Below, one piece after another: positions 1 to 64,000 of a stretch of 64,000 nucleotides of DNA. The first letter of the stretch is position 1; the number at the start of each line of letters is the position of its first letter. The notes under the pieces were generated by a model. It did no database searches. It was not told the DNA's origin and saw only the letters and a program-made list of their open reading frames with translations. The DNA lies in contig JALHRR010000001.1 of NCBI GenBank assembly GCA_022841345.1, positions 248,001-312,000 on the forward strand, in the 5' to 3' direction. Made by a program: the position numbers and the translations under genes. Source of the DNA: Saprospiraceae bacterium (GTDB taxonomy: Bacteria; Bacteroidota; Bacteroidia; Chitinophagales; Saprospiraceae).

Positions 1-3000
1 TCATCATCCTGACAGGCGGTTTGTTGGTTTCCCCCTTAGGAAGTTGGCAATCAGAAGTTCCGGGTTATAAACTGGTGGTCGATGCATTACCCGATCTCAG
101 TGAAAACAGACATGTAGTCGTTTGTAAGTTAGGTGCTGCCAATCCACGGATTCTGGAAAAGAAAGTGACCATTCCATTGAGCAAATGGTTGTTGTCTCAG
201 AAAAATATAAAGGAAGTTCAGGCACTTACCATGAATGCGAAAGTATTCCTTTATATCAGAATGGATGATAGTCCTGATTTTCAGGACTCATATGATGATC
301 TCACTGCTATACTGAATCGAATGCCTCCCCAAATATTGCCGGAAGAAGCAGTTCTTGAAGCCGGACCACCTACCAGCTCTGTTCATCAGACTTTTGGTTT
401 TATTCTTAACCAATCAGATTCGACCGGAGAATTTATGCCTATTCTGGATCCTCATGAACTGTCAACACTGCTCCAAAAGGAATTTATTCCGGAATTGTAT
501 GCAATTGAAGGAGTAGCAGAAGTAGCAATTGCTGGTGGTGCCGGAACTGAAATTCAGATAATTCCGGATCTGGAAGCTATGAAGGGATGGGGAATCTCGC
601 TGGAGTCCCTGATTGAGCAGATCAAAAAATCATTCAACAACAATTCTTCGGGAACAGCTTCATTTAATGGTATTGAGTATTTTATAGAATGGGACGAAAG
701 CGATAAAGATCCCAATTTTTTTCGGGAAATGCTGGTTCACGGGCATGAAGGAACTACGGCACTTTCCAGCATTGCCGCAGTCCAGACAGCAGCCTCTGAG
801 CGAAATAGTCTGTTAATTTTTGAAGGACATGAGACTAGTGGAGCATTTATCAGTTTGTATCCTCATGCAGATCCTTCGATAGTTTTAACACAGGTACAGA
901 AATCAATTGACAATATAATTCAGAAATGGAACCAGCAGAACATTAGTGGAAATGGAGGAATTAGTTCGCATGTCTTCTACAATCGAATGGACCTGATTCA
1001 AAAGAACATGAGTACCCTTCGGGAAGCACTTATTCTCGAATGCTTAATTGCAGTGTTTATACTGTGCTTGTTTATGAGTCGATTTAGAATAGCTGTAATA
1101 GTTGCTATAATGGTGCCCCTGACCATTTCGCTTGTATTTATCATTATGTATTTCACAGGAATTCGTCTGCATATTTTATCTGTTGCAGGTCTGATTTTAG
1201 CAATAGGTACTGTAGTTGATTTTGGAATTATTCTATCTCAAAGTGTAGAGGAGAAATTGGTCCAAAGTGAGCGTGGAAATCTCAGGGGAGCTATTCAGGA
1301 ATCTATGCGTTCTGTATTACCCTTATTTATCACATCGGCTTCGATTGTGATATTGGCATTCATTCCGGTTTTTTTATTGGAAGGGACTGAAGGACGCATG
1401 TTTTCACCTTTGGCCTGGACTAAGACACTGATGATGATTTCAGCATTATTGCTGACGTTATTGATACTGCCGGGCTTATTGAGAAGCACATTAAATATCT
1501 CTATCTCTGTTAACATAGGTTACGGGATAGGATTGACAGCTGCTTTGACCCTTGTTTATTTGAATTTTTTGGCAGGAATTGCTGCAATTTTCATTTTTCT
1601 GGCTTATTTTCTTTCACGCGAAAAGCCAAAACAAAGAGTGATAGTAATGCGGGTGTCTGCCGTTATTTTTCTCATTTTTTACAGTCATTTTTGGGCTCCA
1701 TTAGGGCAGGCGCAATTGCCTGTTTTGAACATTTTATTTGGTACCGGCCTGATTGCAGCCTTATTAGTAATAATGCATTTCAATCAAATCTACTACAAAG
1801 TCATCCTGGGTTTTCTGATGAAGAAGGCAGCCTGGTATGGCATATTCATTGTTTGTTTTTTGATGGCAGGGATTTGGTCATTTTTCCGGATTCCAGCTTC
1901 TCATTTGCCTGTATTAAATGAAGGTGTTTATTTACATATGCCTTCTTTGCCGCATGGCGCTGATATCCATGAAGCACTGGATTATGGATTATTACTGGAT
2001 TCCCTGTACAGATCAGTGCCGGAGGTTTCATCTGTGGTTATCAAGGCTGGTCAGGCAGCATCTTCGATGGATCCGGCTCCCATATCCATGTTTGAAAATT
2101 TTATTTCAGTACATCAACTTATAGCAAGAGATAAGCAAGGAAAGCTCATACCGGCCACAAAAAGTGGGAATACATATTCTGCGCTTGATTCAGCTACCTT
2201 AGCAGATCAGGTATTTCGGAGATCGCTCCCGGCCTGGCGACCTGAAATTGTTGATGCTGAAAATTTGTGGAATCTGATAGCAGAAAAATCGCATATCGGT
2301 GGTCTTTCTCATGCCCCCGGATTGCAACCTGTGCAAGCCAGAATGATTATGCAGGAAACTAGTATCCAATCACCGTATTTTGTGAAGATAACGGGCAGGG
2401 ATCAGTCACACCTGGATACAATATCTGAAGCTGTCATTCAATTGCTTCAATCTATGAATGAAATAGATCCATATTCTATCTACTATGATAAACCTACCTC
2501 AGCTGAATATATAAAAGTAGTACCTGACACAGAAAAATTGAAGCAAGCGGGTATATCTCAGACGCATTTATCACATCATTTATCTCATGCTTTTCAGGTA
2601 CATTCACATGCAGGGCAATCCATCGGAAACGATGAAACTCCAGTAAGAGTTTTCTTGGGTGACGCTTATTCAAAAGATCCGCAAGCCATTTTGAGTATTC
2701 CGGTCATGAATCCCAATGGTCAAATGTATCTACTAGGTGATCTGATTGATATTGAATTTGAGAGAGGGGCCGGGATGCTTCGCCATGAACAGGGAGAATT
2801 ATTTTCTGCTGTCACTTTTCTGGTCAAACCAGAATGGGATGCGCAGGAAATTCTGAAAAAACTAAGCACCTCCTTAAAAGCATTGCCATTAATGTCAGGC
2901 GCTGGAGCAATGGTGGATGGTGAATATGAGGCTATCAGAAAATCTTCCAAAAGGAATATATTTTTGTTGACTTTGACATTGTGTATCATTGCTTTGATTT

Positions 3001-3476
3001 TATACTGGAGACTGGGTTCAGCGATACTTTCAGGGATAGTATTAATGAGTGTCACTGCAACATTGAGTGCAGGAATGTTTCTGTACTTTATTGCAGGAAC
3101 TGAATGGACCAGAGCAGTGTTTTTGCATGAGAACCTTGGCTTGCATACAGGTGCCTGGATTGGGTTTATAGCACTGGCTGGTCTTTCTGTACAAGAAAGT
3201 CTCATCATGTTGTCTAATATAAAAGAAGAAATTTCCAAAGGAAACAATTTGGAGGAGCAAATTAAGATGGCCGGTTCGAGAAGGATTGGGGCTGCTATGT
3301 TGACAATAGGAACTACATTATTAGCATTATTGCCCATTGTCACAGGGAAAAGTCAGGGGTATGAATTGTTGGTACCATTGGTTTTGCCGATTGTAGGAGG
3401 TCTGTTGTTTCAGCTACTGGGAGTTTATTTGACACCTATACTGGCAATGAGATATTATTCAAAGAAACTTATATGA
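1..3476 (+). CDS. Heavy-metal type RND efflux pump, inner-membrane subunit (5' end outside window)
   Basis: This is the proton-driven inner-membrane pump of a tripartite RND exporter, most like the CusA/CzcA heavy-metal branch. The frame is open from base 3 and the first residues (IILTGGLLVSPLG) look like the end of the first membrane helix, so the true start lies upstream. Two hydrophobic helix bundles flank large periplasmic loops. The GTVVDFG segment (Asp codon near 1218) matches the helix-4 acidic motif used for proton relay, and GFIALAGLSVQES near 3165 matches the second-bundle counterpart. At least 1158 codons is slightly longer than usual for CusA (about 1050). The stop overlaps the start of the adaptor gene by four bases, so they form one operon. 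The metal or other substrate cannot be read from the sequence, and divergence from classic CusA is considerable. Confidence 0.85.
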   Translation, partial: IILTGGLLVSPLGSWQSEVPGYKLVVDALPDLSENRHVVVCKLGAANPRILEKKVTIPLSKWLLSQKNIKEVQALTMNAKVFLYIRMDDSPDFQDSYDDLTAILNRMPPQILPEEAVLEAGPPTSSVHQTFGFILNQSDSTGEFMPILDPHELSTLLQKEFIPELYAIEGVAEVAIAGGAGTEIQIIPDLEAMKGWGISLESLIEQIKKSFNNNSSGTASFNGIEYFIEWDESDKDPNFFREMLVHGHEGTTALSSIAAVQTAASERNSLLIFEGHETSGAFISLYPHADPSIVLTQVQKSIDNIIQKWNQQNISGNGGISSHVFYNRMDLIQKNMSTLREALILECLIAVFILCLFMSRFRIAVIVAIMVPLTISLVFIIMYFTGIRLHILSVAGLILAIGTVVDFGIILSQSVEEKLVQSERGNLRGAIQESMRSVLPLFITSASIVILAFIPVFLLEGTEGRMFSPLAWTKTLMMISALLLTLLILPGLLRSTLNISISVNIGYGIGLTAALTLVYLNFLAGIAAIFIFLAYFLSREKPKQRVIVMRVSAVIFLIFYSHFWAPLGQAQLPVLNILFGTGLIAALLVIMHFNQIYYKVILGFLMKKAAWYGIFIVCFLMAGIWSFFRIPASHLPVLNEGVYLHMPSLPHGADIHEALDYGLLLDSLYRSVPEVSSVVIKAGQAASSMDPAPISMFENFISVHQLIARDKQGKLIPATKSGNTYSALDSATLADQVFRRSLPAWRPEIVDAENLWNLIAEKSHIGGLSHAPGLQPVQARMIMQETSIQSPYFVKITGRDQSHLDTISEAVIQLLQSMNEIDPYSIYYDKPTSAEYIKVVPDTEKLKQAGISQTHLSHHLSHAFQVHSHAGQSIGNDETPVRVFLGDAYSKDPQAILSIPVMNPNGQMYLLGDLIDIEFERGAGMLRHEQGELFSAVTFLVKPEWDAQEILKKLSTSLKALPLMSGAGAMVDGEYEAIRKSSKRNIFLLTLTLCIIALILYWRLGSAILSGIVLMSVTATLSAGMFLYFIAGTEWTRAVFLHENLGLHTGAWIGFIALAGLSVQESLIMLSNIKEEISKGNNLEEQIKMAGSRRIGAAMLTIGTTLLALLPIVTGKSQGYELLVPLVLPIVGGLLFQLLGVYLTPILAMRYYSKKLI

Positions 3477-4756
3477 GTATGCAAAGAATTTTATGGGTCG
3501 CTTTAATTGTAGTAATTGCGATTTCAAGTTATATCCTCGGCAGATTCACTTCAGATGAGCCCTCACCTTTAATTAACAGTAATGAAAGCATAGACTGCGC
3601 TGCAGAGGCTAAATCATCAGTGACCAGGTATCAGTGTGGTATGCATACCCATATTCATAGTAAGGAAGAAGGTCCATGCCCTCTTTGTGGTATGAAGATG
3701 GTTGCTATGATCGATGAAGGCACTGCTTTCAATCCGGATCTGGTAGCTATATCAGAAAATGATCCTGTCAGAGATTATATAAAAACCATGAAAGTTGGCC
3801 AGGCATCAGAGCAAGGCTTAGGTATTACTTACAGAGCAGTATATGGTTATGATGAATCAGCCACATTTCTTCAGATGGCCCATATTCCCGGGACACTGGA
3901 AGCAATGTACGTGACACATGAAGGTCAATATGTAAAGCAAGGTCAGAAAATAGGGACTGTCTATTCAAAAGAATTTATTGCCGTACTGGAAGCATTGGAG
4001 TTTAATAAAAAATCAGATGCTGTCATGCGTGCCTCTATGAACAACTTAAGAGAATGGAAAGTAAGTGCTGCTACATTGAAATCATTTGATATGAATGGCG
4101 ATTACAGAAAGCCGGTGGATATTTTTGCAGATCGCAGTGGAAGAGTTACTAAGATTCACTCCCGTAGCGGATCTCATGCCGCTTCGCATAGTGGTGCAAA
4201 TATGGCTTTGTATGAGATCAATCAATCTTCCAGAGGGTGGTTAAGATTAAAATATTTACCCAATAATGCTTTTCCTTACAGACCCGGAGCTACTGTCCAA
4301 ATAACGGTTGATGGGAATAATCCTATTGTGGTTTCAGGAAGAGTCATCAGTACAGATCTTCCTTCTCATATATTTCATGGAAATAATGAAGCATTGATTG
4401 AAATTGCACACCCTTCCCAAAGCTTATTGATTGGGGCAAATTATGATTGTAGAATTTCCGGGAATTCCAAAACAACCGGAATTTGGATTCCTGCAAGTTC
4501 CATACTTTGGTCGGGTAAAGAAGCCATAGTTTATGTAAGAGATACATCTTACACAAAACCTGTCTACCAAATGCGAACGATCCAATTAGGCTCCTATCAG
4601 GATGATGGATATCTGGTTTTAAATGGTATCACTTCAGGTGAAGAAATTGTGGTAAACGGCACTTTTAAATTAGATGCTTCAGCCAGAATCAGTGGTAAAT
4701 ATCACAGAGGACTTCAGCCCAAACAGCAACCACCTGCTGCCATGTTGCAGGAATAG
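3473..4756 (+). CDS. RND periplasmic adaptor subunit with heavy-metal-binding domain (CusB-like)
   Basis: This membrane-fusion protein should link the upstream RND pump to an outer-membrane channel. An N-terminal membrane anchor (about residues 6-23) is followed by a Cys/His cluster at residues 53-76 (C55-G-M-H, then C69-P-L-C72-G-M-K-M). That is the signature of the small heavy-metal-binding domain found in CusB-type adaptors of Bacteroidota. The rest has the barrel-sandwich and beta-barrel layout of the family (for example HEGQYVKQGQKIGTVYS, a lipoyl-like half). The length of 427 aa is normal. The ATGA overlap with the pump gene implies translational coupling. The metal-binding domain favours Cu, Zn, Co or Ni export, but this is family knowledge and not proof. 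No outer-membrane TolC-like gene lies downstream, so it may sit left of the window. Confidence 0.88.
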   Translation: MSMQRILWVALIVVIAISSYILGRFTSDEPSPLINSNESIDCAAEAKSSVTRYQCGMHTHIHSKEEGPCPLCGMKMVAMIDEGTAFNPDLVAISENDPVRDYIKTMKVGQASEQGLGITYRAVYGYDESATFLQMAHIPGTLEAMYVTHEGQYVKQGQKIGTVYSKEFIAVLEALEFNKKSDAVMRASMNNLREWKVSAATLKSFDMNGDYRKPVDIFADRSGRVTKIHSRSGSHAASHSGANMALYEINQSSRGWLRLKYLPNNAFPYRPGATVQITVDGNNPIVVSGRVISTDLPSHIFHGNNEALIEIAHPSQSLLIGANYDCRISGNSKTTGIWIPASSILWSGKEAIVYVRDTSYTKPVYQMRTIQLGSYQDDGYLVLNGITSGEEIVVNGTFKLDASARISGKYHRGLQPKQQPPAAMLQE

Positions 4757-4836
4757 TTATTAGAATTTTCCTTTAATGAATACCTGAAACTTTCGTCGGT
4801 AAGTTATTTAAATTCACCGGCTGTTTGGCTGTTCAA

Positions 4837-4884
4837 ATCTCCTATATAGAACTTTCGCAGAACGCTGATTTACAATGCAATATA
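4837..4884 (-). repeat. Dispersed 48-bp module, copy 1
   Basis: Read on the minus strand this segment aligns end to end with 16337-16384 and, more loosely, with 16469-16516. Shared blocks are the TGTAAATCAG core and the TATATAGGAGA tail. Orientation is opposite to the other two copies. All copies are in gene-free gaps. Confidence 0.6.
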
Positions 4885-4961
4885 AAAATAGAATTTCAGA
4901 ATATTATTCAGAAATTCCAATTTAACAAAAACGGCTGCTAAATGGCTGTTAACAAATCTGA

Positions 4962-4979
4962 TCCCCAAAGCTTTGGGGA
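4962..4979. repeat. Perfect 18-bp palindrome, TCCCCAAAG/CTTTGGGGA
   Basis: The two 9-base halves are exact reverse complements with no loop. Degenerate versions occur at 16183-16201 and 51622-51639, each inside a repeat-filled gap, so it belongs to a dispersed family. It lies between convergent genes, but there is no T-run typical of an intrinsic terminator. Confidence 0.6.
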
Positions 4980-5070
4980 CTGAAAACTGACAGCTGAAAC
5001 CTGAAATCATCAGACCCCGCCGTCTTATTTCGATCCCCATTATCCCATTTTCAGTGGAGGGGGCATTATC

Positions 5071-6459
5071 CTACTTCTTCTTCAATATCTGATATTCAAA
5101 ATTTGTCAGACTCACAGCGCTTGTTAACGTTACACTTTCTCCATTGCGAAGATTGATCCACTCTGTATTTTTAAGCGCATCTGGAAGTGTATAGTTAACA
5201 ACTCTGTTTCTCACATTTGCAATCAGAACGATCTCCTCAGTTCCCTGTTTGCGGCTAAAATTCACAATATCAGCGTGTGAATAGTTTTGAATAGTACCTC
5301 CCCGCAGTGCCGCATTTTCAGAATAGATCTTCATGATTTCCTTATATGCAAGTAAAGTAGTCGGATTCTGACTCCAATTAATTGCTGATTTTGTAAAGAA
5401 AGGCAAAGTAGTAGCCCTCCCGACTTCCTGACTTCCATATATCAATGGAACTCCACCCATATAAGCCATTACAACGAATGCTGTTACCGATCCATTTTGT
5501 CCTCCGAATAATTGAACAGGAGTGGCATCCCAGGCGGATTCATCGTGATTGGTTGTAAATCTGAGAAAATGCTTTCCAGCAGGTGCTGTAGCATATTCAG
5601 CCTGATGTGATGCAAATAATTGAGCAGCACTTTGCCCATTATATACGGACTTTAATTTTGAATAAAAATCCCATGAAAATACCATCTGGAATCCGGCTGA
5701 AAAATGATCATTTCTCTCGCCCTCAGCAAACCATATGACGTTCCTGTTTGGAATTTTCTTAATACTGTCTATGGCTTGTTTCCAGAAACTTTGAGGAACA
5801 TAATCAGCAGCATCACATCTGAATCCATCCACATTTGCTTTTTTGATCCAGAACTTCATGTCTTCTATCATCTCCAGTTTCATCGCAGCATTGGTAAAAT
5901 TCAAATCTGCCACATCCATCCAATTGGTTCCGGGAGGGTGCACAATTTCCCCGCCTACCTGAGTGTACCAGTCCTTATTGACTATCCATGGATGATCCCA
6001 GGCAGTGTGATTCGCTACCCAGTCCAAAATAACTGCCATACCTTTTGTGTGTGCTGTACTGACTAATGTTTTTAAATCTTCAAGGGTTCCAAATTCAGGA
6101 TTCACACCTTTATAATCTGCAATACTGTATGGGGAATTAACCGAATTAATTTTACCAATTGGATAAATGGGCATTAACCAGATGACATTCACTCCCAAAG
6201 CCCGAATGGAATCTAATCTGTCTGTGACTCCCTGAAGATTTCCTGCCTGAGAAAATGCTCTGATATTGACTTCATACATCACGATGTCTTTTGTCTCCGG
6301 TACCATATCGAATCCAGGAGCAATATAAGATGTGTCTTCAACATTTGGATCAGGAACTACAGGTGGCTTTTCCTCCTTTTCACAAGCAACAAAACTCAAA
6401 AGGATTATTGCCGTAAAAAGCAGGACTAGGCTTCGAAGTAAAATTTGAGAAATTTTCAT
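5071..6459 (-). CDS. GH13 alpha-amylase family glycoside hydrolase, lipoprotein
   Basis: This is a predicted secreted alpha-glucan hydrolase of family GH13, 462 aa. The start at 6459 is chosen because it gives a clean lipoprotein signal (MKISQILL... with lipid-modified C26). An upstream in-frame ATG at 6558 would bury it. All four GH13 core motifs are present: DWVANH (146-151), GFRCDAA with nucleophile D216, WFAEGE with acid/base E246, and TTNHD with D306. The Cys is followed by E-K-E-E, which resembles the surface lipoprotein export signal described in Capnocytophaga and Flavobacterium. An external, SusG-like location is therefore likely (inference). No susCD pair is next to it. Substrate preference (starch, maltodextrin, other) cannot be read. 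Confidence 0.9.
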   Translation of the reverse strand: MKISQILLRSLVLLFTAIILLSFVACEKEEKPPVVPDPNVEDTSYIAPGFDMVPETKDIVMYEVNIRAFSQAGNLQGVTDRLDSIRALGVNVIWLMPIYPIGKINSVNSPYSIADYKGVNPEFGTLEDLKTLVSTAHTKGMAVILDWVANHTAWDHPWIVNKDWYTQVGGEIVHPPGTNWMDVADLNFTNAAMKLEMIEDMKFWIKKANVDGFRCDAADYVPQSFWKQAIDSIKKIPNRNVIWFAEGERNDHFSAGFQMVFSWDFYSKLKSVYNGQSAAQLFASHQAEYATAPAGKHFLRFTTNHDESAWDATPVQLFGGQNGSVTAFVVMAYMGGVPLIYGSQEVGRATTLPFFTKSAINWSQNPTTLLAYKEIMKIYSENAALRGGTIQNYSHADIVNFSRKQGTEEIVLIANVRNRVVNYTLPDALKNTEWINLRNGESVTLTSAVSLTNFEYQILKKK

Positions 6460-6622
6460 GTTGAGTTTTTGAAGTGTGAAATACTTTCTAATATAAAAAT
6501 ACACTATTTTGAAGGAAAGGTTGTCATTGCCGGATCGACAGAGTATTGTTAAGTGCACTTTTTCATTTAAAGTGGAGTTTTTACACTAAAAGTATTAACT
6601 TAATTCTCTGAATTACTTTTTA

Positions 6623-6925
6623 ATGAAAGAACCTGCAGATATCAAAATGAATACCAAACGCCAAAGGTTTGAAACTCAGGTCGGTGAGGAGTTTGGCTAT
6701 ATAGACTACAGATTTTACAAGGGAAATCTGGCATTTATGCATACTTTTATACCTGAAAATGCCAGAGGTACCGGCATTGCAGCCGGGTTGGCAAAATTTG
6801 GGTTGGAATATGCGAAACAGGAAAAGTTCAAAATAATGGTGTACTGCCCTTTTGTAGCTTCCTATGTCAAACGTCATCCTGAATACCAGGATTTAATCAA
6901 CCGTGAATTTCATCCGGGTCATTAA
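6623..6925 (+). CDS. Small GNAT-family N-acetyltransferase (YjdJ/GNAT14 type)
   Basis: This 100-aa protein matches the short single-domain GNAT proteins (Acetyltransf_CG type). It has the acetyl-CoA loop equivalent NARGTGIAAGLAKFGLEYA (residues about 48-66) and the diagnostic tail motif CPFVASYVKRHPEYQDL. In this subfamily the substrate is unknown. It sits 15 bases upstream of another small gene and probably shares its transcript. An upstream amylase gene is divergent. Length is normal for the family. Confidence 0.88.
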   Translation: MKEPADIKMNTKRQRFETQVGEEFGYIDYRFYKGNLAFMHTFIPENARGTGIAAGLAKFGLEYAKQEKFKIMVYCPFVASYVKRHPEYQDLINREFHPGH

Positions 6926-6940
6926 TAAAATTCTAAAATA

Positions 6941-7237
6941 ATGGAAAATTACGATACACTTGTAGAGGCTATTCAAGGTCTGAAAGCTCAGGGATATGTT
7001 GAAGATTTCAACCTGAAAGCACATTGTCTGGAATGTCAGAATGGTGCATTTGAAGTTCATACGGATGAATTTCAAATAGATAAATTCTTCCGTTTTGAAG
7101 GAAATACTGACCCCTCTGATCAATCTATTATCTATGCTATTTCATCTGAAAAACACAATTTGAAGGGCACACTAGTCAATGCATATGGAATTTATAGCGA
7201 AGACCTGAGTGACGAGATGTTGGAAAAATTAAAGTAG
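6941..7237 (+). CDS. Small conserved Bacteroidota protein, function unknown
   Basis: This 98-aa acidic, soluble protein has no signal peptide or membrane segment. It resembles the roughly 100-residue proteins of Bacteroidota that databases often label phosphoribosylpyrophosphate synthetase. It has none of the PRPP-synthase motifs and is far too short, so that name should not be carried over. It contains the pair C-L-E-C at residues 29-32. It follows the GNAT gene by 15 bases and ends head-on with the large secreted protein gene that stops at 7238, with no spacer at all. Confidence 0.75.
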   Translation: MENYDTLVEAIQGLKAQGYVEDFNLKAHCLECQNGAFEVHTDEFQIDKFFRFEGNTDPSDQSIIYAISSEKHNLKGTLVNAYGIYSEDLSDEMLEKLK

Positions 7238-10200
7238 CTATTTGATAATCGCCACCTCCCCCTGAAGCTGGTGGGTCGTGCCATTTTTCATTTCTAATTT
7301 CATGCTCCACACCAGTAACTGAGGATCCAAAGGCATAGAATTATATTTTCCATCCCATTTGCAACCTGCAGGATCCTTACAATGTGCAGAATCGAACACC
7401 AGATTTCCCCACCGGTTATACACTCTGAAACTATTTACCTGCTTCACATTGTCTCCCGAGAAAAACTCCAGCACATCATTGATGCCATCTCCATTCGGAG
7501 AAAAAGCGGTTGGAATAAAAATTCTTGGATCTTCTATTATGTAGATTTGAATTGAGTCATAGGCTATACAATCCTGATTCAAAGATGCAGATACAATTAT
7601 CATAGTATCCTGAAGTATTTGAATGGGAAAATTTGGACAGCCCTGACAAGAAGATTGGTTATTCCAGCTAAATTGTAAATGATCGGATGGAATATCAGTC
7701 GCTGCAAATAATTCAAGTCCGGTTCCGGGTTTCACTGTGATATCAGGACCCAGGTCAATGAAAAGACTTGGGACAGGCTCCACAATGAATGTGCTGTCCC
7801 ATTTACATCCTGCCCAATCCATAATGCTAAATTCATGCATACCCGCCCGTATCTGGGAGTATGCATTGATATCCATATTAATTCCATCTACTGATAGTGC
7901 GTAAGGGGGCACACCCCCATCCATCTCAAGAATTTTCAGAGCCTGTGTATATTGGTCGCCGCAGCCGGTATTTGTTTCATCCCAAAGCAAAGGAACTATC
8001 TCCCCATTTCCCATCCGTACTTCAACGCTATCCTGAGATGCACAACCATTTTCAATATTAATAGCGCGGAAATAATATATACCTGAAGCTTGGGCAAAAA
8101 TACTCAAAGGATCTGAACCTGACTCCCAGCTGCCTGTATTGCTAAGCCAGTCAGATGTGGTATTCTCAGCATTAATTAATTCAGCCTTCAATTCACGGGG
8201 ATCAGGTTGACAAGGATCGAATGCTTCCTCATTGATTTTTACTGTTGGGGAAATGGTATCAGCCAGGATTTCAATCCTAAAATCATAAGGACAATCCATG
8301 GCGTCTCTCACTACGGCTGTATATATCCCTGGTATATTTGATTGTATCAGGGCAGAATTTCCTGCTATGCCTGAAGGACCTTCCCAGCTAATTCTGAAAT
8401 CTTTATCATTGCTTTTTAATTCAATTTCACCCTGTGGCTGCAGGCAATTAATATGCTGCACCTCATTAGTAAAAATTGGCATTCTTGGTATTGAATCGAT
8501 AAAAATACTATCCATCAAAGGGCAGAAATTCTCCCCGGTGCCGGATAAATAATACCAGCCCGGACTCTGAATTTTAATTGCATGGGAGCTTGAAATAATC
8601 TCTACTGCTTTTCGCCATTCGAATTCAACATCCAGAGGAGAACTGACTTTTATCTCAATTCCATCGTAATTGCAATCTGATGCAAATGTTTGGATGACAT
8701 AATTTATGGTATCGGCTTCCAATGCAAAATAGGCATGTTCATCCACACAGCCATTCAATATACCCATTGTATCCAGATATAATCCCGGCGCATAAATCCA
8801 GCCTAAAGCCTCATTCCAGAGACTGTCTCCGCTGCAGATAAAAATTGTGTCTTCAGCAAAATAAGGTTGCGGTACTTCATATGCTCCAAGGTCAACAATA
8901 TTGTTCCTTATCCGCTCTCTTTTTAAAATATCAGTCCGGGGAAAAACGGGGAACAGAACTGGTGAATTATCCCCTTTGTCTATTGCAGGCGAACAAACCC
9001 TCAACCTTAAATCCCCGGCAGGGGCGTTGAAAAATAAAGGATCCAGATTGTAAATATTGTTATTGCATTGAACCGGATATTGAATATCATCACAGCTCTG
9101 TCTGTCAATCAGCGTATTGAATAAACTAAGCTGACAATTTTGACTGGACTCAATAAAAGCATTCTGATTTACTGTTGAATTTCTCCAAAGAATGGAATTG
9201 AAAATATCCACACCCGATTTGCCACTGCCTGCATCAGGAATGTCAAAGTAAAATAATGGGTCTTTCCCGCTCGCTTTATTATTGTAGAATGTACAGTTCA
9301 AGAAAAATTCATCTGCAGGAGCTGTTGATTTGTAGTATTGCATTCCCCCATTCACTGCATTATTGTCAGCAAATACACAGCTGAAATAGGTTCTGCTAAA
9401 CACTTTGTTCACAGGGATATTTTGTGAAATATAAAACACCCCACCTTCTTCAGCTTTGTTATGCCGGAATTGTGAACGCAGAAATAAAGTGTTGTCTTTT
9501 CCTGAATTTTGATTGACAGCTGCTTCAAAAAAAACTGCACCCTTTACGGCTTCATTTCTCTCGAAAATGCAATTGTCTGCAAGAATACTATAAAGGCGGG
9601 TCTTTGGCACGGTGTGGTACAGATAGAAGACGCCACCGACCAGGGGTTTTGAATGGTTGCTAAAACTGGATTCTTTTACTTCGAGACTGGCATTGATTGC
9701 GGCGATCCCTGCTCCCAAATTATTTGCCCTGTTGTTCTTAAATTCACAATTTGAGAGAGAAATTTCATATTCTTCAAGTCCGGTTGAGAAAGAAAAGCCT
9801 CCATCAAATGAGGAGTTATTTTCAGACTCAATTTGATCCATTTTTAAGCCTGTCTGATCTGTATAGAGAGCACCTCCCTGTGTACCTGCAATATTATTTT
9901 GGAATCTGGATCGTGAAATTTCAAAAAATGAGGTTTTTCTAGTAGTAGTGAATCGAATTGCTCCTCCACTTTCACTTGCTTTATTATTAATAAAATCTGA
10001 GCCTGCAATTTTAATATTGGAATTGGTCAAAGATTCCATGAATATTGCCCCGCCATTAAATGCTGCATGATTGAGGAACTTAGATTCCTCCATGTTAAAC
10101 TTTAGATTTCTGTGTGTTCTGACAAATAATCCGGCACCATCTCTGCCAGCTCGATTGGAAAGGAATTCAGTGTAAGTGATATTAAATTCTTCAACGGAAG

Positions 10201-10849
10201 CATTGATAAAAATACTTCCTCCCGAATTTAATGCCCGATTATTTGAAAATATGCACCTGTGTATATCTACAATTATCTTTGCTGTAGCATTATGTTGGAA
10301 AAAAATACCGGCACCTTCACCGGAGATAGGTGAGCTTGCATATCCTCCATAAATGTGAATTCCGTCCAATAATACTTCGGGGACCCTTGCGTCCACAGTG
10401 ATGATATGATATATGTTATCCCCATTATTTTCAAGCGGAAAAAATTCAGATTGGAGATCATCAATGGCTACGTCATCCTGATTCAAATCACCACTAAAAA
10501 TGGTATTAGGTACTGAAAATTTCCTGTCCCAATGACTCATTTCATTGCCTTCAAAGGATCCATATACTTTGATATTTCTGGTAATATGGAATGTATGTTC
10601 TCTTTTGAAAGTTGGATTGGACTGTCCGGCAATTGTATGTATTGGTAAATACGTACCGGATTGAATATAGATTTGATCGCCATCTCTTGCCTTATCAAAC
10701 GCATCCTGAGGATTTATAAATGCGTTCTCCCAATCCAGCCCATTGTTATCTCCGCCGGGACTGGCTTTGACAAACCAGGTTATTTGTGCTTGCATTGCCA
10801 AACTGCATAACATCAAAGTCATTGGCAAAATCACTTGGATTTTTCCCAT
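7238..10849 (-). CDS. Giant secreted beta-helix protein with type B T9SS sorting domain
   Basis: This is a predicted cell-surface or secreted protein of 1203 aa. The start at 10849 gives a normal signal peptide (MGKIQVILPMTLMLCSLAMQAQ is split here as signal plus cleavage after AQ), while a start at 10888 would prepend 13 polar residues. Residues about 30-620 are a right-handed parallel beta-helix. It contains many turns of the form NNxAxxxGGAI, for example NRALNSGGSI and NKASESGGAI, like polymorphic outer-membrane protein repeats. Middle segments look like Ig-type adhesive modules. The last 90 residues start at IPTAFSPNGDGINDV and match the gliding-motility-associated C-terminal domain, which routes cargo through the type IX system. 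It may be an adhesin or a polysaccharide-binding or -cleaving protein. No catalytic residues were identified. Confidence 0.88.
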   Translation of the reverse strand: MGKIQVILPMTLMLCSLAMQAQITWFVKASPGGDNNGLDWENAFINPQDAFDKARDGDQIYIQSGTYLPIHTIAGQSNPTFKREHTFHITRNIKVYGSFEGNEMSHWDRKFSVPNTIFSGDLNQDDVAIDDLQSEFFPLENNGDNIYHIITVDARVPEVLLDGIHIYGGYASSPISGEGAGIFFQHNATAKIIVDIHRCIFSNNRALNSGGSIFINASVEEFNITYTEFLSNRAGRDGAGLFVRTHRNLKFNMEESKFLNHAAFNGGAIFMESLTNSNIKIAGSDFINNKASESGGAIRFTTTRKTSFFEISRSRFQNNIAGTQGGALYTDQTGLKMDQIESENNSSFDGGFSFSTGLEEYEISLSNCEFKNNRANNLGAGIAAINASLEVKESSFSNHSKPLVGGVFYLYHTVPKTRLYSILADNCIFERNEAVKGAVFFEAAVNQNSGKDNTLFLRSQFRHNKAEEGGVFYISQNIPVNKVFSRTYFSCVFADNNAVNGGMQYYKSTAPADEFFLNCTFYNNKASGKDPLFYFDIPDAGSGKSGVDIFNSILWRNSTVNQNAFIESSQNCQLSLFNTLIDRQSCDDIQYPVQCNNNIYNLDPLFFNAPAGDLRLRVCSPAIDKGDNSPVLFPVFPRTDILKRERIRNNIVDLGAYEVPQPYFAEDTIFICSGDSLWNEALGWIYAPGLYLDTMGILNGCVDEHAYFALEADTINYVIQTFASDCNYDGIEIKVSSPLDVEFEWRKAVEIISSSHAIKIQSPGWYYLSGTGENFCPLMDSIFIDSIPRMPIFTNEVQHINCLQPQGEIELKSNDKDFRISWEGPSGIAGNSALIQSNIPGIYTAVVRDAMDCPYDFRIEILADTISPTVKINEEAFDPCQPDPRELKAELINAENTTSDWLSNTGSWESGSDPLSIFAQASGIYYFRAINIENGCASQDSVEVRMGNGEIVPLLWDETNTGCGDQYTQALKILEMDGGVPPYALSVDGINMDINAYSQIRAGMHEFSIMDWAGCKWDSTFIVEPVPSLFIDLGPDITVKPGTGLELFAATDIPSDHLQFSWNNQSSCQGCPNFPIQILQDTMIIVSASLNQDCIAYDSIQIYIIEDPRIFIPTAFSPNGDGINDVLEFFSGDNVKQVNSFRVYNRWGNLVFDSAHCKDPAGCKWDGKYNSMPLDPQLLVWSMKLEMKNGTTHQLQGEVAIIK

Positions 10850-11053
10850 AAGTATATGATGAACGAAAGTCGGCAGCGAAGGCATCATTGTAATTTCAAT
10901 TACTGAGTTACAATAAGCAATTTATGAAAAAACCTTGATAATCAAATTATTTTTGCATTTCAATTACAATATTTAGCCTTTATTTTTTGGAAAGATTATT
11001 TTTAATATGCTATAAGTTGAAAAAATCTGCTGTATAACGTGCATTGGAGCCAA

Positions 11054-11086
11054 TAAAAAAGGAGAGGTTAGAGCCTCTCCTTTTTG
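11054..11086 (-). terminator. Intrinsic terminator downstream of the LruC-domain gene
   Basis: A 7-base GC-rich stem (GGAGAGG 11061-11067, CCTCTCC 11074-11080) with a 6-base loop is extended by A5 on one side and T5 on the other. It is therefore symmetrical and could work in either direction. It lies 62 bases beyond the stop at 11148 of the minus-strand gene. Confidence 0.8.
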
Positions 11087-11147
11087 AAATAATTGTGATT
11101 ATTTATTCTGCATAATATCGATTTCAAATGAAATCATGTTTTTCTCC

Positions 11148-13211
11148 CTAAGGATTATATATCAAACTTGCATTGATATTTCCCGGTGCCGGCAGATACC
11201 AGTTCTGTGCCTGCGTACCACCTGATTGTGCCCAGATGGCAAAGTTCGGATATGCCTGGGTGATATCAGCTTTTTCAATTGGATAACTGAAATTGGCAGG
11301 GACATAAATTGCCCATGGCAGATTGTTTTGAGAAATGTAGAACTGGCCTCCAGATGGGTTGCTATTGTCTTGTCCGGTTCCGAAGATTCCACTATCAACA
11401 AGGTCTGTAGGTGTCTTGCCGGGAAGATGAATTTCATGACCTCTCCCTTTGTTGACAATCCAGATGAATGGATTGTATACGCCCAGACCAATACTTCCCA
11501 ATGTGACAGGTGTTGTTAACACGATAGATACATTATACGATTTCACAGGAACAGAACCTTCACCGTTTTCAGTATTCCATTTATCCAGTTCAGATTTAGA
11601 GTTTTCAAAGACGATAATGATCGCTTTTGACTGACCTGCTTCCAGCGTTCCGCCAGTCACTGAAGCTATGTTTGCACGTGAAACAGGTAGTTCTACACCA
11701 AACCCTGCTCCTGCAGATCCACCTGCCGCTCTAAGAATATAAGTTGCATTGATTCGGGTCACAAGATTCTGCCCGTTTGTTACCAGTTGGTATCTGAAAT
11801 CTATAACGACATCATTCATATCAAAGTCGCCAAGTCCCGGCCATAGATCTTCGAAAACCAAAGTATGTGTTCCGGTTTGGGATGGAAAATAGGTGCCAAA
11901 TGCACCATTCGGATCGTCCGGAAAATCATCATCATCATCAGGTATATTGTCTCCATCTCCATCACCACCTGGTGCTGTTCCATTTCCCTCAGTGAAGCAA
12001 GAGTTGCTGGCAATATACAGATCGCATCCCTGAGTAGCTCCTGAACCGATGGTACCATTGTTGGTCTCTATTCCATTTACATCGCAGAACTGAATGGCTC
12101 CTGTGACAGATCCTCCACTATTAATAACTGTGCTCTGAGTCACTTTCACAAGTGATGTGGCTCCAATTCCATTGATGGCACCACTATTCAGTCTAAGATC
12201 TTTGGTAGAAAGGAATGCTCCATTATGCAATCTGATAAAGTTACTGCCTGTTGCTTGAGCAGTGAATTCCTGGTTGCACTTGATGAATGAATGATTGTTT
12301 AGTTTACCATTAGCTGTAAATCCTGTATTGGCTGTTATATTGCAATAATTGGATAAGAAGCCATTACTGTTCAATTGAATTCTTTGATTCACATTGATTG
12401 TACCTCTGTTAATAGATTCCAGCGCCCCGCTGATATTCCATTGTTGAGTGACAGTCAGAATATTTTCATTGATTAAATTACCGTTGCTGTTCACGTTTAA
12501 GTCTCCATTGACGGTCATCGTACCGTAATTGGTAACAATTCCATTAAAAGAGAATGAACCGAATGTCGCATTTCCCGTGCTCGTTATGATCAGTTGCGCA
12601 TTATTTCCATTAAAATTAATATTGCTGATGTTGGCATTTCCGCAGATTCTTACAACTCCATTTCCTCCAATGGTAATGTTTCCTGAGAAAGTACCGGTAA
12701 TACAAGTAGTGCCACTACTGGTATTCACATTTTGATTACTCTGATTGTTGATAGTGTTATTGCAACCGGAATTACAGGAAGGAGATGGATTACGGGTTTC
12801 GATATTGCCTCCCAGGTTTTCGAAGGTTAAATCAATTCTGTTGCCTGTAATAGATGCCTTCTTGATAGTAAGTGAGCCATCCGGAGCTTTTTTGGAAACA
12901 TAAATATCTTTATTGATATTGGTCAGATCCAGTCTTCCGCTGAACGGGGCAGAAATCGTTCCTGCGCCTTTTGCAATGACAGCTGCGCCGCCTTCTGAAG
13001 GATTACCTTCATAAACAGTTATTATATGCGACTGACTTTGAAAGCGGTCGTCTACAACTGCAATGCTGAAAGTAATGTTTCGGGAAGTCTCGTAATTGAA
13101 ACCCAGCGGGACTGCCATGTCTGTTGCTTTGTTGACCAGTCCGGGTTCGTTATTTTTATTGCAGGCAGCGAAAAGTAGCAGCACTGCTGCAAAGGAGATA
13201 ATAGATCGCAT
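11148..13211 (-). CDS. LruC-domain lipoprotein with repetitive Asn-rich body
   Basis: This is a predicted lipoprotein of 687 aa (MRSIISFAAVLLLFAAC, lipid-modified C17). Residues about 130-400 are a low-complexity, Asn/Gly/Thr/Ser-rich stretch with repeated phrases such as FNGNNAQLIIT, NYGTMTVNGDLNVNSNGN and NNGTIGSGA. This suggests a solenoid of short beta-strands. It is followed by an Asp-rich DGDGDNIPDDDDDFPDD segment, resembling calcium-binding thrombospondin type 3 repeats. Then comes the LruC/DUF4842 domain (VFEDLWPGLGDFDMNDVVIDF and onward). LruC was named from a Leptospira outer-membrane lipoprotein, and its biochemical function is unknown. The gene is monocistronic, with its own terminator downstream and a divergent dnaX upstream. 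Confidence 0.87.
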   Translation of the reverse strand: MRSIISFAAVLLLFAACNKNNEPGLVNKATDMAVPLGFNYETSRNITFSIAVVDDRFQSQSHIITVYEGNPSEGGAAVIAKGAGTISAPFSGRLDLTNINKDIYVSKKAPDGSLTIKKASITGNRIDLTFENLGGNIETRNPSPSCNSGCNNTINNQSNQNVNTSSGTTCITGTFSGNITIGGNGVVRICGNANISNINFNGNNAQLIITSTGNATFGSFSFNGIVTNYGTMTVNGDLNVNSNGNLINENILTVTQQWNISGALESINRGTINVNQRIQLNSNGFLSNYCNITANTGFTANGKLNNHSFIKCNQEFTAQATGSNFIRLHNGAFLSTKDLRLNSGAINGIGATSLVKVTQSTVINSGGSVTGAIQFCDVNGIETNNGTIGSGATQGCDLYIASNSCFTEGNGTAPGGDGDGDNIPDDDDDFPDDPNGAFGTYFPSQTGTHTLVFEDLWPGLGDFDMNDVVIDFRYQLVTNGQNLVTRINATYILRAAGGSAGAGFGVELPVSRANIASVTGGTLEAGQSKAIIIVFENSKSELDKWNTENGEGSVPVKSYNVSIVLTTPVTLGSIGLGVYNPFIWIVNKGRGHEIHLPGKTPTDLVDSGIFGTGQDNSNPSGGQFYISQNNLPWAIYVPANFSYPIEKADITQAYPNFAIWAQSGGTQAQNWYLPAPGNINASLIYNP

Positions 13212-13248
13212 TTTAAGGTTTATGTTAATTCACTAATTAAATACGCAA

Positions 13249-13256
13249 CAAAGATA
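13249..13256 (-). promoter_or_regulatory. Candidate -7 box for the LruC-domain gene
   Basis: Read on the minus strand this is TATCTTTG, an exact match to the Bacteroidota -7 consensus TAnnTTTG, 37 bases upstream of the start at 13211. No TTG at the expected -33 spacing was found, so the assignment is tentative. Confidence 0.35.
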
Positions 13257-13351
13257 CGCAAATACCTTGCCCAATAGCTCTAACTAACTTGTAAGCAACG
13301 AGAAATATCTATTGAGATGCACAATTATCCGTGCGAACTATCTAAAAATTG

Positions 13352-13359
13352 TACCTTTG
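13352..13359 (+). promoter_or_regulatory. Candidate -7 box for dnaX
   Basis: TACCTTTG matches TAnnTTTG and lies 23 bases upstream of the dnaX ATG at 13383. A -33 TTG at the usual 19-21 base spacing is not evident. Confidence 0.4.
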
Positions 13360-13382
13360 GTCTCCCAGAATAAAGATAATTG

Positions 13383-15137
13383 ATGAGTGCATTTGTAGTT
13401 TCTGCCAGAAAATACCGTCCGCAAAAATTCGAAGAAGTTGTAGGTCAGGAACATGTGTCCCAGACGCTCAAGAATGCTTTGAAGACAGAACATCTTGCGC
13501 ATGCTTTCCTCTTTTGTGGCCCACGAGGCGTAGGAAAGACAACTTGTGCCCGGATTTTGGCAATGGTTATCAATTGTGAGAACAAATCTGCAGACTTCGA
13601 ACCATGTGGAACCTGTTCTTCATGTGTAGCTTTCCAACACACTGCTTCCTTTAATATAGTAGAGCTCGATGCGGCTTCGCACAACTCAGTAGATCATATC
13701 AGATCGTTGGTGGAGCAAGTAAGAATCCCGCCTCAGGGTGGAAATTACAAAGTCTTCATTATAGATGAGGTTCACATGCTTTCGACTGCAGCATTCAATG
13801 CATTCCTGAAGACATTGGAAGAACCTCCTCCATATGCCATTTTTATTCTGGCAACTACAGAAAAACACAAGATTCTTCCTACCATCCTTTCCAGATGTCA
13901 GATTTATGATTTCAGAAGGATTTCAGTACCCCAGATGGTCAGCCACCTGAAGGAAATTGCCGCTAAGGAGTCCATCATTGCAGAAGATACCGCACTTCAT
14001 ATGATAGCTCAAAAAGCAGACGGTGCTTTGAGAGATGCCTTGTCTTTGTTTGACAGGTTGGTGAGTGGTGGAAGAGGGCAATTGACATATCAGCAGGTAA
14101 TCAGCAATCTGAATATTCTCGACTATGAGATATATCTGAAGTTGACAGAAGCACTGCTGACAGAAAACATAGCCTCAGTACTCACCCTGTTTCACGATGT
14201 GATTCAAAAAGGTTTTGAGCCGGATATATTTTTGGCAGGACTGACTGATCATTTTAGAAATTTGCTGGTTTGCAAAAATCAGGAAACCATTGCATTGCTG
14301 GACCTCACCGATACTGTCAAAGATAAATATCTGGAACATGCTTACATGATCCCAATATCATATCTTGTCTCTGCTCTTGATCTGTTGAATGAATGTGATG
14401 TTCATTATAAAACAGCCAGAAACAAGCGTTTGCATCTGGAGATGACCCTGATCAAACTTACATACCTTAATAGAATACTTCATCGGGATCTGCATATGGA
14501 ATCCGATGAAAAAAAAAATTCTGACATCTACGCTCCGGGGAGATTAGAAACTCCCGTTGTAAAGCAGGAAAATGTTGCCTTACCAATCATCCAAAAAGAA
14601 CCGGAAGCTGAAGTCCCTGTTAACAAGACTGAACACGCACAACCTGGTGAGCAGGGAACATCAGGTATTAAGAAAAAAAATCTGATTGGCATAGGTCCAT
14701 CCCTTACACACAAGGATAACATAGTAGAGCAGGTTAAGGCTGAATCTCATTTTCAAAATGGGTTGAAAAAAACATTCACTATTGAAGAAGTTGAGAAATT
14801 GTGGAAGCTATATGCAGTAGAATGCGTTTCCAATTCTGTGAGGAGTGTGATGGAGCTGGCGAGATTGGAGTTTGGGGATGGTGTACTGAGAGCTTTTATT
14901 GGTTCTAATTTCGGGAAAAATATTTTGCTTCAGGAAACGGGCATCATTGACCGGATGAGAGCAGAATTGAATGTAAGCCGATTGGCATTTGATGTGGTGA
15001 TTGACCCTGAAATGGCGCAGGAAGAACCTCAGCAAAGCAGGCCTCAGACTCCGCAGGAGAAATATGATTTTCTCGTACAAATCAATCCTGTCGTGAGTAA
15101 GCTAGTCAAAGAACTGAATCTGAAACCGGAAGAGTAA
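13383..15137 (+). CDS. dnaX: DNA polymerase III subunit tau/gamma (clamp loader)
   Basis: This is the ATPase subunit of the DNA polymerase III clamp loader, which loads the sliding clamp and, as tau, tethers the polymerase cores. The ATG at 13383 is preferred over an in-frame TTG three bases earlier. Motifs are: Walker A GPRGVGKTT (residues 46-54), the zinc-finger cysteines C65, C75, C78 and C81, Walker B FIIDEVHM, and the sensor region ATTEKHKILPTILSRC. Residues after about 370 form a charged linker and the C-terminal tau region, 584 aa in all. An A10 tract at 14509-14518 (codons 376-379) sits exactly at the domain III/linker border, and an A8 tract lies at 14673-14680. Both are possible slippage sites for a short gamma form. 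pyrD follows after one base. Confidence 0.95.
   Translation: MSAFVVSARKYRPQKFEEVVGQEHVSQTLKNALKTEHLAHAFLFCGPRGVGKTTCARILAMVINCENKSADFEPCGTCSSCVAFQHTASFNIVELDAASHNSVDHIRSLVEQVRIPPQGGNYKVFIIDEVHMLSTAAFNAFLKTLEEPPPYAIFILATTEKHKILPTILSRCQIYDFRRISVPQMVSHLKEIAAKESIIAEDTALHMIAQKADGALRDALSLFDRLVSGGRGQLTYQQVISNLNILDYEIYLKLTEALLTENIASVLTLFHDVIQKGFEPDIFLAGLTDHFRNLLVCKNQETIALLDLTDTVKDKYLEHAYMIPISYLVSALDLLNECDVHYKTARNKRLHLEMTLIKLTYLNRILHRDLHMESDEKKNSDIYAPGRLETPVVKQENVALPIIQKEPEAEVPVNKTEHAQPGEQGTSGIKKKNLIGIGPSLTHKDNIVEQVKAESHFQNGLKKTFTIEEVEKLWKLYAVECVSNSVRSVMELARLEFGDGVLRAFIGSNFGKNILLQETGIIDRMRAELNVSRLAFDVVIDPEMAQEEPQQSRPQTPQEKYDFLVQINPVVSKLVKELNLKPEE
14509..14518 (+). promoter_or_regulatory. dnaX: A10 tract in dnaX, candidate slippage/frameshift site
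   Basis: Ten consecutive A residues encode E-K-K-N after the ATPase domains. One extra A (or a -1 ribosomal slip) gives K-K-K-F then TGA at 14522-14524. One missing A (or a +1 slip) gives I-L-T-S-T-L-R-G-D then TAG. Either way a protein of about 380-387 aa results. A GGGAG/CTCCC stem (14538-14542 with 14551-14555) lies downstream. It is further away than usual for ribosomal frameshifting, which favours transcriptional slippage. Confidence 0.5.
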
Positions 15138-15138
15138 T

Positions 15139-16170
15139 ATGCTATATCCTTTACTGATCAAACCCCTTCTTTTCTCTTTCCCTCCCGAGAAAGCACATAA
15201 GCTGGCCATAAATGCAGCGCGTTTGGGATTTTCTATTCCTCTGATGGGAAGTGTGATGAAAGAAAGTTTTGGGAGATTCAGCAAGGATAGCAGTCAAACT
15301 GTGATGGGGCTACATTTTAAAAATAAAGTAGGTCTGGCTGCGGGATTTGATAAAGATGGCAAGTATCTGGATGTCATGCAATGGATGGGATTTGGGCATA
15401 TTGAGGTAGGAACTGTGACCCCAAAACCGCAAAAAGGAAATCCTCTGCCCCGTTTATTTCGCCTTCCGCAGGATGAAGCCCTGATCAACAGAATGGGATT
15501 CAACAATGACGGAGTGGGAGCTTTGGTGCGCAGACTGGAGCATCAGGAAGAAAGGGATTTTATACTGGGAGGGAATATTGGAAAAAACAAGGATACACCC
15601 AATGAGGAAGCTGTTAAGGATTACCTGAGCAATTTGAAGCAATTGCATCATTTGGTAGATTACTTCGTGGTGAACATCAGTTCTCCTAACACTCCCGGTC
15701 TTCGTGAGCTCCAGGAGAAGGAGCCTTTACGCAAATTACTTTCTGAGCTTCAATCAGCAAATCATGGGTTTTTGCAGCATAAGCCGATTTTGTTAAAAAT
15801 CGCCCCGGATTTGAATGATCATCAATTGGCTGATATTACAGACATTATTAATGAGACAAAATTAAATGGCATCATTGCTACCAATACAACTGTGGACAGA
15901 TCAGGATTGAAAACAGATTCCTCTGTTTTGGAGGAAATCGGTGCAGGAGGTCTGAGTGGAAGACCTTTGCGCAGGGAGTCTCTGCAAATATTGAAAAAAA
16001 CGAGGAATTTTCTTGGGCCGGATAAAGTCATCATTGGTGTAGGCGGCATACTTTCAGCAGCAGATGCACTAGAAAAAATAAAAGAGGGAGCGGATTTGGT
16101 GCAGGTGTATACGGGATTTATCTACAAAGGACCTGGATTTGTCAGTCAAATCAACAAGCAGCTTTCTTAG
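15139..16170 (+). CDS. pyrD: Dihydroorotate dehydrogenase (quinone), class 2
   Basis: PyrD oxidises dihydroorotate to orotate with FMN and passes electrons to membrane quinone, the fourth step of pyrimidine synthesis. The 343-aa length and the N-terminal helical extension (LYPLLIKPLLFSFPPEKAH) are typical of the membrane-associated class 2 enzyme. Family motifs include VGLAAGFDKDGK (FMN binding), NRMGFNNDG, the active-site serine loop NISSPNTPGLRELQ, and IIATNTTVDRSGL. GVGGILSAADALEKI and QVYTGFIYKGP form the phosphate-binding end. It starts one base after the dnaX stop, so it is probably co-transcribed. Confidence 0.96.
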   Translation: MLYPLLIKPLLFSFPPEKAHKLAINAARLGFSIPLMGSVMKESFGRFSKDSSQTVMGLHFKNKVGLAAGFDKDGKYLDVMQWMGFGHIEVGTVTPKPQKGNPLPRLFRLPQDEALINRMGFNNDGVGALVRRLEHQEERDFILGGNIGKNKDTPNEEAVKDYLSNLKQLHHLVDYFVVNISSPNTPGLRELQEKEPLRKLLSELQSANHGFLQHKPILLKIAPDLNDHQLADITDIINETKLNGIIATNTTVDRSGLKTDSSVLEEIGAGGLSGRPLRRESLQILKKTRNFLGPDKVIIGVGGILSAADALEKIKEGADLVQVYTGFIYKGPGFVSQINKQLS

Positions 16171-16336
16171 ATTTCAGTTCCCGTCCACAATGCTTTGGGG
16201 ACCATTCGATTGAGTTAACACCGCGGGGCCTGATTTCAGATTTCAGTGTTCAGCTTTCAGTTTTTAGATTTGAAACAGCCTGAAGCTGCCGATATTATCA
16301 AGGCTTTTGTGTATAAAAACGGGAAATTTGATTTTT

Positions 16337-16384
16337 TATAAAGCATTGTAAATCAGCCGTCTCCAAAAGTGTTATATAGGAGAT
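16337..16384 (+). repeat. Dispersed 48-bp module, copy 2
   Basis: This copy begins TATAAAGCATTGTAAATCAG and ends TTATATAGGAGAT. It is the reverse complement of 4837-4884 with about ten differences. A third, more diverged copy follows 85 bases later. Confidence 0.6.
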
Positions 16385-16468
16385 TTCAGCTATCAGCTAT
16401 CAGGTTTCAGATTGAACAGCCGTGGTATTATTGGTTGATTTGATGAAGGTAAATTTTAGCTTTCCGTC

Positions 16469-16516
16469 TATAAATAGCTGTAAATCAAAGGTCTGAAATT
16501 GTGATATATAGTAGAC
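16469..16516 (+). repeat. Dispersed 48-bp module, copy 3 (diverged)
   Basis: This copy is in the same orientation as copy 2 and shares TATAAA, TGTAAATCA, GTCT and the TATATAG-AGA end. Conservation of the two ends with a variable middle suggests selection or transposition of a unit. It could also simply be an ageing duplication. Confidence 0.45.
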
Positions 16517-17162
16517 TTTATTCTTTATTCACTATTTGACTATTTGACTATTTGTTCAGGAATTTGAGGGGAAATGTTATTAATCTTCCCACACTCTTAT
16601 TACTTCACTCACACTCAAAACCTCAATCTTATCAATCTTCCCGCACTCAGCACAAAACACCCTCACTCACTCACCAATCTTCCCACACACAACACTAACA
16701 CACACCACTCTCCACCTCAATCTTATCATACAAAACATATTACAAGTAAATGCTATGGTATCATTTTTGGTATTGAAAGTGAATTACTACGAACTAAAAT
16801 TTACAGGGTGTGAAAGTGATCGATCAAAATTCAAAATTGTTTTACAGGGATGTCCGTTTCTGGCTGGTCATCCTGTCTTTGGTCGCTTTTGTGGTCATTG
16901 TGCTAAGGTATCCGGTGTGAGATATAGGTTACTCAGGTTAATCTTACTAAAACCTGAAACGCGTATGGAAATCAAAATCATTTCATTTTAGATTTGTTGA
17001 TTATCAATATTTTAATTTTCAAAATACACTCCCGAAGTCTGGTTTATTACACACACTTTTGTGTATCACCTCCCCACTTTGCATTACACTATGCCCTTGT
17101 TTTCATATTTATCACAGTGAAATCAGGATACTTCTTTCCCTTTTGCGTATTTTTATTTCAAC

Positions 17163-19559
17163 ATGTTCTCATTATCAGGTTATTGCTCAGGTATTTTGTT
17201 GGTACTGATATCCGGTATTCTGTTTCCACTGAATGCCCAGACCGGAGCATGGGAAGTCCGCTGCGATACGGTAGCCAATAATTATGGATATTCTTATAAG
17301 GATGTATATCGGAACGGAGATATTTTATCTGTAGAATCCAGAGGTGCCGGGAATCAATTCAGATGCACGAGAATGAGTGCTGATATGACAGATCAGCGAT
17401 GGAGCTTTGAATATAAATTCGACAGCTTACTGGTGTCCAATGCTTCATTCATGTTCAAAGTGGCTAATTTATTTGTTACTCAATTTTTTATCGATTCAAA
17501 AGATCAGATTTGGATACAGGTGAGAATGGATCACTCTGCGATATTTAATCATGTATATATAATCTGTATAGGTGCACAGGGACAGCTGATTTCCACCTGC
17601 AGACTGGATCTGGATGGAATCAGATGGGATTTTCATGAGAGAATTACTTTTCAGGAGACAAGCGACGGCGTTTTCTTCTATGATGCATCCGGGGGAAGAA
17701 GAAGTTCCGAAGATTCAATTCTATTGGGTGGTTTTACGATAAATGCATCTTCTGAACTGCAGCTTGAATCAGTATTAAATATTCAAAATTCAGATTACCT
17801 GAATGCATATTTACAGGTAAAACCCCGAAAATCAAATCTGCTATTATATGATTTCGGCTGGGCTTCTACTTTTCATCTGGCAATCATTGATCAGCAGAAG
17901 AATTCCATGAACGCATGGAAATTTACCTCGCCATCCTCCGGTTTTTTATATTCTGCAGAATGGTGGAGTGATAGTACTTTGATATTGATTTTTTCAGATT
18001 CTCAGCTTTCACCCATTACTAATGACCTGAATGTACTGGTATGTATGGTGGATCTGCAGGGGAAAGTTCTGTGGAGCAAAAAATTATTAAATGTTGCGAT
18101 TTTGAAATGGGGTGAATATTCACATGAAAGACGCCTTCAGGATAATATCACGCAAGCAATCTTTATTCCTGTGAGTTCCACTGATCAGCCTGCGAGCGGA
18201 TTTATCAAATTAGATGCCCGAAATGGAAGTATTCTGGATCAATTTTTTTGGCAAAATCCCGGTTACGTCCAACAGCAATCAATTGTTCAAATCATCGCCA
18301 GTCAATTTCATGTGCAGATGGTGGATGGGGCGCTGCGAAATACCGCCAATGTATCAACTACTTATTTAGTGAACCATCCTGATGCCACCGAATCTTGCTT
18401 TAAGGTAGAGCATTGCAATATTTCAAGTCTGCCTGCCAATGTAGTCTTAGAACCTGTTGTTATTCCGATATTTGATTTAAATCCTGATTACGGCCATCGT
18501 CCGGGGCAAAATCTTTTTTATCAGATTTCCCCTGTACAGATGACGGTTTCTCCCAAATGTGAAATGATACAGCCTCTGAAAGATATACTATGGGTCACTG
18601 ATCAGGAGGAATATTGCCCTCAGGATACGCTGGGAATTTTTCTTAACAACATTGGTTTTAATACTAAAATTGAATGGAGCATCGATGGTTTTTCTATAAT
18701 TCCGGTTTCAGTTAATCAGGATACTTTTTTCCTCGCAGGCAACTTCTCTCAGAATGATGAGATCCTTCTGCAATTACGAAGGCTTGGATGTACCTGGGAT
18801 CAAAGAATCATCCTGCCAATTATAGAGGAACCATCCATTAATTTTCCCTCTGATACTACATTTTGCTCCGGAAATGATTTGACATTGATGCTTCCGAAAA
18901 TGCCAGGTTATGATGTTATCTGGCCGGAAGGATCCGGGACAATTATCGCAGATAAAGCAGGTGAATATTTGTATTATCTTGTCAATGAGAATGCAGGCTG
19001 CAGATTTTCAGGCAGTATAAATGTGAGAGAAGACCGGATTCCGGAAAATATTCTGGACGCATCTCAAAATCTATGTGAAGAAGACTTGAGAAAATACATC
19101 AAAGTCAATTTGGAGGATTCATTTGAAACTGCATATTGGCTCGAATTTCCCGAACAATCATACGATCAGACTGATATACAGATAGAAGGTACATATAATC
19201 TGGTAGTAAGCTCAGGAGCATGTATAGATACTGTTCAAACGGATGTAAAGTTTGTTAAATGTTCTATTTGTTCCTTCTATATCCCCACTGCATTTTCGCC
19301 CAATGCTGATGGTATCAATGATCTTTGGACCGTCATTTATCCGTGTGAAGACCCGGTCACAGGCTTTCAATTGAAAGTATTTGACCGTTGGGGGAGCCAG
19401 GTTTTTGAAGCCAATGATATTCTCAAAAGCTGGGATGGTACATTTATGAATACAAATGTAAGTGAGGGAGTGTATACCTACATGCTTGAGATTCAGGCAG
19501 AAGTAAATGGACAACTCCTCACGTCATATAACAATGGGACAGTATCATTGCTGCGGTAA
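17163..19559 (+). CDS. Secreted protein with type B T9SS sorting domain
   Basis: This 798-aa exported protein begins with a signal peptide (MFSLSGYCSGILLVLISGIL, cleavage near NAQ, residue 26). Residues about 30-450 are beta-rich with repeated WxxxF/Y and strand-turn patterns reminiscent of a propeller, but no named domain was recognised. Residues about 480-700 look like two Ig-like modules (EEYCPQDTLGIFLNN, DTTFCSGNDLTLML). The C-terminus from YIPTAFSPNADGINDLW to the end is a gliding-motility-associated type B sorting domain, so it should cross the outer membrane through the type IX system. It stands alone, with a long repeat-filled gap upstream and a convergent nadC seven bases after its stop. 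Confidence 0.85.
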   Translation: MFSLSGYCSGILLVLISGILFPLNAQTGAWEVRCDTVANNYGYSYKDVYRNGDILSVESRGAGNQFRCTRMSADMTDQRWSFEYKFDSLLVSNASFMFKVANLFVTQFFIDSKDQIWIQVRMDHSAIFNHVYIICIGAQGQLISTCRLDLDGIRWDFHERITFQETSDGVFFYDASGGRRSSEDSILLGGFTINASSELQLESVLNIQNSDYLNAYLQVKPRKSNLLLYDFGWASTFHLAIIDQQKNSMNAWKFTSPSSGFLYSAEWWSDSTLILIFSDSQLSPITNDLNVLVCMVDLQGKVLWSKKLLNVAILKWGEYSHERRLQDNITQAIFIPVSSTDQPASGFIKLDARNGSILDQFFWQNPGYVQQQSIVQIIASQFHVQMVDGALRNTANVSTTYLVNHPDATESCFKVEHCNISSLPANVVLEPVVIPIFDLNPDYGHRPGQNLFYQISPVQMTVSPKCEMIQPLKDILWVTDQEEYCPQDTLGIFLNNIGFNTKIEWSIDGFSIIPVSVNQDTFFLAGNFSQNDEILLQLRRLGCTWDQRIILPIIEEPSINFPSDTTFCSGNDLTLMLPKMPGYDVIWPEGSGTIIADKAGEYLYYLVNENAGCRFSGSINVREDRIPENILDASQNLCEEDLRKYIKVNLEDSFETAYWLEFPEQSYDQTDIQIEGTYNLVVSSGACIDTVQTDVKFVKCSICSFYIPTAFSPNADGINDLWTVIYPCEDPVTGFQLKVFDRWGSQVFEANDILKSWDGTFMNTNVSEGVYTYMLEIQAEVNGQLLTSYNNGTVSLLR

Positions 19560-19566
19560 ACTGTTT

Positions 19567-20421
19567 CTACAACATAATCTTCAGGCTCATATCCAGCGAT
19601 CCTGCCGAATGTGTCAATGCGCCCACAGAAATAAAGTCTACTCCGGTATCAGCTACTTTGCGAACATTTGATAGTTTTATTCCACCTGAAGCTTCAGTCT
19701 CGAAACGATGGTTAATGATTGCCACAGCTTCAGTGAGAATGGGCAATTCAAAATTATCCAGCATCAGCCGGTCAAATCCTCCAACTTCCAGCGCTTCGTA
19801 CAATTCTACAAGATTGCGAATCTCCAGTGTGACTTTCAGATTGAGATTGTTTTCTTTTAAATAGGTCTGCACTCTTTCGATGGCCGGGCGTATTCCTCCG
19901 CTCACATCAACATGATTGTCCTTGATCATTATCATGTCATATAAGCCAAACCGATAATTGCTGGCGCCGCCGATTTTCACTGCCCATTTTTCGAGCATAC
20001 GGATAAGCGGAGTAGTTTTTCTTGTATCCAGAATAGTAGCTTTTGTACCTTCTACTTCTATATCGTATCTGCTGGCAAGAGTAGCAATCGCACTCATACG
20101 CTGCATGCAATTCAATACCAAACGCTCTGCTCTGAGTAAAGCTCTTGTATTGCAAGTCACTTCGAATACCTCCTCTCCGTACTCTACATCCGTTCCATCC
20201 TCGATATGAATTTTCATTTCAGCGGAAGGGTCCAGACTGAGGAATATTTTTTGTGCCAGTTCGACTCCGGCAACCATGCCGTGATCTTTGAAAATTAATC
20301 TGGCCGTCGCTCTGGCATTTTCGTCAATACATGCATTTGAAGTATGATCTCCGTCGCCTGTATCTTCCGCAAGCGCTTCTGAAATAAAAGAGTCAATCCA
20401 GTCGTAGTCAGGAATATTCAT
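19567..20421 (-). CDS. nadC: Nicotinate-nucleotide pyrophosphorylase (carboxylating)
   Basis: NadC turns quinolinate and PRPP into nicotinate mononucleotide, with release of CO2 and pyrophosphate, in de novo NAD synthesis. The 284-aa sequence has the family core: LDTRKTTPLIRMLEKWAV, GLYDMIMIKDNHVDVSGG, TLEIRNLVELYEAL and SGGIKLSNVRKVADTGVDFISVG. The usual GGGxNHR loop reads GGASNYR here, a His to Tyr change. The gene lies 20 bases behind an outer-membrane barrel gene on the same strand, probably one transcript. A 3-hydroxyanthranilate dioxygenase at 56465 makes the precursor of quinolinate, so NAD may be made from tryptophan in this organism. Confidence 0.95.
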   Translation of the reverse strand: MNIPDYDWIDSFISEALAEDTGDGDHTSNACIDENARATARLIFKDHGMVAGVELAQKIFLSLDPSAEMKIHIEDGTDVEYGEEVFEVTCNTRALLRAERLVLNCMQRMSAIATLASRYDIEVEGTKATILDTRKTTPLIRMLEKWAVKIGGASNYRFGLYDMIMIKDNHVDVSGGIRPAIERVQTYLKENNLNLKVTLEIRNLVELYEALEVGGFDRLMLDNFELPILTEAVAIINHRFETEASGGIKLSNVRKVADTGVDFISVGALTHSAGSLDMSLKIML

Positions 20422-20441
20422 CTATGAAATTTTGTCGGTTT

Positions 20442-21200
20442 TTAAAACATTAAGCCCAATTTGATGCCAATAGTCATCATTGTATTTTTAGCATTATTGT
20501 CTATTTTAATAGGATTTGCACCAGTTGTGATAGTTCGGAATCCATTATTGCGTATCATATCAGTGAAATTATATGCTAAATGTAAACCCATATTGAATTC
20601 TGAAAATCCCAAATCATATGCAAAACCAAGCGTTGTTCCAAGGCCAAAATTAATTAATCTGGTCTCTTGTTTGATAGATTCACCTTTTACATCAATACCG
20701 GTTCCTTTGATATCACCTCTCGATTTGATGACCAGATTAGTGGTGAAAATAGGTAATTCAGCAAAATATCTTCTTTTTTGCTTGTCAGAAGTATAAAATT
20801 TCAAACCAATTGGGAACTCCAGGACATTCAGATGGTATCTAAGTACTACACCGTCAGGAAGTGGCTTATCGCCCAGATTGTAAATGGGATCGCTCAATCT
20901 GGCTTCCGGCCAGTAGTTTCCACCTGTAGTGTGCTTTTGGCCTCCGCCCTGATTTCCCAGGAATCCAATACCAACAGTAGCATAGATAGCTCTCACCTGA
21001 CTTAGTGCCACCTCCGCCTGTACTCCAAGTCCCCATCCAAGATTTGTACCACTCGCACTGATGTCACTGTCATTCGCACCCATGATTGTGAAAGTGGGCG
21101 CTTTGACCATGATGCCAAATCTGGTCGTATTGAATGTTTGCGCAGTCATACTTGTTGCAATACAAGTACAAACTATAATGCAATAAATAATTTTTCTCAT
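20442..21200 (-). CDS. Outer-membrane beta-barrel protein (PorT-like)
   Basis: This 252-aa protein has a signal peptide (MRKIIYCIIVCTCIATSMTA, cleavage after AQ at about residue 21). Alternating hydrophobic strands end in IGIKLGLMF, the aromatic C-terminus typical of outer-membrane barrels. Glycine-rich strands such as LGWGLGVQAEVAL and LGLGTTLGFAYDLGF-like segments fit an 8-strand barrel of the PorT/OmpW size class. A specific role in type IX secretion is possible but unproven, since Bacteroidota encode many such barrels. It is transcribed divergently from gldB, with 42 bases between starts, and upstream of nadC. Confidence 0.75.
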   Translation of the reverse strand: MRKIIYCIIVCTCIATSMTAQTFNTTRFGIMVKAPTFTIMGANDSDISASGTNLGWGLGVQAEVALSQVRAIYATVGIGFLGNQGGGQKHTTGGNYWPEARLSDPIYNLGDKPLPDGVVLRYHLNVLEFPIGLKFYTSDKQKRRYFAELPIFTTNLVIKSRGDIKGTGIDVKGESIKQETRLINFGLGTTLGFAYDLGFSEFNMGLHLAYNFTDMIRNNGFRTITTGANPIKIDNNAKNTMMTIGIKLGLMF

Positions 21201-21242
21201 GATATTCGTGTTTTATTTCCAGTCAAAATTCCAAATGTTATA

Positions 21243-22283
21243 ATGCATAAAGATAAGCCTTTTAAACTGAGCAGTTTTTTTAAATACCCGATTTCTTATA
21301 TTCTATGTCTCAGCCTGGTGTATTCCTGCTCTGGCGACAAGCCGGTTCCGAATACAGATCATATCAATGCTGATATTCAATTGATGAGATTTGAACAGGA
21401 TTACCGCAATGTAAATCTGGAAAATTGGGATGAAAGTTGGGCAAATCTTCAAAAAAAATATCCTGGATTCCTCTCTGTTTATTTTAGCAGGATCATGGCT
21501 GATATTCCTGTCCCGGAGGATTCCATTAAATCATATGCATATGAAATTGCTGAGCAAGGCTTTTTAAATCCCCTTCATGATAGCGTCAAGCTTACATTCC
21601 CGGATTTAAAACCTTATATGGAGGAATTAGAACCTGCTATTAAGCTTTACAGACATTATACAGGGGATAATCAGCCAAAGGTTTTGGTGAGTTTTATTTC
21701 TGAATTTGGAGTGGGTGCAGCTACCATTGGCAACGATACACTGGGTATCGGGCTGGATATGTTTATGGGTTCTGAATTCAGCGCTTATGATCCCAATTTA
21801 TTTCCGGCATTTATCAGCAGGCATATGAGGCCTGACAAAATTGTTCCCAATCTTATAAAGGCAATGGGTTATGACCTGGTAGGAGAACCCTCCGGGATCA
21901 GGATGCTGGATGTCATGATTCAGCAAGGAAAAGTGTTGTACCTGATGGATTTGGTTTTGCCGGAAACACATGATTCCATCAAAATCGACTATACATCTGA
22001 CCAATGGAACTGGGTTGAAGATAATGAAGCACAAATTTGGTCTCATTTTCTCAGTAAGGAATTGCTTTACAATACCAATCGGCAGGATATTCAGAAATTA
22101 ATAGGACCCAGTCCCAATGCACCCAACATGCCTGCAGAAGCTCCCGGACATACAGCAACCTGGATCGGCTGGCAAATCATCCGCCGCTATATGGAAAAGT
22201 ATCCTGAAATCACTATTCCTGAGCTCATGGCAGACCAGGATGCACAAGCCATTCTGGAGAAATCGAAGTATCGACCACGTTAG
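21243..22283 (+). CDS. gldB: Gliding-motility lipoprotein GldB homologue
   Basis: This is a predicted lipoprotein of 346 aa. The start at 21243 is chosen because it yields a signal (MHKDKPFKLSSFFKYPISYI... LVYSC, lipidated Cys near 28). A longer frame open from 21138 overlaps the divergent barrel gene and would hide it. The body matches GldB: DIQLMRFEQDY, DETHDSIKIDYTSDQ-type region, NEAQIWSHFLSKELLYNT and ATWIGWQIIRRYMEKY. GldB is one of the lipoproteins needed for gliding in Flavobacterium, and its exact role is not known. Together with type IX substrates in this window it supports a gliding or T9SS-competent cell. Confidence 0.88.
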   Translation: MHKDKPFKLSSFFKYPISYILCLSLVYSCSGDKPVPNTDHINADIQLMRFEQDYRNVNLENWDESWANLQKKYPGFLSVYFSRIMADIPVPEDSIKSYAYEIAEQGFLNPLHDSVKLTFPDLKPYMEELEPAIKLYRHYTGDNQPKVLVSFISEFGVGAATIGNDTLGIGLDMFMGSEFSAYDPNLFPAFISRHMRPDKIVPNLIKAMGYDLVGEPSGIRMLDVMIQQGKVLYLMDLVLPETHDSIKIDYTSDQWNWVEDNEAQIWSHFLSKELLYNTNRQDIQKLIGPSPNAPNMPAEAPGHTATWIGWQIIRRYMEKYPEITIPELMADQDAQAILEKSKYRPR

Positions 22284-22625
22284 CTGTTGGCTTTTAGCGA
22301 ACAGCCGGGAAGAAAGCTTTTGGCCATTAGCTTTTGGCTATTAGCGAACAGCCGGGAAGAAGTAGTAAGGCATAAGTAGTAAGGCATAAGTGAATAGCCG
22401 AGGAGAATGCCCCAAGCCTCAAGCTCATGAAAACAGCCTGGGTTTGTTGCATCTTTATCTTATGCACAGCTGTCACCTCCGAAAATATTAGCTGCAAAGC
22501 AGATAATATTTCGGGGATGTCACCTTTTGCCGCAGGCAAAGGATGTCACCATGCGAGCGCAGCGAGCAGGATGTCACCCGGTCAACAACAAAAGCAATGG
22601 GTGAGCTGCTATGAACAGCAGCTTC
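22284..22625. other. Gene-free gap with AACAGCC modules and hairpin array
   Basis: The left part (22284-22410) is the inverted GGCTGTT family: AACAGCCGGGAAGAA occurs twice (about 22301 and 22347). It is followed by short tandem repeats of GCTTTTGGCCATTA type and of AAGTAGTAAGGCAT type. The right part (22471-22578) is a linker-hairpin array, listed separately. The array ends close to the stop codon of the convergent bifunctional nuclease gene. Confidence 0.6.
22471..22578 (-). repeat. Linker-hairpin array 1
   Basis: TGTCACC occurs four times (22471, 22518, 22544, 22572; GGTGACA on the minus strand). Between the linkers lie different inverted repeats: TCCGAAAATATTA...GATAATATTTCGG, TTTTGC-CGCAG-GCAAAG, and ATGCGAGCGCAGCGAGCA. 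Each loop or tip carries a GC-rich near-palindrome (GCTGCAAAGC, GCCGCAGGC, GAGCGCAGCGAG). Confidence 0.75.
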
Positions 22626-23219
22626 TTACGTTTCCTTCGTCCTTCTATTTATCTCATCACGGATTTTTGCTGCTTTTTCGTAGTCTTCTTCATGAAGTAC
22701 ATCTTCCAACATTTTTTGGAGAGCATCCAGAGAGTAACTGGACATAGGACCTACCGATTTTTCCTCAGCGGGATCAGATTTTTCATCAGAAGTGTCAGCA
22801 TCTTCAGAATCTTCCAAAACCACACCTGCAGTGTCCATTATATGGTCGTAGGTATAAATAGGACATTCAAATCTCACGGCCAGTGCAAGGGCATCTGAAG
22901 TGCGGCTGTCTATTTCAAATTGTAATCCATCCTTTTCACAGACAAGCTTTGCATAGAAAATCCCTTCAGTAAGATCATTGATGATGATTTCAGTAAGAAC
23001 CACATCGAATGTCTCCAGCGCATTTTTAAATAAATCATGTGTCAAAGGACGATTGGGAATCATCCTTTCCAATGCCACGGCAATTGCCTGTGCCTCAAAA
23101 CCACCAATCACAATCGGTAATCTTCGGGTTCCTTCCTTTTCCCCCAAAATAATTGCATAATTCTGTGAGTGCGAAACACTGTGTGATAATGCAACTATGT
23201 CTAGTTCGATCTTTTTCAT
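22626..23219 (-). CDS. Bifunctional nuclease family protein (DUF151) with UVR motif
   Basis: This 197-aa protein has a DUF151/BFN domain in residues 1-135 (ALSHSVSHSQNYAIILGE, LPIVIGGFEAQAIAVALE, DSRTSDALALAVRFECPIYT). Members in plants and mycobacteria show DNase/RNase activity. Residues about 160-195 (LDALQKMLEDVLHEEDYEKAAKIRDEI) match the UvrB/UvrC interaction motif, a combination common in Bacteroidota. An acidic linker (DSEDADTSDEKSD) joins the two. It may act in nucleic-acid metabolism or stress, but the physiological substrate is not known. It sits downstream of etfBA on the same strand, separated by 134 bases. Confidence 0.9.
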   Translation of the reverse strand: MKKIELDIVALSHSVSHSQNYAIILGEKEGTRRLPIVIGGFEAQAIAVALERMIPNRPLTHDLFKNALETFDVVLTEIIINDLTEGIFYAKLVCEKDGLQFEIDSRTSDALALAVRFECPIYTYDHIMDTAGVVLEDSEDADTSDEKSDPAEEKSVGPMSSYSLDALQKMLEDVLHEEDYEKAAKIRDEINRRTKET

Positions 23220-23353
23220 TTCAGATTTTGTAGTTTGTCTCTATAGATATCATCTACGAAATTACTATAGAAAACACGTATTCCAATTCCATAACCTCTG
23301 AGAATCAAAGGTATTTCAAGTCTTTGTAATCACAAATAAATGCAATTAATTTA

Positions 23354-24316
23354 TCAATGAGCTGCTTTGAATGCTTTTAATGCATCATTCAGTTTTGGAA
23401 CCACCTCAAAAAGATCCCCGACTACTCCGTAATCAGCTGCTTTAAAGAATGGTGCTTCAGGATCTTTATTGATCACAACAATCACCTTGGATGTATTGAC
23501 ACCTGCAAGATGCTGTATAGCTCCTGAAATTCCGATGGCAAAATAAAGATTAGGTCTGATTGCAATACCGGTTTGCCCTACATGCTCATGGTGTGGTCTC
23601 CAATCTGCATCGGCGACAGGTCTGGAACATGCCGTCGTAGCACCTAAAGTTGCAGCCAATTCCTCAATGATTCCCCAATTGCCGGGATCTTTCATGCCCC
23701 GACCGGCAGATACCACTATCTCAGCCTCAGGAAGTGGAACAATGCCCTGTACAGTCTTTATTTCCTTAACAGTGATACGGGCAGTTGGCAAGGTCACTTG
23801 CAGTGACTCTACGGGAGCTTCTGTCTCTGATCTCACAGGTTTTACTGCGTTTCCGGCAAGTGTAAGAATTTTGATTGCGCTGGTGATATTGTAGATTCCA
23901 TTGGCTTTTCCTGAAAACACAGATTTTCTGGCCTTGAATCCTCCCTCTGTATCCGGAAGTGCATTCACACCTGACACCAAACCAGCTTTCAATCTGGCAG
24001 ATAATCTGCCTCCTAAAGCCTTGCCGGTGGATGAATGCGCCAAAATGATGACAGAGGCGTCTGATTGTTTCGCAGCAGCAGCCAATGCCTCTGTGAAAAC
24101 CTGACTGTCGAATGGCACATTCTGATCTGCCTGAACATGGAGCACTTTATCAGCTCCATATTTGCCCAGCGACCCCGGGTTATTCATAGAACCGATCACT
24201 ACCCCAATGGCGGTGGTGCCCAGCTTTTCTGCCAATTTTTTGGAGAATGTAGCTGCTTCAAATGCTGACTTTTTGAAAGTATCCTGCTGATGTTCTGCTA
24301 AAAAGATAACTGACAT
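23354..24316 (-). CDS. etfA: Electron transfer flavoprotein subunit alpha
   Basis: EtfA carries the FAD of the ETF heterodimer, which moves electrons from acyl-CoA dehydrogenases to the quinone pool. It is 320 aa, normal for the family. The C-terminal FAD domain is clear: VSAGRGMKDPGNWGIIEELA, ATTACSRPVADADWRPHHEHVGQTG, LYFAIGISGAIQHLAGV and KVIVVINKDPEAPFFKAADYGVVGD. It lies 23 bases downstream of etfB. The pair implies beta-oxidation or branched-chain amino-acid breakdown, in keeping with the propionate-related epimerase gene at 40538. Confidence 0.96.
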   Translation of the reverse strand: MSVIFLAEHQQDTFKKSAFEAATFSKKLAEKLGTTAIGVVIGSMNNPGSLGKYGADKVLHVQADQNVPFDSQVFTEALAAAAKQSDASVIILAHSSTGKALGGRLSARLKAGLVSGVNALPDTEGGFKARKSVFSGKANGIYNITSAIKILTLAGNAVKPVRSETEAPVESLQVTLPTARITVKEIKTVQGIVPLPEAEIVVSAGRGMKDPGNWGIIEELAATLGATTACSRPVADADWRPHHEHVGQTGIAIRPNLYFAIGISGAIQHLAGVNTSKVIVVINKDPEAPFFKAADYGVVGDLFEVVPKLNDALKAFKAAH

Positions 24317-24339
24317 ATATATGCTTTTTCTGAGTGTTA

Positions 24340-25080
24340 TTAAATGATTTTGGCCTCTTCGTGCAACAAACGAACCAGTTCTTCCATATCAGATGGATCC
24401 ACTAGTTTGACGGAAGATTTGGGAGGAGGCGTTTCAAAATGATCAATTTCAATCATTTCTTCTATTGCAAGCGGCTCCACTACTTCCAATGGCTTGGTTT
24501 TGGCCATCATGATTCCGCGCATATTGGGAATTCTTTGCTCGGCAAGTCCTTTAGAAGCACTGATTACAAATGGAGTATCCACTTCGACTATTTCAACACC
24601 TCCTTCAATGTCTCTCTGAATAGTGGCTTTATTACCTGATATATCCATTTTGCTGGCAAAGGAAATCAGTGGCAAATCCAACAATTCAGCTACCATCGCC
24701 GGAACCTCTGCACCATTATAATCGATGGTTTCCTTACCGGTAAATATGATATCAAAGCCTTCATTTTTTGCATAATTTGCTATCTGAGAGGCTACAAACC
24801 AGGCACTTGGGTTTTCTGCATTGATTCTTACTGCTTTATCACCACCAATTGCCAGACCTTTTCTGATAATAGTCTCATTATCTACCCCTCCTACGTTGAT
24901 AAGGGTAATGTCTCCACCTTGTGTTTCTTTTAATTCCAATGCTCTTACCAATGCATACCATTCATCATATGGGTTCATAATGTATTGAACACCATTACTG
25001 TCAAATGTTTTATTGTTGTTTGTAAAACCAATTTTCGCTGTGGTATCAGGGGTTTTACTTATACATACAAGGTATTTCAT
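24340..25080 (-). CDS. etfB: Electron transfer flavoprotein subunit beta
   Basis: EtfB is the AMP-binding partner of EtfA. The start at 25080 (MKYLVCISKTPDTTAKI) is favoured because it matches the conserved beginning of the family. An ATG at 25104 adds eight unrelated residues. Motifs include NPYDEWYALVRALELKE, GKETIDYNGAEVPAMVAELLDLP and the signature GLAEQRIPNMRGIMMAKTKP. It is 246 aa long. etfB and etfA form a two-gene operon. Confidence 0.96.
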   Translation of the reverse strand: MKYLVCISKTPDTTAKIGFTNNNKTFDSNGVQYIMNPYDEWYALVRALELKETQGGDITLINVGGVDNETIIRKGLAIGGDKAVRINAENPSAWFVASQIANYAKNEGFDIIFTGKETIDYNGAEVPAMVAELLDLPLISFASKMDISGNKATIQRDIEGGVEIVEVDTPFVISASKGLAEQRIPNMRGIMMAKTKPLEVVEPLAIEEMIEIDHFETPPPKSSVKLVDPSDMEELVRLLHEEAKII

Positions 25081-25207
25081 AGATCTTTTATGTTGATTGT
25101 TCAAAAGTTATTTGCATCATTTTCGACTCAGCTCATGATGTTGAGCTGCCAATAAAGTAATTAACATAGAATAAAATATTATATGTAATTATCTTAACAG
25201 AAAGGCA

Positions 25208-25239
25208 TTTGTTCAAAATACAGATTACATTTACCTTCG
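25208..25239 (+). promoter_or_regulatory. Candidate promoter for the TPR gene
   Basis: TTTG at 25208-25211, a 20-base spacer, then TACCTTCG at 25232-25239. This matches the Bacteroidota promoter (TTTG-N19-21-TAnnTTTG) with one mismatch in the -7 box. It leaves a leader of about 60 bases before the ATG at 25307. Confidence 0.5.
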
Positions 25240-25306
25240 TTTTTAAATCCTTTTAATTTAAATCAAGGCCAAAGATAGCATAATGGCTGTTTTTGAATAA
25301 TAGCAT

Positions 25307-25639
25307 ATGTCAAATAATCCAAGAATAGAATATCTGAACGTACTTCTTAAAGACAACCCCAACGACAGTTTTGTTTTATTTGCTCTGGGGAAAGAGTATC
25401 AGAATGCCGGGGATTCGCTACAGGCATTGCATTTTTTTGAAAAACTAAGCGTTGCAGATCCACTATATACAGGCTTATATTTTCACCTGACGAAGCTCTA
25501 TTTTGATTTGGGACAAATTGATAATGCAGCCAAAATTGCTGCGAAGGGCATTCAAATAACACGCGATCAGGGAGATCAGCATGCATATTCAGAATTGAAT
25601 GGGTTAATTCTGGAATTGGGTTTAGATGAAGAAATCTGA
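25307..25639 (+). CDS. Small tetratricopeptide-repeat protein
   Basis: This 110-aa soluble protein is made of about three TPR helix pairs: NDSFVLFALGKEYQNAGDSLQALHFFEKL, YTGLYFHLTKLYFDLGQIDNAA, and a closing helix (each quoted in part). TPRs mediate protein-protein contacts, and no partner can be inferred. It ends inside the dapF gene: the last 18 bases overlap the 3' end of that convergent gene, so any read-through would produce antisense to dapF. Confidence 0.82.
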   Translation: MSNNPRIEYLNVLLKDNPNDSFVLFALGKEYQNAGDSLQALHFFEKLSVADPLYTGLYFHLTKLYFDLGQIDNAAKIAAKGIQITRDQGDQHAYSELNGLILELGLDEEI

Positions 25640-26422
25640 ATCTATTTCTCCTTTGAAAACCAATTGAGCAGGACCGATCAGCCAGATATTTTTATAGCCG
25701 GCAGCATCTGAAGTAAAGGATACTCTGAGGTTTCCTCCTTTTGTAACTACATCTATTGTTTGCTCACCTGTGAGGCCTTTTTCTTTTGCATAAACGAGTG
25801 CTGCAGCTGTCACCCCGGTACCACAACTCAATGTTTCATCTTCAACCCCTCTTTCGTAAGTTCTCACCCAAAGCGCGTTTTCACTCTCCTGAATCAGATT
25901 GACATTTATCCCTTTTTCTTTAAATCTATTATTGTATCGAACAGATCTCCCAATCCCAACCACATCCGCTGCTTCGATAGGAATTTCAGACCATCTCACA
26001 AAATGTGGTGAGCCTGTGTCCAATATATAATCTGAACCAGATTGTTCAATAGAATGAACATCATGCATCGACAAGTGAACCTGATTTACATTTTCTATTT
26101 TACCAAAATGAATTCCATCAATTGCCTCAAACTGAGTTTCATTAACGATCAATCCCAGGTGCCGGGCAAAGGCGATAATACAGCGTCCGCCATTTCCGCA
26201 CATAGTACTTTCAGATCCATCTGCATTGAAATAGACCATCCTGAAGTCCTGAGCGGGATCATTTTCCAGAAGAATCAAACCATCTGCTCCTATTCCCGTT
26301 CGCCGATTGCATAAGGCGGCAATATTCTCAGTATTCATCCAATCTCTGAATTGAGAATCCCGGTTGTCGATCATCACAAAGTCATTTCCCGCCCCCTGAT
26401 ATTTGGAAAAAAAGATCCTCAT
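25622..26422 (-). CDS. dapF: Diaminopimelate epimerase
   Basis: DapF interconverts LL- and meso-diaminopimelate for lysine and peptidoglycan synthesis, using two cysteines as acid and base without a cofactor. Both are present: Cys in STMCGNGGRC and Cys in ETLSCGTGVTAAAL. The N-terminus FSKYQGAGNDFVMIDNRD and the stretch RTGIGADGLILLE are also diagnostic. It is 266 aa, the usual length. It overlaps the convergent TPR gene by 18 bases at its 3' end. Confidence 0.96.
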   Translation of the reverse strand: MRIFFSKYQGAGNDFVMIDNRDSQFRDWMNTENIAALCNRRTGIGADGLILLENDPAQDFRMVYFNADGSESTMCGNGGRCIIAFARHLGLIVNETQFEAIDGIHFGKIENVNQVHLSMHDVHSIEQSGSDYILDTGSPHFVRWSEIPIEAADVVGIGRSVRYNNRFKEKGINVNLIQESENALWVRTYERGVEDETLSCGTGVTAAALVYAKEKGLTGEQTIDVVTKGGNLRVSFTSDAAGYKNIWLIGPAQLVFKGEIDSDFFI

Positions 26423-26598
26423 ACTCTGAAATTTTGAACAATGAAAATGTTATAGAAATCATAAATCAGGTTGAAATTACGATACCGGAGTAAAAACACT
26501 TAACTTTAATAAAATAAAATGGTTCTATAATATCGTTTTGGATCGAATTTTGCGTTAGTCATTTTGAAGTTATAATCACAACATACATATAATTGTCC

Positions 26599-28020
26599 AT
26601 GAGAATAAATGTGAACAGAGAGAAGTTGAACAGATGGATGGGCATCATAGGTGTATCATGTGTATCGGCCATATTGACCGTGTTTGTGATGAGATGGACA
26701 GACAAATCTGAAGCCACAGGTCCACTATATCCTGATTATGTTTATCAGGCAACTATTTCAGATGACCTTTTTTCGGGAAGAATACAGCAGGAGTTCACTT
26801 CTGCCGCACCCACCAATTTCACTATGGCAGCTGCAATTGCAACGCCGGGTGTGGTTTCCATTCAAGCAAGAATGGGTGGTTCCAGTCTTTGGGACAGATC
26901 AAAATTGTCACAGTCAACCGGTTCAGGAGTCATCATTTCTCCGGATGGTTATATCATAACCAATCATCACGTAGTTGAAAATAGTGATGATATCCGTGTA
27001 ACACTCAATGATAAAAAAGAGTATTCCGCCAAAATGGTAGGATCTGATCCATCCACAGATCTGGCGCTGATCAAAATAAACAGCAGAGATTTACCCTTCC
27101 TGATTTTTGGCAATTCGGACTCTTTACAGATCGGAGAGTGGGTATTGGCAGTCGGGAATCCATTCAGACTTGAATCTACTGTAACTGCGGGAATAGTAAG
27201 CGCTAAGGGAAGAAATATCAATATTTTGAATGCCGACTATCCCATAGAATCATTTATTCAAACAGATGCAGTGGTGAATCCCGGAAATAGTGGCGGTGCA
27301 CTGGTTAATAGCCTCGGTGAACTAGTCGGAATCAATACAGCCATCATCACACAATCAGGTAAATACGAAGGCTATTCTTTTGCTGTACCTTCCAATTTGG
27401 CGCAGAAAGTGATTTATGACCTCATGGAATTTGGAAAAGTGCAGCGTGGGTTATTGGGAGTCTCAATCGCTAATGTCACGGATGAGCTTGCAAAGGACCT
27501 TGGATTGAAATCTGTATCAGGTGTGCATGTATTGCGGGTTTCTCCGGGTGGTTCAGCTGCTGAATCGGGTCTGATTCGGAATGATGTTATTCAGACTGTA
27601 AATGGAGTCAATGTCAAGACTGTTCCGGAATTGCAGGAAATTGTAGGTCGCTATCGCCCCGGCGACAAACTTTCTATAGATTTCTTCAGAAATGGCTCTC
27701 TGCTGAATACCTCCATCACTTTGAAAAACCCTAACATCACTAATCTGGCAGAGATAGGATTTGAATTGCGCGACCTGACGAAGGAGGAAAAAAGAGAAAT
27801 CGGTAAAAATGGTGTCCTTGTGGTAAGTATATACAAAGGCAGCCGAATTGAAAAAACCAATATGGACCCCGGATTTGTGATCACTAAAGTTAATGATGCA
27901 ACTGTAGAAACCGTAGAACAAGTCATGGAGGCTATCCGTAAAAGTGACAAAAGAATTGTGCTGGAAGGTACCTACAAGAAATTCCCCGGCCCCTATTATT
28001 ATGCTTTCGCTGTGGAGTAA
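26599..28020 (+). CDS. Deg/HtrA-type periplasmic serine protease with PDZ domains
   Basis: This is a trypsin-like protease of the DegP/DegQ family, acting in envelope protein quality control. The ATG at 26599 is preferred to a TTG at 26593. Residues about 11-31 form a membrane anchor or uncleaved signal. The catalytic triad is readable: H124 in TNHHVV, D154 in STDLALIK and S231 in NPGNSGGAL. A first PDZ domain spans about residues 270-360 (LLGVSIANVTDEL..., GGSAAESGLIRNDVIQTVNG). A shorter second one follows (GFELRDLTKEEKREIG onward). It is 473 aa. It has its own strong terminator downstream. Confidence 0.94.
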   Translation: MRINVNREKLNRWMGIIGVSCVSAILTVFVMRWTDKSEATGPLYPDYVYQATISDDLFSGRIQQEFTSAAPTNFTMAAAIATPGVVSIQARMGGSSLWDRSKLSQSTGSGVIISPDGYIITNHHVVENSDDIRVTLNDKKEYSAKMVGSDPSTDLALIKINSRDLPFLIFGNSDSLQIGEWVLAVGNPFRLESTVTAGIVSAKGRNINILNADYPIESFIQTDAVVNPGNSGGALVNSLGELVGINTAIITQSGKYEGYSFAVPSNLAQKVIYDLMEFGKVQRGLLGVSIANVTDELAKDLGLKSVSGVHVLRVSPGGSAAESGLIRNDVIQTVNGVNVKTVPELQEIVGRYRPGDKLSIDFFRNGSLLNTSITLKNPNITNLAEIGFELRDLTKEEKREIGKNGVLVVSIYKGSRIEKTNMDPGFVITKVNDATVETVEQVMEAIRKSDKRIVLEGTYKKFPGPYYYAFAVE

Positions 28021-28092
28021 TCAACATAATTTCCTTTTGAAGGAAGCTTATTTTTTCTGAGGCACTTCAGATTCCAGAACTTATAAGAAATT

Positions 28093-28127
28093 AAAAGCCC
28101 GTTCCAACTGTTTGGGACGGGCTTTTT
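28093..28127 (+). terminator. Intrinsic terminator after the Deg protease gene
   Basis: A 13-base stem (28093-28105 with 28114-28126, one wobble pair, core GCCCGTTCC/GGGACGGGC) with an 8-base loop is followed by a T5 run. It lies 72 bases beyond the stop at 28020. Confidence 0.85.
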
Positions 28128-28692
28128 ACCTGTTGCAGCTTTAAGGGTGTAATGAAGAGCAATACCGATCAATTTGATAATACTACATTAACCTGTTATA
28201 CATAGCAATACCTCTTTACATATAGGAGGGTTGGTTGGCGTCCAATTTTTTTCTATAAATTTTTAATAATTTACTTGTCAGTATTTTCTTAGGCTTATTA
28301 TTGGCATTTCAGACACCCCATTAAAGTGTACTTATCAAATTATCCGCTTCCTCAATTAAAGTGAGTTCGATGGGCAAACCTCAAATATAAGAAGCAGCTA
28401 AAATTTGCCCCAGAGTGGGCAACACCTTCTTTACCCTGGATGCAATCCAGGGTAAAGAAACTATAACACACAGTTTTGGCGTTATTTTTTGCTTTTTTCC
28501 GGCAAAAATAATGACAAAACTAGCTCCTTTGATGTCTAGTCGAACTGACGTTAAATTAAAGTCATAGCAGTATAGAAATTGCATTTTACCGACATAATGT
28601 TGGCTTAACAAATTGTTTTTCGCATATTCAGCCGCGATTCTGACAAACTCATTTTTAAGCTCAATCTTTTACAGTATTCAAATGGAAATTCA
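28128..28692. other. Gene-free gap with MITE-like element
   Basis: After the terminator nothing coding is seen up to the transporter start at 28693. A MITE-like element (28358-28552) fills the middle. The AT-rich stretches 28180-28357 and 28553-28692 contain no other recognisable structure, apart from a GGAGGGTTGGTTGG run near 28225. Confidence 0.6.
28358..28552. mobile_element. MITE-like element with three internal hairpins, copy A
   Basis: The ends are imperfect inverted repeats (AAAGTGAGTTCGAT at 28358-28371, GTCGAACTGACGTT at 28539-28552, 11 of 14 matching). Inside are hairpins TTGCCC/GGGCAA (28405-28422) and TTACCCTGGA/TCCAGGGTAA (28431-28455, perfect). A large GTTTTG...GCAAAA arm pair lies at 28473-28492 with 28502-28520. 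A related copy lies at 41716-41902. No transposase is present, so it would be non-autonomous. Confidence 0.6.
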
Positions 28693-29847
28693 ATGAAAAA
28701 AAATGCATACCCGGTATTTCTGGCATTCTTGTGTATGGGTTTTGGTGATGCAGTTGGCCCTTTCGTGGGTTTAGCAAAAGAACAATTTGCATTGAGCAAT
28801 TTTGAGGCCCAGTTCATCGCATTTATGGGATTCATCATGTTTGGACTGTTATCGATTCCAATGGGATTGTATCAGGATCGCAAAGGAAAAAAAGTAGTGC
28901 TTATGATGGGTCTGTGCCTTGGAGGGTTGGGTGTCACATTGCCACTATTCGGACTAACAGAATATTTTCTGTTTTTATTAACTATACTATTATTGGGAGC
29001 GGGAGCTGCGATTCTGCAGGTTGCGGGCAATCCTATTATGCGGGATGTTTCAGAAGAGGGTAAGTATTCCAGAAATTTGAGCATCGGGCAATTAGTGAAA
29101 GCTGTGGGTTCTTTAAGTGGTTCATTGATTCCATTTGCTGCAGGGAGATGGTTTGGTTTAGAATGGACCATTTTATTTCCTTTGTACGCAGGATTTTTTC
29201 TGCTTACTGTGGCATGGATAGGATTGACCAAATTCGACGAAAGTAAACAAGCCACCCCGGCAAATCTTTCTTCCTGCTTAAGTTTGCTCAGAAATCCATT
29301 CATTGGAATGATGGTGGCAGGGATACTATTCTATGTGGGAGCAGAAGTCTGTATGAGTACAGGAGTGCCTTTGTTATTGAATCAGCAATTTGGAGTGGAA
29401 TTGTCTACCTGGGGATTATTGGGCAATGCATTTTTCTTTATGACCATTTTAGTTGGAAGATTACTGGGCTCATTCATTCTGAGCTACATCAGCCCCTTAT
29501 CTTTTTTTAGAATTACAGTGGTGGTAGCATTAGCGGGACTGGCTATGGTATTCACTTCCAATTTATATGTTACGCTGCTGGGAATATTTTTTACCGGTTT
29601 TGGATTCGCCAATATTTTCCCATTGATTTTTTCTATTGCAGTAGATCATATGCCGGAAAGAACTAATGAGATATCAGGTTTGATGGTTACTGCGATTGTT
29701 GGTGGGGCAATATTGCCTCCGCTGATGGGAGTTTTGGCAGATGAGATGGGGATTCAATGGGGGTTTGTAATTCCACTTTTGGCTACAGTGTATATTTTGT
29801 ACCTGGCACTGAATGTTCCCCGATTTATCACTCAAAAAGCAATTTGA
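28693..29847 (+). CDS. MFS sugar transporter (FucP/GluP-like)
   Basis: This is a 12-helix major facilitator permease of 384 aa. MKKNAYPVFLAFLCMGFGDAVG starts helix 1, and the loop 2-3 signature appears as MGLYQDRKGKKVVLMMG. GNPIMRDVSEEGKYSRNLS resembles the Asn-Pro region of fucose/glucose/galactose proton symporters. Its neighbour 23 bases downstream is a ROK-family sugar kinase, so the pair probably imports and phosphorylates a hexose or amino sugar. The sugar identity is not visible. No regulator gene lies next to the pair. Confidence 0.85.
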   Translation: MKKNAYPVFLAFLCMGFGDAVGPFVGLAKEQFALSNFEAQFIAFMGFIMFGLLSIPMGLYQDRKGKKVVLMMGLCLGGLGVTLPLFGLTEYFLFLLTILLLGAGAAILQVAGNPIMRDVSEEGKYSRNLSIGQLVKAVGSLSGSLIPFAAGRWFGLEWTILFPLYAGFFLLTVAWIGLTKFDESKQATPANLSSCLSLLRNPFIGMMVAGILFYVGAEVCMSTGVPLLLNQQFGVELSTWGLLGNAFFFMTILVGRLLGSFILSYISPLSFFRITVVVALAGLAMVFTSNLYVTLLGIFFTGFGFANIFPLIFSIAVDHMPERTNEISGLMVTAIVGGAILPPLMGVLADEMGIQWGFVIPLLATVYILYLALNVPRFITQKAI

Positions 29848-29870
29848 AAACAGCGAAAAACGCTTAATGA

Positions 29871-30968
29871 ATGTCACTCAATCAACAGAATAAAGTAATA
29901 TTAACACTTGATGCCGGGGGCACCAATTTTGTATTTTCTGCCATGCAAGGTGGCTTGGAAGTAGTGACGCCCATTACATTACCTTCCAACGGACATCATC
30001 TTGAAAAATGTCTGGAAACGATCGTTTCAGGATTCAAGGCTGTCAGGGATGAATTAAATTCACCTGTTGATGCGATTAGTTTTGCTTTTCCGGGTCCGGC
30101 AGATTATCAGAACGGCATTATCGGTGATCTGGCCAATTTGCCGGCATTCAGGGGAGGCGTGCCTCTCGGGCCTATGCTCGAAGAGATTTTTCAGGTGCCG
30201 GTATTGATCAATAATGATGGAGATCTTTTTGCATATGGTGAGGCGATGCATGGTTTTCTACCCAATGTCAACCAACATATGGCGGAATCCGGACAAGCTA
30301 AAAGATATAAAAACCTGCTGGGAGTCACGCTGGGAACAGGATTCGGTGGGGGGCTGGTGCATCAGGGAAAGTTATTTATCGGGGATAATGCAGCAGGAGC
30401 AGAGGTTTGGGCAGTTCAACACCCTGAAAGACCTGATGTATTTGCCGAAGAAGGGATCAGTATAAGAGGAGTTCAACGATTATACAGGGAGTTTTCGGGA
30501 TTGGATATTGTATATACACCAAAAGATATTTCTGATATAGCTCATGGAGTGATGCCGGGAAACCGCGAAGCCGCTCTTCAAACTTTTGATTATTTTGGAA
30601 AAGTCCTGGGTTCCACATTGGCGAATGTATTGACAATAGTAGATGCAGCTGTTGTCATCGGTGGCGGAATTTCTGCTTCCTATGATCTGTTTATACCTGC
30701 AGCACTCCGACAAATAAATGGCAAAATGCGTTCTCTGGATGGCGCTCTTACTGACAGAATGGAATTTAAAGTCTTTAACTTCGAAGATCCTGAAGAGCGC
30801 CGCAAAAATCTTATCCAGACTCCTGTATTGTTGAAAGTCCCGGGAGCAGATAAAGAAATCCAGTATGATCCATTCAAACGGGTCCCTATAGGTAAATCAG
30901 TTTTGGGCACTAGCAGAGCAGTATCTATCGGAGCATATGCGATTGCTCTGGATTATCTGGCGCACTAA
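29871..30968 (+). CDS. ROK-family sugar kinase without the zinc-binding motif
   Basis: This is a 365-aa ROK protein with the phosphate loop LDAGGTNFVFSAM (residues about 13-25), FAFPGPADYQNGIIGDL, the nucleotide motif LGVTLGTGFGGGLVHQG and VIGGGISASYDLF. It probably phosphorylates a sugar brought in by the upstream MFS transporter. The CxCGxxGC zinc motif of most ROK kinases is missing. In its place is VWAVQHPERPDVFAEEG followed by SIRGVQRLY, a form I associate with Bacteroidota ROK proteins. No DNA-binding domain is present, so it is a kinase and not a NagC-type repressor. Confidence 0.85.
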   Translation: MSLNQQNKVILTLDAGGTNFVFSAMQGGLEVVTPITLPSNGHHLEKCLETIVSGFKAVRDELNSPVDAISFAFPGPADYQNGIIGDLANLPAFRGGVPLGPMLEEIFQVPVLINNDGDLFAYGEAMHGFLPNVNQHMAESGQAKRYKNLLGVTLGTGFGGGLVHQGKLFIGDNAAGAEVWAVQHPERPDVFAEEGISIRGVQRLYREFSGLDIVYTPKDISDIAHGVMPGNREAALQTFDYFGKVLGSTLANVLTIVDAAVVIGGGISASYDLFIPAALRQINGKMRSLDGALTDRMEFKVFNFEDPEERRKNLIQTPVLLKVPGADKEIQYDPFKRVPIGKSVLGTSRAVSIGAYAIALDYLAH

Positions 30969-31506
30969 GAGCGGTGATATTGACTTCTCCCTGGCTGTAC
31001 TCTCCGATTGTAGCAACGCACAACAGGCTTTAGTCGTAGCACGGGTGACGCCCCTTCCAGGCTACGCCTGTGAAGGGGTGACGCCTTTTACCTACGGCAA
31101 AAGGTGACATTCCTGGCATCTGCGATGCCAGAAGTGACGTCCCTGCTTAAGCGACATTTTTAGACTCAGATTCAGGATGAGACTATCATTTTGCCTCAGG
31201 CAAAATGAAGAGGCAAAAATGTCGGTTTTCACTGCCCCTTTTGCAAGCCGCCCCTTTTCCTGCGTCAAGTAATTTTACCATTGGCAAAATGAGCTCCGCA
31301 ACGTCACCCCGACTGAGCGCAGCGATGGCGGGGCGTCACCTTTTTGCTGCGTAGCAGTGAAAAGATGTCACCCCGGCCAGGCGCAGCCGTGCCGGGCGTC
31401 ACCCGTATCAGGCACCACCTCCCCAGCAACTTCGCCAGCCGTGCCGGGGTAACAAAGTCTTACGACCACAACCTGTATGAGGCTTCACTGACTTGAATTT
31501 CAACAC
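30969..31506. other. Gene-free gap holding a two-armed hairpin array
   Basis: The gap separates the convergent ROK kinase and gamma carbonic anhydrase genes. Most of it is the linker-hairpin array at 31044-31403. Between its two halves (31141-31300) lie further hairpins, including TTTTGCCTCAGGCAAAA (about 31192-31208) and a long GCGACATTTTT...AAAAATGTCG pair (about 31151-31224). No coding frame is convincing. Confidence 0.65.
31044..31403. repeat. Linker-hairpin array 2, two opposed halves
   Basis: In the left half GGTGACG-type linkers occur at 31044, 31077, 31103 and 31133. They separate the hairpins CCCCTTC...GAAGGGG, TTTTACCTACGGCAAAA and CTGGCATCTGCGATGCCAG. In the right half the complement CGTCACC/TGTCACC occurs at 31302, 31334, 31366 and 31397, separating hairpins tipped by GAGCGCAGCGA, GCTGCGTAGC and GGCGCAGCC. 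The orientation switches around the 160-base centre. Confidence 0.75.
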
Positions 31507-32025
31507 CTACACCTCCTTAAACCAACTACTATACATAATATAACTATTAGCAATCCGCTCAATAGTGTCCTCAAAAACTTCGGGGGTCAGTGCTTTGACT
31601 TTGCGTGCAGGTACTCCGGCATAGATATATCCGGACTCCAAAATAGAATTTTCCAAAACGACAGATCCGGCGCCAATCAGTACATTGGATTCCACAACTG
31701 CATGATCCATGACGATAGCTCCCATACCTACAAGAACATTATCATGCAAAGTACATCCATGAACCAGGGCTCTGTGTCCGATAGAGACATTGTTTCCAAT
31801 GGTGGTCCCCGCTTTTTGGTAAGTTCCGTGAATCACAGCTCCGTCCTGGATATTAACTTTATTCCCTATTTTAATGAAATTGACATCTCCTCTCACTACC
31901 GCCTGAAACCATACACTGCATTGATCCCCCATGACAACATCACCCACTATTGTGGCATTTTCGGCAAGAAAACATTCCGTCCCGAATAGTGGAAATACAT
32001 TTTTGACAGGAAGAATAAGAGCCAT
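31507..32025 (-). CDS. Gamma carbonic anhydrase family protein (hexapeptide repeat)
   Basis: This 172-aa protein is a left-handed beta-helix built from hexapeptide repeats (VVRGDVNFIKIGNKVNIQDG, TTIGNNVSIGHRALVHGCTL). The metal-binding histidines of the gamma carbonic anhydrase and YrdA/PaaY family are present in VIHGTY and GHRALVHG. Such proteins bind zinc or iron as trimers. Some hydrate CO2, and for most of the small family members the activity is untested. The gene stands alone. Confidence 0.9.
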   Translation of the reverse strand: MALILPVKNVFPLFGTECFLAENATIVGDVVMGDQCSVWFQAVVRGDVNFIKIGNKVNIQDGAVIHGTYQKAGTTIGNNVSIGHRALVHGCTLHDNVLVGMGAIVMDHAVVESNVLIGAGSVVLENSILESGYIYAGVPARKVKALTPEVFEDTIERIANSYIMYSSWFKEV

Positions 32026-32057
32026 AATAAAGGATTATTTTGAATGAGTACTTGCTG

Positions 32058-32065
32058 CAAAGCTA
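32058..32065 (-). promoter_or_regulatory. Candidate -7 box for the gamma carbonic anhydrase gene
   Basis: TAGCTTTG on the minus strand matches TAnnTTTG and lies 32 bases upstream of the start at 32025. A properly spaced -33 TTG was not found. Confidence 0.35.
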
Positions 32066-32238
32066 TTGGATATTCAAATAAATTTCTTCTTAATCTCACC
32101 GTGATCCATTATAGATAGGATTTAAAATGATGATGTTTTTCCTCATATTAGAGAAATAAATTTTTATTATTAGTAATAATATGAAAAATACCTATGATTT
32201 ATGAACCACTTTTGCGTTTATAAAAAAAGAAATGAATT

Positions 32239-32970
32239 ATGATTTCCACATTGACCCAATTATCGTTTAATACTGTAATAAAACCGCTGGCGATAATTTT
32301 ATTATCGATTACTACGATTGAAACATCACTGGCACAGAGTGAAAATATTTTATCATTGAAATTCGGAATGGTCAATTCTTCCATTTACTTTCTAAAGAAG
32401 GATAATGCCTCTACGGATTTCGCTGGTGGCACAAGTCCCATGATGGCAATTACTTTTAAACATCAATTGCATCCGGCAGTTCGGCTTGGAGTTGAAGCTG
32501 GTTTTTTATCAGAATCCCGTGGGGTGAAATGGAGCTACGCCATCAATCCGGATGAAACGTTGGAAACTGAAGGAAATTTTCAAAGGAATTCATTGTTTGC
32601 TATGATCACTCCTGAATTCAGTTTACCTGAACTCAAGTGGCTATATGTGAATGTCGGGGCAGGGCTAATACACCATTTTCAAAACCAGTATAGTAATGCA
32701 ACACAAAGAATTCTTCCTTTCTCAGCATCCTCCAGTACAATTAGAAATCTTGATATCCTGGTCCCTTCCGGCACTGGTTTCATTACAAAAATTGGTGTAG
32801 GCGTTCAGTTTGCAGTTAATAATTCAGTGATGATGGGTATGGATGCTTCTTATTTTAGCACCAGCCTTTATAGTGAAGATGCAGGTTATCTTGGAGGAAT
32901 AAAAACTCCTTATATTGGCTTCAAAGGCGGGATAGTTGCAGTAAATTTGGGTTTCATTTTTAATAAATAA
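32239..32970 (+). CDS. Outer-membrane beta-barrel protein, function unknown
   Basis: This 243-aa protein starts with a signal-like segment (hydrophobic KPLAIILLSITTIETSLAQ, probable cleavage after AQ, residue about 33). About eight amphipathic strands follow (RLGVEAGFLSES, WLYVNVGAGLIHHF, GFITKIGVGVQFAV) and the end is VAVNLGFIFNK. The pattern fits a small outer-membrane barrel. The signal begins later than usual, so an internal start is possible, but there is no other ATG before it. No family assignment is made. It is convergent with acs, with 25 bases between stops. Confidence 0.65.
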   Translation: MISTLTQLSFNTVIKPLAIILLSITTIETSLAQSENILSLKFGMVNSSIYFLKKDNASTDFAGGTSPMMAITFKHQLHPAVRLGVEAGFLSESRGVKWSYAINPDETLETEGNFQRNSLFAMITPEFSLPELKWLYVNVGAGLIHHFQNQYSNATQRILPFSASSSTIRNLDILVPSGTGFITKIGVGVQFAVNNSVMMGMDASYFSTSLYSEDAGYLGGIKTPYIGFKGGIVAVNLGFIFNK

Positions 32971-32995
32971 TCTAAAGCAGATCCAGGGAACTGAC

Positions 32996-34891
32996 TTAGT
33001 CAATTTTATGTGCGTTCTCCACTATCTCATCCACAACAGCCGGATCCAGTAAAGTACTGGTATCTCCCAAATTTGCAATATCCCCTTCCGCTATTTTGCG
33101 CAAAATTCTTCGCATAATCTTACCTGAACGCGTCTTGGGCAAGCCATTTACTATCTGAATGATATCAGGTCTGGCTATTTTGCCGATTACCCGAACAACA
33201 GTTTCTATGATTTCGTCCTTTTTATCCACAGATGTGTCTGCTTCGTTACAGACAACATATGCATAGATTCCCTGACCTTTAATCTCATGTGGAAATCCAA
33301 CGACTGCAGATTCTACAATGCCGGGAGTTTCATTGATGGCATTTTCTATTTCTGCAGTACCAAATCTATGACCACTCACATTGATCACATCGTCCACTCT
33401 TCCTATGATGCGATATAATCCATCATCATCTCTTTTGGCTGCATCACCTGTGAAATAGTATCCGGCAAATGCATTGAAGTAAGTGTTTTTACATCTTTCA
33501 TGATCTCCCCATATACTGTTCAGCATTCCCGGCCATGGTTGCTTGATGCATAAATAGCCTTCTACATTGTTTTCTTCAATTTCTACCCCATTCTGATCAA
33601 GCAGCACAGGTAATACTCCCGGTAGAGGCAATCCTGCATGTGCTGCCTTGGAAGGAGTGATACCGGCCAAAGCAGAAATCATAATACCTCCAGTCTCAGT
33701 CTGCCACCATGTATCTACTACAGGACATCTACCTTTTCCTATATGTCTGTAATACCATTGCCATGCTTCCTCATTGATGGGTTCTCCGACAGATCCTATT
33801 ACTCTCAAAGAGTCCAGGCTATATGATAACACATGATCCAAAGGATAACTCATCAATGATCTGATAGCAGTAGGAGCTGTGTAGAATTGATTCACACCAT
33901 ATTTATCAATAATCTGCCAGAGTCTGCCCGCATCAGGCCATGTAGGAATCCCTTCAAACATCAATGTACTGGCACCATTCAACAATGGACCATACAACAA
34001 ATATGAATGCCCGGTCACCCAGCCCAGGTCCGCGGTACACCAGAATATATCACTTTCTTCATATTGGAAGACATTTCCAAATGTATAGGCAGCATAAACC
34101 ATATATCCACCACAAGTGTGCACTATTCCTTTTGGTTTGCCTGTGGATCCGGAGGTGTACAATATAAACAATGGATCTTCTGAATCCATTGGTTCCGGTG
34201 GACAATCTTTCTCTACCCCTGGCAGCTCATCATGAAGCCAGACATCGCGATTGGGTTCCATGTGAACAGGCCAGCCAAGTCGTTCCGTAACAATCACGGT
34301 CTGAACATCCGGACAAGTAAGCAAGGCTTCGTCAACAATGGCTTTCACGGGAATTTGTTTAGCTCCACGATTAAGGCCATCAGCTGTCAGCACAACTTTA
34401 GAACCGGCATCAGTAATCCTGTCTGCCAGAGCCTGCGCAGAAAATCCGGCAAAAACTACGGAATGAATGGCTCCAATCCTTGCACAAGCCAGCACAGCTA
34501 TCGCCAACTCAGGAATCATGGGCATATATATGCATACAGTATCGCCTTTTTGCACGCCATTGGCCTTCAGGACATTGGCATACCGGCAGACGCGGTCATA
34601 AAGCTCTCTGTAGGTGAGGCGCCAAAAACGTTCTTTGGGATCATTGGGCTCCCATATCAGCGCCAGTTTATTACCTCTGGTATTCAGATGTCTGTCCAGA
34701 CAATTGATTGTAATATTCATTTTTCCTCCCTTGAACCAGCTCACAGCAGGAGTATCAAACTCCCATTCCAAATCTTTGGTCCAGGGTTCCATCCACTCCA
34801 ATTGTACTGCCTTGGAAGCCCAGAATTCTCCGGGTTGCTCCACACTCTGAATATAAGATTTTTGAAAATCAGTCAAATTCCGAATACGCAT
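32996..34891 (-). CDS. acs: Acetyl-CoA synthetase (acetate-CoA ligase)
   Basis: Acs activates acetate to acetyl-CoA through an acetyl-adenylate. The 631-aa length is typical. Motifs are: ATP loop FILYTSGSTGKPKGIVHT, VDTWWQTETGGIMIS (acetate pocket), YYFTGDAAKRDDDGLYRIIGRVDDVINVSGHR and the C-terminal TRSGKIMRRILRKIA. The last carries the catalytic lysine that is reversibly acetylated in many bacteria. It lies 12 bases downstream of a TraB/GumN gene on the same strand, so the two are probably co-transcribed, though no functional link is obvious. Confidence 0.97.
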   Translation of the reverse strand: MRIRNLTDFQKSYIQSVEQPGEFWASKAVQLEWMEPWTKDLEWEFDTPAVSWFKGGKMNITINCLDRHLNTRGNKLALIWEPNDPKERFWRLTYRELYDRVCRYANVLKANGVQKGDTVCIYMPMIPELAIAVLACARIGAIHSVVFAGFSAQALADRITDAGSKVVLTADGLNRGAKQIPVKAIVDEALLTCPDVQTVIVTERLGWPVHMEPNRDVWLHDELPGVEKDCPPEPMDSEDPLFILYTSGSTGKPKGIVHTCGGYMVYAAYTFGNVFQYEESDIFWCTADLGWVTGHSYLLYGPLLNGASTLMFEGIPTWPDAGRLWQIIDKYGVNQFYTAPTAIRSLMSYPLDHVLSYSLDSLRVIGSVGEPINEEAWQWYYRHIGKGRCPVVDTWWQTETGGIMISALAGITPSKAAHAGLPLPGVLPVLLDQNGVEIEENNVEGYLCIKQPWPGMLNSIWGDHERCKNTYFNAFAGYYFTGDAAKRDDDGLYRIIGRVDDVINVSGHRFGTAEIENAINETPGIVESAVVGFPHEIKGQGIYAYVVCNEADTSVDKKDEIIETVVRVIGKIARPDIIQIVNGLPKTRSGKIMRRILRKIAEGDIANLGDTSTLLDPAVVDEIVENAHKID

Positions 34892-34903
34892 ATAGTTTTG
34901 ATT

Positions 34904-35836
34904 CTATTTGATGGGGGTAAGTGTATATCCTTCTTTGCGCAAAAGGTTAATGACTCCTTTTTCGCCCGGCAAATGTCCTGCTCCTACAGCAAAAAATACA
35001 GTTTTGTCTTGCATTAAATTTTGCATTTTTGGAATCCAGGCAACATTTCTGTCCTCCAGCATTATTTTTTCGAATCCTTTAATCTCAGATTCTTCGCCAG
35101 AAATTGCCTGACTCAATGCCATAAGATTTTGCTCTTTATATAACCTTGTCATCTGTTCCAGATCCATTCCGGGAACTTCAGCATCTTTATTTTTTAATTG
35201 ATCTATCAGCATTTTTCCCTGCAGGGTATATGGAATTTTGTCAAAGATTGCTGCCTGAAATTCTATAGTTTCAAGTCCTTTTACATCCTTTTCACCCTGA
35301 TCTGCAAGGGCCGTGAGTTCCAACTCATAAGATTTCGTTCCTCCTTCACCTAAGGAACTGGTAGCAGGATCAAGCAAAATGGTAAGAAAAAAAGGCTTCA
35401 TCCTTTCAAAGAGCATCAATGGCATGCCTATTGTCTGAAAGTGATCTTCCAATAAACCATAATCATCTTCAGATAGAATATCTCTCAATGTAGTATCTCC
35501 CTTCATTAAAAACTGATCAAACATCCCCATCATATTGCTGAGGTCTGTCATCTCTCTTGTGTTTAGTTCGAAAACTATCAGGTCGCTCTTTTCAAAAGCA
35601 GTATTCATGGCAGGTGTCCAGAAATAGTCTGCTTCACTGATCATATGAATGGTGCCAAAAAGATAAGATTTCTTGCTGAGATTTTTTCCTGAAATTTCCC
35701 ATAGCAAGCTATTTTCCAACTGAGGTTCATTTGTTTTTTGAGCATGAAGCAATGAACTGCTGCTGATGAAAATCAAAATTATTAAGCGGGAGAAGAAGGA
35801 AATATTTTTGAAGAATACGGAATTGTTATGTTGCAT
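34904..35836 (-). CDS. TraB/GumN family protein
   Basis: This 310-aa exported protein has a signal segment (FSRLIILIFISSSSLLHAQ, about residues 15-33). It shows the TraB/GumN motifs: SYLFGTIHMISEADYFW (GTxH), a central E-rich helix region (ELELTALADQGEKDVKGLET), and FFAVGAGHLPGEKGVINLL (GxxHL). The family includes the metalloprotease-like Tiki fold, in which the two motif histidines and glutamates bind metal. Enzymatic activity for bacterial members is not established. The first ATG lies 14 residues before the hydrophobic stretch. It precedes acs in a likely two-gene transcript. Confidence 0.85.
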   Translation of the reverse strand: MQHNNSVFFKNISFFSRLIILIFISSSSLLHAQKTNEPQLENSLLWEISGKNLSKKSYLFGTIHMISEADYFWTPAMNTAFEKSDLIVFELNTREMTDLSNMMGMFDQFLMKGDTTLRDILSEDDYGLLEDHFQTIGMPLMLFERMKPFFLTILLDPATSSLGEGGTKSYELELTALADQGEKDVKGLETIEFQAAIFDKIPYTLQGKMLIDQLKNKDAEVPGMDLEQMTRLYKEQNLMALSQAISGEESEIKGFEKIMLEDRNVAWIPKMQNLMQDKTVFFAVGAGHLPGEKGVINLLRKEGYTLTPIK

Positions 35837-35921
35837 TATTTTTGTGATTTAAATGATATACCTACTAACTGTATTTATTGGGCATAGGTTATCTCCGGTC
35901 ATGTTATTTATTATTAAATAA

Positions 35922-36713
35922 TTATTGTGTGTTACTTAACTGCCGTTGTCTGCTGATTTCATAGAGGATAATACCGGTAGCAACAGAGACATTCAGAGAT
36001 TCTGTCTGACCGATTTGAGGAATGATAAACCTTTGTTTAATTTGATTGAGCAGATCCGGATTGACTCCACGTCCCTCGGCACCCATCACAATGGCTACCG
36101 GCATATTGAAATCTACCTGATCCAGCGGTTCTGAGGCGCTCAGATCTGCGCAATAAATACTAACCCCGCTGTCCTGAAGATATTCTACAGCCTGACTCAT
36201 GCTTTGCTCCCGACACACCGGCAGTCTAAGCAAAGCGCCTGCAGATGCTTTTATGGCATCTTCAGTGATCAAAGTGCCCCCTTTCTTTGCAATCACCATA
36301 GCATGTGCTCCAAAAGCTTCAGCAGATCTGGCAATGGCTCCAAAGTTTCTCACATCAGTGATTCCGTCCAACAAAATAAAAAGAGGGTGATTGCTATGCT
36401 CATATGCCTGCGGTAGAATGTCCTCCAATTTCTGATAGGTAATGAGCGATGCAACGGCAATAACACCTTGATGATTGCCTCTGAAAAATGAATTCAACTT
36501 CTCCTTAGGCACAACTACCAAAGGAATATTTTTCTTTTGACAAGCTTTTCTGATTAATTTTTCAAACTCTCCACGAGTGCCCACCTGGAGAAATACTTTA
36601 TCCAGCTCCAGGTCACTTTCCAGGGCTTCTTCGACAGGATTTCTGCCGATGATCATGTTGCTGCCCTTGATAGGAGGTCGTGATTTACTCATCATATTTA
36701 TGTTAATCGTCAC
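35922..36713 (-). CDS. rlmB: 23S rRNA (guanosine-2'-O-)-methyltransferase RlmB
   Basis: This is a SpoU-class (SPOUT) methyltransferase of 263 aa with an N-terminal substrate-binding domain (IIGRNPVEEAL). The three knot motifs are DVRNFGAIARSAEAFGAHA, VMGAEGRGVNPDLL and LNVSVATGIILYEISRQR. By family it modifies G2251 in the peptidyl-transferase loop, although a tRNA Gm18-type specificity cannot be excluded from sequence alone. The start could be 36713 or internal ATGs at 36695 and 36692. The latter (MSKSRPPIKG) looks as likely. It is divergent from the M36 protease. Confidence 0.92.
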   Translation of the reverse strand: MTININMMSKSRPPIKGSNMIIGRNPVEEALESDLELDKVFLQVGTRGEFEKLIRKACQKKNIPLVVVPKEKLNSFFRGNHQGVIAVASLITYQKLEDILPQAYEHSNHPLFILLDGITDVRNFGAIARSAEAFGAHAMVIAKKGGTLITEDAIKASAGALLRLPVCREQSMSQAVEYLQDSGVSIYCADLSASEPLDQVDFNMPVAIVMGAEGRGVNPDLLNQIKQRFIIPQIGQTESLNVSVATGIILYEISRQRQLSNTQ

Positions 36714-36738
36714 AATTACTTGTCAAATAAAATAAAAA

Positions 36739-36773
36739 TTGCATTAATTATTGATCTGCAAATATTAATTTTG
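36739..36773 (+). promoter_or_regulatory. Candidate promoter for the M36 protease gene
   Basis: TAATTTTG at 36766-36773 is an exact TAnnTTTG -7 box. TTG at 36739-36741 is the nearest -33 element, with a slightly long 24-base gap. Transcription would begin near 36779, which argues that the true start codon is the ATG at 36818 and not the ATG at 36779. Confidence 0.5.
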
Positions 36774-36817
36774 CAAGGATGCATAATAACTCTCTAATTT
36801 ACAACACCATTGATCGT

Positions 36818-39800
36818 ATGAAAAAATTTCTTTGTATCGCCATTATCGCGATGCATGTATTCTATTTACATGCACAAAAAATAACTCCATTTGATATCGC
36901 CATTCAACACATTCAACAAAAGACCGGTCAATGGCAGCTTGAAAAATCTGATGTATCGGATCTGGCAGTGTCAGATAACTATGTGAGTAAACACAACAAA
37001 GTACATCATTATTATTTTGCTCAGCGATATAATGGGATTGAAATTTACAATGCGATTTCAGGAGTGCATTTAACGGCCAATAATGAAGTCTTTTTCTCTA
37101 CCAATGCATTTGTTCCAAATATACAAACCAAGGTTCAAAATATTTCTCCTTCCCTAAGTCCCTCAGCTGCACTCGTGAAAGCTGCAGAAAATCTGGGTCG
37201 CTCTATTCTGCCTAAGCAAATAGCAGCAAACAGAGAAGCAAATCACTATGTCTTTGAAAAAGAATCACTGTCTTATGTGGACATTCCTGTTAAATTAAAA
37301 TATTTCCTGACCAAAGAAGATAAGCTTCGACTGGTTTGGGATGTAAGTATCGATGAAACGGGAGGGGACGATTATTGGAGCATGCGGGTAGATGCGCAGA
37401 CAGGGGAAATACTGGACAAAACAAGTTTTACTGTTAAGTGTACAATTCTTCCGGGCGCATACCATCGCCACAATGATGATTGTGTAGAAGAGAAAGGAGA
37501 TGCGCTTATTCTGAGAAATTATATGCCACAACAAGAAGCTTTAAAGAAAACGCATGCTAAGACATTTGGTATGAGTGCTGCTGCTACATATAATGTGTTT
37601 GCATTTCCTCTTGAGAGTCCGGCTCATGGTGATCGTAGTATAGTTAATGACAACTTTAATCCGGAAGGATCTCCCTTTGGATGGCACGATACAAATGGCC
37701 AGCCGGGAGCTGAACACACTATTACAAGAGGTAATAACGTCCATGCATGGCCTGATAGAGCAGGTAATGGATCGTCTTCAGGTAACGAGCCGGATGGTGG
37801 GCCATCTTTAATTTTTGATTTTGATTTCAACCCATTGCAGGAGCCTGATGCAAATCTCGATCTGGCAACAGTCAATCTTTTCTACTTCAATAATATCATG
37901 CATGACTTTACTTATGCCTATGGATTTGATGAAGCTTCCGGTAATTTTCAATTTAACAATTATGGAAAAGGAGGTACAGGTAATGATGAAGTGGATGCAT
38001 TAGCGCAATTTGGAGGTGGTCAGGGTGAGTTTGTAAACAATGCTAATTTTAGTACTCCATCAGATGGAGGAAGCGGAAGGATGAGAATGTATTTGTGGAA
38101 CAGACAGGGGCAATCACTTCTGACGGGGATATCCCCTTCAGAGATAGCCAGAAAGTTTGAAACAGGCTTTGCTCAGTTTGGAGCAGAGGTTACAAGTACT
38201 CCTGTAACTGGTAAATTGGTAAGAGCTATTGATAACACCGTTTCGCCAAACTTGGCATGCAGACCAATCATCAATGGCGATGCTGTTGCTGGTAATATTG
38301 CAATGATTGACCGGGGCTCTTGTTTCTTTATTGAGAAAGTAATTAATGCAGAGGTAGCTGGAGCAATAGGTGTTGTGATTTGTAATTTTGAGAACGCTAC
38401 ACTTACAATGGGTGCAGGGGAAGGATTTGATAATCCTGGCATACCGGTAGTGATGTTAACAAGCGGGGATTGTCTTATACTTAAACAGCTTATTAGTGAT
38501 GGAGTGGATGTGCAGGTTTCTCTATTCAATGAGGACGACGGCGGCCCTAATCAATTAGATGGAACCATTGACAATGGGATTGTGGCGCATGAATATGGTC
38601 ATGGTATCAGTAATAGATTAACAGGCGGACCTGCACAGGCAGGATGCCTTGGAAATGACGAACAAATGGGAGAAGGATGGAGTGACTTTTTCTCTTTGAT
38701 TACAAGCATCAGACCTGGAGATACAGGTCCATTGGGAAGAGGAATTGGAACTTATGCCAGTGGTCAGACAGCTAATGGATCCGGAATTAGAAGATATAGA
38801 TATTCAACTGATATAAATGTTAATCCTCAGACATATGATGATATTATAAATACCCCTTCTCCTCATGGATTGGGTGAGGTATGGGTAGCTACCATCTGGG
38901 ATTTATTCTGGGCAATGGCAGACAAACATGGTTTTGATGAAGATGCCCTGAATGGTACTGGTGGCAACAATATGGCCATTCAGCTTGTCATGGATGGAAT
39001 GAAATTGCAGGTATGCAGCCCGGGCCTTTTGGATGGAAGAGATGCGATTCTGGCAGCTGACAGAGCCAACTATGAGGGAGTAAACCAATGCTTGATTTGG
39101 GAGGTCTTTGCAAGGAGAGGAATGGGATTTGATGCAGATCAGGGTCTCAGAACAAGCAAAAATGATGGAATCGAAGGATATAAAGTCCATCCATCTTGCC
39201 TGAATAAAATAGCAATTGAGAAAAAATCAACACCTTTCATTGAAAGAGGGGATGTTATGGATATAGAAATTGAAGTAGGAAACTACCAGGGGACTCCGGT
39301 TACCGGGGTAGTAGTGAGAGACGGAATGCCCGAAGGTGCTACATATGTCGCTAATTCTTCCAGTCAGCCGGCAACTGTCTCAGGAGATGAAATGGTATTT
39401 CAATTGGGAGATTTTGGTTTGAATGAAGTTAAGACAATTACATATCAAATTAAGACAACAGAAAACAGAGCATCTTCACCGGTATTTTTTGATGATATGG
39501 AATCCAGTGATTCAGAACTAAACTGGGAACAAAATTCATTTGGTGGAGAAGACATTTGGGAAGTAATTGATGAAATGCCTTATGAAGGAGAAAACTCATG
39601 GATAGTTTTTGCTACAGCTTCCAATCACCAGGGTTTTAAGAATTTTGAACCAATACCTGTCGAAACAAATTCAACAATTTTGAGATTTTTCCATGATTAT
39701 GATACTCAGCCTCTTAATGATGCCGGTTTTGTGCAATTATCCATTGATGGCGGTAATGCCTGGTTTGATGCAGGTCCATATATCATCCGTAATAACTACA

Positions 39801-40390
39801 GAGGTAAGGTAGCCTTTCCAACATTTGCAATTCCAAATGTCAGAGGATTCTGGGGGCCTAGCAATGGTTTTAAAGAAACTCTGATAGATCTGGGTGACTT
39901 CGTGGGTGAAGAAGTTATATTTCAATTCCGTTTCGGTGCAGATGCAGAAACACTAACAAGAGTTGTAGGCTGGTCAATTGATAATATCGAAGTGATGAAT
40001 GCTTTATTCTACAACACAGAGGTATGTGTTACTTCCAATGAAGGAGATTCAGAATGTGCATTTGCAATAGATGGTGGAACTTTAGTGGAAGCCGATCTTT
40101 TCACATCTACTTATCAAAATGAAATCACAGGGTTCGAAAGCAGAGTATTCCCTAATCCTGCCACTAACAATCTCAATGTTATGCTTAGGAAAATGGCGTC
40201 TGCCAACCAGGCCGCTAGATTTGAAATGTTTACTTTGGAAGGTAAAATGATTAAATCAATGAACCAACAACTGTATGGACTGGATGCTAATGTTCAATTC
40301 GCGGTCAATGATTTACCTGCAGGATTATACATTTTAAAAATACAAACCGGAACTGAAACTGCTGTTCATAAAGTTCAGATTTCAAAATAA
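36818..40390 (+). CDS. Secreted M36 (fungalysin-type) metalloprotease with PA domain and type A T9SS sorting domain
   Basis: This is a predicted extracellular zinc protease of 1190 aa. The start at 36818 (MKKFLCIAIIAMHVFYLHAQ) gives a proper signal peptide. Residues about 25-200 are the FTP-type propeptide (HNKVHHYYFAQRYNGIEIYN). The M36 catalytic domain follows, with zinc motif H591-E-Y-G-H595 and third ligand E619 in GEGWSDFF. A protease-associated (PA) domain is inserted at about 464-568 (NIAMIDRGSCFFIEKVINA). Then come a DUF11-like module (VEVGNYQGTPVTGVVVRDGMP style), a jelly-roll segment, and a type A sorting domain from FPNPATNNLNVML to KVQISK. It should digest protein outside the cell and is probably cleaved on export by PorU. 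Confidence 0.93.
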   Translation: MKKFLCIAIIAMHVFYLHAQKITPFDIAIQHIQQKTGQWQLEKSDVSDLAVSDNYVSKHNKVHHYYFAQRYNGIEIYNAISGVHLTANNEVFFSTNAFVPNIQTKVQNISPSLSPSAALVKAAENLGRSILPKQIAANREANHYVFEKESLSYVDIPVKLKYFLTKEDKLRLVWDVSIDETGGDDYWSMRVDAQTGEILDKTSFTVKCTILPGAYHRHNDDCVEEKGDALILRNYMPQQEALKKTHAKTFGMSAAATYNVFAFPLESPAHGDRSIVNDNFNPEGSPFGWHDTNGQPGAEHTITRGNNVHAWPDRAGNGSSSGNEPDGGPSLIFDFDFNPLQEPDANLDLATVNLFYFNNIMHDFTYAYGFDEASGNFQFNNYGKGGTGNDEVDALAQFGGGQGEFVNNANFSTPSDGGSGRMRMYLWNRQGQSLLTGISPSEIARKFETGFAQFGAEVTSTPVTGKLVRAIDNTVSPNLACRPIINGDAVAGNIAMIDRGSCFFIEKVINAEVAGAIGVVICNFENATLTMGAGEGFDNPGIPVVMLTSGDCLILKQLISDGVDVQVSLFNEDDGGPNQLDGTIDNGIVAHEYGHGISNRLTGGPAQAGCLGNDEQMGEGWSDFFSLITSIRPGDTGPLGRGIGTYASGQTANGSGIRRYRYSTDINVNPQTYDDIINTPSPHGLGEVWVATIWDLFWAMADKHGFDEDALNGTGGNNMAIQLVMDGMKLQVCSPGLLDGRDAILAADRANYEGVNQCLIWEVFARRGMGFDADQGLRTSKNDGIEGYKVHPSCLNKIAIEKKSTPFIERGDVMDIEIEVGNYQGTPVTGVVVRDGMPEGATYVANSSSQPATVSGDEMVFQLGDFGLNEVKTITYQIKTTENRASSPVFFDDMESSDSELNWEQNSFGGEDIWEVIDEMPYEGENSWIVFATASNHQGFKNFEPIPVETNSTILRFFHDYDTQPLNDAGFVQLSIDGGNAWFDAGPYIIRNNYRGKVAFPTFAIPNVRGFWGPSNGFKETLIDLGDFVGEEVIFQFRFGADAETLTRVVGWSIDNIEVMNALFYNTEVCVTSNEGDSECAFAIDGGTLVEADLFTSTYQNEITGFESRVFPNPATNNLNVMLRKMASANQAARFEMFTLEGKMIKSMNQQLYGLDANVQFAVNDLPAGLYILKIQTGTETAVHKVQISK

Positions 40391-40410
40391 TAAGTTTATC
40401 ATTTGAATAC

Positions 40411-40446
40411 AAAATGCCTGGAGGAGAAATTTCCTTCAGGCATTTT
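40411..40446 (+). terminator. Intrinsic terminator after the M36 protease gene
   Basis: A 15-base stem (40411-40425 with 40432-40446, one mismatch) with core ATGCCTG/CAGGCAT is followed by a T-rich tail. It starts 21 bases past the stop. Confidence 0.82.
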
Positions 40447-40537
40447 TCATTTAATTGTACCCGGTCTTTCAGCAATTGATGTAATTTGCAATTCCTCTTT
40501 TCATGAGATAAATATTGATTTATAAAATTCAAATTCT

Positions 40538-40951
40538 ATGCTGAAAATCGAACATATAGGTATTGCTGTGAAATCTATGGATCGCAGCAATGAGCTATTC
40601 ACCACCTTGCTGGGAAGATCGCCGTATAAGCAGGAAGAAGCTCCACTGGACAAAGTAAATACTTCCTTTTTTGACATGAATGGCACCAAAATTGAATTGG
40701 TCGCAGCTACGGATGATAGTTCGCCCATTGCTAAATTTATTGATAAAAAGGGCGAGGGAATACATCACATTGCCTTTGAGGTGAAGGACATTCATGAGAG
40801 TATGCAACTCTTAAAATTGCTGGGCTTTCAGCTGATTGATGAAGCACCCAGAAGAGGAGCAGACAACAAAATGGTTTGTTTTCTACATCCCAAATCCACC
40901 AATGGTGTATTGGTAGAACTTTGCCAAAGTATCTTGGAAGAAAATGCATGA
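40538..40951 (+). CDS. mce: Methylmalonyl-CoA epimerase
   Basis: Mce interconverts the R and S forms of methylmalonyl-CoA, linking propionyl-CoA breakdown (or propionate production) with the mutase. The 137-aa protein is a single glyoxalase-fold unit. It starts LKIEHIGIAVKSMDRSNELF and has GEGIHHIAFEVKDIHE (metal His) and VLVELCQ (metal Glu). It overlaps the next gene by eight bases. No mutase or propionyl-CoA carboxylase gene is in the window. Confidence 0.94.
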   Translation: MLKIEHIGIAVKSMDRSNELFTTLLGRSPYKQEEAPLDKVNTSFFDMNGTKIELVAATDDSSPIAKFIDKKGEGIHHIAFEVKDIHESMQLLKLLGFQLIDEAPRRGADNKMVCFLHPKSTNGVLVELCQSILEENA

Positions 40952-41717
40952 TTATTGGCTATACCTGATTACTGCACTGGGCGGCCTGGCTGCCGGTTGC
41001 ATCAATACGCTTGCAGGGAATGGTTCGGCTATCACGCTGACAATTTTGACAGAATTCGTAGGGCTTCCTCCGACTGTAGCCAATGCCAGTAATAGAGTGG
41101 GAGTAGTCTCACAGACCGCATTCGGATTATTGGGCTTCGCACGACAAGGTCAATTTAATATCAGCGGAACCAAAGTGTTTATTTGGATTACATTTCTGGG
41201 AGGATTGTTGGGTGTGTATTTGGCAACAGTGGTCAGTGACACAGAATTCAAGGATTTTTTCAAAGCTATGATGATCGTAATGCTTTTTATTCTTCTTTTC
41301 AAACCTGAAAGATGGATAAAACAAACCAAAGAAATCCGCAAAATCCACCCTGCCATCTCATATCCGCTCTACTTTGCGACAGGAATCTATGGAGGATTTA
41401 TTCAGATGGGAGTGGGCATTTTCTTTTTAGTGCTGACAGTTATGATAGCTCGTTTTCCGGTCATACAAGCCAATGTAGCCAAGCTGTTGGTATCCCTGAT
41501 GTTTACGGGAGCTTCATTAATTCTGTTCCAGTATCACGGGCTTCTCAACTGGAAGTTTGGCCTTATCCTGGCACTTGGACAAGGAATCGGTGGATGGCTG
41601 ACCGCATATTATGCTTCCAATAGTCCTAAAGCCGGGTTATGGGGATATCGATTGCTGATAGTGGGGATTTTATTGTCTTTAATTAAGCTATTTGAGTTAC
41701 ACAGGTTTCTAATATAA
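40944..41717 (+). CDS. TauE/SafE-family membrane permease
   Basis: This 257-aa polytopic protein has about eight hydrophobic helices and the two internal halves typical of the TauE/SafE family. The first half is ALGGLAAGCINTLAGNGSAI (GxxxGxxxxxxGxGG-like) and the second YFATGIYGGFIQMGVGIFFL. Family members export sulfite, sulfoacetate or other small organic anions, and the substrate here is unknown. Its start lies inside the 3' end of mce, so translation is probably coupled. Export of a carboxylate by-product is one possible link, but this is speculation. Confidence 0.88.
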   Translation: MHDYWLYLITALGGLAAGCINTLAGNGSAITLTILTEFVGLPPTVANASNRVGVVSQTAFGLLGFARQGQFNISGTKVFIWITFLGGLLGVYLATVVSDTEFKDFFKAMMIVMLFILLFKPERWIKQTKEIRKIHPAISYPLYFATGIYGGFIQMGVGIFFLVLTVMIARFPVIQANVAKLLVSLMFTGASLILFQYHGLLNWKFGLILALGQGIGGWLTAYYASNSPKAGLWGYRLLIVGILLSLIKLFELHRFLI

Positions 41718-41902
41718 CGTGAGTTCAATAAAGTGAACATATAATATTACTCTTAATAAAACCCATGAAATGGGTTAACCAACTAGTAGCCCCGGATGAA
41801 AATCCGGGGTAAAATGAATTAAGTAAATCGTTTTGGCATGTATTTTTGCCTCCTGCAAAAATCATGACAAAACTGGAAGCTACGAGAGCAGCCGAACGCA
41901 CT
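41716..41902. mobile_element. MITE-like element with three internal hairpins, copy B
   Basis: This is related to 28358-28552. The left end is AACGTGAGTTCAAT (41716-41729) and the right end GAACGCACT (41894-41902). Hairpins are AACCCAT/ATGGGTT (41760-41776), CCCCGGAT/ATCCGGGG (41790-41809) and the shared GTTTTGGCATG...GCAAAAATCATG pair (41830-41849 with 41855-41873). The element fills the whole gap between the stops of the permease gene and kdsB. Confidence 0.6.
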
Positions 41903-41907
41903 CTAAG

Positions 41908-42657
41908 TTAGACATTGGAAGATTTTTTGGTCTTCCCCCACTCTACCCTCGCTCTCTCCAAGTCCTCCGGCACATCTATAGAGATTCCAAGCACATCGGT
42001 CTTTACCATTCTGATAGGGATGCCATGTTCCAGATATCTGAGCTGCTCCAGCTTTTCAGCAATCTCAAGGGAGGATTGCGGCCATACAGTGAAGGACATC
42101 AATGCTTCTTTTCTGAAAGCATAGACTCCGATATGTTGATATACCGGAGTTTCATTGATAGGATCTCTTTTGAATGGGATGGAATGACGGCTAAAGTATA
42201 GAGCATTAGAATTTAAGTCTGTCACAACTTTTACCACATTGGGATCAGCAATCAGAGAAGCTTCAGTGATTTGCCGCATGACGGAGGCGACCCGTACATT
42301 TTCATTCTGATTTTGAAATACCTGAATAAGGTTTTTCAATAACTCAGCATTGACAAAGGGTTCATCGCCCTGAATATTGACTATTACATCGATCTCTTTA
42401 TCAGCAACAGCTTCTGCAATTCTATCACTCCCACTTTCATGCTCCTTCCTGCTCATGACGACTGTAGCACCCGCAGCTTCCATGATTTCCCTGATTTCTT
42501 CGCTGTCTGTTGCTATAATCACTTCTTGAAATAAGCCGGTGGAAATGGCTGCTTCATAAGTCCTGAGCAATACGGGCTTTCCGCACAAATCTGCCAGCAA
42601 TTTGCGGGGAAGACGGGTTGCATTGAGACGTGCAGGAATGACAGCGGCAATTTTCAT
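41908..42657 (-). CDS. kdsB: 3-deoxy-manno-octulosonate cytidylyltransferase
   Basis: KdsB activates Kdo with CTP to CMP-Kdo for the lipopolysaccharide inner core. The 249-aa protein has the nucleotide loop VIPARLNATRLPRKLLADL, ATDSEEIREIM, VMSRKEHESGSDRIAEA, VNIQGDEPFVNAELL and the tail GISIDVPEDLERARVEW, all diagnostic. Its 3' end touches a MITE-like element, and a tandem repeat block lies upstream. LpxH at 57000 is another lipid A/LPS gene in this window. Confidence 0.96.
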   Translation of the reverse strand: MKIAAVIPARLNATRLPRKLLADLCGKPVLLRTYEAAISTGLFQEVIIATDSEEIREIMEAAGATVVMSRKEHESGSDRIAEAVADKEIDVIVNIQGDEPFVNAELLKNLIQVFQNQNENVRVASVMRQITEASLIADPNVVKVVTDLNSNALYFSRHSIPFKRDPINETPVYQHIGVYAFRKEALMSFTVWPQSSLEIAEKLEQLRYLEHGIPIRMVKTDVLGISIDVPEDLERARVEWGKTKKSSNV

Positions 42658-42744
42658 TTAAAAAAATAATGGATTCAAATAAAAATCCAAAAATACGTTT
42701 TTAAGCAGAATGTACTTAGGGTTTATTGGTCTTGCCAATTTATT

Positions 42745-43217
42745 GGCAAGCGTGTTGGATTATCTATCATACAAGAAACTTACAGGTTACAATGATGATT
42801 CCATTTCTTACCAGTCTGCAGTACTGTCTGCTAATAAATTAGCAGAACTATTAATGGGGATTATGGGCAAGCGTGTTGGATTATCCATCATACAAGAAGC
42901 TTACAGGTTTCAATGATGATTCCATATCTCGCCAGGCTGCAGTACTGTCTGCTAATAAATTAGCAGAACCATTAAGGAGAAAAATTATTGGCAAGCGTGT
43001 TGGATTATCCATCATAGAAGAGAAACTTACAGGTTACAATGATGAATCCATTTCTTGCCAGGCTGCAGTACTGTCTGCTAATAAATTAGCAGAACCATTA
43101 AGGAGAAAATTTATTGGCAAGCGTGTTGGATTTCCCATCTTAAAAAACTTACTAATTACGATGATGATTCTGTTTCTTACCGGGGAGCAGAGCCGACTGC
43201 TAATAAATTAGCAGAAC
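42745..43217. repeat. Four tandem units of 121-126 bp
   Basis: Units start with GGCAAGCGTGTTGGAT at 42745, 42866, 42990 and 43116, the last shortened. Each ends with the hairpin CTGCTAAT-AA-ATTAGCAG (42828, 42949, 43075, 43197). Units share CTTACAGGTT, ATGATGATTCC and GCTGCAGTACTGTCTG. A second hairpin TTGCCAAT-TT-ATTGGCAA precedes unit 1 (42732-42749). Open frames through the block are by-products of the repeat: they have no start signals and are broken between units. The block lies between the divergent-facing 5' end of kdsB and the 3' end of rny. Confidence 0.85.
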
Positions 43218-43230
43218 AATGAATCCAAAA

Positions 43231-43270
43231 ACAAAAAAAAGGCCGGCTGCAACACTTGCAATCCGGCCTT
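43231..43270 (-). terminator. Intrinsic terminator downstream of rny
   Basis: On the minus strand the stem AAGGCCGG/CCGGCCTT (43263-43270 with 43239-43246) with a 16-base loop is followed by a run of T residues (A8 on the plus strand, 43233-43240). It is 29 bases past the rny stop. Confidence 0.85.
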
Positions 43271-43298
43271 ATACTTACTTCTTTATCTCACTATCTCA

Positions 43299-44954
43299 TT
43301 ATCTGGCGAAAGCAGTCGCTCTTTTCTCCCTGATCACCGTCACGCGGATCTGACCCGGATATTGCATTTCATCCTGAATTTTCTGAGAAATCATGAATGA
43401 AAGTTCTTCTGCATATTGATCTGTTACTTTCTCACTTTCTACAATCACACGCAGCTCACGTCCTGCCTGCATAGCATAAGCCTTTTGAACTCCTTCATAG
43501 GACATTGCCAGTTCTTCCAGTTCATTGATACGCTTCAGGTAACTTTCCAGGATTTCCCTTCTTGCGCCTGGTCTTGCACCTGAGATGGCATCACATGCCT
43601 GAACAATCGGTGAAATGATATTATCCATCTCGATCTCATCGTGGTGAGCACCAACAGCATTGATAATCATTGCATTTTCATTGTGCTTTTCACAGAGTTT
43701 CATTCCCAACAATGCGTGGGATAGTTCTGATTCTTCCTCTGCCACTTTTCCAATATCATGCAATAGGCCTGCTCTCTTGGCAAGTTTGATTTGCTTGGCA
43801 TTCAATCCGAGTTCTGCCGCCATGGTAGCACAAAGCGTCGCCGTCTCAATCGAGTGCTTCAGCAAGTTTTGACCATAAGAAGAACGATAGCGCATTCTAC
43901 CAACCATTCTTACTAGTTCAGGTGGCAGACCGTGAATATCGAGTTCAATGACTGTTCTTTCACCGATCTCAATGATCTGTTCTTCCAGTTGTTTTTTGGT
44001 TTTAGCCACTACCTCTTCAATTCTGGCCGGGTGGATTCGACCGTCACCAACTAGTTTTTTAAGGGATAATCTGGCAATTTCTCTTCTGATCGGATCGAAA
44101 GATGAAATTACAATAGCCTCCGGAGTATCATCTACAACGATCTCCGCACCGGTCGCAGCTTCAAGGGCCCTGATGTTTCTTCCTTCCCTTCCGATGATCT
44201 GTCCTTTGATATCATCTGAATCGAGATTGAACACGGACACTGTATTTTCAATGGTATATTCAGCACACATTCTTTGGATAGTCTGAATCACTATTTTCTT
44301 AGCTTCTTTTCCTGCATTCACGCGGGCAGCTTCCAGTATTTCTCTGACGAGGGCCATAGAATCGTTTTCGGCTTTTGCTTTAACTGCTTCGAGTAACAAA
44401 TCTTTTGCTTCAGCTTCTGACAATCTTGAAATATTTTCAAGTGCCTTGATACGTTGCTCATTCGCAGCATCCAATTCTTCTTTCCGTTTGTTTAAAATTT
44501 TGATTTGCTTCTCTAAAGCTTCCCGATCATTATTCAGTTCCTGTTCTTTGAGTTGAACATTTTCTAATGTGCGTTTGAATTCGGCTTGTTTTTGCTTGAA
44601 TTCATTTTCAAGATTCACAATTCCTACCTCACGTTCTTTCAAATCTACTTTGTGCTGAGCTTTCTCAGTTTCGAATTCAGCCCTCAATTTGTTGAATCGT
44701 TCCTGAGCTTCCTGAATCTTACGTTGTTTGATTTGTTCGTGTTTGGTTTCAGCCTTAGCGATGATTTTTTCGCCTTTCATTTCAGCTTCATCCACTAATC
44801 TGATAGCAGTAAGTCTGGCTTCCTGAAGTGCTAAATCAGATTTCTGGTTGAGATCCGCGGTTTTTCGGTCATTGGACCGTTTAAGTATAAAGGCAACCAC
44901 AGCAAAGCCTAATGCTGCCCCTCCTAGTATACCAATTATAATTTCTATAGCCAT
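43299..44954 (-). CDS. rny: Ribonuclease Y
   Basis: RNase Y is a membrane-anchored endoribonuclease that starts mRNA decay. The start at 44954 ([17 protein letters not shown]) puts the membrane helix at the N-terminus, while an ATG 14 residues earlier would displace it. A long coiled coil (residues about 30-210) is followed by a KH domain ([26 protein letters not shown], cut here for length) and the HD domain with HDIGKVAEE and HHDEIEMDN. It is 551 aa, slightly longer than the usual 520. The gene is last in a run pheT, coiled-coil gene, zapA, rny. Confidence 0.96.
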
Positions 44955-45033
44955 AGCTAAAGGTTTAATAGGTAAAGAAAATCTGGCAGGGCACAATTAC
45001 ATCAAAAAAAACGAAGACAGCCTGCTTTTGCTG

Positions 45034-45324
45034 TCAATTCAGAATAGCATCGAGGAGCTGATCCAATTTATCAAGTCTTTCGTTAAAACGCTTTTCGTCT
45101 GTATTTTTTACAGCTTTATGGAAATCTACAGCATAGGTGAGTAAAGCCATAGACAAACAATCTTGTTTATCCCTGTTGGAATATGTGATTTGAAAATGTT
45201 TGATCTTATCATTCAATTCATTAACAACTTGCCGGATAGCTTCTTCATCCTCCAATTTTACTTTTAAAGGATAAGCTCTGCCGGCGATCATGATACTGAT
45301 ACTTTTATACTCCTCTTCACTCAT
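45034..45324 (-). CDS. zapA: Cell division protein ZapA
   Basis: ZapA binds FtsZ and bundles protofilaments at the division ring. The 96-aa protein has the N-terminal globular part (ISIMIAGRAYPLKVKLEDEEAI) and a C-terminal helix for dimerisation (FNERLDKLDQLLDAIL), as in the family. It starts one base after the stop of a small coiled-coil gene, itself behind pheT. The pheT-zapA neighbourhood is common in Bacteroidota. Confidence 0.88.
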   Translation of the reverse strand: MSEEEYKSISIMIAGRAYPLKVKLEDEEAIRQVVNELNDKIKHFQITYSNRDKQDCLSMALLTYAVDFHKAVKNTDEKRFNERLDKLDQLLDAILN

Positions 45325-45325
45325 A

Positions 45326-45625
45326 TTACATGCTTTGCAACCATTCCAAGCATTTATCGATTTCGCTTATATATTGATCAAGTTCCTCCTTCAGCAATTT
45401 CGAACCTCCTGAACCGTTTTTGTGACTGCTTTCCAACGTTTCACGTGTTCTGCTTAATTGTGCTTCCAGGTTAAATATATTATTTTTATGTCCTTCCAGT
45501 TCAGTTTTTTGTTGAAGATTCTCTTCAAGCAGGGCAGAATTCTCCTTTTTCAAAAGCTTCATTTTCTGTGCAAGCTTTTGAATTTTCCATTCAATCCCGT
45601 CTATTTTTTGTACTAAATCAGACAT
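45326..45625 (-). CDS. Small coiled-coil protein upstream of zapA
   Basis: This 99-aa hydrophilic protein is almost entirely coiled coil, with heptads in KIQKLAQKMKLLKKENSALL and EENLQQKTELEGHKNNIF. It has no signal or membrane segment. Size, composition and its place one base from zapA suggest a divisome accessory protein, like ZapB of Proteobacteria. Coiled coils mimic one another, so homology is not claimed. It follows pheT by 47 bases. Confidence 0.75.
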   Translation of the reverse strand: MSDLVQKIDGIEWKIQKLAQKMKLLKKENSALLEENLQQKTELEGHKNNIFNLEAQLSRTRETLESSHKNGSGGSKLLKEELDQYISEIDKCLEWLQSM

Positions 45626-45672
45626 TGGTCAAAGATAATCAGTATTTAATATAGTCGTTCGCTTTCATATTT

Positions 45673-48111
45673 TTATTTTCTGATCTCCGCCCCCAGCTGC
45701 TTTTCATAGGCCTTGATCAGACGATCCATGATAGATTCGATTTCCTTTTCGGAAAGCGTCTTGTCTGCAGGTTCCATTAAGAAACTCAGCGCATAAGATT
45801 TTTTGTTAATTGCCTTCAATTCGTCGCTTACATACACATCGAATAACTGCACTTGTCGCAGAAGTTCCTTCTCTGTTTTTCTGGCTACTTTCTCACATTC
45901 TGCAAAGGAGACTTCCTTGTTGATGATCAGTGCAAGATCCCTTCTGACTTCCGGAAACTTACTGATAGCCTGGATTGTAGTCTTATTCTGTCTGAAGGCC
46001 TGCCACATCGCCTGCCAGTTAAAGCTTGCTGCATAGACATCCTGTTTGATGTCCATAGCATCCAAAACTGACTTGCTCAGCTTGCCAAATTGCACCAAAA
46101 CAGATTCCCCTCTGGAGTATTGAAGTCCATAATTCCACCGACTATCCTCCAGCTCAGCAGTCTGAAATTGTTTGATTCCAAGCCTTTCAAACAAGCCAGA
46201 AACCACTGATTTCAATGTGTAATAATTGACTGGCTGTGACTTGCCCGTATGCCAGTTTGCTTCCTGTTTTTTTCCGCTCACATAGATACAAAGCTGCTCT
46301 GTTTCCAGATATTTTCCCTCTTTGTGTCTGTAGCTATATCCGAATTCGAACAATTTCAAGTCATTTTGCTTGCGATTCAGGTTGTGAAGGATTGCTTCCA
46401 GACCACTGATTAGCATATCCGCACGCATGACATCATACTGAATATTGGATGTATTGTTGATATATACCAACTCTTCATCAGGCACAGGAATCGCCTTCCT
46501 GAAATGTTCAGACTGGGTAATGGACAATGCCATCATTTCATGAAACCCTGTCGCAGCAAGGTGATTGGCAACCATCTCCTTTATTTTGACAGGATCAGGC
46601 TTTTCACTGTGGGTCAATGCACTTCTCATATGCTGGTGGATGGGCACATTGTCCAGGCCGTAAATCCGCAGTACTTCTTCTACAATATCAGCGGGACGGG
46701 TCACATCCGGTTTATTTGTTGGCACCAGAATATGTAAATCTTCCCCCTTTACATTCACTTCAATTTCCAGTGATTCCAGTATGGCTTTTATATGATCTGC
46801 AGTAAAATCCACACCGCTCAATCTGCTGATATACTGCACAGTAGTCTGCACCTCCTGACGAGGTACAGGACTCGGATACACATCCACCACAGGTCCGGTT
46901 ATCTCTCCCCCACACAGCTCAGTAATCAATAAGGCCGCTCGCTTTAGTGCTGTCACGGTACCATTTGGATCCGTCCCTTTTTCAAAACAACGGGCTGCAT
47001 CTGTTCTCAACTGATGGCGACCACTCGTCCGGCGTATGTATCCTTGTTGAAAATGAGCTGATTCCAGAAAAATATCAGTGGTTTCATTTTTCACTCCGGA
47101 TTCGATACCACCAAATACCCCGGCAATGCACATGCCTTCTCCTTCTCCGTTGCAAATCATGAGGTCCTGCTCATGCAAATTGCGTTCAGCTTCATCGAGG
47201 GTAGTGAATTTTGTTCCGGCAGGCAGACATTTTACAATGATCTTTTGCCCTTTAATTTTGTGCCCGTCGAATGCATGCAAGGGTTGCCCGTATTCGTGCA
47301 AAATATAGTTTGTAATATCCACCACATTATTGATCGGCCGCTGACCGATGGCTTCCAGTCTGTTTTTCAGCCATTCAGGCGATGGACCCACCTGAATATT
47401 TTTGATATAAATTCCTGAATAACGCGGGCACGCATTTGTGTTTTCTATTTCTACTTTTATCGGTGCTTCCCCGTTTCCTTCTTTGAATCCTGAAACATCC
47501 GGATAATTCAGATTACCGGACCAGTCCTGATGTGTTTTCAGGACAGCTACCAGATCCCTTGCCACACCGATATGACCGTTGGCATCTGAGCGATTCGGTG
47601 TCAGACCGATTTCAAATACCTCGTCATTATATAATCCTATCACATCAGCAGCCGGAAGCCCTACAGCAGTATCCTCCGGTAATACCATGATACCTGCATG
47701 ACTTTGTCCGATTCCCAATTCATCTTCGGCACAGATCATGCCCTCAGATGTGGCGCCTCTGATTTTAGCCTTTTTGATCTCAAGCGCCTGATTATCTGCT
47801 ATATGCAGCGTTGTTCCTACTGTTGCAACGAATACTTTTTGACCTGCTCTTACATTGGGAGCACCGCACACGATATCCAGTGGCGCTTCTCCTCCTACAT
47901 CTACTGTTGTGATGGATAATCTGTCCGCTTCAGGATGTTTTTCACATGTGAGCACAAGTCCTGTCACCACACCTTTTAGGCCGCCTTTTACCTGTTCATG
48001 TGCTTCCAACCCTTCGACTTCCAGGCCGGTGGCAGTTAGCATTTCAGAGATAGTCGCAGCCGGCAGATCAGTATTCAGATAATCTTTGAGCCAGTTATAT
48101 GATATTTTCAT
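45673..48111 (-). CDS. pheT: Phenylalanine-tRNA ligase beta subunit
   Basis: PheT is the large subunit of the alpha2-beta2 enzyme that charges tRNA-Phe and edits mischarged tyrosine. The start at 48111 (MKISYNWLKDYLNTDLP) matches the family N-terminus, and a longer frame from 48165 runs into the promoter. Its 812 aa cover the tRNA-binding (EMAP-like) domain (VVTGLVLTCEKHPEADRLSI), the B3/B4 editing domain (NVVDITNYILHEYGQPLHAFD), B5, the catalytic-like domain and the C-terminal anticodon-binding domain (SKFPEVRRDLALIINKEV). pheS is not in the window. It leads the pheT-zapA-rny gene run. Confidence 0.97.
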   Translation of the reverse strand: MKISYNWLKDYLNTDLPAATISEMLTATGLEVEGLEAHEQVKGGLKGVVTGLVLTCEKHPEADRLSITTVDVGGEAPLDIVCGAPNVRAGQKVFVATVGTTLHIADNQALEIKKAKIRGATSEGMICAEDELGIGQSHAGIMVLPEDTAVGLPAADVIGLYNDEVFEIGLTPNRSDANGHIGVARDLVAVLKTHQDWSGNLNYPDVSGFKEGNGEAPIKVEIENTNACPRYSGIYIKNIQVGPSPEWLKNRLEAIGQRPINNVVDITNYILHEYGQPLHAFDGHKIKGQKIIVKCLPAGTKFTTLDEAERNLHEQDLMICNGEGEGMCIAGVFGGIESGVKNETTDIFLESAHFQQGYIRRTSGRHQLRTDAARCFEKGTDPNGTVTALKRAALLITELCGGEITGPVVDVYPSPVPRQEVQTTVQYISRLSGVDFTADHIKAILESLEIEVNVKGEDLHILVPTNKPDVTRPADIVEEVLRIYGLDNVPIHQHMRSALTHSEKPDPVKIKEMVANHLAATGFHEMMALSITQSEHFRKAIPVPDEELVYINNTSNIQYDVMRADMLISGLEAILHNLNRKQNDLKLFEFGYSYRHKEGKYLETEQLCIYVSGKKQEANWHTGKSQPVNYYTLKSVVSGLFERLGIKQFQTAELEDSRWNYGLQYSRGESVLVQFGKLSKSVLDAMDIKQDVYAASFNWQAMWQAFRQNKTTIQAISKFPEVRRDLALIINKEVSFAECEKVARKTEKELLRQVQLFDVYVSDELKAINKKSYALSFLMEPADKTLSEKEIESIMDRLIKAYEKQLGAEIRK

Positions 48112-48136
48112 AGTTGTTTTTCGAAATGGAAAGGCG

Positions 48137-48166
48137 CAAAGATAATGATTCTGCGTTAGGTGCAAA
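48137..48166 (-). promoter_or_regulatory. Candidate promoter for pheT
   Basis: On the minus strand TTTG (48163-48166) is separated by 18 bases from TATCTTTG (48137-48144). This is close to the Bacteroidota consensus TTTG-N19-21-TAnnTTTG. It would leave a leader of about 20 bases before the start at 48111. Confidence 0.6.
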
Positions 48167-48208
48167 CGCTTCTTGTGGGCATAGGTATTTTGTTTTGAAT
48201 TTTGAGGG

Positions 48209-48330
48209 CATCACCCTCCCGGATTCGCTTTGCTCACCAGGCGGGTCGCTATGCTGCATGCCTTGCTGTTCGCTCGATCCTTCGGATTTCGGTGCAGAGC
48301 ACCTCAGCATTCCGCAGCGCTGATGCAATC
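48209..48330 (-). repeat. Degenerate linker-hairpin array 4
   Basis: CATCACC (GGTGATG on the minus strand) at 48209-48215 is followed by the imperfect hairpins CCCGGATTCGCTTTGCTCAC...GGCGGG and CAGCATTCCGCAGCGCTGATG. Tips resemble those of the other arrays. Only one clear linker remains, so this is a decayed or atypical member. Confidence 0.45.
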
Positions 48331-48355
48331 ACAACTTCTGAAGGAAATTTTCATG

Positions 48356-48435
48356 TATCGATATCGTATAATATAAGCTCATATCGTATCATTGCTATCG
48401 AATATTTATCGAATAAAAACGGATCATATCGTATC
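48356..48435 (+). promoter_or_regulatory. Operator-like TATCG repeat cluster upstream of the Fic gene
   Basis: ATATCGTATC occurs exactly at 48381 and 48426, and as ATATCGTATA at 48361. TATCGATA is at 48356, and TATCGAAT at 48396 and 48407. Six related sites in 80 bases directly in front of a gene whose product ends in a winged-helix domain suggest autoregulation (inference). Confidence 0.5.
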
Positions 48436-48453
48436 GAAATAAGTATTTAGCGT

Positions 48454-48461
48454 TATTTTTG
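48454..48461 (+). promoter_or_regulatory. Candidate -7 box for the Fic gene, leaderless geometry
   Basis: TATTTTTG fits TAnnTTTG and ends four bases before the ATG at 48466. If functional, transcription would start at or next to the start codon. No -33 TTG at normal spacing is visible. Confidence 0.35.
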
Positions 48462-48465
48462 TGAT

Positions 48466-49506
48466 ATGGTAAACAGAGTATATAATTTTAGTTTACATAT
48501 TGACTGGAAGTTAATTCAACTTATAAGTCAAATAGAAAGATTTGATGCTTCCTGGGCTACAATTGAAAAGAAGGAAGGTCAAAGTTTGAAACAGTTAAAA
48601 ATGATCGCTACAGTTCGTAGCGTTGGGGCTTCCACACGGATTGAAGGATCAAAAATGTCTGATGAGGAAGTGGAAGTTTTACTAAAGGAAATTGACATCA
48701 CAAAAATCGTGGACAGAGATTCACAAGAAGTTGTGGGATACTTTGAAACATTAGACTTAATTGCAGAATCACATGATGACATTCCTATTACAGAAAGTAG
48801 CTTGAAAAACCTGCACAATATTTTATTGAAACACAGTAAAAAAGACGATTGGCACAAAGGAGACTATAAACAACACAGCAATGCAGTCGAAGCAAAACTT
48901 TCTGATGGAACGCGGCAAATTATATTTGAAACCACAGAAGCAGGATTTCCTACACAAGACGCAATGAGACTGTTAATTGATTGGTATTTGAACGATAAGG
49001 AGACTCATCCATTAGTGAAATGTGCATTGTTTGCCTATGAATTTGTAAGTATACATCCTTTTCAAGATGGAAACGGACGATTAAGCAGGTTGATTTCAAC
49101 ATTACTTTTGTTAAAAAACGGATACAACTGGATTCAATATGTGAGTTTTGAGCATGAGATTGAAAATAGAAAAACTGAATATTACAGAGTTCTTAGAAGT
49201 TGCCAGGCTCAGCGACCAAATGAGAATATCACAGAATGGATTCAATTTTTCTTCGATGCTCTGGGAAATATACAGAAACAATTAATGGATAAATTGGAAT
49301 CTAAGGGAGTTGAAACAAGATTGTCTCCACGTGAAAAAGCAATAATGACTTTTATCGAAAATAATCCAGGTTGTAAATCTGGGGATATTGCTAAAAAACT
49401 AGGAATTCCCAATCCTACAGTTAAGCGAATTTTGCCAGATTTACTCCAGAAAAAATTGATTGAAAAATTTGGAACAGGTCCGGGGACAAATTATGCTATT
49501 ATATAG
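48466..49506 (+). CDS. Fic-domain protein with N-terminal inhibitory motif and C-terminal winged helix
   Basis: Fic enzymes usually transfer AMP from ATP to Ser, Thr or Tyr of target proteins. The 346-aa protein carries the intact active-site motif HPFQDGNGRLSR (H197 to R208). An upstream S56-T-R-I-E60-G61 fits the inhibitory-helix motif [ST]xxxE[GN] of class II Fic proteins, in which the Glu blocks productive ATP binding. Residues about 285-346 (LSPREKAIMTFIENNPGCKS, DIAKKLGIPNPTVKRIL) form a winged-helix domain. This layout is widespread and usually stands alone with no antitoxin. Targets are unknown. Repeated TATCG sites upstream may be bound by its own winged helix. Confidence 0.92.
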   Translation: MVNRVYNFSLHIDWKLIQLISQIERFDASWATIEKKEGQSLKQLKMIATVRSVGASTRIEGSKMSDEEVEVLLKEIDITKIVDRDSQEVVGYFETLDLIAESHDDIPITESSLKNLHNILLKHSKKDDWHKGDYKQHSNAVEAKLSDGTRQIIFETTEAGFPTQDAMRLLIDWYLNDKETHPLVKCALFAYEFVSIHPFQDGNGRLSRLISTLLLLKNGYNWIQYVSFEHEIENRKTEYYRVLRSCQAQRPNENITEWIQFFFDALGNIQKQLMDKLESKGVETRLSPREKAIMTFIENNPGCKSGDIAKKLGIPNPTVKRILPDLLQKKLIEKFGTGPGTNYAII

Positions 49507-49548
49507 TCTGATACTCTATCGAATACAATTCAGCAGAAGTATTTGTGG

Positions 49549-49582
49549 TTTTGCCTCGAAATAAAGAATAATTGTATATTTG
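49549..49582 (+). promoter_or_regulatory. Promoter of the DUF3127 gene
   Basis: TTTTG at 49549-49553, a 21-base spacer, then TATATTTG at 49575-49582. This is a full match to the Bacteroidota -33/-7 consensus. The ATG at 49595 follows 12 bases after the -7 box, so the leader is very short. Confidence 0.7.
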
Positions 49583-49594
49583 TAATTAAAAAAT

Positions 49595-49942
49595 ATGTCA
49601 TTTGAAATTAATGGAAAACTCGTAAAGATTTTCCCAATAGAATCCAAGACCAATTCTTTCCAAACCCGCGAATTTGTTATTGAAACACAGGAGAATTATC
49701 CACAGCTCGTCAAATTCCAGCTCACTCAGGATAAATGTGGTATCATTGATGCCTATCAGATAGGACAGATGATCAATGTATCATTTGACCTCCGCGGAAG
49801 AGAATGGCAGGAAAAATATTTCACTAATCTTCAGGCATGGAAGATTAATGCCCAGGAAGCAGCTCCGGTCAATCAGGTTTCTGACACCGACCCACTTGAA
49901 AGTCTGGGTGCAGATGCTATGGACGACGATTTACCGTTCTAG
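49595..49942 (+). CDS. DUF3127 protein with SSB-like acidic tail
   Basis: This is a 115-aa protein of the DUF3127 family, known mainly from Bacteroidota and of unknown function. Residues 1-90 are beta-rich (FEINGKLVKIFPIESKTNSF, TREFVIETQENYPQLVKFQL) and compatible with an OB-like barrel. The tail ends DAMDDDLPF, almost the same as the DDDIPF tip by which single-stranded DNA-binding protein recruits replication and repair partners. A role at single-stranded DNA is therefore a reasonable guess, not a finding. It has its own promoter, and the next gene starts four bases after its stop. Confidence 0.88.
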   Translation: MSFEINGKLVKIFPIESKTNSFQTREFVIETQENYPQLVKFQLTQDKCGIIDAYQIGQMINVSFDLRGREWQEKYFTNLQAWKINAQEAAPVNQVSDTDPLESLGADAMDDDLPF

Positions 49943-49946
49943 GTAG

Positions 49947-50522
49947 ATGCAAATCAGAAAGAATATTTTTAACCATAAGACTTTATTTATAATTGCAATG
50001 GGATGGGCGCTTCTCCATCCCTCTTTTTCCTATGCACAATGGCCGGAAGTACTCTCCAGTGCCTGGGATGATTCATTCAGGGAGTGGGAGGTTTATGGCG
50101 AAGGCGAGGAGCAGATTGGTTTTGTTAAAATGCAGTATGAATTCAACAATGACTGGACAGAATGGATGTATCAGGTCGGAGATGAGAGCGGATTTATCCG
50201 TGCAAAATTTAAAGATGATCCCAATTTATGGGAATTAAGAGGTGGAAATCTGGTCTACAATGCGCGGACTCAGTGGCCTAATGATCCACTTACATGGCTG
50301 ATTAGCGGTGAAGGAGTCAGAATAACACTCAAAAGTAAATACACCAATATTCTGGAAGAATGGAGCGCCACAGATTCTAATGTGGGCGATTTCATGATGT
50401 ATACTTTCTATGAAAATGACCCCCGCGACTGGGAAACAAGGGAGAATCTGGATGAAGACAAATTACATCTGAAAGTTTTCCTGATGTTCCTGGTAGTCAT
50501 CAACAGTGCACCACGGAGATAA
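49947..50522 (+). CDS. Exported protein with 22-residue Trp repeats, function unknown
   Basis: This 191-aa protein has a signal peptide (KTLFIIAMGWALLHPSFSYA, probable cleavage before QW at residue 31). The mature part is a row of similar units with a Trp at positions 47, 73, 95, 117, 139 and 162, so the spacing is 22-23 residues after the first. Typical units read NDPLTWLISGEGVRITLKSK and DDPNLWELRGGNLVYNART. The pattern suggests a solenoid of beta-hairpins, possibly binding sugars or peptidoglycan. I do not recognise the family. It follows the DUF3127 gene by four bases and is probably co-transcribed. It is convergent with bcp, 11 bases away. Confidence 0.75.
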   Translation: MQIRKNIFNHKTLFIIAMGWALLHPSFSYAQWPEVLSSAWDDSFREWEVYGEGEEQIGFVKMQYEFNNDWTEWMYQVGDESGFIRAKFKDDPNLWELRGGNLVYNARTQWPNDPLTWLISGEGVRITLKSKYTNILEEWSATDSNVGDFMMYTFYENDPRDWETRENLDEDKLHLKVFLMFLVVINSAPRR

Positions 50523-50533
50523 CTAATATCTTC

Positions 50534-51004
50534 TCATGCAATAGATTCAAGTATCTGCCCGGCGTGATCTTTGGTTTTCACTTTATCTATCACTTGTTCG
50601 ATGACACCTTGTTCATCTGCCACGAAAGTAACTCTGTGGGTTCCCTGAAACAATCTGCCCATGAAGGTTTTAGGTCCATAAACTCCGAATGCATTGACCC
50701 ACAATTTATCAAAATCTGCTATCAGGCTGAATGGTAATTTATATCTGTCAATAAAGCGCTGATGTTTGCTTGCTCCATCAGTGCTTACACCTAGCAATGT
50801 ATATCCTGCTTCTTTCAACTCATCGTAATTATCTCTCAGATTACACACTTCATTGATGCAACCGGGAGTCATATCCGCCGGATAAAAGAAAACTATAAGT
50901 TTTTTTCCTCTGAAATCGGACAGATTAATTTTTTCACCTTTTTCATTTATTCCGGAAATATCAGGCAACTTATCTCCTGCTTTCAATTGCTTGCGCTCTG
51001 ACAT
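50534..51004 (-). CDS. bcp: Thioredoxin-dependent peroxiredoxin, Bcp type
   Basis: This enzyme reduces hydrogen peroxide and organic peroxides. The 156-aa protein has the peroxidatic Cys in FFYPADMTPGC and a resolving Cys five residues later (INEVC), the arrangement of atypical 2-Cys Bcp/PrxQ proteins. DFDKLWVNAFGVYGPKTFMG and HRVTFVADEQGVIEQV fit the C-terminal part. The more usual DxTPGCT reads MTPGCI here. The gene is monocistronic, with a long repeat-filled gap upstream. Confidence 0.93.
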   Translation of the reverse strand: MSERKQLKAGDKLPDISGINEKGEKINLSDFRGKKLIVFFYPADMTPGCINEVCNLRDNYDELKEAGYTLLGVSTDGASKHQRFIDRYKLPFSLIADFDKLWVNAFGVYGPKTFMGRLFQGTHRVTFVADEQGVIEQVIDKVKTKDHAGQILESIA

Positions 51005-51694
51005 AATACATAGTTTTTCATGAGAACAATGGGGTTCGGGTAAAGTTGATTTAACAGGGTACTTTCAGGATTAATGGGGGCTACTAAAGGAGATTTGTCG
51101 TAGAGAGGTGATGTTTTTCTGCGCCTGCGGCTGGAAAAGTGATGTTTCTTCCCGGCTATGCCAGGAAGAAGTGATGTCTCCGCTATAAATTGACTGCTTT
51201 GCAGCCTATTTATAGCGGAGGTGATGTGCAAGCGGAGCTTGTGGTTGAGTGGTGAGTATTGGGTGCGGGTTAGTTTGAGAGGAGAGTGTGAAGAATCTCA
51301 CCAATAACTAACAAGGACAAGAAGTTCTCATTTCCCCTCCAGGAGAAAGTCCGGGTTAGGGTTCACTCACGAAACTCTGACACACACGGGCTGTTCATGT
51401 CGCAACTTATATTCAAGTTTGCAACTTCACACGGGCTAAACTCACCCCCGACCCCTCTCTTTTGAAGAGGGGAGTGTAGCAACTCGCATTCAGGTTGTTT
51501 CCGGCTGTTCTCCTTTCCCTTCCAAGGGAAAGGCCGGGATAGGGTTCACACCCGCACTCATAACCCATACCCGGCTGTTTGCTAGAAGCCAGCAGCTAGA
51601 AGCGGCTGTTTTCTTATAGCTTCCCCAAGGTATTGGGGACACGGTGCAGCTTCTTTGGCTGTTTACTTACGCCTTATTACTTACGCCTTACTAC
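51005..51694. other. Gene-free gap packed with three repeat families
   Basis: From left to right: a linker-hairpin array with its terminal module (51107-51258); a G/T-rich tract (51259-51300); inverted pieces CCTTTCCCTTCCAAGGGAAA (about 51511) and CCCCTCTCTTTTGAAGAGGG (about 51453); a recurring CCGGGTTAGGGTTCAC phrase (about 51350 and 51528); and GGCTGTT-anchored modules (about 51386, 51502, 51572, 51604 and 51658) ending in CTTACGCC short tandem repeats next to the thrS stop. No gene is seen. Confidence 0.65.
51107..51258 (+). repeat. Linker-hairpin array 3 with terminal module
   Basis: GTGATGT linkers at 51108, 51139, 51171 and 51221 separate three unlike hairpins: TTTTCTGCGCCTGCGGCTGGAAAA type, TTCTTCCCGGCTATGCCAGGAAGAA type and a long TCCGCTATAAATTGACTG... 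TATTTATAGCGGA stem. The last linker leads into GCAAGCGGAGCTTGTG then GTTGAGTGGTGAGTA. That terminal module is repeated almost exactly at 55276-55314. Confidence 0.78.
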
Positions 51695-53623
51695 TTATTC
51701 TTTCTCCAACGCCTCCGCAAACCACACTTTAAATTCCTCCAAAGTAAATGTCCCCACATCTCCCTGTCCCTGCCTTCTTACAGAGACTTTGCCTTCTTCG
51801 GCTTCTTTCTCGCCGATAATCAGCATGATAGGTACTTTTCTAACTTCAGCGTCTCGGATTTTTTTACCGATTTTCTCATTGCGGTTATCAATGGTTCCGC
51901 GGATGTCGGATGCTGCAAGAGCTGTTTCGATTCCCTGAGCATAATCATTGAATCGCTCGCTGATGGTAAGCAAAGTGTATTGTTCAGGTGATAGCCATAG
52001 AGGGAATTTTCCTGCACAATGTTCAATCAAAACTCCCATAAATCGCTCCATAGATCCGAATGGAGCTCTGTGAATCATGATGGGTCTGTGAGCTGCATTG
52101 TCCGATCCGATATATTCCAGCTCAAATCTTTCAGGTAGATTATAATCCACCTGAATCGTGCCCAACTGCCATGAACGACCCAGTGCATCTTTGACCATAA
52201 AGTCCAGCTTAGGACCATAGAATGCAGCTTCTCCGAGCTCTGTTGTAGTTGTCAGTCCGGCTTCCAGGGTAGCGTCGATGATAGCTTGTTCGGCTTTGTT
52301 CCAGTTTTCGTCGGAGCCGATATATTTTTCTTTGTTTTCAGGATCACGCAGGGAAATCTGTGCTGTGTAATTGTCAAAACCCAGTTTTTCCAATACATAA
52401 CGCGTCAATTCAAGTACACTCAGGAATTCTGATTTCACCTGATCCGGCGTACAGAAAATATGTGCATCATCCTGAGTAAAGCCTCTAACTCTAGTCAATC
52501 CGTGCAATTCCCCACTTTGCTCATAGCGATACACTGTGCCGAATTCAGCAATTCTTAAAGGTAGATCCTTGTAAGATCTCGGTTTATGCCCATAAATCTC
52601 ACAATGGTGAGGGCAGTTCATCGGCTTCAGAAGGAAAAACTCATTTTCCCTGGGCGTTTGGATAGGTTGGAAACTGTCCTCGCCATACTTAGCATAATGC
52701 CCTGAAGTGATATACAATTCTTTTTTGCCAATATGAGGAGTAATTACTGGTTGGTATCCGCGTTTGACCTGTTCTTTTTTCAGGAATTCTTCGAGACGGG
52801 TTCTGAGAGCTGTTCCTTTTGGTAGCCAGATGGGTAAACCTGCTCCTACACGCTCAGAGAACATAAATAATTCCAGTTCAGCTCCCAATTTACGGTGATC
52901 TCGTTTTTTAGCTTCTTCCAGCATCACCAGATACTCATCCAGTTCTTTTTGCTTGGGGAAAGTGATTCCGTAGAGCCTTGTGAGCATTTTACGTTTTTCA
53001 TCACCTCTCCAGTATGCACCTGCAAGGCTTGTAATCTTGGCAGCTTTGATACGTCCTGTGTCTGGAATATGAGGTCCTTTACAGAGATCTGTAAAATTGC
53101 CTTGTTGGTAGAAAGTGATCGTCCCATCTTGTAGCTCTTCAATAAGCTCCAGTTTATATTCATCTCCTTTTTCCTGAAAGAAGGCGATTGCATCAGCTTT
53201 GGAAACTTCTGTGCGAACATATTCATTTTTCAATCGCGCCAATTCAAGCATTTTTTGCTCAATCTTCGGCAGATCTGCTAGTGTGATTTGCTGTGAATCA
53301 GGATCTACATCATAGTAAAATCCATTATCGATAGCCGGCCCGATTCCGAATTTTATACCCGGATACAAAGCCTCCAACGCTTCTGCCATCAAGTGAGCAG
53401 ATGAGTGCCAGAATGTCGATTTTCCTTCCTTATTGTCCCAGGTATACAGCACCAGATTGGTGTTTTCGGTGATAGGTCTTGAAAGGTCGCGGACTTCTCC
53501 ATTAACTTTTGCAGCCAATACATTTCTGGCCAGACCTTCACTGATGGAAAGCGCTACTTCATAAGCTGTGACACCGGATTCGTATTGTCTGACGGAACCA
53601 TCCGGGAGTGTTATATCGATCAT
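51695..53623 (-). CDS. thrS: Threonine-tRNA ligase
   Basis: ThrRS charges tRNA-Thr and removes mischarged serine. The start at 53623 ([17 protein letters not shown]) matches the family, with other ATGs at 53626 and 53638. Domains are: TGS (1-60), the editing domain with [11 protein letters not shown], the class II catalytic core ([20 protein letters not shown] zinc/active site, [17 protein letters not shown]) and the anticodon-binding domain ([20 protein letters not shown]). The sequence is about 642 aa. The infC-rpmI-rplT genes that often follow thrS are absent: a repeat-filled gap lies downstream instead. Confidence 0.97.
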
Positions 53624-53651
53624 CATGAGACTGTTCATTTGATTAAGCTGG

Positions 53652-53659
53652 CAAAAATA
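53652..53659 (-). promoter_or_regulatory. Candidate -7 box for thrS
   Basis: TATTTTTG on the minus strand fits TAnnTTTG and lies 28 bases upstream of the chosen start. No -33 TTG is seen at the expected spacing. Confidence 0.35.
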
Positions 53660-54139
53660 ACAACAATAGCAAGATTGTGGTGGACTGATTCAAAAATACA
53701 TTGAATTCTCCGAAGACTAATGTTCATAAGCAAGCGGATTATCGTCCACGAATTACACGAAAAGACACTAAATAAATCCAATAAATTATAGCGAAAATTA
53801 TTTAGAAGACAATCTTGTAAAATTGAGCTTTTGAATTGTCCTTAAGTATGAGGGGATTACTGGCAATTGATAGAGCACATCACCTAAGTGAATCTTTAAA
53901 AACATTTAACTGCGCATTGTATTAAACTCCAAAGCCAATTGCTCATTCACACTCTAAAAGACACTAATAAATCCAGTAATTTGAGTTGATTATTCCTTGT
54001 AAGATTTTCGTGTACCTTCGTGTAATTAGTGGATGATTTTCAAAAATTCTACTAGTAACACTCCTATATTGTTTATTGAATTTTAACCAGAACTACTCTT
54101 CCAATTAAGCTTTATTCTGTACTCATTCCCCTGATTTTG
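53660..54139. other. Gene-free gap between divergent thrS and a methyltransferase gene
   Basis: The gap is AT-rich with no coding frame. It holds a direct repeat (AAAGACACTAAATAAATCCA at 53761 and a near copy at 53957) flanked by inverted pieces (CGTCCACGAATTACACGAAA at 53743 against TTCGTGTAATTAGTGGATGA at 54017). Together they outline an element of roughly 290 bases. Confidence 0.55.
53743..54036. repeat. Possible small element bounded by inverted GTGTAATT sequences
   Basis: The outer ends are imperfect inverted repeats (53743-53762 and 54017-54036), and just inside lies a direct repeat of about 25 bases (53760 and 53956). There is no transposase and no obvious target duplication, so mobility is not shown. 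Confidence 0.4.
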
Positions 54140-54147
54140 TACATTTG
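54140..54147 (+). promoter_or_regulatory. Candidate -7 box for the methyltransferase gene, leaderless geometry
   Basis: TACATTTG fits TAnnTTTG and ends four bases before the ATG at 54152, the same spacing as in front of the Fic gene. There is no clear -33 TTG. Confidence 0.4.
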
Positions 54148-54151
54148 AGCT

Positions 54152-55084
54152 ATGGAGGATTTTAAAAACAGATTGCTCAAACTCGAAAAGCATATTGGCA
54201 AATGGGCTCGCAGGCAGGGCATTACTTGTTACAGAATATATGATAAGGATATTCCGGAGTATCCTTTGAGCGTAGACAGGTATCAGGATTATCTCTATAT
54301 ATCCCTCTATGAGAAAAATTACAATGAAGAAATCATCACAGATGAATGGGTAGAAGAAATTCTTCAAGCCACAGCTTCAGCGCTTCAAACTGCACCTGAA
54401 AAAATTGTATTGAGGGCCAGAAAGCAACAGAAAGGTCTCGAACAATATGAAAAAGTAGATTCTGCCGGTAATCGAATGGTGGTGATGGAAGATGGACTAC
54501 AATTTATTGTCAATCTAACAGACTACCTCGATACCGGGCTCTTTCTGGACCACCGGAATACCCGCAAAATGGTAAGGGGAATGTCGGAGAATGCCCGATT
54601 CCTGAATTTATTCGCTTACACAGGATCTTTCACAGTCTATGCTGCCGCAGGAGGAGCAACCAACACGACTACAGTTGATTTGTCAAACACATATTTAGAG
54701 TGGGCAAAGGAAAATATGACATTGAATGGATTTATTAGATCAGAAACAAAGGCACATCACTTTGTACGGACAGATGTGGTAGCTTATCTCCAAAGATTGA
54801 AAGCCGGTTCATTTGATCTGATAGTTATGGATCCGCCGACATTTTCTAATAGTAAAAGGATGAGCGGTGTTCTGGACATTCAGAGGGATCATGTGAGTCT
54901 GATCAATTCAGCCCTTAGAGTTCTGAGTCCAGGAGGCAATCTCATCTTCTCCACTAATTACCGCGGATTCAAACTAAATGAAGCTGAAATTAAGTCTGAC
55001 AATATTAAAAATATTTCAGCCCAGTCTGTTCCCAATGACTTCAGGAATAAAAAGATTCATCAGTGTTTTGTGATAGAAGGATAG
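54152..55084 (+). CDS. Class I SAM-dependent rRNA methyltransferase, RlmK-like
   Basis: This 310-aa protein resembles the C-terminal (RlmK) half of RlmKL and the RlmI family. LDTGLFLDHRNTRKMVRGMS and FLNLFAYTGSFTVYAAAGGA form the SAM-binding region, VDLSNTYLEWAKENMTLNGF is next, and the catalytic loop is VMDPPTFSNSKRM. By family RlmK methylates N7 of 23S G2069. A free-standing RlmK-like protein is common outside Proteobacteria. Target specificity is inferred. The start ATG lies only four bases after a candidate -7 promoter box. Confidence 0.88.
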   Translation: MEDFKNRLLKLEKHIGKWARRQGITCYRIYDKDIPEYPLSVDRYQDYLYISLYEKNYNEEIITDEWVEEILQATASALQTAPEKIVLRARKQQKGLEQYEKVDSAGNRMVVMEDGLQFIVNLTDYLDTGLFLDHRNTRKMVRGMSENARFLNLFAYTGSFTVYAAAGGATNTTTVDLSNTYLEWAKENMTLNGFIRSETKAHHFVRTDVVAYLQRLKAGSFDLIVMDPPTFSNSKRMSGVLDIQRDHVSLINSALRVLSPGGNLIFSTNYRGFKLNEAEIKSDNIKNISAQSVPNDFRNKKIHQCFVIEG

Positions 55085-55587
55085 ATCGTAATTTACGGGG
55101 CTGACCCCTGGGAGGTGATGTCCCGGCCGTACTACATGGTCGTAATGCCGGGGCTTGCTGCGTGCAAGGTGATGTCCCGGCTTCGCTTCGCTGCGCCGGG
55201 GTGATGTCTTCCTTCGGCTACGCCTCGGAAGGTGATGTCTTTTTGTTTTCTTCAGCTTCGCTTCGAAAACAAAAAGGTGATGTGCAAGCGGAGCTTGCGA
55301 TTGAGTGGTGAGTAAAGGGGGTGAGTTTGTTTGATGTGTGAGTCTGTTTGTGTGCTGAGCTCCGTTAGGGGGGGATACATAACTCCTAGCCCACCCAAAC
55401 CCAAACCCAAACTATGCACTCAATCGTGAGCTCCGCTCACACATCACCTTTGTTCTATTGAGGCGTAGCCGAAAATAGAACAAAGACATCACTTCTTCTT
55501 GGCGTAGCCAGGAAGAAACATCACCTTGCAAGCCGCAGGCGCAGCAAGACATCACCTCCCAACTCCAATCCTCCAAATGAAGAAAAA
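55085..55587. other. Gene-free gap occupied by a two-armed hairpin array
   Basis: Almost the whole gap is the linker-hairpin array at 55114-55556. Its centre (55315-55417) is a G/T-rich tract (GTGAGTTTGTTTGATGTGTG) changing to a C/A-rich tract (CCACCCAAACCCAAACCCAA), with GAGCTCCGTTAGG between. The array runs to 31 bases short of the SDR stop. No gene is present. Confidence 0.7.
55114..55556. repeat. Linker-hairpin array 5, two opposed halves
   Basis: In the left half GGTGATGT occurs at 55114, 55168, 55200, 55231 and 55276. It separates the hairpins CCCGGC...GCCGGG (twice, different tips), CTTCC...GGAAG and CTTTTTGTTTTC...GAAAACAAAAAG. In the right half ACATCAC(C) occurs at 55441, 55486, 55518 and 55549, separating TTTGTTCTATT...AATAGAACAAA, TTCTTCTTGGCGTAGCCAGG-type and CTTGC...GCAAG hairpins. 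Both halves meet the centre through the same terminal module (55276-55314 and, inverted, 55418-55448). Confidence 0.82.
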
Positions 55588-56373
55588 CTACAAACTCCGC
55601 GTCCTTCCTCCATCCACCGGCAGATTAACTCCAGTGATATAAGCTGCAGCAGGACTGGCAAGAAATGCTGCTCCGGCCGCGATTTCGGAGGGAAGGGCGA
55701 ATCTTTTCATCGGAACTGAACCCTTCATTTGAGCTGCAATATCAGATTCCGGAACTCCGGCTTTAGAGGCTTTATCGCTTATCAACTGTTGCAGTCGATC
55801 CGTGTCAGTGAAGCCCGGCAAAATATTATTAACCGTTATTCCCCATGGAGCCAGTTCAGTTGCCATGGTTTTAGACCAATTTCCCATTGCAGCACGGATG
55901 GTATTCGAGACACCAAGACCTTCGATAGGCTCCTTGACAGAAGTGGAAATCACATTGATGATTCTTCCGTAAGATTCCTGCCTCATTCCATCAATCAACA
56001 ATTTTGTCAAAATCTGACTGCAAATGATATGTTTATTGAATGCATCTGCAAATTCTTCGGGTTGTGCATCGATGATGGGACCACCTTTTGGCCCCCCGGT
56101 ATTATTGATCAGTATATGATATTTTCTGACTACCAATAATCCGCTTACTTTTCTGCGGAGATCCTGCAAGTCTTCGAAATCAGCCATCAGGAAATCATGA
56201 TCCTGTCCCTTTGATTTGTCCAGATCCTGTAAAGCTGCAGAAAGCGTATTTGCAGAACGAGCCACCAATGTTACATTTGCGCCCATCCCAGCCAATGCAA
56301 TACCGATTGCTTTTCCTATTCCTTTACTTCCTCCACAAACTAATGCATGCTTTCCCAAAAGACTAAAGTTCAT
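55588..56373 (-). CDS. SDR-family oxidoreductase with replaced catalytic Tyr and Lys
   Basis: This 261-aa Rossmann protein is of the short-chain dehydrogenase family, nearest to 3-oxoacyl-ACP reductase-like proteins. The cofactor motif CGGSKGIGKAIG (residues 13-24) and NNTGG (90-94) are normal. At the active site the Ser is present (S143 or S145), but the YxxxK motif reads S156-N-T-I-R160. Such non-canonical FabG-like SDRs form a known group whose activity is unclear. The NNILPGFTDTDRL and GVNLPVDGGRTRSL regions are standard. It is divergent from the dioxygenase gene, 91 bases away. Confidence 0.9.
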   Translation of the reverse strand: MNFSLLGKHALVCGGSKGIGKAIGIALAGMGANVTLVARSANTLSAALQDLDKSKGQDHDFLMADFEDLQDLRRKVSGLLVVRKYHILINNTGGPKGGPIIDAQPEEFADAFNKHIICSQILTKLLIDGMRQESYGRIINVISTSVKEPIEGLGVSNTIRAAMGNWSKTMATELAPWGITVNNILPGFTDTDRLQQLISDKASKAGVPESDIAAQMKGSVPMKRFALPSEIAAGAAFLASPAAAYITGVNLPVDGGRTRSL

Positions 56374-56464
56374 AATTTTCTGATTTGTGTAATACTTTAC
56401 TTAATTTTGAAATCCAAGATAGAAATTTCTTTTAACCCAATATGCCAATTTAACTAAATTCAGT

Positions 56465-56983
56465 ATGTCTATAGCAAAGCCTTTCAATCTGAATAAGTGG
56501 ATAGATGATAATGCACATCTTCTCAAGCCACCAATTGCCAATAAACAAGTTTACCTTGAAAATGAGGATTTCATCGTCATGATTGTGGGCGGTCCCAATG
56601 GGAGAAAAGATTATCACTTCGAAGATGGCGAAGAATTATTCTATCAATTGAAAGGAGATATCACACTGAAAATCATTCATCCGGATGGTAAACCCGAAGT
56701 TATAAGCATCAAAGAGGGAGATATGTTTTTGCTTCCCCCGAGAATTCCGCACTCTCCTCAAAGACCTGCTAATACTGTCGGCCTCGTATTGGAAAGATAC
56801 CGCAACAAAGGTGAGACGGATCAGCTGATGTGGTTCTGCGAAAATTGTGCACATAAGCTTCATGAGGCTACATTTGAAATGACGGATATCGTCAATCAAC
56901 TGCCCCCCGTTATCAAGCATTTCATGGATTCTGAAGAATTGAGAACCTGTGAAAAATGTGGTACAGTGATGGAGAAAGTATAA
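56465..56983 (+). CDS. nbaC: 3-hydroxyanthranilate 3,4-dioxygenase
   Basis: This non-haem iron cupin opens 3-hydroxyanthranilate to the semialdehyde that closes to quinolinate, the NAD precursor. The 172-aa protein has the iron ligands in DYHFEDGEELFYQL (His, Glu) and RIPHSPQRPANTVGLVLE (His). It also has the C-terminal rubredoxin-like site C-E-N-C ... C-E-K-C seen in bacterial enzymes. Kynureninase and kynurenine monooxygenase genes are not in the window, but nadC (19567-20421) is, so the tryptophan-to-NAD route is plausible. LpxH follows 16 bases downstream. Confidence 0.95.
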   Translation: MSIAKPFNLNKWIDDNAHLLKPPIANKQVYLENEDFIVMIVGGPNGRKDYHFEDGEELFYQLKGDITLKIIHPDGKPEVISIKEGDMFLLPPRIPHSPQRPANTVGLVLERYRNKGETDQLMWFCENCAHKLHEATFEMTDIVNQLPPVIKHFMDSEELRTCEKCGTVMEKV

Positions 56984-56999
56984 GCTCCGAATCATCATT

Positions 57000-57764
57000 A
57001 TGAGTAAAGTTTATTTCGCTTCTGATTTTCATCTGGGAGTTCCTGCAAAATTGTCAAGCAGTGAACGGGAAAAGCTGATTGTCAGGTGGTTGGATCACAT
57101 TTCAAAAGATGCTACAGAATTATATCTCGTGGGAGATGTGTTCGATTTTTGGTTTGAATACAGTACTGTGGTTCCGAAAGGTTACACTCGTCTACTGGGC
57201 AAATTGGCTGAATTGACTGACGGAGGTTTGCCGGTCTATTTTTTCACAGGCAATCATGACATGTGGGTGTTTCGGTATTTTGAAGAAGAATTGGGAATTC
57301 CCACTTATCGGGAACCTATCATCAGGGAAATTCAGGGTAAAAAAATGCTGATCGGTCACGGAGATGGCCTTGGTCCGGGCGACAATGGATATAAATTCAT
57401 CAAAAAAGTATTTGCGAATCCGGTTTGTCAATGGCTATTTGCCAGATTGCATCCGAATCTGGGCATTGGCATTGCAAATTACTGGTCGGCGAAAAGCCGG
57501 TACGCAAATGTAGAGCCCGATCGTTTTGTTTCTGAGGAAAATGAATGGCTGGTGCAATTTGCAAAAGACACGTTAAAGGAAAATCACTTTGATTACTTTG
57601 TATTTGGTCACAGGCATTTACCTATATCATTCAATCTTCCGGGTGGAAGCAAGTATATCAATCTGGGTGACTGGCTGACACATCAATCGTACGGGAAAAT
57701 GGAAAATGGTGATCTTCAACTGGCTTTCTATGAAAATGAAAATGGTAAAATATATCGCAATTAG
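57000..57764 (+). CDS. lpxH: UDP-2,3-diacylglucosamine diphosphatase
   Basis: LpxH splits UDP-2,3-diacylglucosamine to lipid X and UMP in lipid A synthesis. The 254-aa metallophosphoesterase has ASDFHLG, VGDVFDFWFEY, FTGNHDMW, LIGHGDGLGPGD and VFGHRHLP, the five metal-site motifs in order. Length and the N-terminal DFHLGVP wording are those of Bacteroidota LpxH-like proteins. It is followed by an exported protein gene that starts within its last 23 bases. Confidence 0.9.
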   Translation: MSKVYFASDFHLGVPAKLSSSEREKLIVRWLDHISKDATELYLVGDVFDFWFEYSTVVPKGYTRLLGKLAELTDGGLPVYFFTGNHDMWVFRYFEEELGIPTYREPIIREIQGKKMLIGHGDGLGPGDNGYKFIKKVFANPVCQWLFARLHPNLGIGIANYWSAKSRYANVEPDRFVSEENEWLVQFAKDTLKENHFDYFVFGHRHLPISFNLPGGSKYINLGDWLTHQSYGKMENGDLQLAFYENENGKIYRN

Positions 57765-58545
57765 TATTTTCTGGCTGAGTGCAAGTTCTTTGAAAGCACA
57801 GTTTTCATCGGAACCGGATATAAATATTGCCGTTGACATTGTGTATGCCACAGTCGATAAACTGCATCAGATTTATGTAATTACACCTGACAACAATATC
57901 ATTAAATACGATGAAAACGGGGACATTCTTTATCGCTACACCAATAACTACCTTGGCGCTCCTTCACTGATTGATGCCAGCAATCCCATTCAAATTTTGG
58001 TGTATTACCCGGGATTACAGACCATTGTAACATTGGATGTTACTCTGAATGAAATAGCTAGAACCAATCTTGTTTCCTTCGGATTTTTTGATATCAAAAG
58101 AGTCTGCGTATCCAATGATGCACAGATATGGATCATTGATGGAATGGACTTTAAATTGAAAAAAATCGATCGATATGGAAAAGTGCTTAGAGAAAGTGAA
58201 GATTTAATGCTGCAATTAGGCAGAAATATCTCCCCTGTTGCTATGTTGGAAAGGCAAAACAAAGTCCTGATAATGGACGCAAATCTCGGACTCCTTATTT
58301 TCGACAATCTCGGAAATTTTGTCCGAACGGAGCCATTCGTTCAGGCACAGACTGCTATGACATATGGAGGAAAATTATTTTATCTGGAGAATCAATCCGC
58401 CTTTTCATGGGATATTGACTCAGATGCCCGCTGGACTGTACAACTTCCTGATAATTTACCTGCTGATCTGGTTTCCTATGCCATTTTGCCCAATGCTTTT
58501 TATGCATTTCATGAGGCAGGCTTTCTGGTGTATCGGATGAGGTGA
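57742..58545 (+). CDS. Exported propeller-like protein, function unknown
   Basis: This protein is 267 aa if it starts at 57742, where MVKYIAISIFWLSASSLKAQ makes a signal peptide. Earlier ATGs at 57736, 57730 and 57706 are in frame. The mature part consists of repeated strand pairs of the type IYVITPDNNIIKYDENGDIL, IWIIDGMDFKLKKIDRYGKV and LLIFDNLGNFVRTE. These look like blades of an NHL or SMP-30-like beta-propeller. No catalytic residues were identified. The overlap with lpxH suggests co-expression and perhaps an envelope role. Confidence 0.72.
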   Translation: MVKYIAISIFWLSASSLKAQFSSEPDINIAVDIVYATVDKLHQIYVITPDNNIIKYDENGDILYRYTNNYLGAPSLIDASNPIQILVYYPGLQTIVTLDVTLNEIARTNLVSFGFFDIKRVCVSNDAQIWIIDGMDFKLKKIDRYGKVLRESEDLMLQLGRNISPVAMLERQNKVLIMDANLGLLIFDNLGNFVRTEPFVQAQTAMTYGGKLFYLENQSAFSWDIDSDARWTVQLPDNLPADLVSYAILPNAFYAFHEAGFLVYRMR

Positions 58546-59233
58546 GGGGTGAAAGATTGAAAAGATTGATGGTGAGGGTGTGAGTTTAATGTGTGGAGTG
58601 AGAGAGAGATTGAAAAGATTGATGGTGTGTGGGTCAGGAGTGGAGGATGAGAGGGGGATTGATAAGATGAAGCTTGTATCAACCTAAACCGAAGGATTTC
58701 CTATTAGGGAAAAAATCACCCTGCTATTTTCATTGGCCGTCTTACATTGAACACCTTCGGAGTTCGTTAAGAGGATTCTGTTACCCCCGAGCTGCGCTTT
58801 GCTTGCACGGGGTTATCTATATTAAACTCCGACGGAGCTTGTGTGCCACGTAACAAAACTGATTTCCACGGTTGTACTGGCAGTATGATCTGGCTTTATA
58901 AAATTTCTATAGTTTTCAAGCTGTACTTATCCCCAAATACTTATGCTCCTGTTGTTCACTTTCAACTTTCAACTTCTTCCAGGCTGTTCACACAGGCACA
59001 CCCAACTCCCACCGGCTGTTAACTCATAATTCAGAACTCAGAACTCATAACTCATAATTTCTTCCAGGCTGTTCACTTACTACTTATTCCTTACTCCTTA
59101 TCACTTCTCTCCGGCTGTTCACACCCACATACTCAACTCCCACCGGCTGTTAACTCATAATTCAAAACTCATAACTCATAACTTCTTCCGGCTGTTCACT
59201 TATTCCTTACCACTTACGCCTTACGCCTTACGC
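58546..59233. other. Gene-free gap with G-rich tract and duplicated GGCTGTT modules
   Basis: 58546-58680 is a purine/G-rich tract containing an exact 21-base direct repeat (58554 and 58607, core GATTGAAAAGATTGATGG). 58681-58960 has pieces such as CCCGAGCTGCGCTTTGCTTG (about 58786) and AACTCCGACGGAGCTT (about 58825), loosely like tips of the hairpin arrays. 58982-59240 is a tandemly duplicated three-part module block, listed separately. No gene is seen. Confidence 0.65.
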
Positions 59234-59240
59234 CTATATT
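58982..59240 (+). repeat. Tandemly duplicated GGCTGTT module block
   Basis: GGCTGTT occurs at 58982, 59014, 59067, 59113, 59145 and 59190 (spacings 32, 53, 46, 32, 45). The order of the fillers is the same twice: CACAC...CCAACTCCCACC, then AACTCATAATTCA-type repeats, then CACTTA...CTTACTCC/TTACGCC repeats. This is a block of about 131 bases present twice. Related single modules are at 51386-51694 and, inverted, 22284-22400. The block ends at the frr stop codon. Confidence 0.75.
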
Positions 59241-59797
59241 GTCATAATATCATGCTCCTTCGCAGCAAACAACTTATCCATTTTCTCCACATACTGATCC
59301 GTTATCTCCTGTGTCTTTGCTTCCCTTCTTTTTGCTTCATCTTCCGGAAATCCGTCTTTCACTGCTTTTTTAATTTCTTCCATCATATCTCTGCGGGAGT
59401 TACGAACGCTGATTTTGCCTTCTTCAGCGAGATGCTTTGCGTGCTTTACGAGATCTCTCCTTCTTTCTTCAGTCAGGGGAGGAAGGTTCAGTCGGATCAC
59501 TTCTCCGTCATTCATGGGCGTTACACCCAGATTCGCTTCGAAAATTGATTTTTCAATAGATGCCAGCATTTTCTTTTCCCATGGCTGTATGACGATGGTT
59601 CGGGCGTCGGATACAGAAACATTAGCCACCTGATTCAATGGAGTCATGGTGCCGTAGTAATCAGCCTTTATACCTGCCACAATCTGTGGTGTAGCCTTGC
59701 CGGTTCTGACCTTTGAAAGTTCATCATTGAGATGTAAATATGCTTTCTCCATGGATTCATGGGTCATATCGAATGCTAAATCAAGTTCTTCGCTCAT
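59234..59797 (-). CDS. frr: Ribosome recycling factor
   Basis: RRF splits post-termination ribosomes together with EF-G. The start at 59797 (MSEELDLAFDMTHESMEKAY) gives 187 aa, the normal length. A longer frame from 59824 overlaps a candidate promoter box. Family signatures are LSKVRTGKATPQIV, YYGTMTPLNQVANVSV, IRLNLPPLTEERRRDLVKHA and SVRNSRRDMMEEIKK. The usual upstream partner pyrH is not here. Confidence 0.96.
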   Translation of the reverse strand: MSEELDLAFDMTHESMEKAYLHLNDELSKVRTGKATPQIVAGIKADYYGTMTPLNQVANVSVSDARTIVIQPWEKKMLASIEKSIFEANLGVTPMNDGEVIRLNLPPLTEERRRDLVKHAKHLAEEGKISVRNSRRDMMEEIKKAVKDGFPEDEAKRREAKTQEITDQYVEKMDKLFAAKEHDIMTI

Positions 59798-59821
59798 GAT
59801 GTCTGTTTTGTTAATCTGTGC

Positions 59822-59829
59822 CAAAAATA
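59822..59829 (-). promoter_or_regulatory. Candidate -7 box for frr
   Basis: TATTTTTG on the minus strand fits TAnnTTTG, 24 bases upstream of the start at 59797. It would place the transcription start inside any longer reading frame, which supports the shorter protein. The -33 element is unclear. Confidence 0.4.
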
Positions 59830-60081
59830 ATATTTCGGGCGTAAATAAAGCTTCTTTAAGGCTTTGAAAAGAATTGTTTCGTGGCTAATCTTCTCAAGCC
59901 TTGTAAAAGTTTGACTTTGAGAGGACGATTGGATAGGGGAAAATTTACAATTAGAGTATGTAATCTGTATGTGAAAATATTCGTTTTGTCATTATTTGAA
60001 TTCAGAATAAAAACCATCGTTCAGCCAAACTAAGACCGGATATTATTATGGTCAGTTATTTAGATATTCACTTTTCAGTAA

Positions 60082-60393
60082 ATGTTATCATTAATGGATA
60101 AAGCAATTCTCATTGTACTTCTTTCTTCGCTATTGTCTTGTTCGAGTAAATCAATGCTGAAATCTGGAGGTAATTCCATCAAATGTGATTTACAAATGGC
60201 AAAGGATGTAAGCTTACAATATCTTGAAAATCATAAACTGCTCACATTTGATCCTGAAATTAAAGTTAAAGATTCCTCGAATGTATTTTTGATTGAGATC
60301 TTTCCTGCTTCTAAATTTATAATAGGAGGTGGAGGTAAATTTGCAGTTTTAAAAGATAAATGTGAAATTGTTGATATAGTACTTTACCAATGA
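60082..60393 (+). CDS. Small lipoprotein, function unknown
   Basis: This 103-aa protein (99 if it starts at the ATG at 60094) begins with a short lipoprotein signal, AILIVLLSSLLSC. The rest has one helix (MAKDVSLQYLENHKL) and a beta sheet ending IIGGGGKFAVLKDKCEIVDI. The size and the terminal GG-hydrophobic strand recall small NTF2-fold immunity proteins, but the match is weak and no toxin gene is adjacent. A second small lipoprotein gene follows. Confidence 0.6.
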   Translation: MLSLMDKAILIVLLSSLLSCSSKSMLKSGGNSIKCDLQMAKDVSLQYLENHKLLTFDPEIKVKDSSNVFLIEIFPASKFIIGGGGKFAVLKDKCEIVDIVLYQ

Positions 60394-60453
60394 GAAAGAA
60401 ATAGGCTTTAAGAGTAATTGAAAATGTGGAGTATGGATTCAAGTACTTGGATA

Positions 60454-60897
60454 ATGAAAGCAAATTATGCTATACTGGTCTTAAGCTTGTTACCCCTGAT
60501 ACTCATCTGTTGCTCATTCGGCAAACCAATTGAATTGAAGTGTGACTCATTAGCTGAAATTGAAAATCTGGCTATAGAAATGTTTAATGCCGATGAAGTA
60601 ATAATTGAATCTATCTGGCTCAAAGAAGAAATCTTTTTTGAAGGACTGGATTGTTTTTTCATAACTATCATCAATGGAACAACTCCTGCTTTAAATTTTA
60701 AAGAACTGGCAGATGATCAATATCATCGATTCGAAAACTATCAGGAAATAGAACACCAACTCAAAGAAAACGGATTGCCCATTGTAGAGAAGATTAGAGA
60801 GGAATGTGATTTGTCTAATTTTGATCAAATTATGGTAGTTTTTGCGAAGAGGAAGGATGATGGTACTTTATTTTATAGCATTGCAAATAGCTATTAA
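60454..60897 (+). CDS. Small lipoprotein, function unknown
   Basis: This protein is 147 aa from the ATG at 60454, chosen because MKANYAILVLSLLPLILICC gives a lipoprotein signal. ATGs at 60424 and nearby are in frame. The mature part is acidic (DSLAEIENLAIEMFNADEVI, YQEIEHQLKENGLPIVEKI), with no recognised domain. It lies 60 bases after another small lipoprotein gene of similar style, and the two may belong together. A toxin-antitoxin pair is convergent to it. Confidence 0.6.
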   Translation: MKANYAILVLSLLPLILICCSFGKPIELKCDSLAEIENLAIEMFNADEVIIESIWLKEEIFFEGLDCFFITIINGTTPALNFKELADDQYHRFENYQEIEHQLKENGLPIVEKIREECDLSNFDQIMVVFAKRKDDGTLFYSIANSY

Positions 60898-60968
60898 AGG
60901 AAAGATGGGTATTGGAAGAAAGAAAATTAAATTCATCTTCATGGATGCGAAAGACTGTAAACATTAAG

Positions 60969-61223
60969 CTATCCATATATATCTTTTCTATGTCCCAAGT
61001 CTAAGACATCTATCATCACCTTGTCGTCCAGAATATCATAGATAATTCTATAGTCTGCTACTCTGATGCGGTATGCAAATTTACCTTTTAATTTCTTGCA
61101 GCCATTTGGTCTTGGATTCATAGCAAGACCGAACATAGCTTCTTTAAGACGAGAATAATACGGCTCATTAATTTTTTCAAGAGCTTTAGTTACACGTGCT
61201 CTTAAACTAACCTGATAAACCAC
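60969..61223 (-). CDS. RelE/ParE-superfamily toxin
   Basis: This 84-aa toxin (GTG start at 61223) has the RelE fold pattern. The N-terminal helix is ARVTKALEKINEPYYSRLKE, and the sheet is CKKLKGKFAYRIRVADYRII followed by DDKVMIDVLDLGHRKDIY. The basic residues (R and K around RIRVADYRIIY and GHRKDIY) are where RelE-type mRNA interferases act. The GTG overlaps the TAG stop of the antitoxin by one base (TAGTG), the usual coupling of these operons. Confidence 0.9.
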   Translation of the reverse strand: MVYQVSLRARVTKALEKINEPYYSRLKEAMFGLAMNPRPNGCKKLKGKFAYRIRVADYRIIYDILDDKVMIDVLDLGHRKDIYG

Positions 61224-61432
61224 TATTTGGAGTTTCGCTTTTCCTCAATCATTTTGAATGCTTCATCAATAGGAATGGATGGCTCATTAGACTTTTTGGC
61301 ATCATCATAGAGCATAATATCCTCCAGCTCTTCCAACTCTTCCATTATTGCTTTAAAATCACTTATTGGAAGTACAACGGATATTTTATTACCATTGCTG
61401 TCAGTAATGAATTGTGGATTTAAAGTAATCAT
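61223..61432 (-). CDS. Antitoxin of the RelE/ParE pair (Phd/YefM-like)
   Basis: This 69-aa acidic protein (start at 61432, MITLNPQFITDSNGNKISVV) has a short N-terminal beta/alpha DNA-binding part resembling Phd/YefM (SVVLPISDFKAIMEELEELE). Its charged, probably unfolded tail (IPIDEAFKMIEEKRNSK) would wrap the toxin. A longer frame open from 61495 has no support. It precedes and overlaps the toxin gene. Such antitoxins usually repress their own promoter, but no clear palindrome was noted upstream. Confidence 0.85.
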   Translation of the reverse strand: MITLNPQFITDSNGNKISVVLPISDFKAIMEELEELEDIMLYDDAKKSNEPSIPIDEAFKMIEEKRNSK

Positions 61433-61549
61433 AGTGCTATAATTTAAATGCAAAAGGTCTGAAATTTCTGAATATAAACCCCCTTCCCCATTCATCCAAT
61501 ACTGAACTATGAGAAAGAGGGCTTTCTATTTTAATTTTCTTTATTTCAA

Positions 61550-62257
61550 TTAATCCCTGCTTCCCACATATCTCATGATCAAATACAATAACATGACCAG
61601 TGAAGATAATGCTGCAGAAACATATGTCATCGCTGCCCATTTCAATGCATCTTTTGATCCATCCAATTCCGCTGCTTGTGCAGTTCCGGAGCTTTCCAGC
61701 CATGCAACTGCTCTGCGACTTGCATCAAATTCAACGGGTAATGTGATGAAGGCGAATGCTGTCGTGATCGAGAATGCGATGATACAGATCAATAGCAATT
61801 GAGGCATAGTACCAATCGTCATAAATGCAATGATCAATAACCATTGCTGAGCTTGCGCTGCCACATTAACGATCGGCACGACCTTGGATCTCAGTGTCAA
61901 CCATGCATAAGCCTGATCATGCTGCACTGCGTGTCCACACTCATGGGAAGCTACAGCAGCTGCCATTACACTTCTGCCACTATAAATAGCATGACTTAAA
62001 GCCACAGTCTTTGTGAGTGGATTGTAGTGATCAGATAAAAATCCTTCATGTTCTATAACACGAACATTAGATATATTGTAATGACGAAGCATAGCCTCGG
62101 CAATCTCCTTGCCACTCATCCCATTTCTCAAACCAATCTGTGAGTACTTTTGAAACTTGCTTTTCAATCTGGCACTCACTAAAAATCCTACAACAGATAA
62201 TACTATACCCACAATGATGTAGCCATAATACCCTCCCAAAGCACCTAGTTCGTTCAT
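61550..62257 (-). CDS. Membrane zinc metallopeptidase (YugP-like)
   Basis: This 235-aa protein of the neutral zinc metallopeptidase family (Zn_peptidase_2) has an N-terminal membrane helix (YYGYIIVGIVLSVVGFLVSA) and the zinc motif SHECGHAVQHD (HExxH). Two or three further helices occupy the C-terminal half (IIAFMTIGTMPQLLLICIIA, SALSSLVMLLYLIMRYV). PNPLTKTVALSHAIYSGRSV-like wording upstream of the motif is typical. The substrate is not known. It lies 20 bases downstream of serS on the same strand. Confidence 0.92.
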   Translation of the reverse strand: MNELGALGGYYGYIIVGIVLSVVGFLVSARLKSKFQKYSQIGLRNGMSGKEIAEAMLRHYNISNVRVIEHEGFLSDHYNPLTKTVALSHAIYSGRSVMAAAVASHECGHAVQHDQAYAWLTLRSKVVPIVNVAAQAQQWLLIIAFMTIGTMPQLLLICIIAFSITTAFAFITLPVEFDASRRAVAWLESSGTAQAAELDGSKDALKWAAMTYVSAALSSLVMLLYLIMRYVGSRD

Positions 62258-62277
62258 TTTTCTCTTTAGTTTTTATT

Positions 62278-63558
62278 TTAATTAATCCATTCAAATCCGG
62301 TATAGGGAACCAGTTTTTCGGGGATACGAATTCCATTCTCAGTCTGATGATTTTCCAGCATGGATGCTACGATTCTTGGCAAGGCAAGCGCACTTCCATT
62401 GAGGGTGTGCGCAAATCTGTTTTTACCGTCAGCATCTTTGAAACGCATTTTCATTCTATTAGTTTGAAATGTTTCAAAATTGGAAACACTACTTACTTCC
62501 AGCCACCTTTGTTGAGCTGTAGAATACACTTCAAAGTCATATGTCAGAGCCGATGTGAAACCCATATCTCCGCCACATAAACGCAATATTCTGTATGGAA
62601 GTTCAAGCGCCTGCAACAGACTTTCGACATGCTCCAGCATTATCAGCAATGCATTATAAGAATTATCGGGATGCTCGAATCTCACAATCTCCACTTTGTC
62701 AAACTGATGAACTCTGTTCAAACCTTTGACATGTGCCCCGTATGACCCTGCTTCCCTTCTGAAACAAGGGGTGTAGCCCGTGAGAAGGATCGGTAATTCT
62801 TTTTCAGCCACAATTACATCGCGATAAATATTCGTCAACGGAACTTCCGCTGTCGGTATCAGATACAGATCGTCTTTTTCAGCATAATACATCTGACCTT
62901 CTTTGTCCGGCAATTGACCCGTTCCACGTGCTGTGGCTTCATTGACCAAAAGCGGTGGCTGACATTCTTCATAGCCATTCTTCACTGCATTGTCCAGGAA
63001 GAAAGCAATTAATGCCCTTTGTAGTCTTGCTCCTTTTCCTCTGTACAAAGGAAAACCGGAACCTGCAATCTTCGCACCGAGTGCCAGATCAAATAAGTTA
63101 TATTTTTCTGCTAGTTCCCAATGTGGTTGAGCACCTGCCCAGAGTGCCGGAAAAGGACTTGTCCAGTCTTTATAGACAAAATTGTCTTCACTTGACTTGC
63201 CTGCGGGGACCGATTCATGAGGTATATTCGGTACCGTCAGCAATTTTTCTTCCAGATTGTCCTTTACTTGCTTGATTTCTTCATCCAGCAATTTACTTTT
63301 ATCCTTTACAGCAGCCACTTCAGCCTTTAATGACTGAGCTTCATCCTGTTTGCCGGATTTCATCAGATCACCAATTTGTTTTGAAAGAATATTAGCTTCA
63401 TTGAGATATCCATCCAGTTGTGACTGAATTTCTTTTCTGCGATCATCTAATTCAAGGACTTTTGATACTATTTCAAGGTCTTCGTCGTTAAAGTTTCGCT
63501 TACGTAAACCTTTTAGTACAGTTTCTTTGTTATCACGGATATAGGACAGCTCAAGCAT
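62278..63558 (-). CDS. serS: Serine-tRNA ligase
   Basis: SerRS charges tRNA-Ser. The 426-aa protein has the N-terminal tRNA-binding coiled coil (residues about 30-100, RRKEIQSQLDGYLNEANILS). The class II core has LIPTAEVPLTNIYRDVI, TGYTPCFRREAGSYGAHVKG (motif 2), EVSSVSNFETFQTNRMKMRF and the motif 3 LNGSALALPRIVASMLENHQ. All expected active-site segments are present. It leads a two-gene unit with the zinc peptidase. Confidence 0.97.
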   Translation of the reverse strand: MLELSYIRDNKETVLKGLRKRNFNDEDLEIVSKVLELDDRRKEIQSQLDGYLNEANILSKQIGDLMKSGKQDEAQSLKAEVAAVKDKSKLLDEEIKQVKDNLEEKLLTVPNIPHESVPAGKSSEDNFVYKDWTSPFPALWAGAQPHWELAEKYNLFDLALGAKIAGSGFPLYRGKGARLQRALIAFFLDNAVKNGYEECQPPLLVNEATARGTGQLPDKEGQMYYAEKDDLYLIPTAEVPLTNIYRDVIVAEKELPILLTGYTPCFRREAGSYGAHVKGLNRVHQFDKVEIVRFEHPDNSYNALLIMLEHVESLLQALELPYRILRLCGGDMGFTSALTYDFEVYSTAQQRWLEVSSVSNFETFQTNRMKMRFKDADGKNRFAHTLNGSALALPRIVASMLENHQTENGIRIPEKLVPYTGFEWIN

Positions 63559-63862
63559 GCTTATGTGGTATTTGGTAAATAGAATGCAAAAATTGCATTC
63601 AATTTTTACAAATATAGTATTTGAATAAAAAAATAAAATTATTTTTGAGCCGTCGATTCAGACATCATCTCTGGAGTAGTGCTTTGAATAAGAGTAGTTG
63701 AGGTAATTTTCACATCAAACATGTATCATTCAAGGTAATCGAAATGCAAGTCAATTCAGTATATAAAACATATTGAATTATATTTTTTGTTTCATTTCTC
63801 CCCGGGATTCTATTTACCATTTTCATTTTATACCCATTTAGTATTAAACTTTTCACTATCAT
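63559..63862. other. Divergent intergenic region between serS and rho
   Basis: The region is AT-rich. TATATTTG on the minus strand (63609-63616) fits the -7 consensus and could serve serS, 51 bases from its start, but no -33 partner is clear. No convincing promoter for rho was picked out, and no other gene or repeat is seen. Confidence 0.4.
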
Positions 63863-64000
63863 ATGTATTCCATTTCTCAATTAAATGAGATGCTCCTGAA
63901 TGAATTAAAGGACGTAGCTGAGGCTATGAACATCCGTGGATTCAGACGCATGAACAAACAAGAGCTTGTTTACCGTATTCTCGATGAACAAGCAGTTGCC
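63863..64000 (+). CDS. rho: Transcription termination factor Rho, N-terminal part (cut by window edge)
   Basis: The first 46 codons of a gene that continues past the window. MYSISQLNEMLLNELKDVAE and AMNIRGFRRMNKQELVYRIL match the Rho N-terminal helical domain, in which the LxxLKxxAxxMxIxGxRxMxKxELxxxIL pattern is diagnostic. Rho is the RNA helicase that ends transcription. The RNA-binding and ATPase domains lie outside. Confidence 0.88.
   Translation, partial: MYSISQLNEMLLNELKDVAEAMNIRGFRRMNKQELVYRILDEQAVA

What the first reader, a model, noticed from the sequence alone, without database searches (positions are those of the whole stretch)
55114..55556. Two-armed array of unlike hairpins joined by an identical linker
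Nine copies of GGTGATGT/ACATCACC are spaced 26-165 bases apart, and the short spacers are all self-complementary with different stem sequences. Only the hairpin tips are alike (GCTTCGCTTCGCTGC, GGCTACGCC, GAGGCGTAGCC, GCGCAGC). The array switches orientation at its centre, and both halves reach the centre through the same terminal module. Constant linkers with variable perfect stems mean each stem must be kept paired by compensatory change or created by copying one arm into the other. That differs from simple REP elements and from CRISPR. It could be a folded RNA, a protein-binding scaffold, or the footprint of an unknown hairpin-making process.
Basis: partly seen in the sequence, partly recalled or inferred. 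Interest (0 to 1): 0.85.

Follow-up and report, generated by a model that had tools for sequence, protein, structure and literature searches.

The report
Dispersed hairpin arrays with constant linkers
The stretch is one copy of a scattered, mobile-looking family of DNA hairpin arrays in one Bacteroidota genome; it works like the known REP/BIME palindromes but has an unusual ordered, modular build that could make the spread of such repeats easier to study.

Summary
It is one of many copies: the own genome has 482 tag-spacer-tag matches against 44 for the reversed pattern; a stricter form gives 50 there and one each in 2 of 397 other genomes of its family. Stems change on both sides yet stay paired. 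Tips are mostly TNC triloops, GNA on the other strand, a known very stable DNA mini-hairpin. All 9 intact two-armed elements join an A arm to a B arm. One hairpin kind occurs with either linker type, never mixed. RAYT-type transposase genes of the same genome are flanked by other palindrome families; in a related genome a RAYT-like gene lies beside GTGAYRY-linked short repeats. Best reading: a lineage-specific REP/BIME-like repeat spread as single-stranded DNA hairpins by a Y1 (RAYT-like) enzyme. No RAYT carrying this tag was found here, and mobility was not shown. New variant of a known kind.

The parts
55115..55168 (+). Outermost B-side unit: linker GTGATGT plus a 47-nt imperfect palindrome
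   Evidence: Read; a similar extra outer unit stands in one other copy on contig C97
55169..55200 (+). Linker GTGATGT and hairpin B1 (CCCGGC...GCCGGG)
55201..55231 (+). Linker and hairpin B2 (CTTCC...GGAAG, tip GGCTACGCC)
55232..55276 (+). Linker and hairpin B3 (CTTTTTGTTTTC...GAAAACAAAAAG, tip AGCTTCGCT)
   Evidence: (I8)
55277..55298 (+). Last linker of arm B and terminal hairpin GCAAGC-GGA-GCTTGC (GNA loop on this strand)
55299..55425 (.). Centre, G/T-rich then A/C-rich, opening GATTGAGT and closing ACTCAATC
55426..55447 (-). Terminal hairpin GTGAGC-GGA-GCTCAC and last linker of arm A
55448..55492 (-). Hairpin A3 (CTTTGTTCTATT...AATAGAACAAAG) and linker
   Evidence: (I9)
55493..55524 (-). 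Hairpin A2 (TTCTTC...GAAGAA; closing T-A, hence AGTGATGT) and linker
55525..55555 (-). Hairpin A1 (CTTGCTGCGCCTGCGGCTTGCAAG) and outermost linker of arm A
51108..51227 (+). A second copy in the window: single A-type arm (three hairpins) followed by a terminal module, no facing arm seen
31045..31402 (.). Two-armed array of the sister type with GTGAC-linkers (GTGACGC, GTGACAT, GTGACGT)
22470..22577 (-). Single-arm array of the GTGAC-linker type
54152..55084 (+). Upstream gene, SAM-dependent methyltransferase-like ORF (name by reading); its stop lies about 30 nt before the element
55588..56373 (-). Facing gene, short-chain dehydrogenase-like ORF (name by reading); its stop lies about 32 nt past the element

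Best explanation
A non-autonomous, dispersed palindromic repeat family that works like REP/BIME elements. Each unit is a DNA hairpin with a constant single-stranded foot (GTGATGT, or GTGACRY in the sister type). When the DNA is single-stranded, at replication or repair, the hairpins fold and a Y1/HUH enzyme of the RAYT (TnpAREP) kind recognises foot plus hairpin, cuts and joins. Arrays then move and recombine as units, one arm alone or an A arm facing a B arm. Shown: dispersal, recurring module order, compensatory change, tip type, A-B pairing of arms, one hairpin kind shared by two linker types, and RAYT-flanking palindrome families in the same genome. Inferred: that single-stranded DNA is the active form, that a Y1 enzyme moves them (acting in trans, or lost since), and that the linker is the recognition foot.
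For: Dispersal: 482 against 44 control matches in the own genome; 94 chained arrays in 936 kb, 40 with three hairpins, 28 with two and 26 with one. Pairs of copies resemble each other over the array and a short, variable stretch beyond it, e.g. 91.6% over 178 bp at C25 (a contig end) and C80. Pairing with two-sided change: 95-96% Watson-Crick cells in three families, 85.5% in a fourth; 0 of 500 shuffles reach the paired share or the number of two-sided cells in any. Little wobble: G-T 9 and A-C 23 of 1109 cells. Tips: TNC triloop in 62 of 78 inserts of three families (60 closed by C-G), GNA 1 of 78; terminal hairpin GNA in 16 of 18. GNA loops make very stable DNA mini-hairpins (PMC4686876, passages). 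Hairpin kind CTCCG..CGGAG: 3 between GTGAC linkers, 7 between GTGAT linkers, 0 mixed. In the own genome 3 of 3 genes over the RAYT cut-off, and one RAYT-like gene below it (57.9 bits), have the same kind of palindrome on both sides. A RAYT-like gene in another genome of the family has eight GTGAYRY-linked repeats on one side and two similar repeats on the other. Quentin et al. report that Bacteroidetes TnpAREP subclass 2.6 genes are flanked by atypical structures without GT[AG]G, copied elsewhere in the genome (PMC6006769, passages). Context: convergent gaps 10 of 31 with arrays against 44 of 317 without, p = 0.016.
Against: None of the Y1-type genes found in the own genome has a GTGATG-linked hairpin chain in the roughly 1-1.5 kb held on each side. 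Two of the seven looked at (C73, C13) lack matching palindromes on both sides, and the palindromes of the C8 gene occur only 0 and 1 times in 787 kb. Of 30 loci with relatives of the L086 gene, 29 show no chained GTGAYRY tags, so that link rests on one locus. There the inserts are short and weakly paired (CTTTAAGCAAG), the two right-hand repeats read GTGATAA and GTGACGG, and the gene scores 44 bits against a cut-off of 80. No GTAG foot. No insertion/empty-site pair was seen: the same-genus genome held is only 57% identical in the neighbouring protein. Leaders are poorly conserved, so the ends of the mobile unit are not fixed. The number of pairs with a two-sided change is unremarkable in family H2_26 (206 of 500 shuffles reach it).
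Confidence: 0.63

Rival explanations
1. A structured RNA or 3'-end RNA element (bidirectional terminator, mRNA stabiliser): the hairpins are kept paired because the transcript needs them.
For: Strong RNA fold, two-sided changes, excess in convergent gaps.
Against: Few G-U pairs on the linker strand (9 of 1109 cells; 23 if the other strand is read), fewer than I would expect of RNA (general knowledge). In tandem gene pairs the arrays point with the genes 10 times and against them 8 times. No Rfam match in the window. The strict pattern is absent from 395 of 397 other genomes of the family. Tips fit a DNA-specific stable loop.
Confidence: 0.14
2. The two-sided changes come from a DNA process, not selection: template switching during replication repairs imperfect palindromes to perfect ones, so stems drift while staying paired.
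For: Double changes are common and intermediates few; template switching at imperfect palindromes is known in bacteria (recalled, no paper read).
Against: Does not explain dispersal, recurring module order, constant linkers or constant tips; it could act on top of the mobile-element reading.
Confidence: 0.1
3. A MITE-like composite moved by an ordinary DDE or other transposase through its ends, with the hairpins as passengers.
For: Leader- and trailer-like sequence accompanies many copies; a leader-repeat-tail MITE is known in Porphyromonas gingivalis (PMC4596501, abstract).
Against: Leaders are poorly conserved and I noticed no long terminal inverted repeats. Neither target duplications nor a DDE transposase sharing the ends was searched for.
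Confidence: 0.08
4. Host protein-binding scaffold (gyrase, IHF or nucleoid protein) kept for chromosome structure, as proposed for some BIMEs.
For: High copy, mainly intergenic, constant linker.
Against: The strict pattern is missing from nearly all relatives searched; no known binding motif was tested.
Confidence: 0.05

Closest known systems
Flanking structures of Bacteroidetes TnpAREP subclass 2.6 (RAYT group 5), PMC6006769 (abstract and passages seen)
   Same: Same phylum; structures without GT[AG]G beside a RAYT and copied elsewhere in the genome. Two own RAYTs (L032, L034) carry NHIH, WQ and YIH.NP, close to the 2.6 motifs (read by eye)
   Different: No RAYT found beside the GTGATGT arrays in this genome; the passages seen describe no constant linker, ordered unlike hairpins or A-B arms
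BIMEs / REPINs (passages of PMC8266576, PMC6006769 and PMC3733652 seen)
   Same: Several palindromes in facing orientation, mainly intergenic, high copy; heterodimers common
   Different: Foot is GTGATGT/GTGACRY and not GTAG/GTGG; each arm holds up to three or four unlike hairpins in recurring order
CGTC-tagged REPs (PMC3733652, abstract and passages seen)
   Same: The foot reads ..CGTC or ..TGTC before the stem in many units; known in Bacteroidetes; no dedicated transposase known; facing dimers
   Different: Those stems start with A-T pairs, measure 8-9 bp and have an unpaired tag; here stems mostly start C-G then T-A, often run longer, and the last C of the tag is paired
BrickBuilt MITE of Porphyromonas gingivalis (PMC4596501, abstract seen)
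   Same: Species-specific intergenic element of leader, repeats and tail
   Different: Its repeats are tandem 23-mers without spacers, not unlike hairpins with a constant linker

Membership tests
REP/BIME (broad sense) | Short palindromes, high copy, mainly intergenic | tested here: met
   (4 chained arrays fell inside ORFs, at least two of them likely chance chains in coding sequence)
REP/BIME (broad sense) | Units facing each other as dimers | tested here: met
   9 intact two-armed elements, A facing B; arms without a facing partner are also common
GTAG REP | GTAG/GTGG foot at the base of the hairpin | tested here: not met
   Foot is GTGATGT or GTGACRY
CGTC REP | Unpaired CGTC/TGTC tag, 8-9 bp stem starting with A-T pairs | tested here: not met
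   Foot similar, but stem start and often length differ
REPtron | A RAYT gene flanked by the same repeats in the same genome | tested here: not met
   None found for the GTGATGT type in G000; one locus with a similar tag in another genome
TnpAREP-mobilised element | Cleavage and transfer of the single-stranded hairpin by the enzyme | not testable with these tools
   Needs biochemistry
CRISPR | Identical repeats with unique non-palindromic spacers | tested here: not met
   Spacers are palindromic and recur genome-wide
Rfam RNA families | Match at gathering score | tested here: not met
   0 matches in the window
MITE | Terminal inverted repeats and target-site duplication | tested here: inconclusive
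   Ends not fixed; no empty site available

The most novel reading that the evidence does not exclude
A new class of REP-like element in which the linker is both the recognition foot and the preferred insertion target. Arrays would grow by one hairpin unit inserting into another's linker, each insertion restoring the linker. Two interchangeable linker types (GTGAT, GTGAC) would mark two enzyme specificities sharing part of one pool of hairpins, with an obligate pairing of B arms with A arms.
Probability: 0.25. Interest if true: 0.62.

Novelty: new variant of a known kind. Interest (0 to 1): 0.5.

Why it matters
How REP palindromes spread is still largely inferred, and the atypical structures beside Bacteroidetes RAYTs were found by manual inspection in the one survey seen (PMC6006769, passages). 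This family offers high copy, a clean constant foot, varying stems with strong covariation, two foot types sharing a hairpin, and several RAYTs with their own palindromes in one genome. That makes the question of which enzyme reads which foot testable.

Tried and rejected
CRISPR: spacers are palindromic and recur at many loci. Known RNA families: none in the window. A RAYT carrying the GTGATGT arrays in the own genome: the genes found by PF01797, by the L086 protein and by NF047646 were checked and none qualified. Spread of the exact element: one genome-collection scan gave 16 stretches; of the 8 I read, L086 was the only one with an intergenic repeat array; the other 8 I did not inspect. Viral contigs: 6 contigs; L223, L224, L226 and L227 carry long tandem repeats that look like coding repeats, L222 and L225 look like single chance matches. 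Empty site: the nearest relative held is too distant. Replication-strand bias: GC skew of the three contigs changes sign and does not orient them. Solved structures: no hit for the L086 protein; 4ER8 (TnpAREP) at E = 0.093 for one own RAYT. Literature: PMC3333891 not held. The search for Saprospiraceae with palindromic intergenic repeats gave 0 papers, and those on Bacteroidetes REP/RAYT/MITE repeats listed none whose title or abstract start describes this element; that is the extent of the novelty check.

Limits of the numbers. Covariation used inserts with at least 4 of 6 outer pairs (181 of 203, 160 distinct; 22 dropped), which raises the paired share of the outer six pairs; inner pairs lie outside that filter and are also mostly paired. 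Shuffles ignore relatedness among copies; besides H2_26 (206), 19 and 15 of 500 shuffles reach the number of two-sided pairs in H3_38 and H2_25. The G-T/A-C bias is 9 to 23 (p = 0.02) in four families but 17 to 25 (p = 0.28) in all 160 inserts. Loop counts leave out H2_26 (30 inserts, 6-nt loops) and a B1 set of 5 inserts that gave 0 at the columns I set. The background for RAYT flanks is 300 random 500-nt windows, mostly coding by expectation, so it overstates the contrast. The 29 stretches and three (C4, C5) were chosen because they held matches; only C1-C3 (787 kb) are unselected. The 94 chains count the two arms of an element, and split chains, apart. Gene context rests on crude ORFs of 100 aa or more. 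With the looser GGTGAYRY pattern several of 59 relatives also exceed the reversed control (G015 21 to 1, G046 19 to 1, G013 16 to 0); the listed ones look like scattered coding matches, but the list was cut before G013 and G015, so related arrays there are not excluded. Nested insertions (6 cases) were sought only inside linkers, so they are no test of preference.

Full report
What is there. Between two convergent genes (stops at 55084 and 55588) the window holds two facing arms of hairpins. Reading from the outside in, arm B (left, + strand) has an extra 47-nt unit, then hairpins B1, B2 and B3. Arm A (right, - strand) has A1, A2 and A3. Each hairpin is followed, on its arm's strand, by the same 7 nt, GTGATGT. 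Each arm ends in a small hairpin (GCAAGC-GGA-GCTTGC or GTGAGC-GGA-GCTCAC) and a centre of 127 nt joins them.

It is a dispersed family. The own genome (5.87 Mb, 310 contigs) has 64 places matching GGTGATGT-15..45-GGTGATGT, 0 for the reversed control, and 482 against 44 for the looser GTGAYRY pattern. Of 59 relatives, 12 have any match to the first pattern, 1-3 each, and those I read look like chance. The stricter GGTGATGTCTT...AAGGTGATGT gives 50 in this genome and one match each in 2 of 397 other genomes of the family: one is a short-repeat array (G107, the genome of L086), the other looks like chance. With a looser GGTGAYRY pattern several relatives exceed the reversed control; related arrays with other linkers there are not excluded. 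The host is probably Saprospiraceae: L086 is titled Saprospiraceae, and G107, which holds the identical gene, is told as the same family as the window. The window holds three further arrays (51108-51227, 31045-31402, 22470-22577).

Anatomy across copies. In 936 kb I chained 94 arrays (arms counted apart): 40 with three hairpins, 28 with two, 26 with one. A-type arms commonly run H1 (CTTKCTGC...), H2 (TTTTTTC... or TTTCTTC...), H3 (38 or 43 nt), in that order; B arms run CCCGGC.., CTTCC.., CTTTTTGTTTTC..; the C-type (GTGACRY) has a largely separate set. Nine intact two-armed T elements were found, each an A arm facing a B arm. B arms were seen in 11 elements at 13 sites. By strict pattern 11 of 13 sites have an A partner; the other two have one whose first linker is mutated. 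No A-A or B-B pair was found. The hairpin CTCCG..CGGAG stands 3 times between two GTGAC linkers and 7 times between two GTGAT linkers, never mixed. So hairpin and linker can part company, while the linker type stays uniform around that hairpin.

Pairing. Of 203 inserts, 166 have at least 5 of 6 outer pairs, against 30.8 when sides are dealt anew. In four length families (43, 30, 20 and 15 distinct inserts) Watson-Crick cells are 95.3, 96.0, 96.3 and 85.5%; 0 of 500 shuffles reach this, or the number of two-sided cells, in any. Two-sided changes occur at 6 of 8, 4 of 10, 9 of 15 and 6 of 11 pairs, numbers that 0, 206, 19 and 15 of 500 shuffles reach. One pair (8-19 of H2_26) shows all four Watson-Crick pairs. 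Inserts with fewer than 4 of 6 outer pairs were dropped beforehand, which flatters the outer pairs only.

DNA or RNA. G-T pairs are 9 and A-C pairs 23 of 1109 cells in those families on the linker strand (p = 0.02), but 17 and 25 over all 160 distinct inserts (p = 0.28). A structure kept as RNA would be expected to tolerate more G-U pairs (general knowledge). Triloops are TNC in 62 of 78 inserts of three families (60 closed by C-G), N being any base, that is GNA on the other strand; terminal hairpins carry GNA on the linker strand in 16 of 18 distinct forms. H2_26 inserts have 6-nt loops instead. GNA loops closed by G-C pairs form extraordinarily stable, nuclease-resistant DNA mini-hairpins (PMC4686876, passages). 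In tandem gene pairs the arrays point with the genes 10 times and against 8 times. Together this favours single-stranded DNA as the form that matters; it does not prove it.

Surroundings. Gaps with arrays are more often convergent (10 of 31 against 44 of 317, p = 0.016) and perhaps less often divergent (3 of 31 against 80 of 317, p = 0.07). Di Nocera et al. report that REPs lie predominantly between unidirectional and convergent ORFs (PMC3733652, abstract).

The likely enzyme. Three genes of the own genome exceed the NCBIfam cut-off for REP-associated tyrosine transposase. Each has other palindromes, the same kind on both sides (TCGAAGTC-NNN-GACTTCGA; CAAGTC..GACTTG; GTAGCT..AGCTAC), as does a sub-threshold gene on contig C8 (CTTGCTAATTTATTAGCAAG). 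Of seven Y1-type genes looked at, five have matching palindromes on both sides, one of them an IS200-type gene where end hairpins are expected; two (C73, C13) do not. The C1 family is dispersed too, 6 sites in 4 places of 787 kb, the RAYT locus included; the C8 palindromes occur 0 and 1 times there. None of the Y1-type genes found has GTGATG-linked hairpin chains nearby. In L086 a 231-aa RAYT-like gene (NHFH and YIHENP motifs by reading; NF047646 44 bits, below the cut-off of 80; no Pfam hit) has eight GTGAYRY linkers with short, weakly paired CTTTAAGCAAG-type inserts on its left and two similar repeats (GTGATAA, GTGACGG) on its right. Of 30 loci with relatives of this gene, from 150 genomes searched, only that same locus shows chained tags. 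Quentin et al. report that Bacteroidetes subclass 2.6 TnpAREP genes have atypical flanking structures without GT[AG]G, copied elsewhere in the genome (PMC6006769, passages). The GTGATGT arrays fit as one more such family whose enzyme acts in trans or has been lost.

Growth of arrays. Six linkers are split at GTGAT/GT[CT] by a small palindromic insert GGTTCGA..CTCACCACAAGT. This is compatible with linkers as insertion targets, but only linkers were searched. The idea that arrays grow hairpin by hairpin into linkers is the boldest reading left open.

Verdict. Real, not chance, not CRISPR, not a lone scaffold: a lineage-specific, modular, REP/BIME-like repeat. Membership in GTAG or CGTC REPs fails on tested features; that it works like a REP is the best-supported mechanism, with enzyme and mobility still to be shown.

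Noticed in passing
window 31045-31402: A two-armed array of the sister type with GTGAC-linkers, also between convergent genes.
   Followed up: partly
window 22280-22420 and 51480-51690: Low-complexity repeated words (CGGCTGTT/AACAGCCG, AGAAGCCAG, TAAGTAGTAAGGC). CGGCTGTT-like words also follow the trailers of many hairpin arrays elsewhere in the genome.
   Followed up: no
L034, L033, L032, L214 (own genome C1:197444, C44:10039, C32:34928, C8:84112): RAYT-type genes, each flanked on both sides by a different palindrome family, some with further copies elsewhere.
   Followed up: partly
L099 886-2010 (own genome C73): A RAYT-like gene of 274 aa whose own reading frame contains copies of the repeat (AAATTTGCCAAATTTTTTAAATTTTGCAAAT) that also lies outside it, reminiscent of REPs inserted in frame inside RAYT genes (PMC6006769, subclass 2.4).
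   Followed up: no
G107/G060 contig C17 (L086 3497-3650) and C89:17457-17625: Another family member has short GTGAYRY-linked repeats (CTTTAAGCAAG, CTTAAAGTCAG), with several GTGAYRY forms mixed in one array.
   Followed up: partly
own genome C1:346435, C34:27388, C97:6447, C7:152163 and others: Further insertions inside linkers, GTGATAGCGAGGTTC..CTACAAGTGTC and GTGATACCGAGG..GGCACAAGTGTC, look like a second small palindromic element at the same place of the linker.
   Followed up: partly
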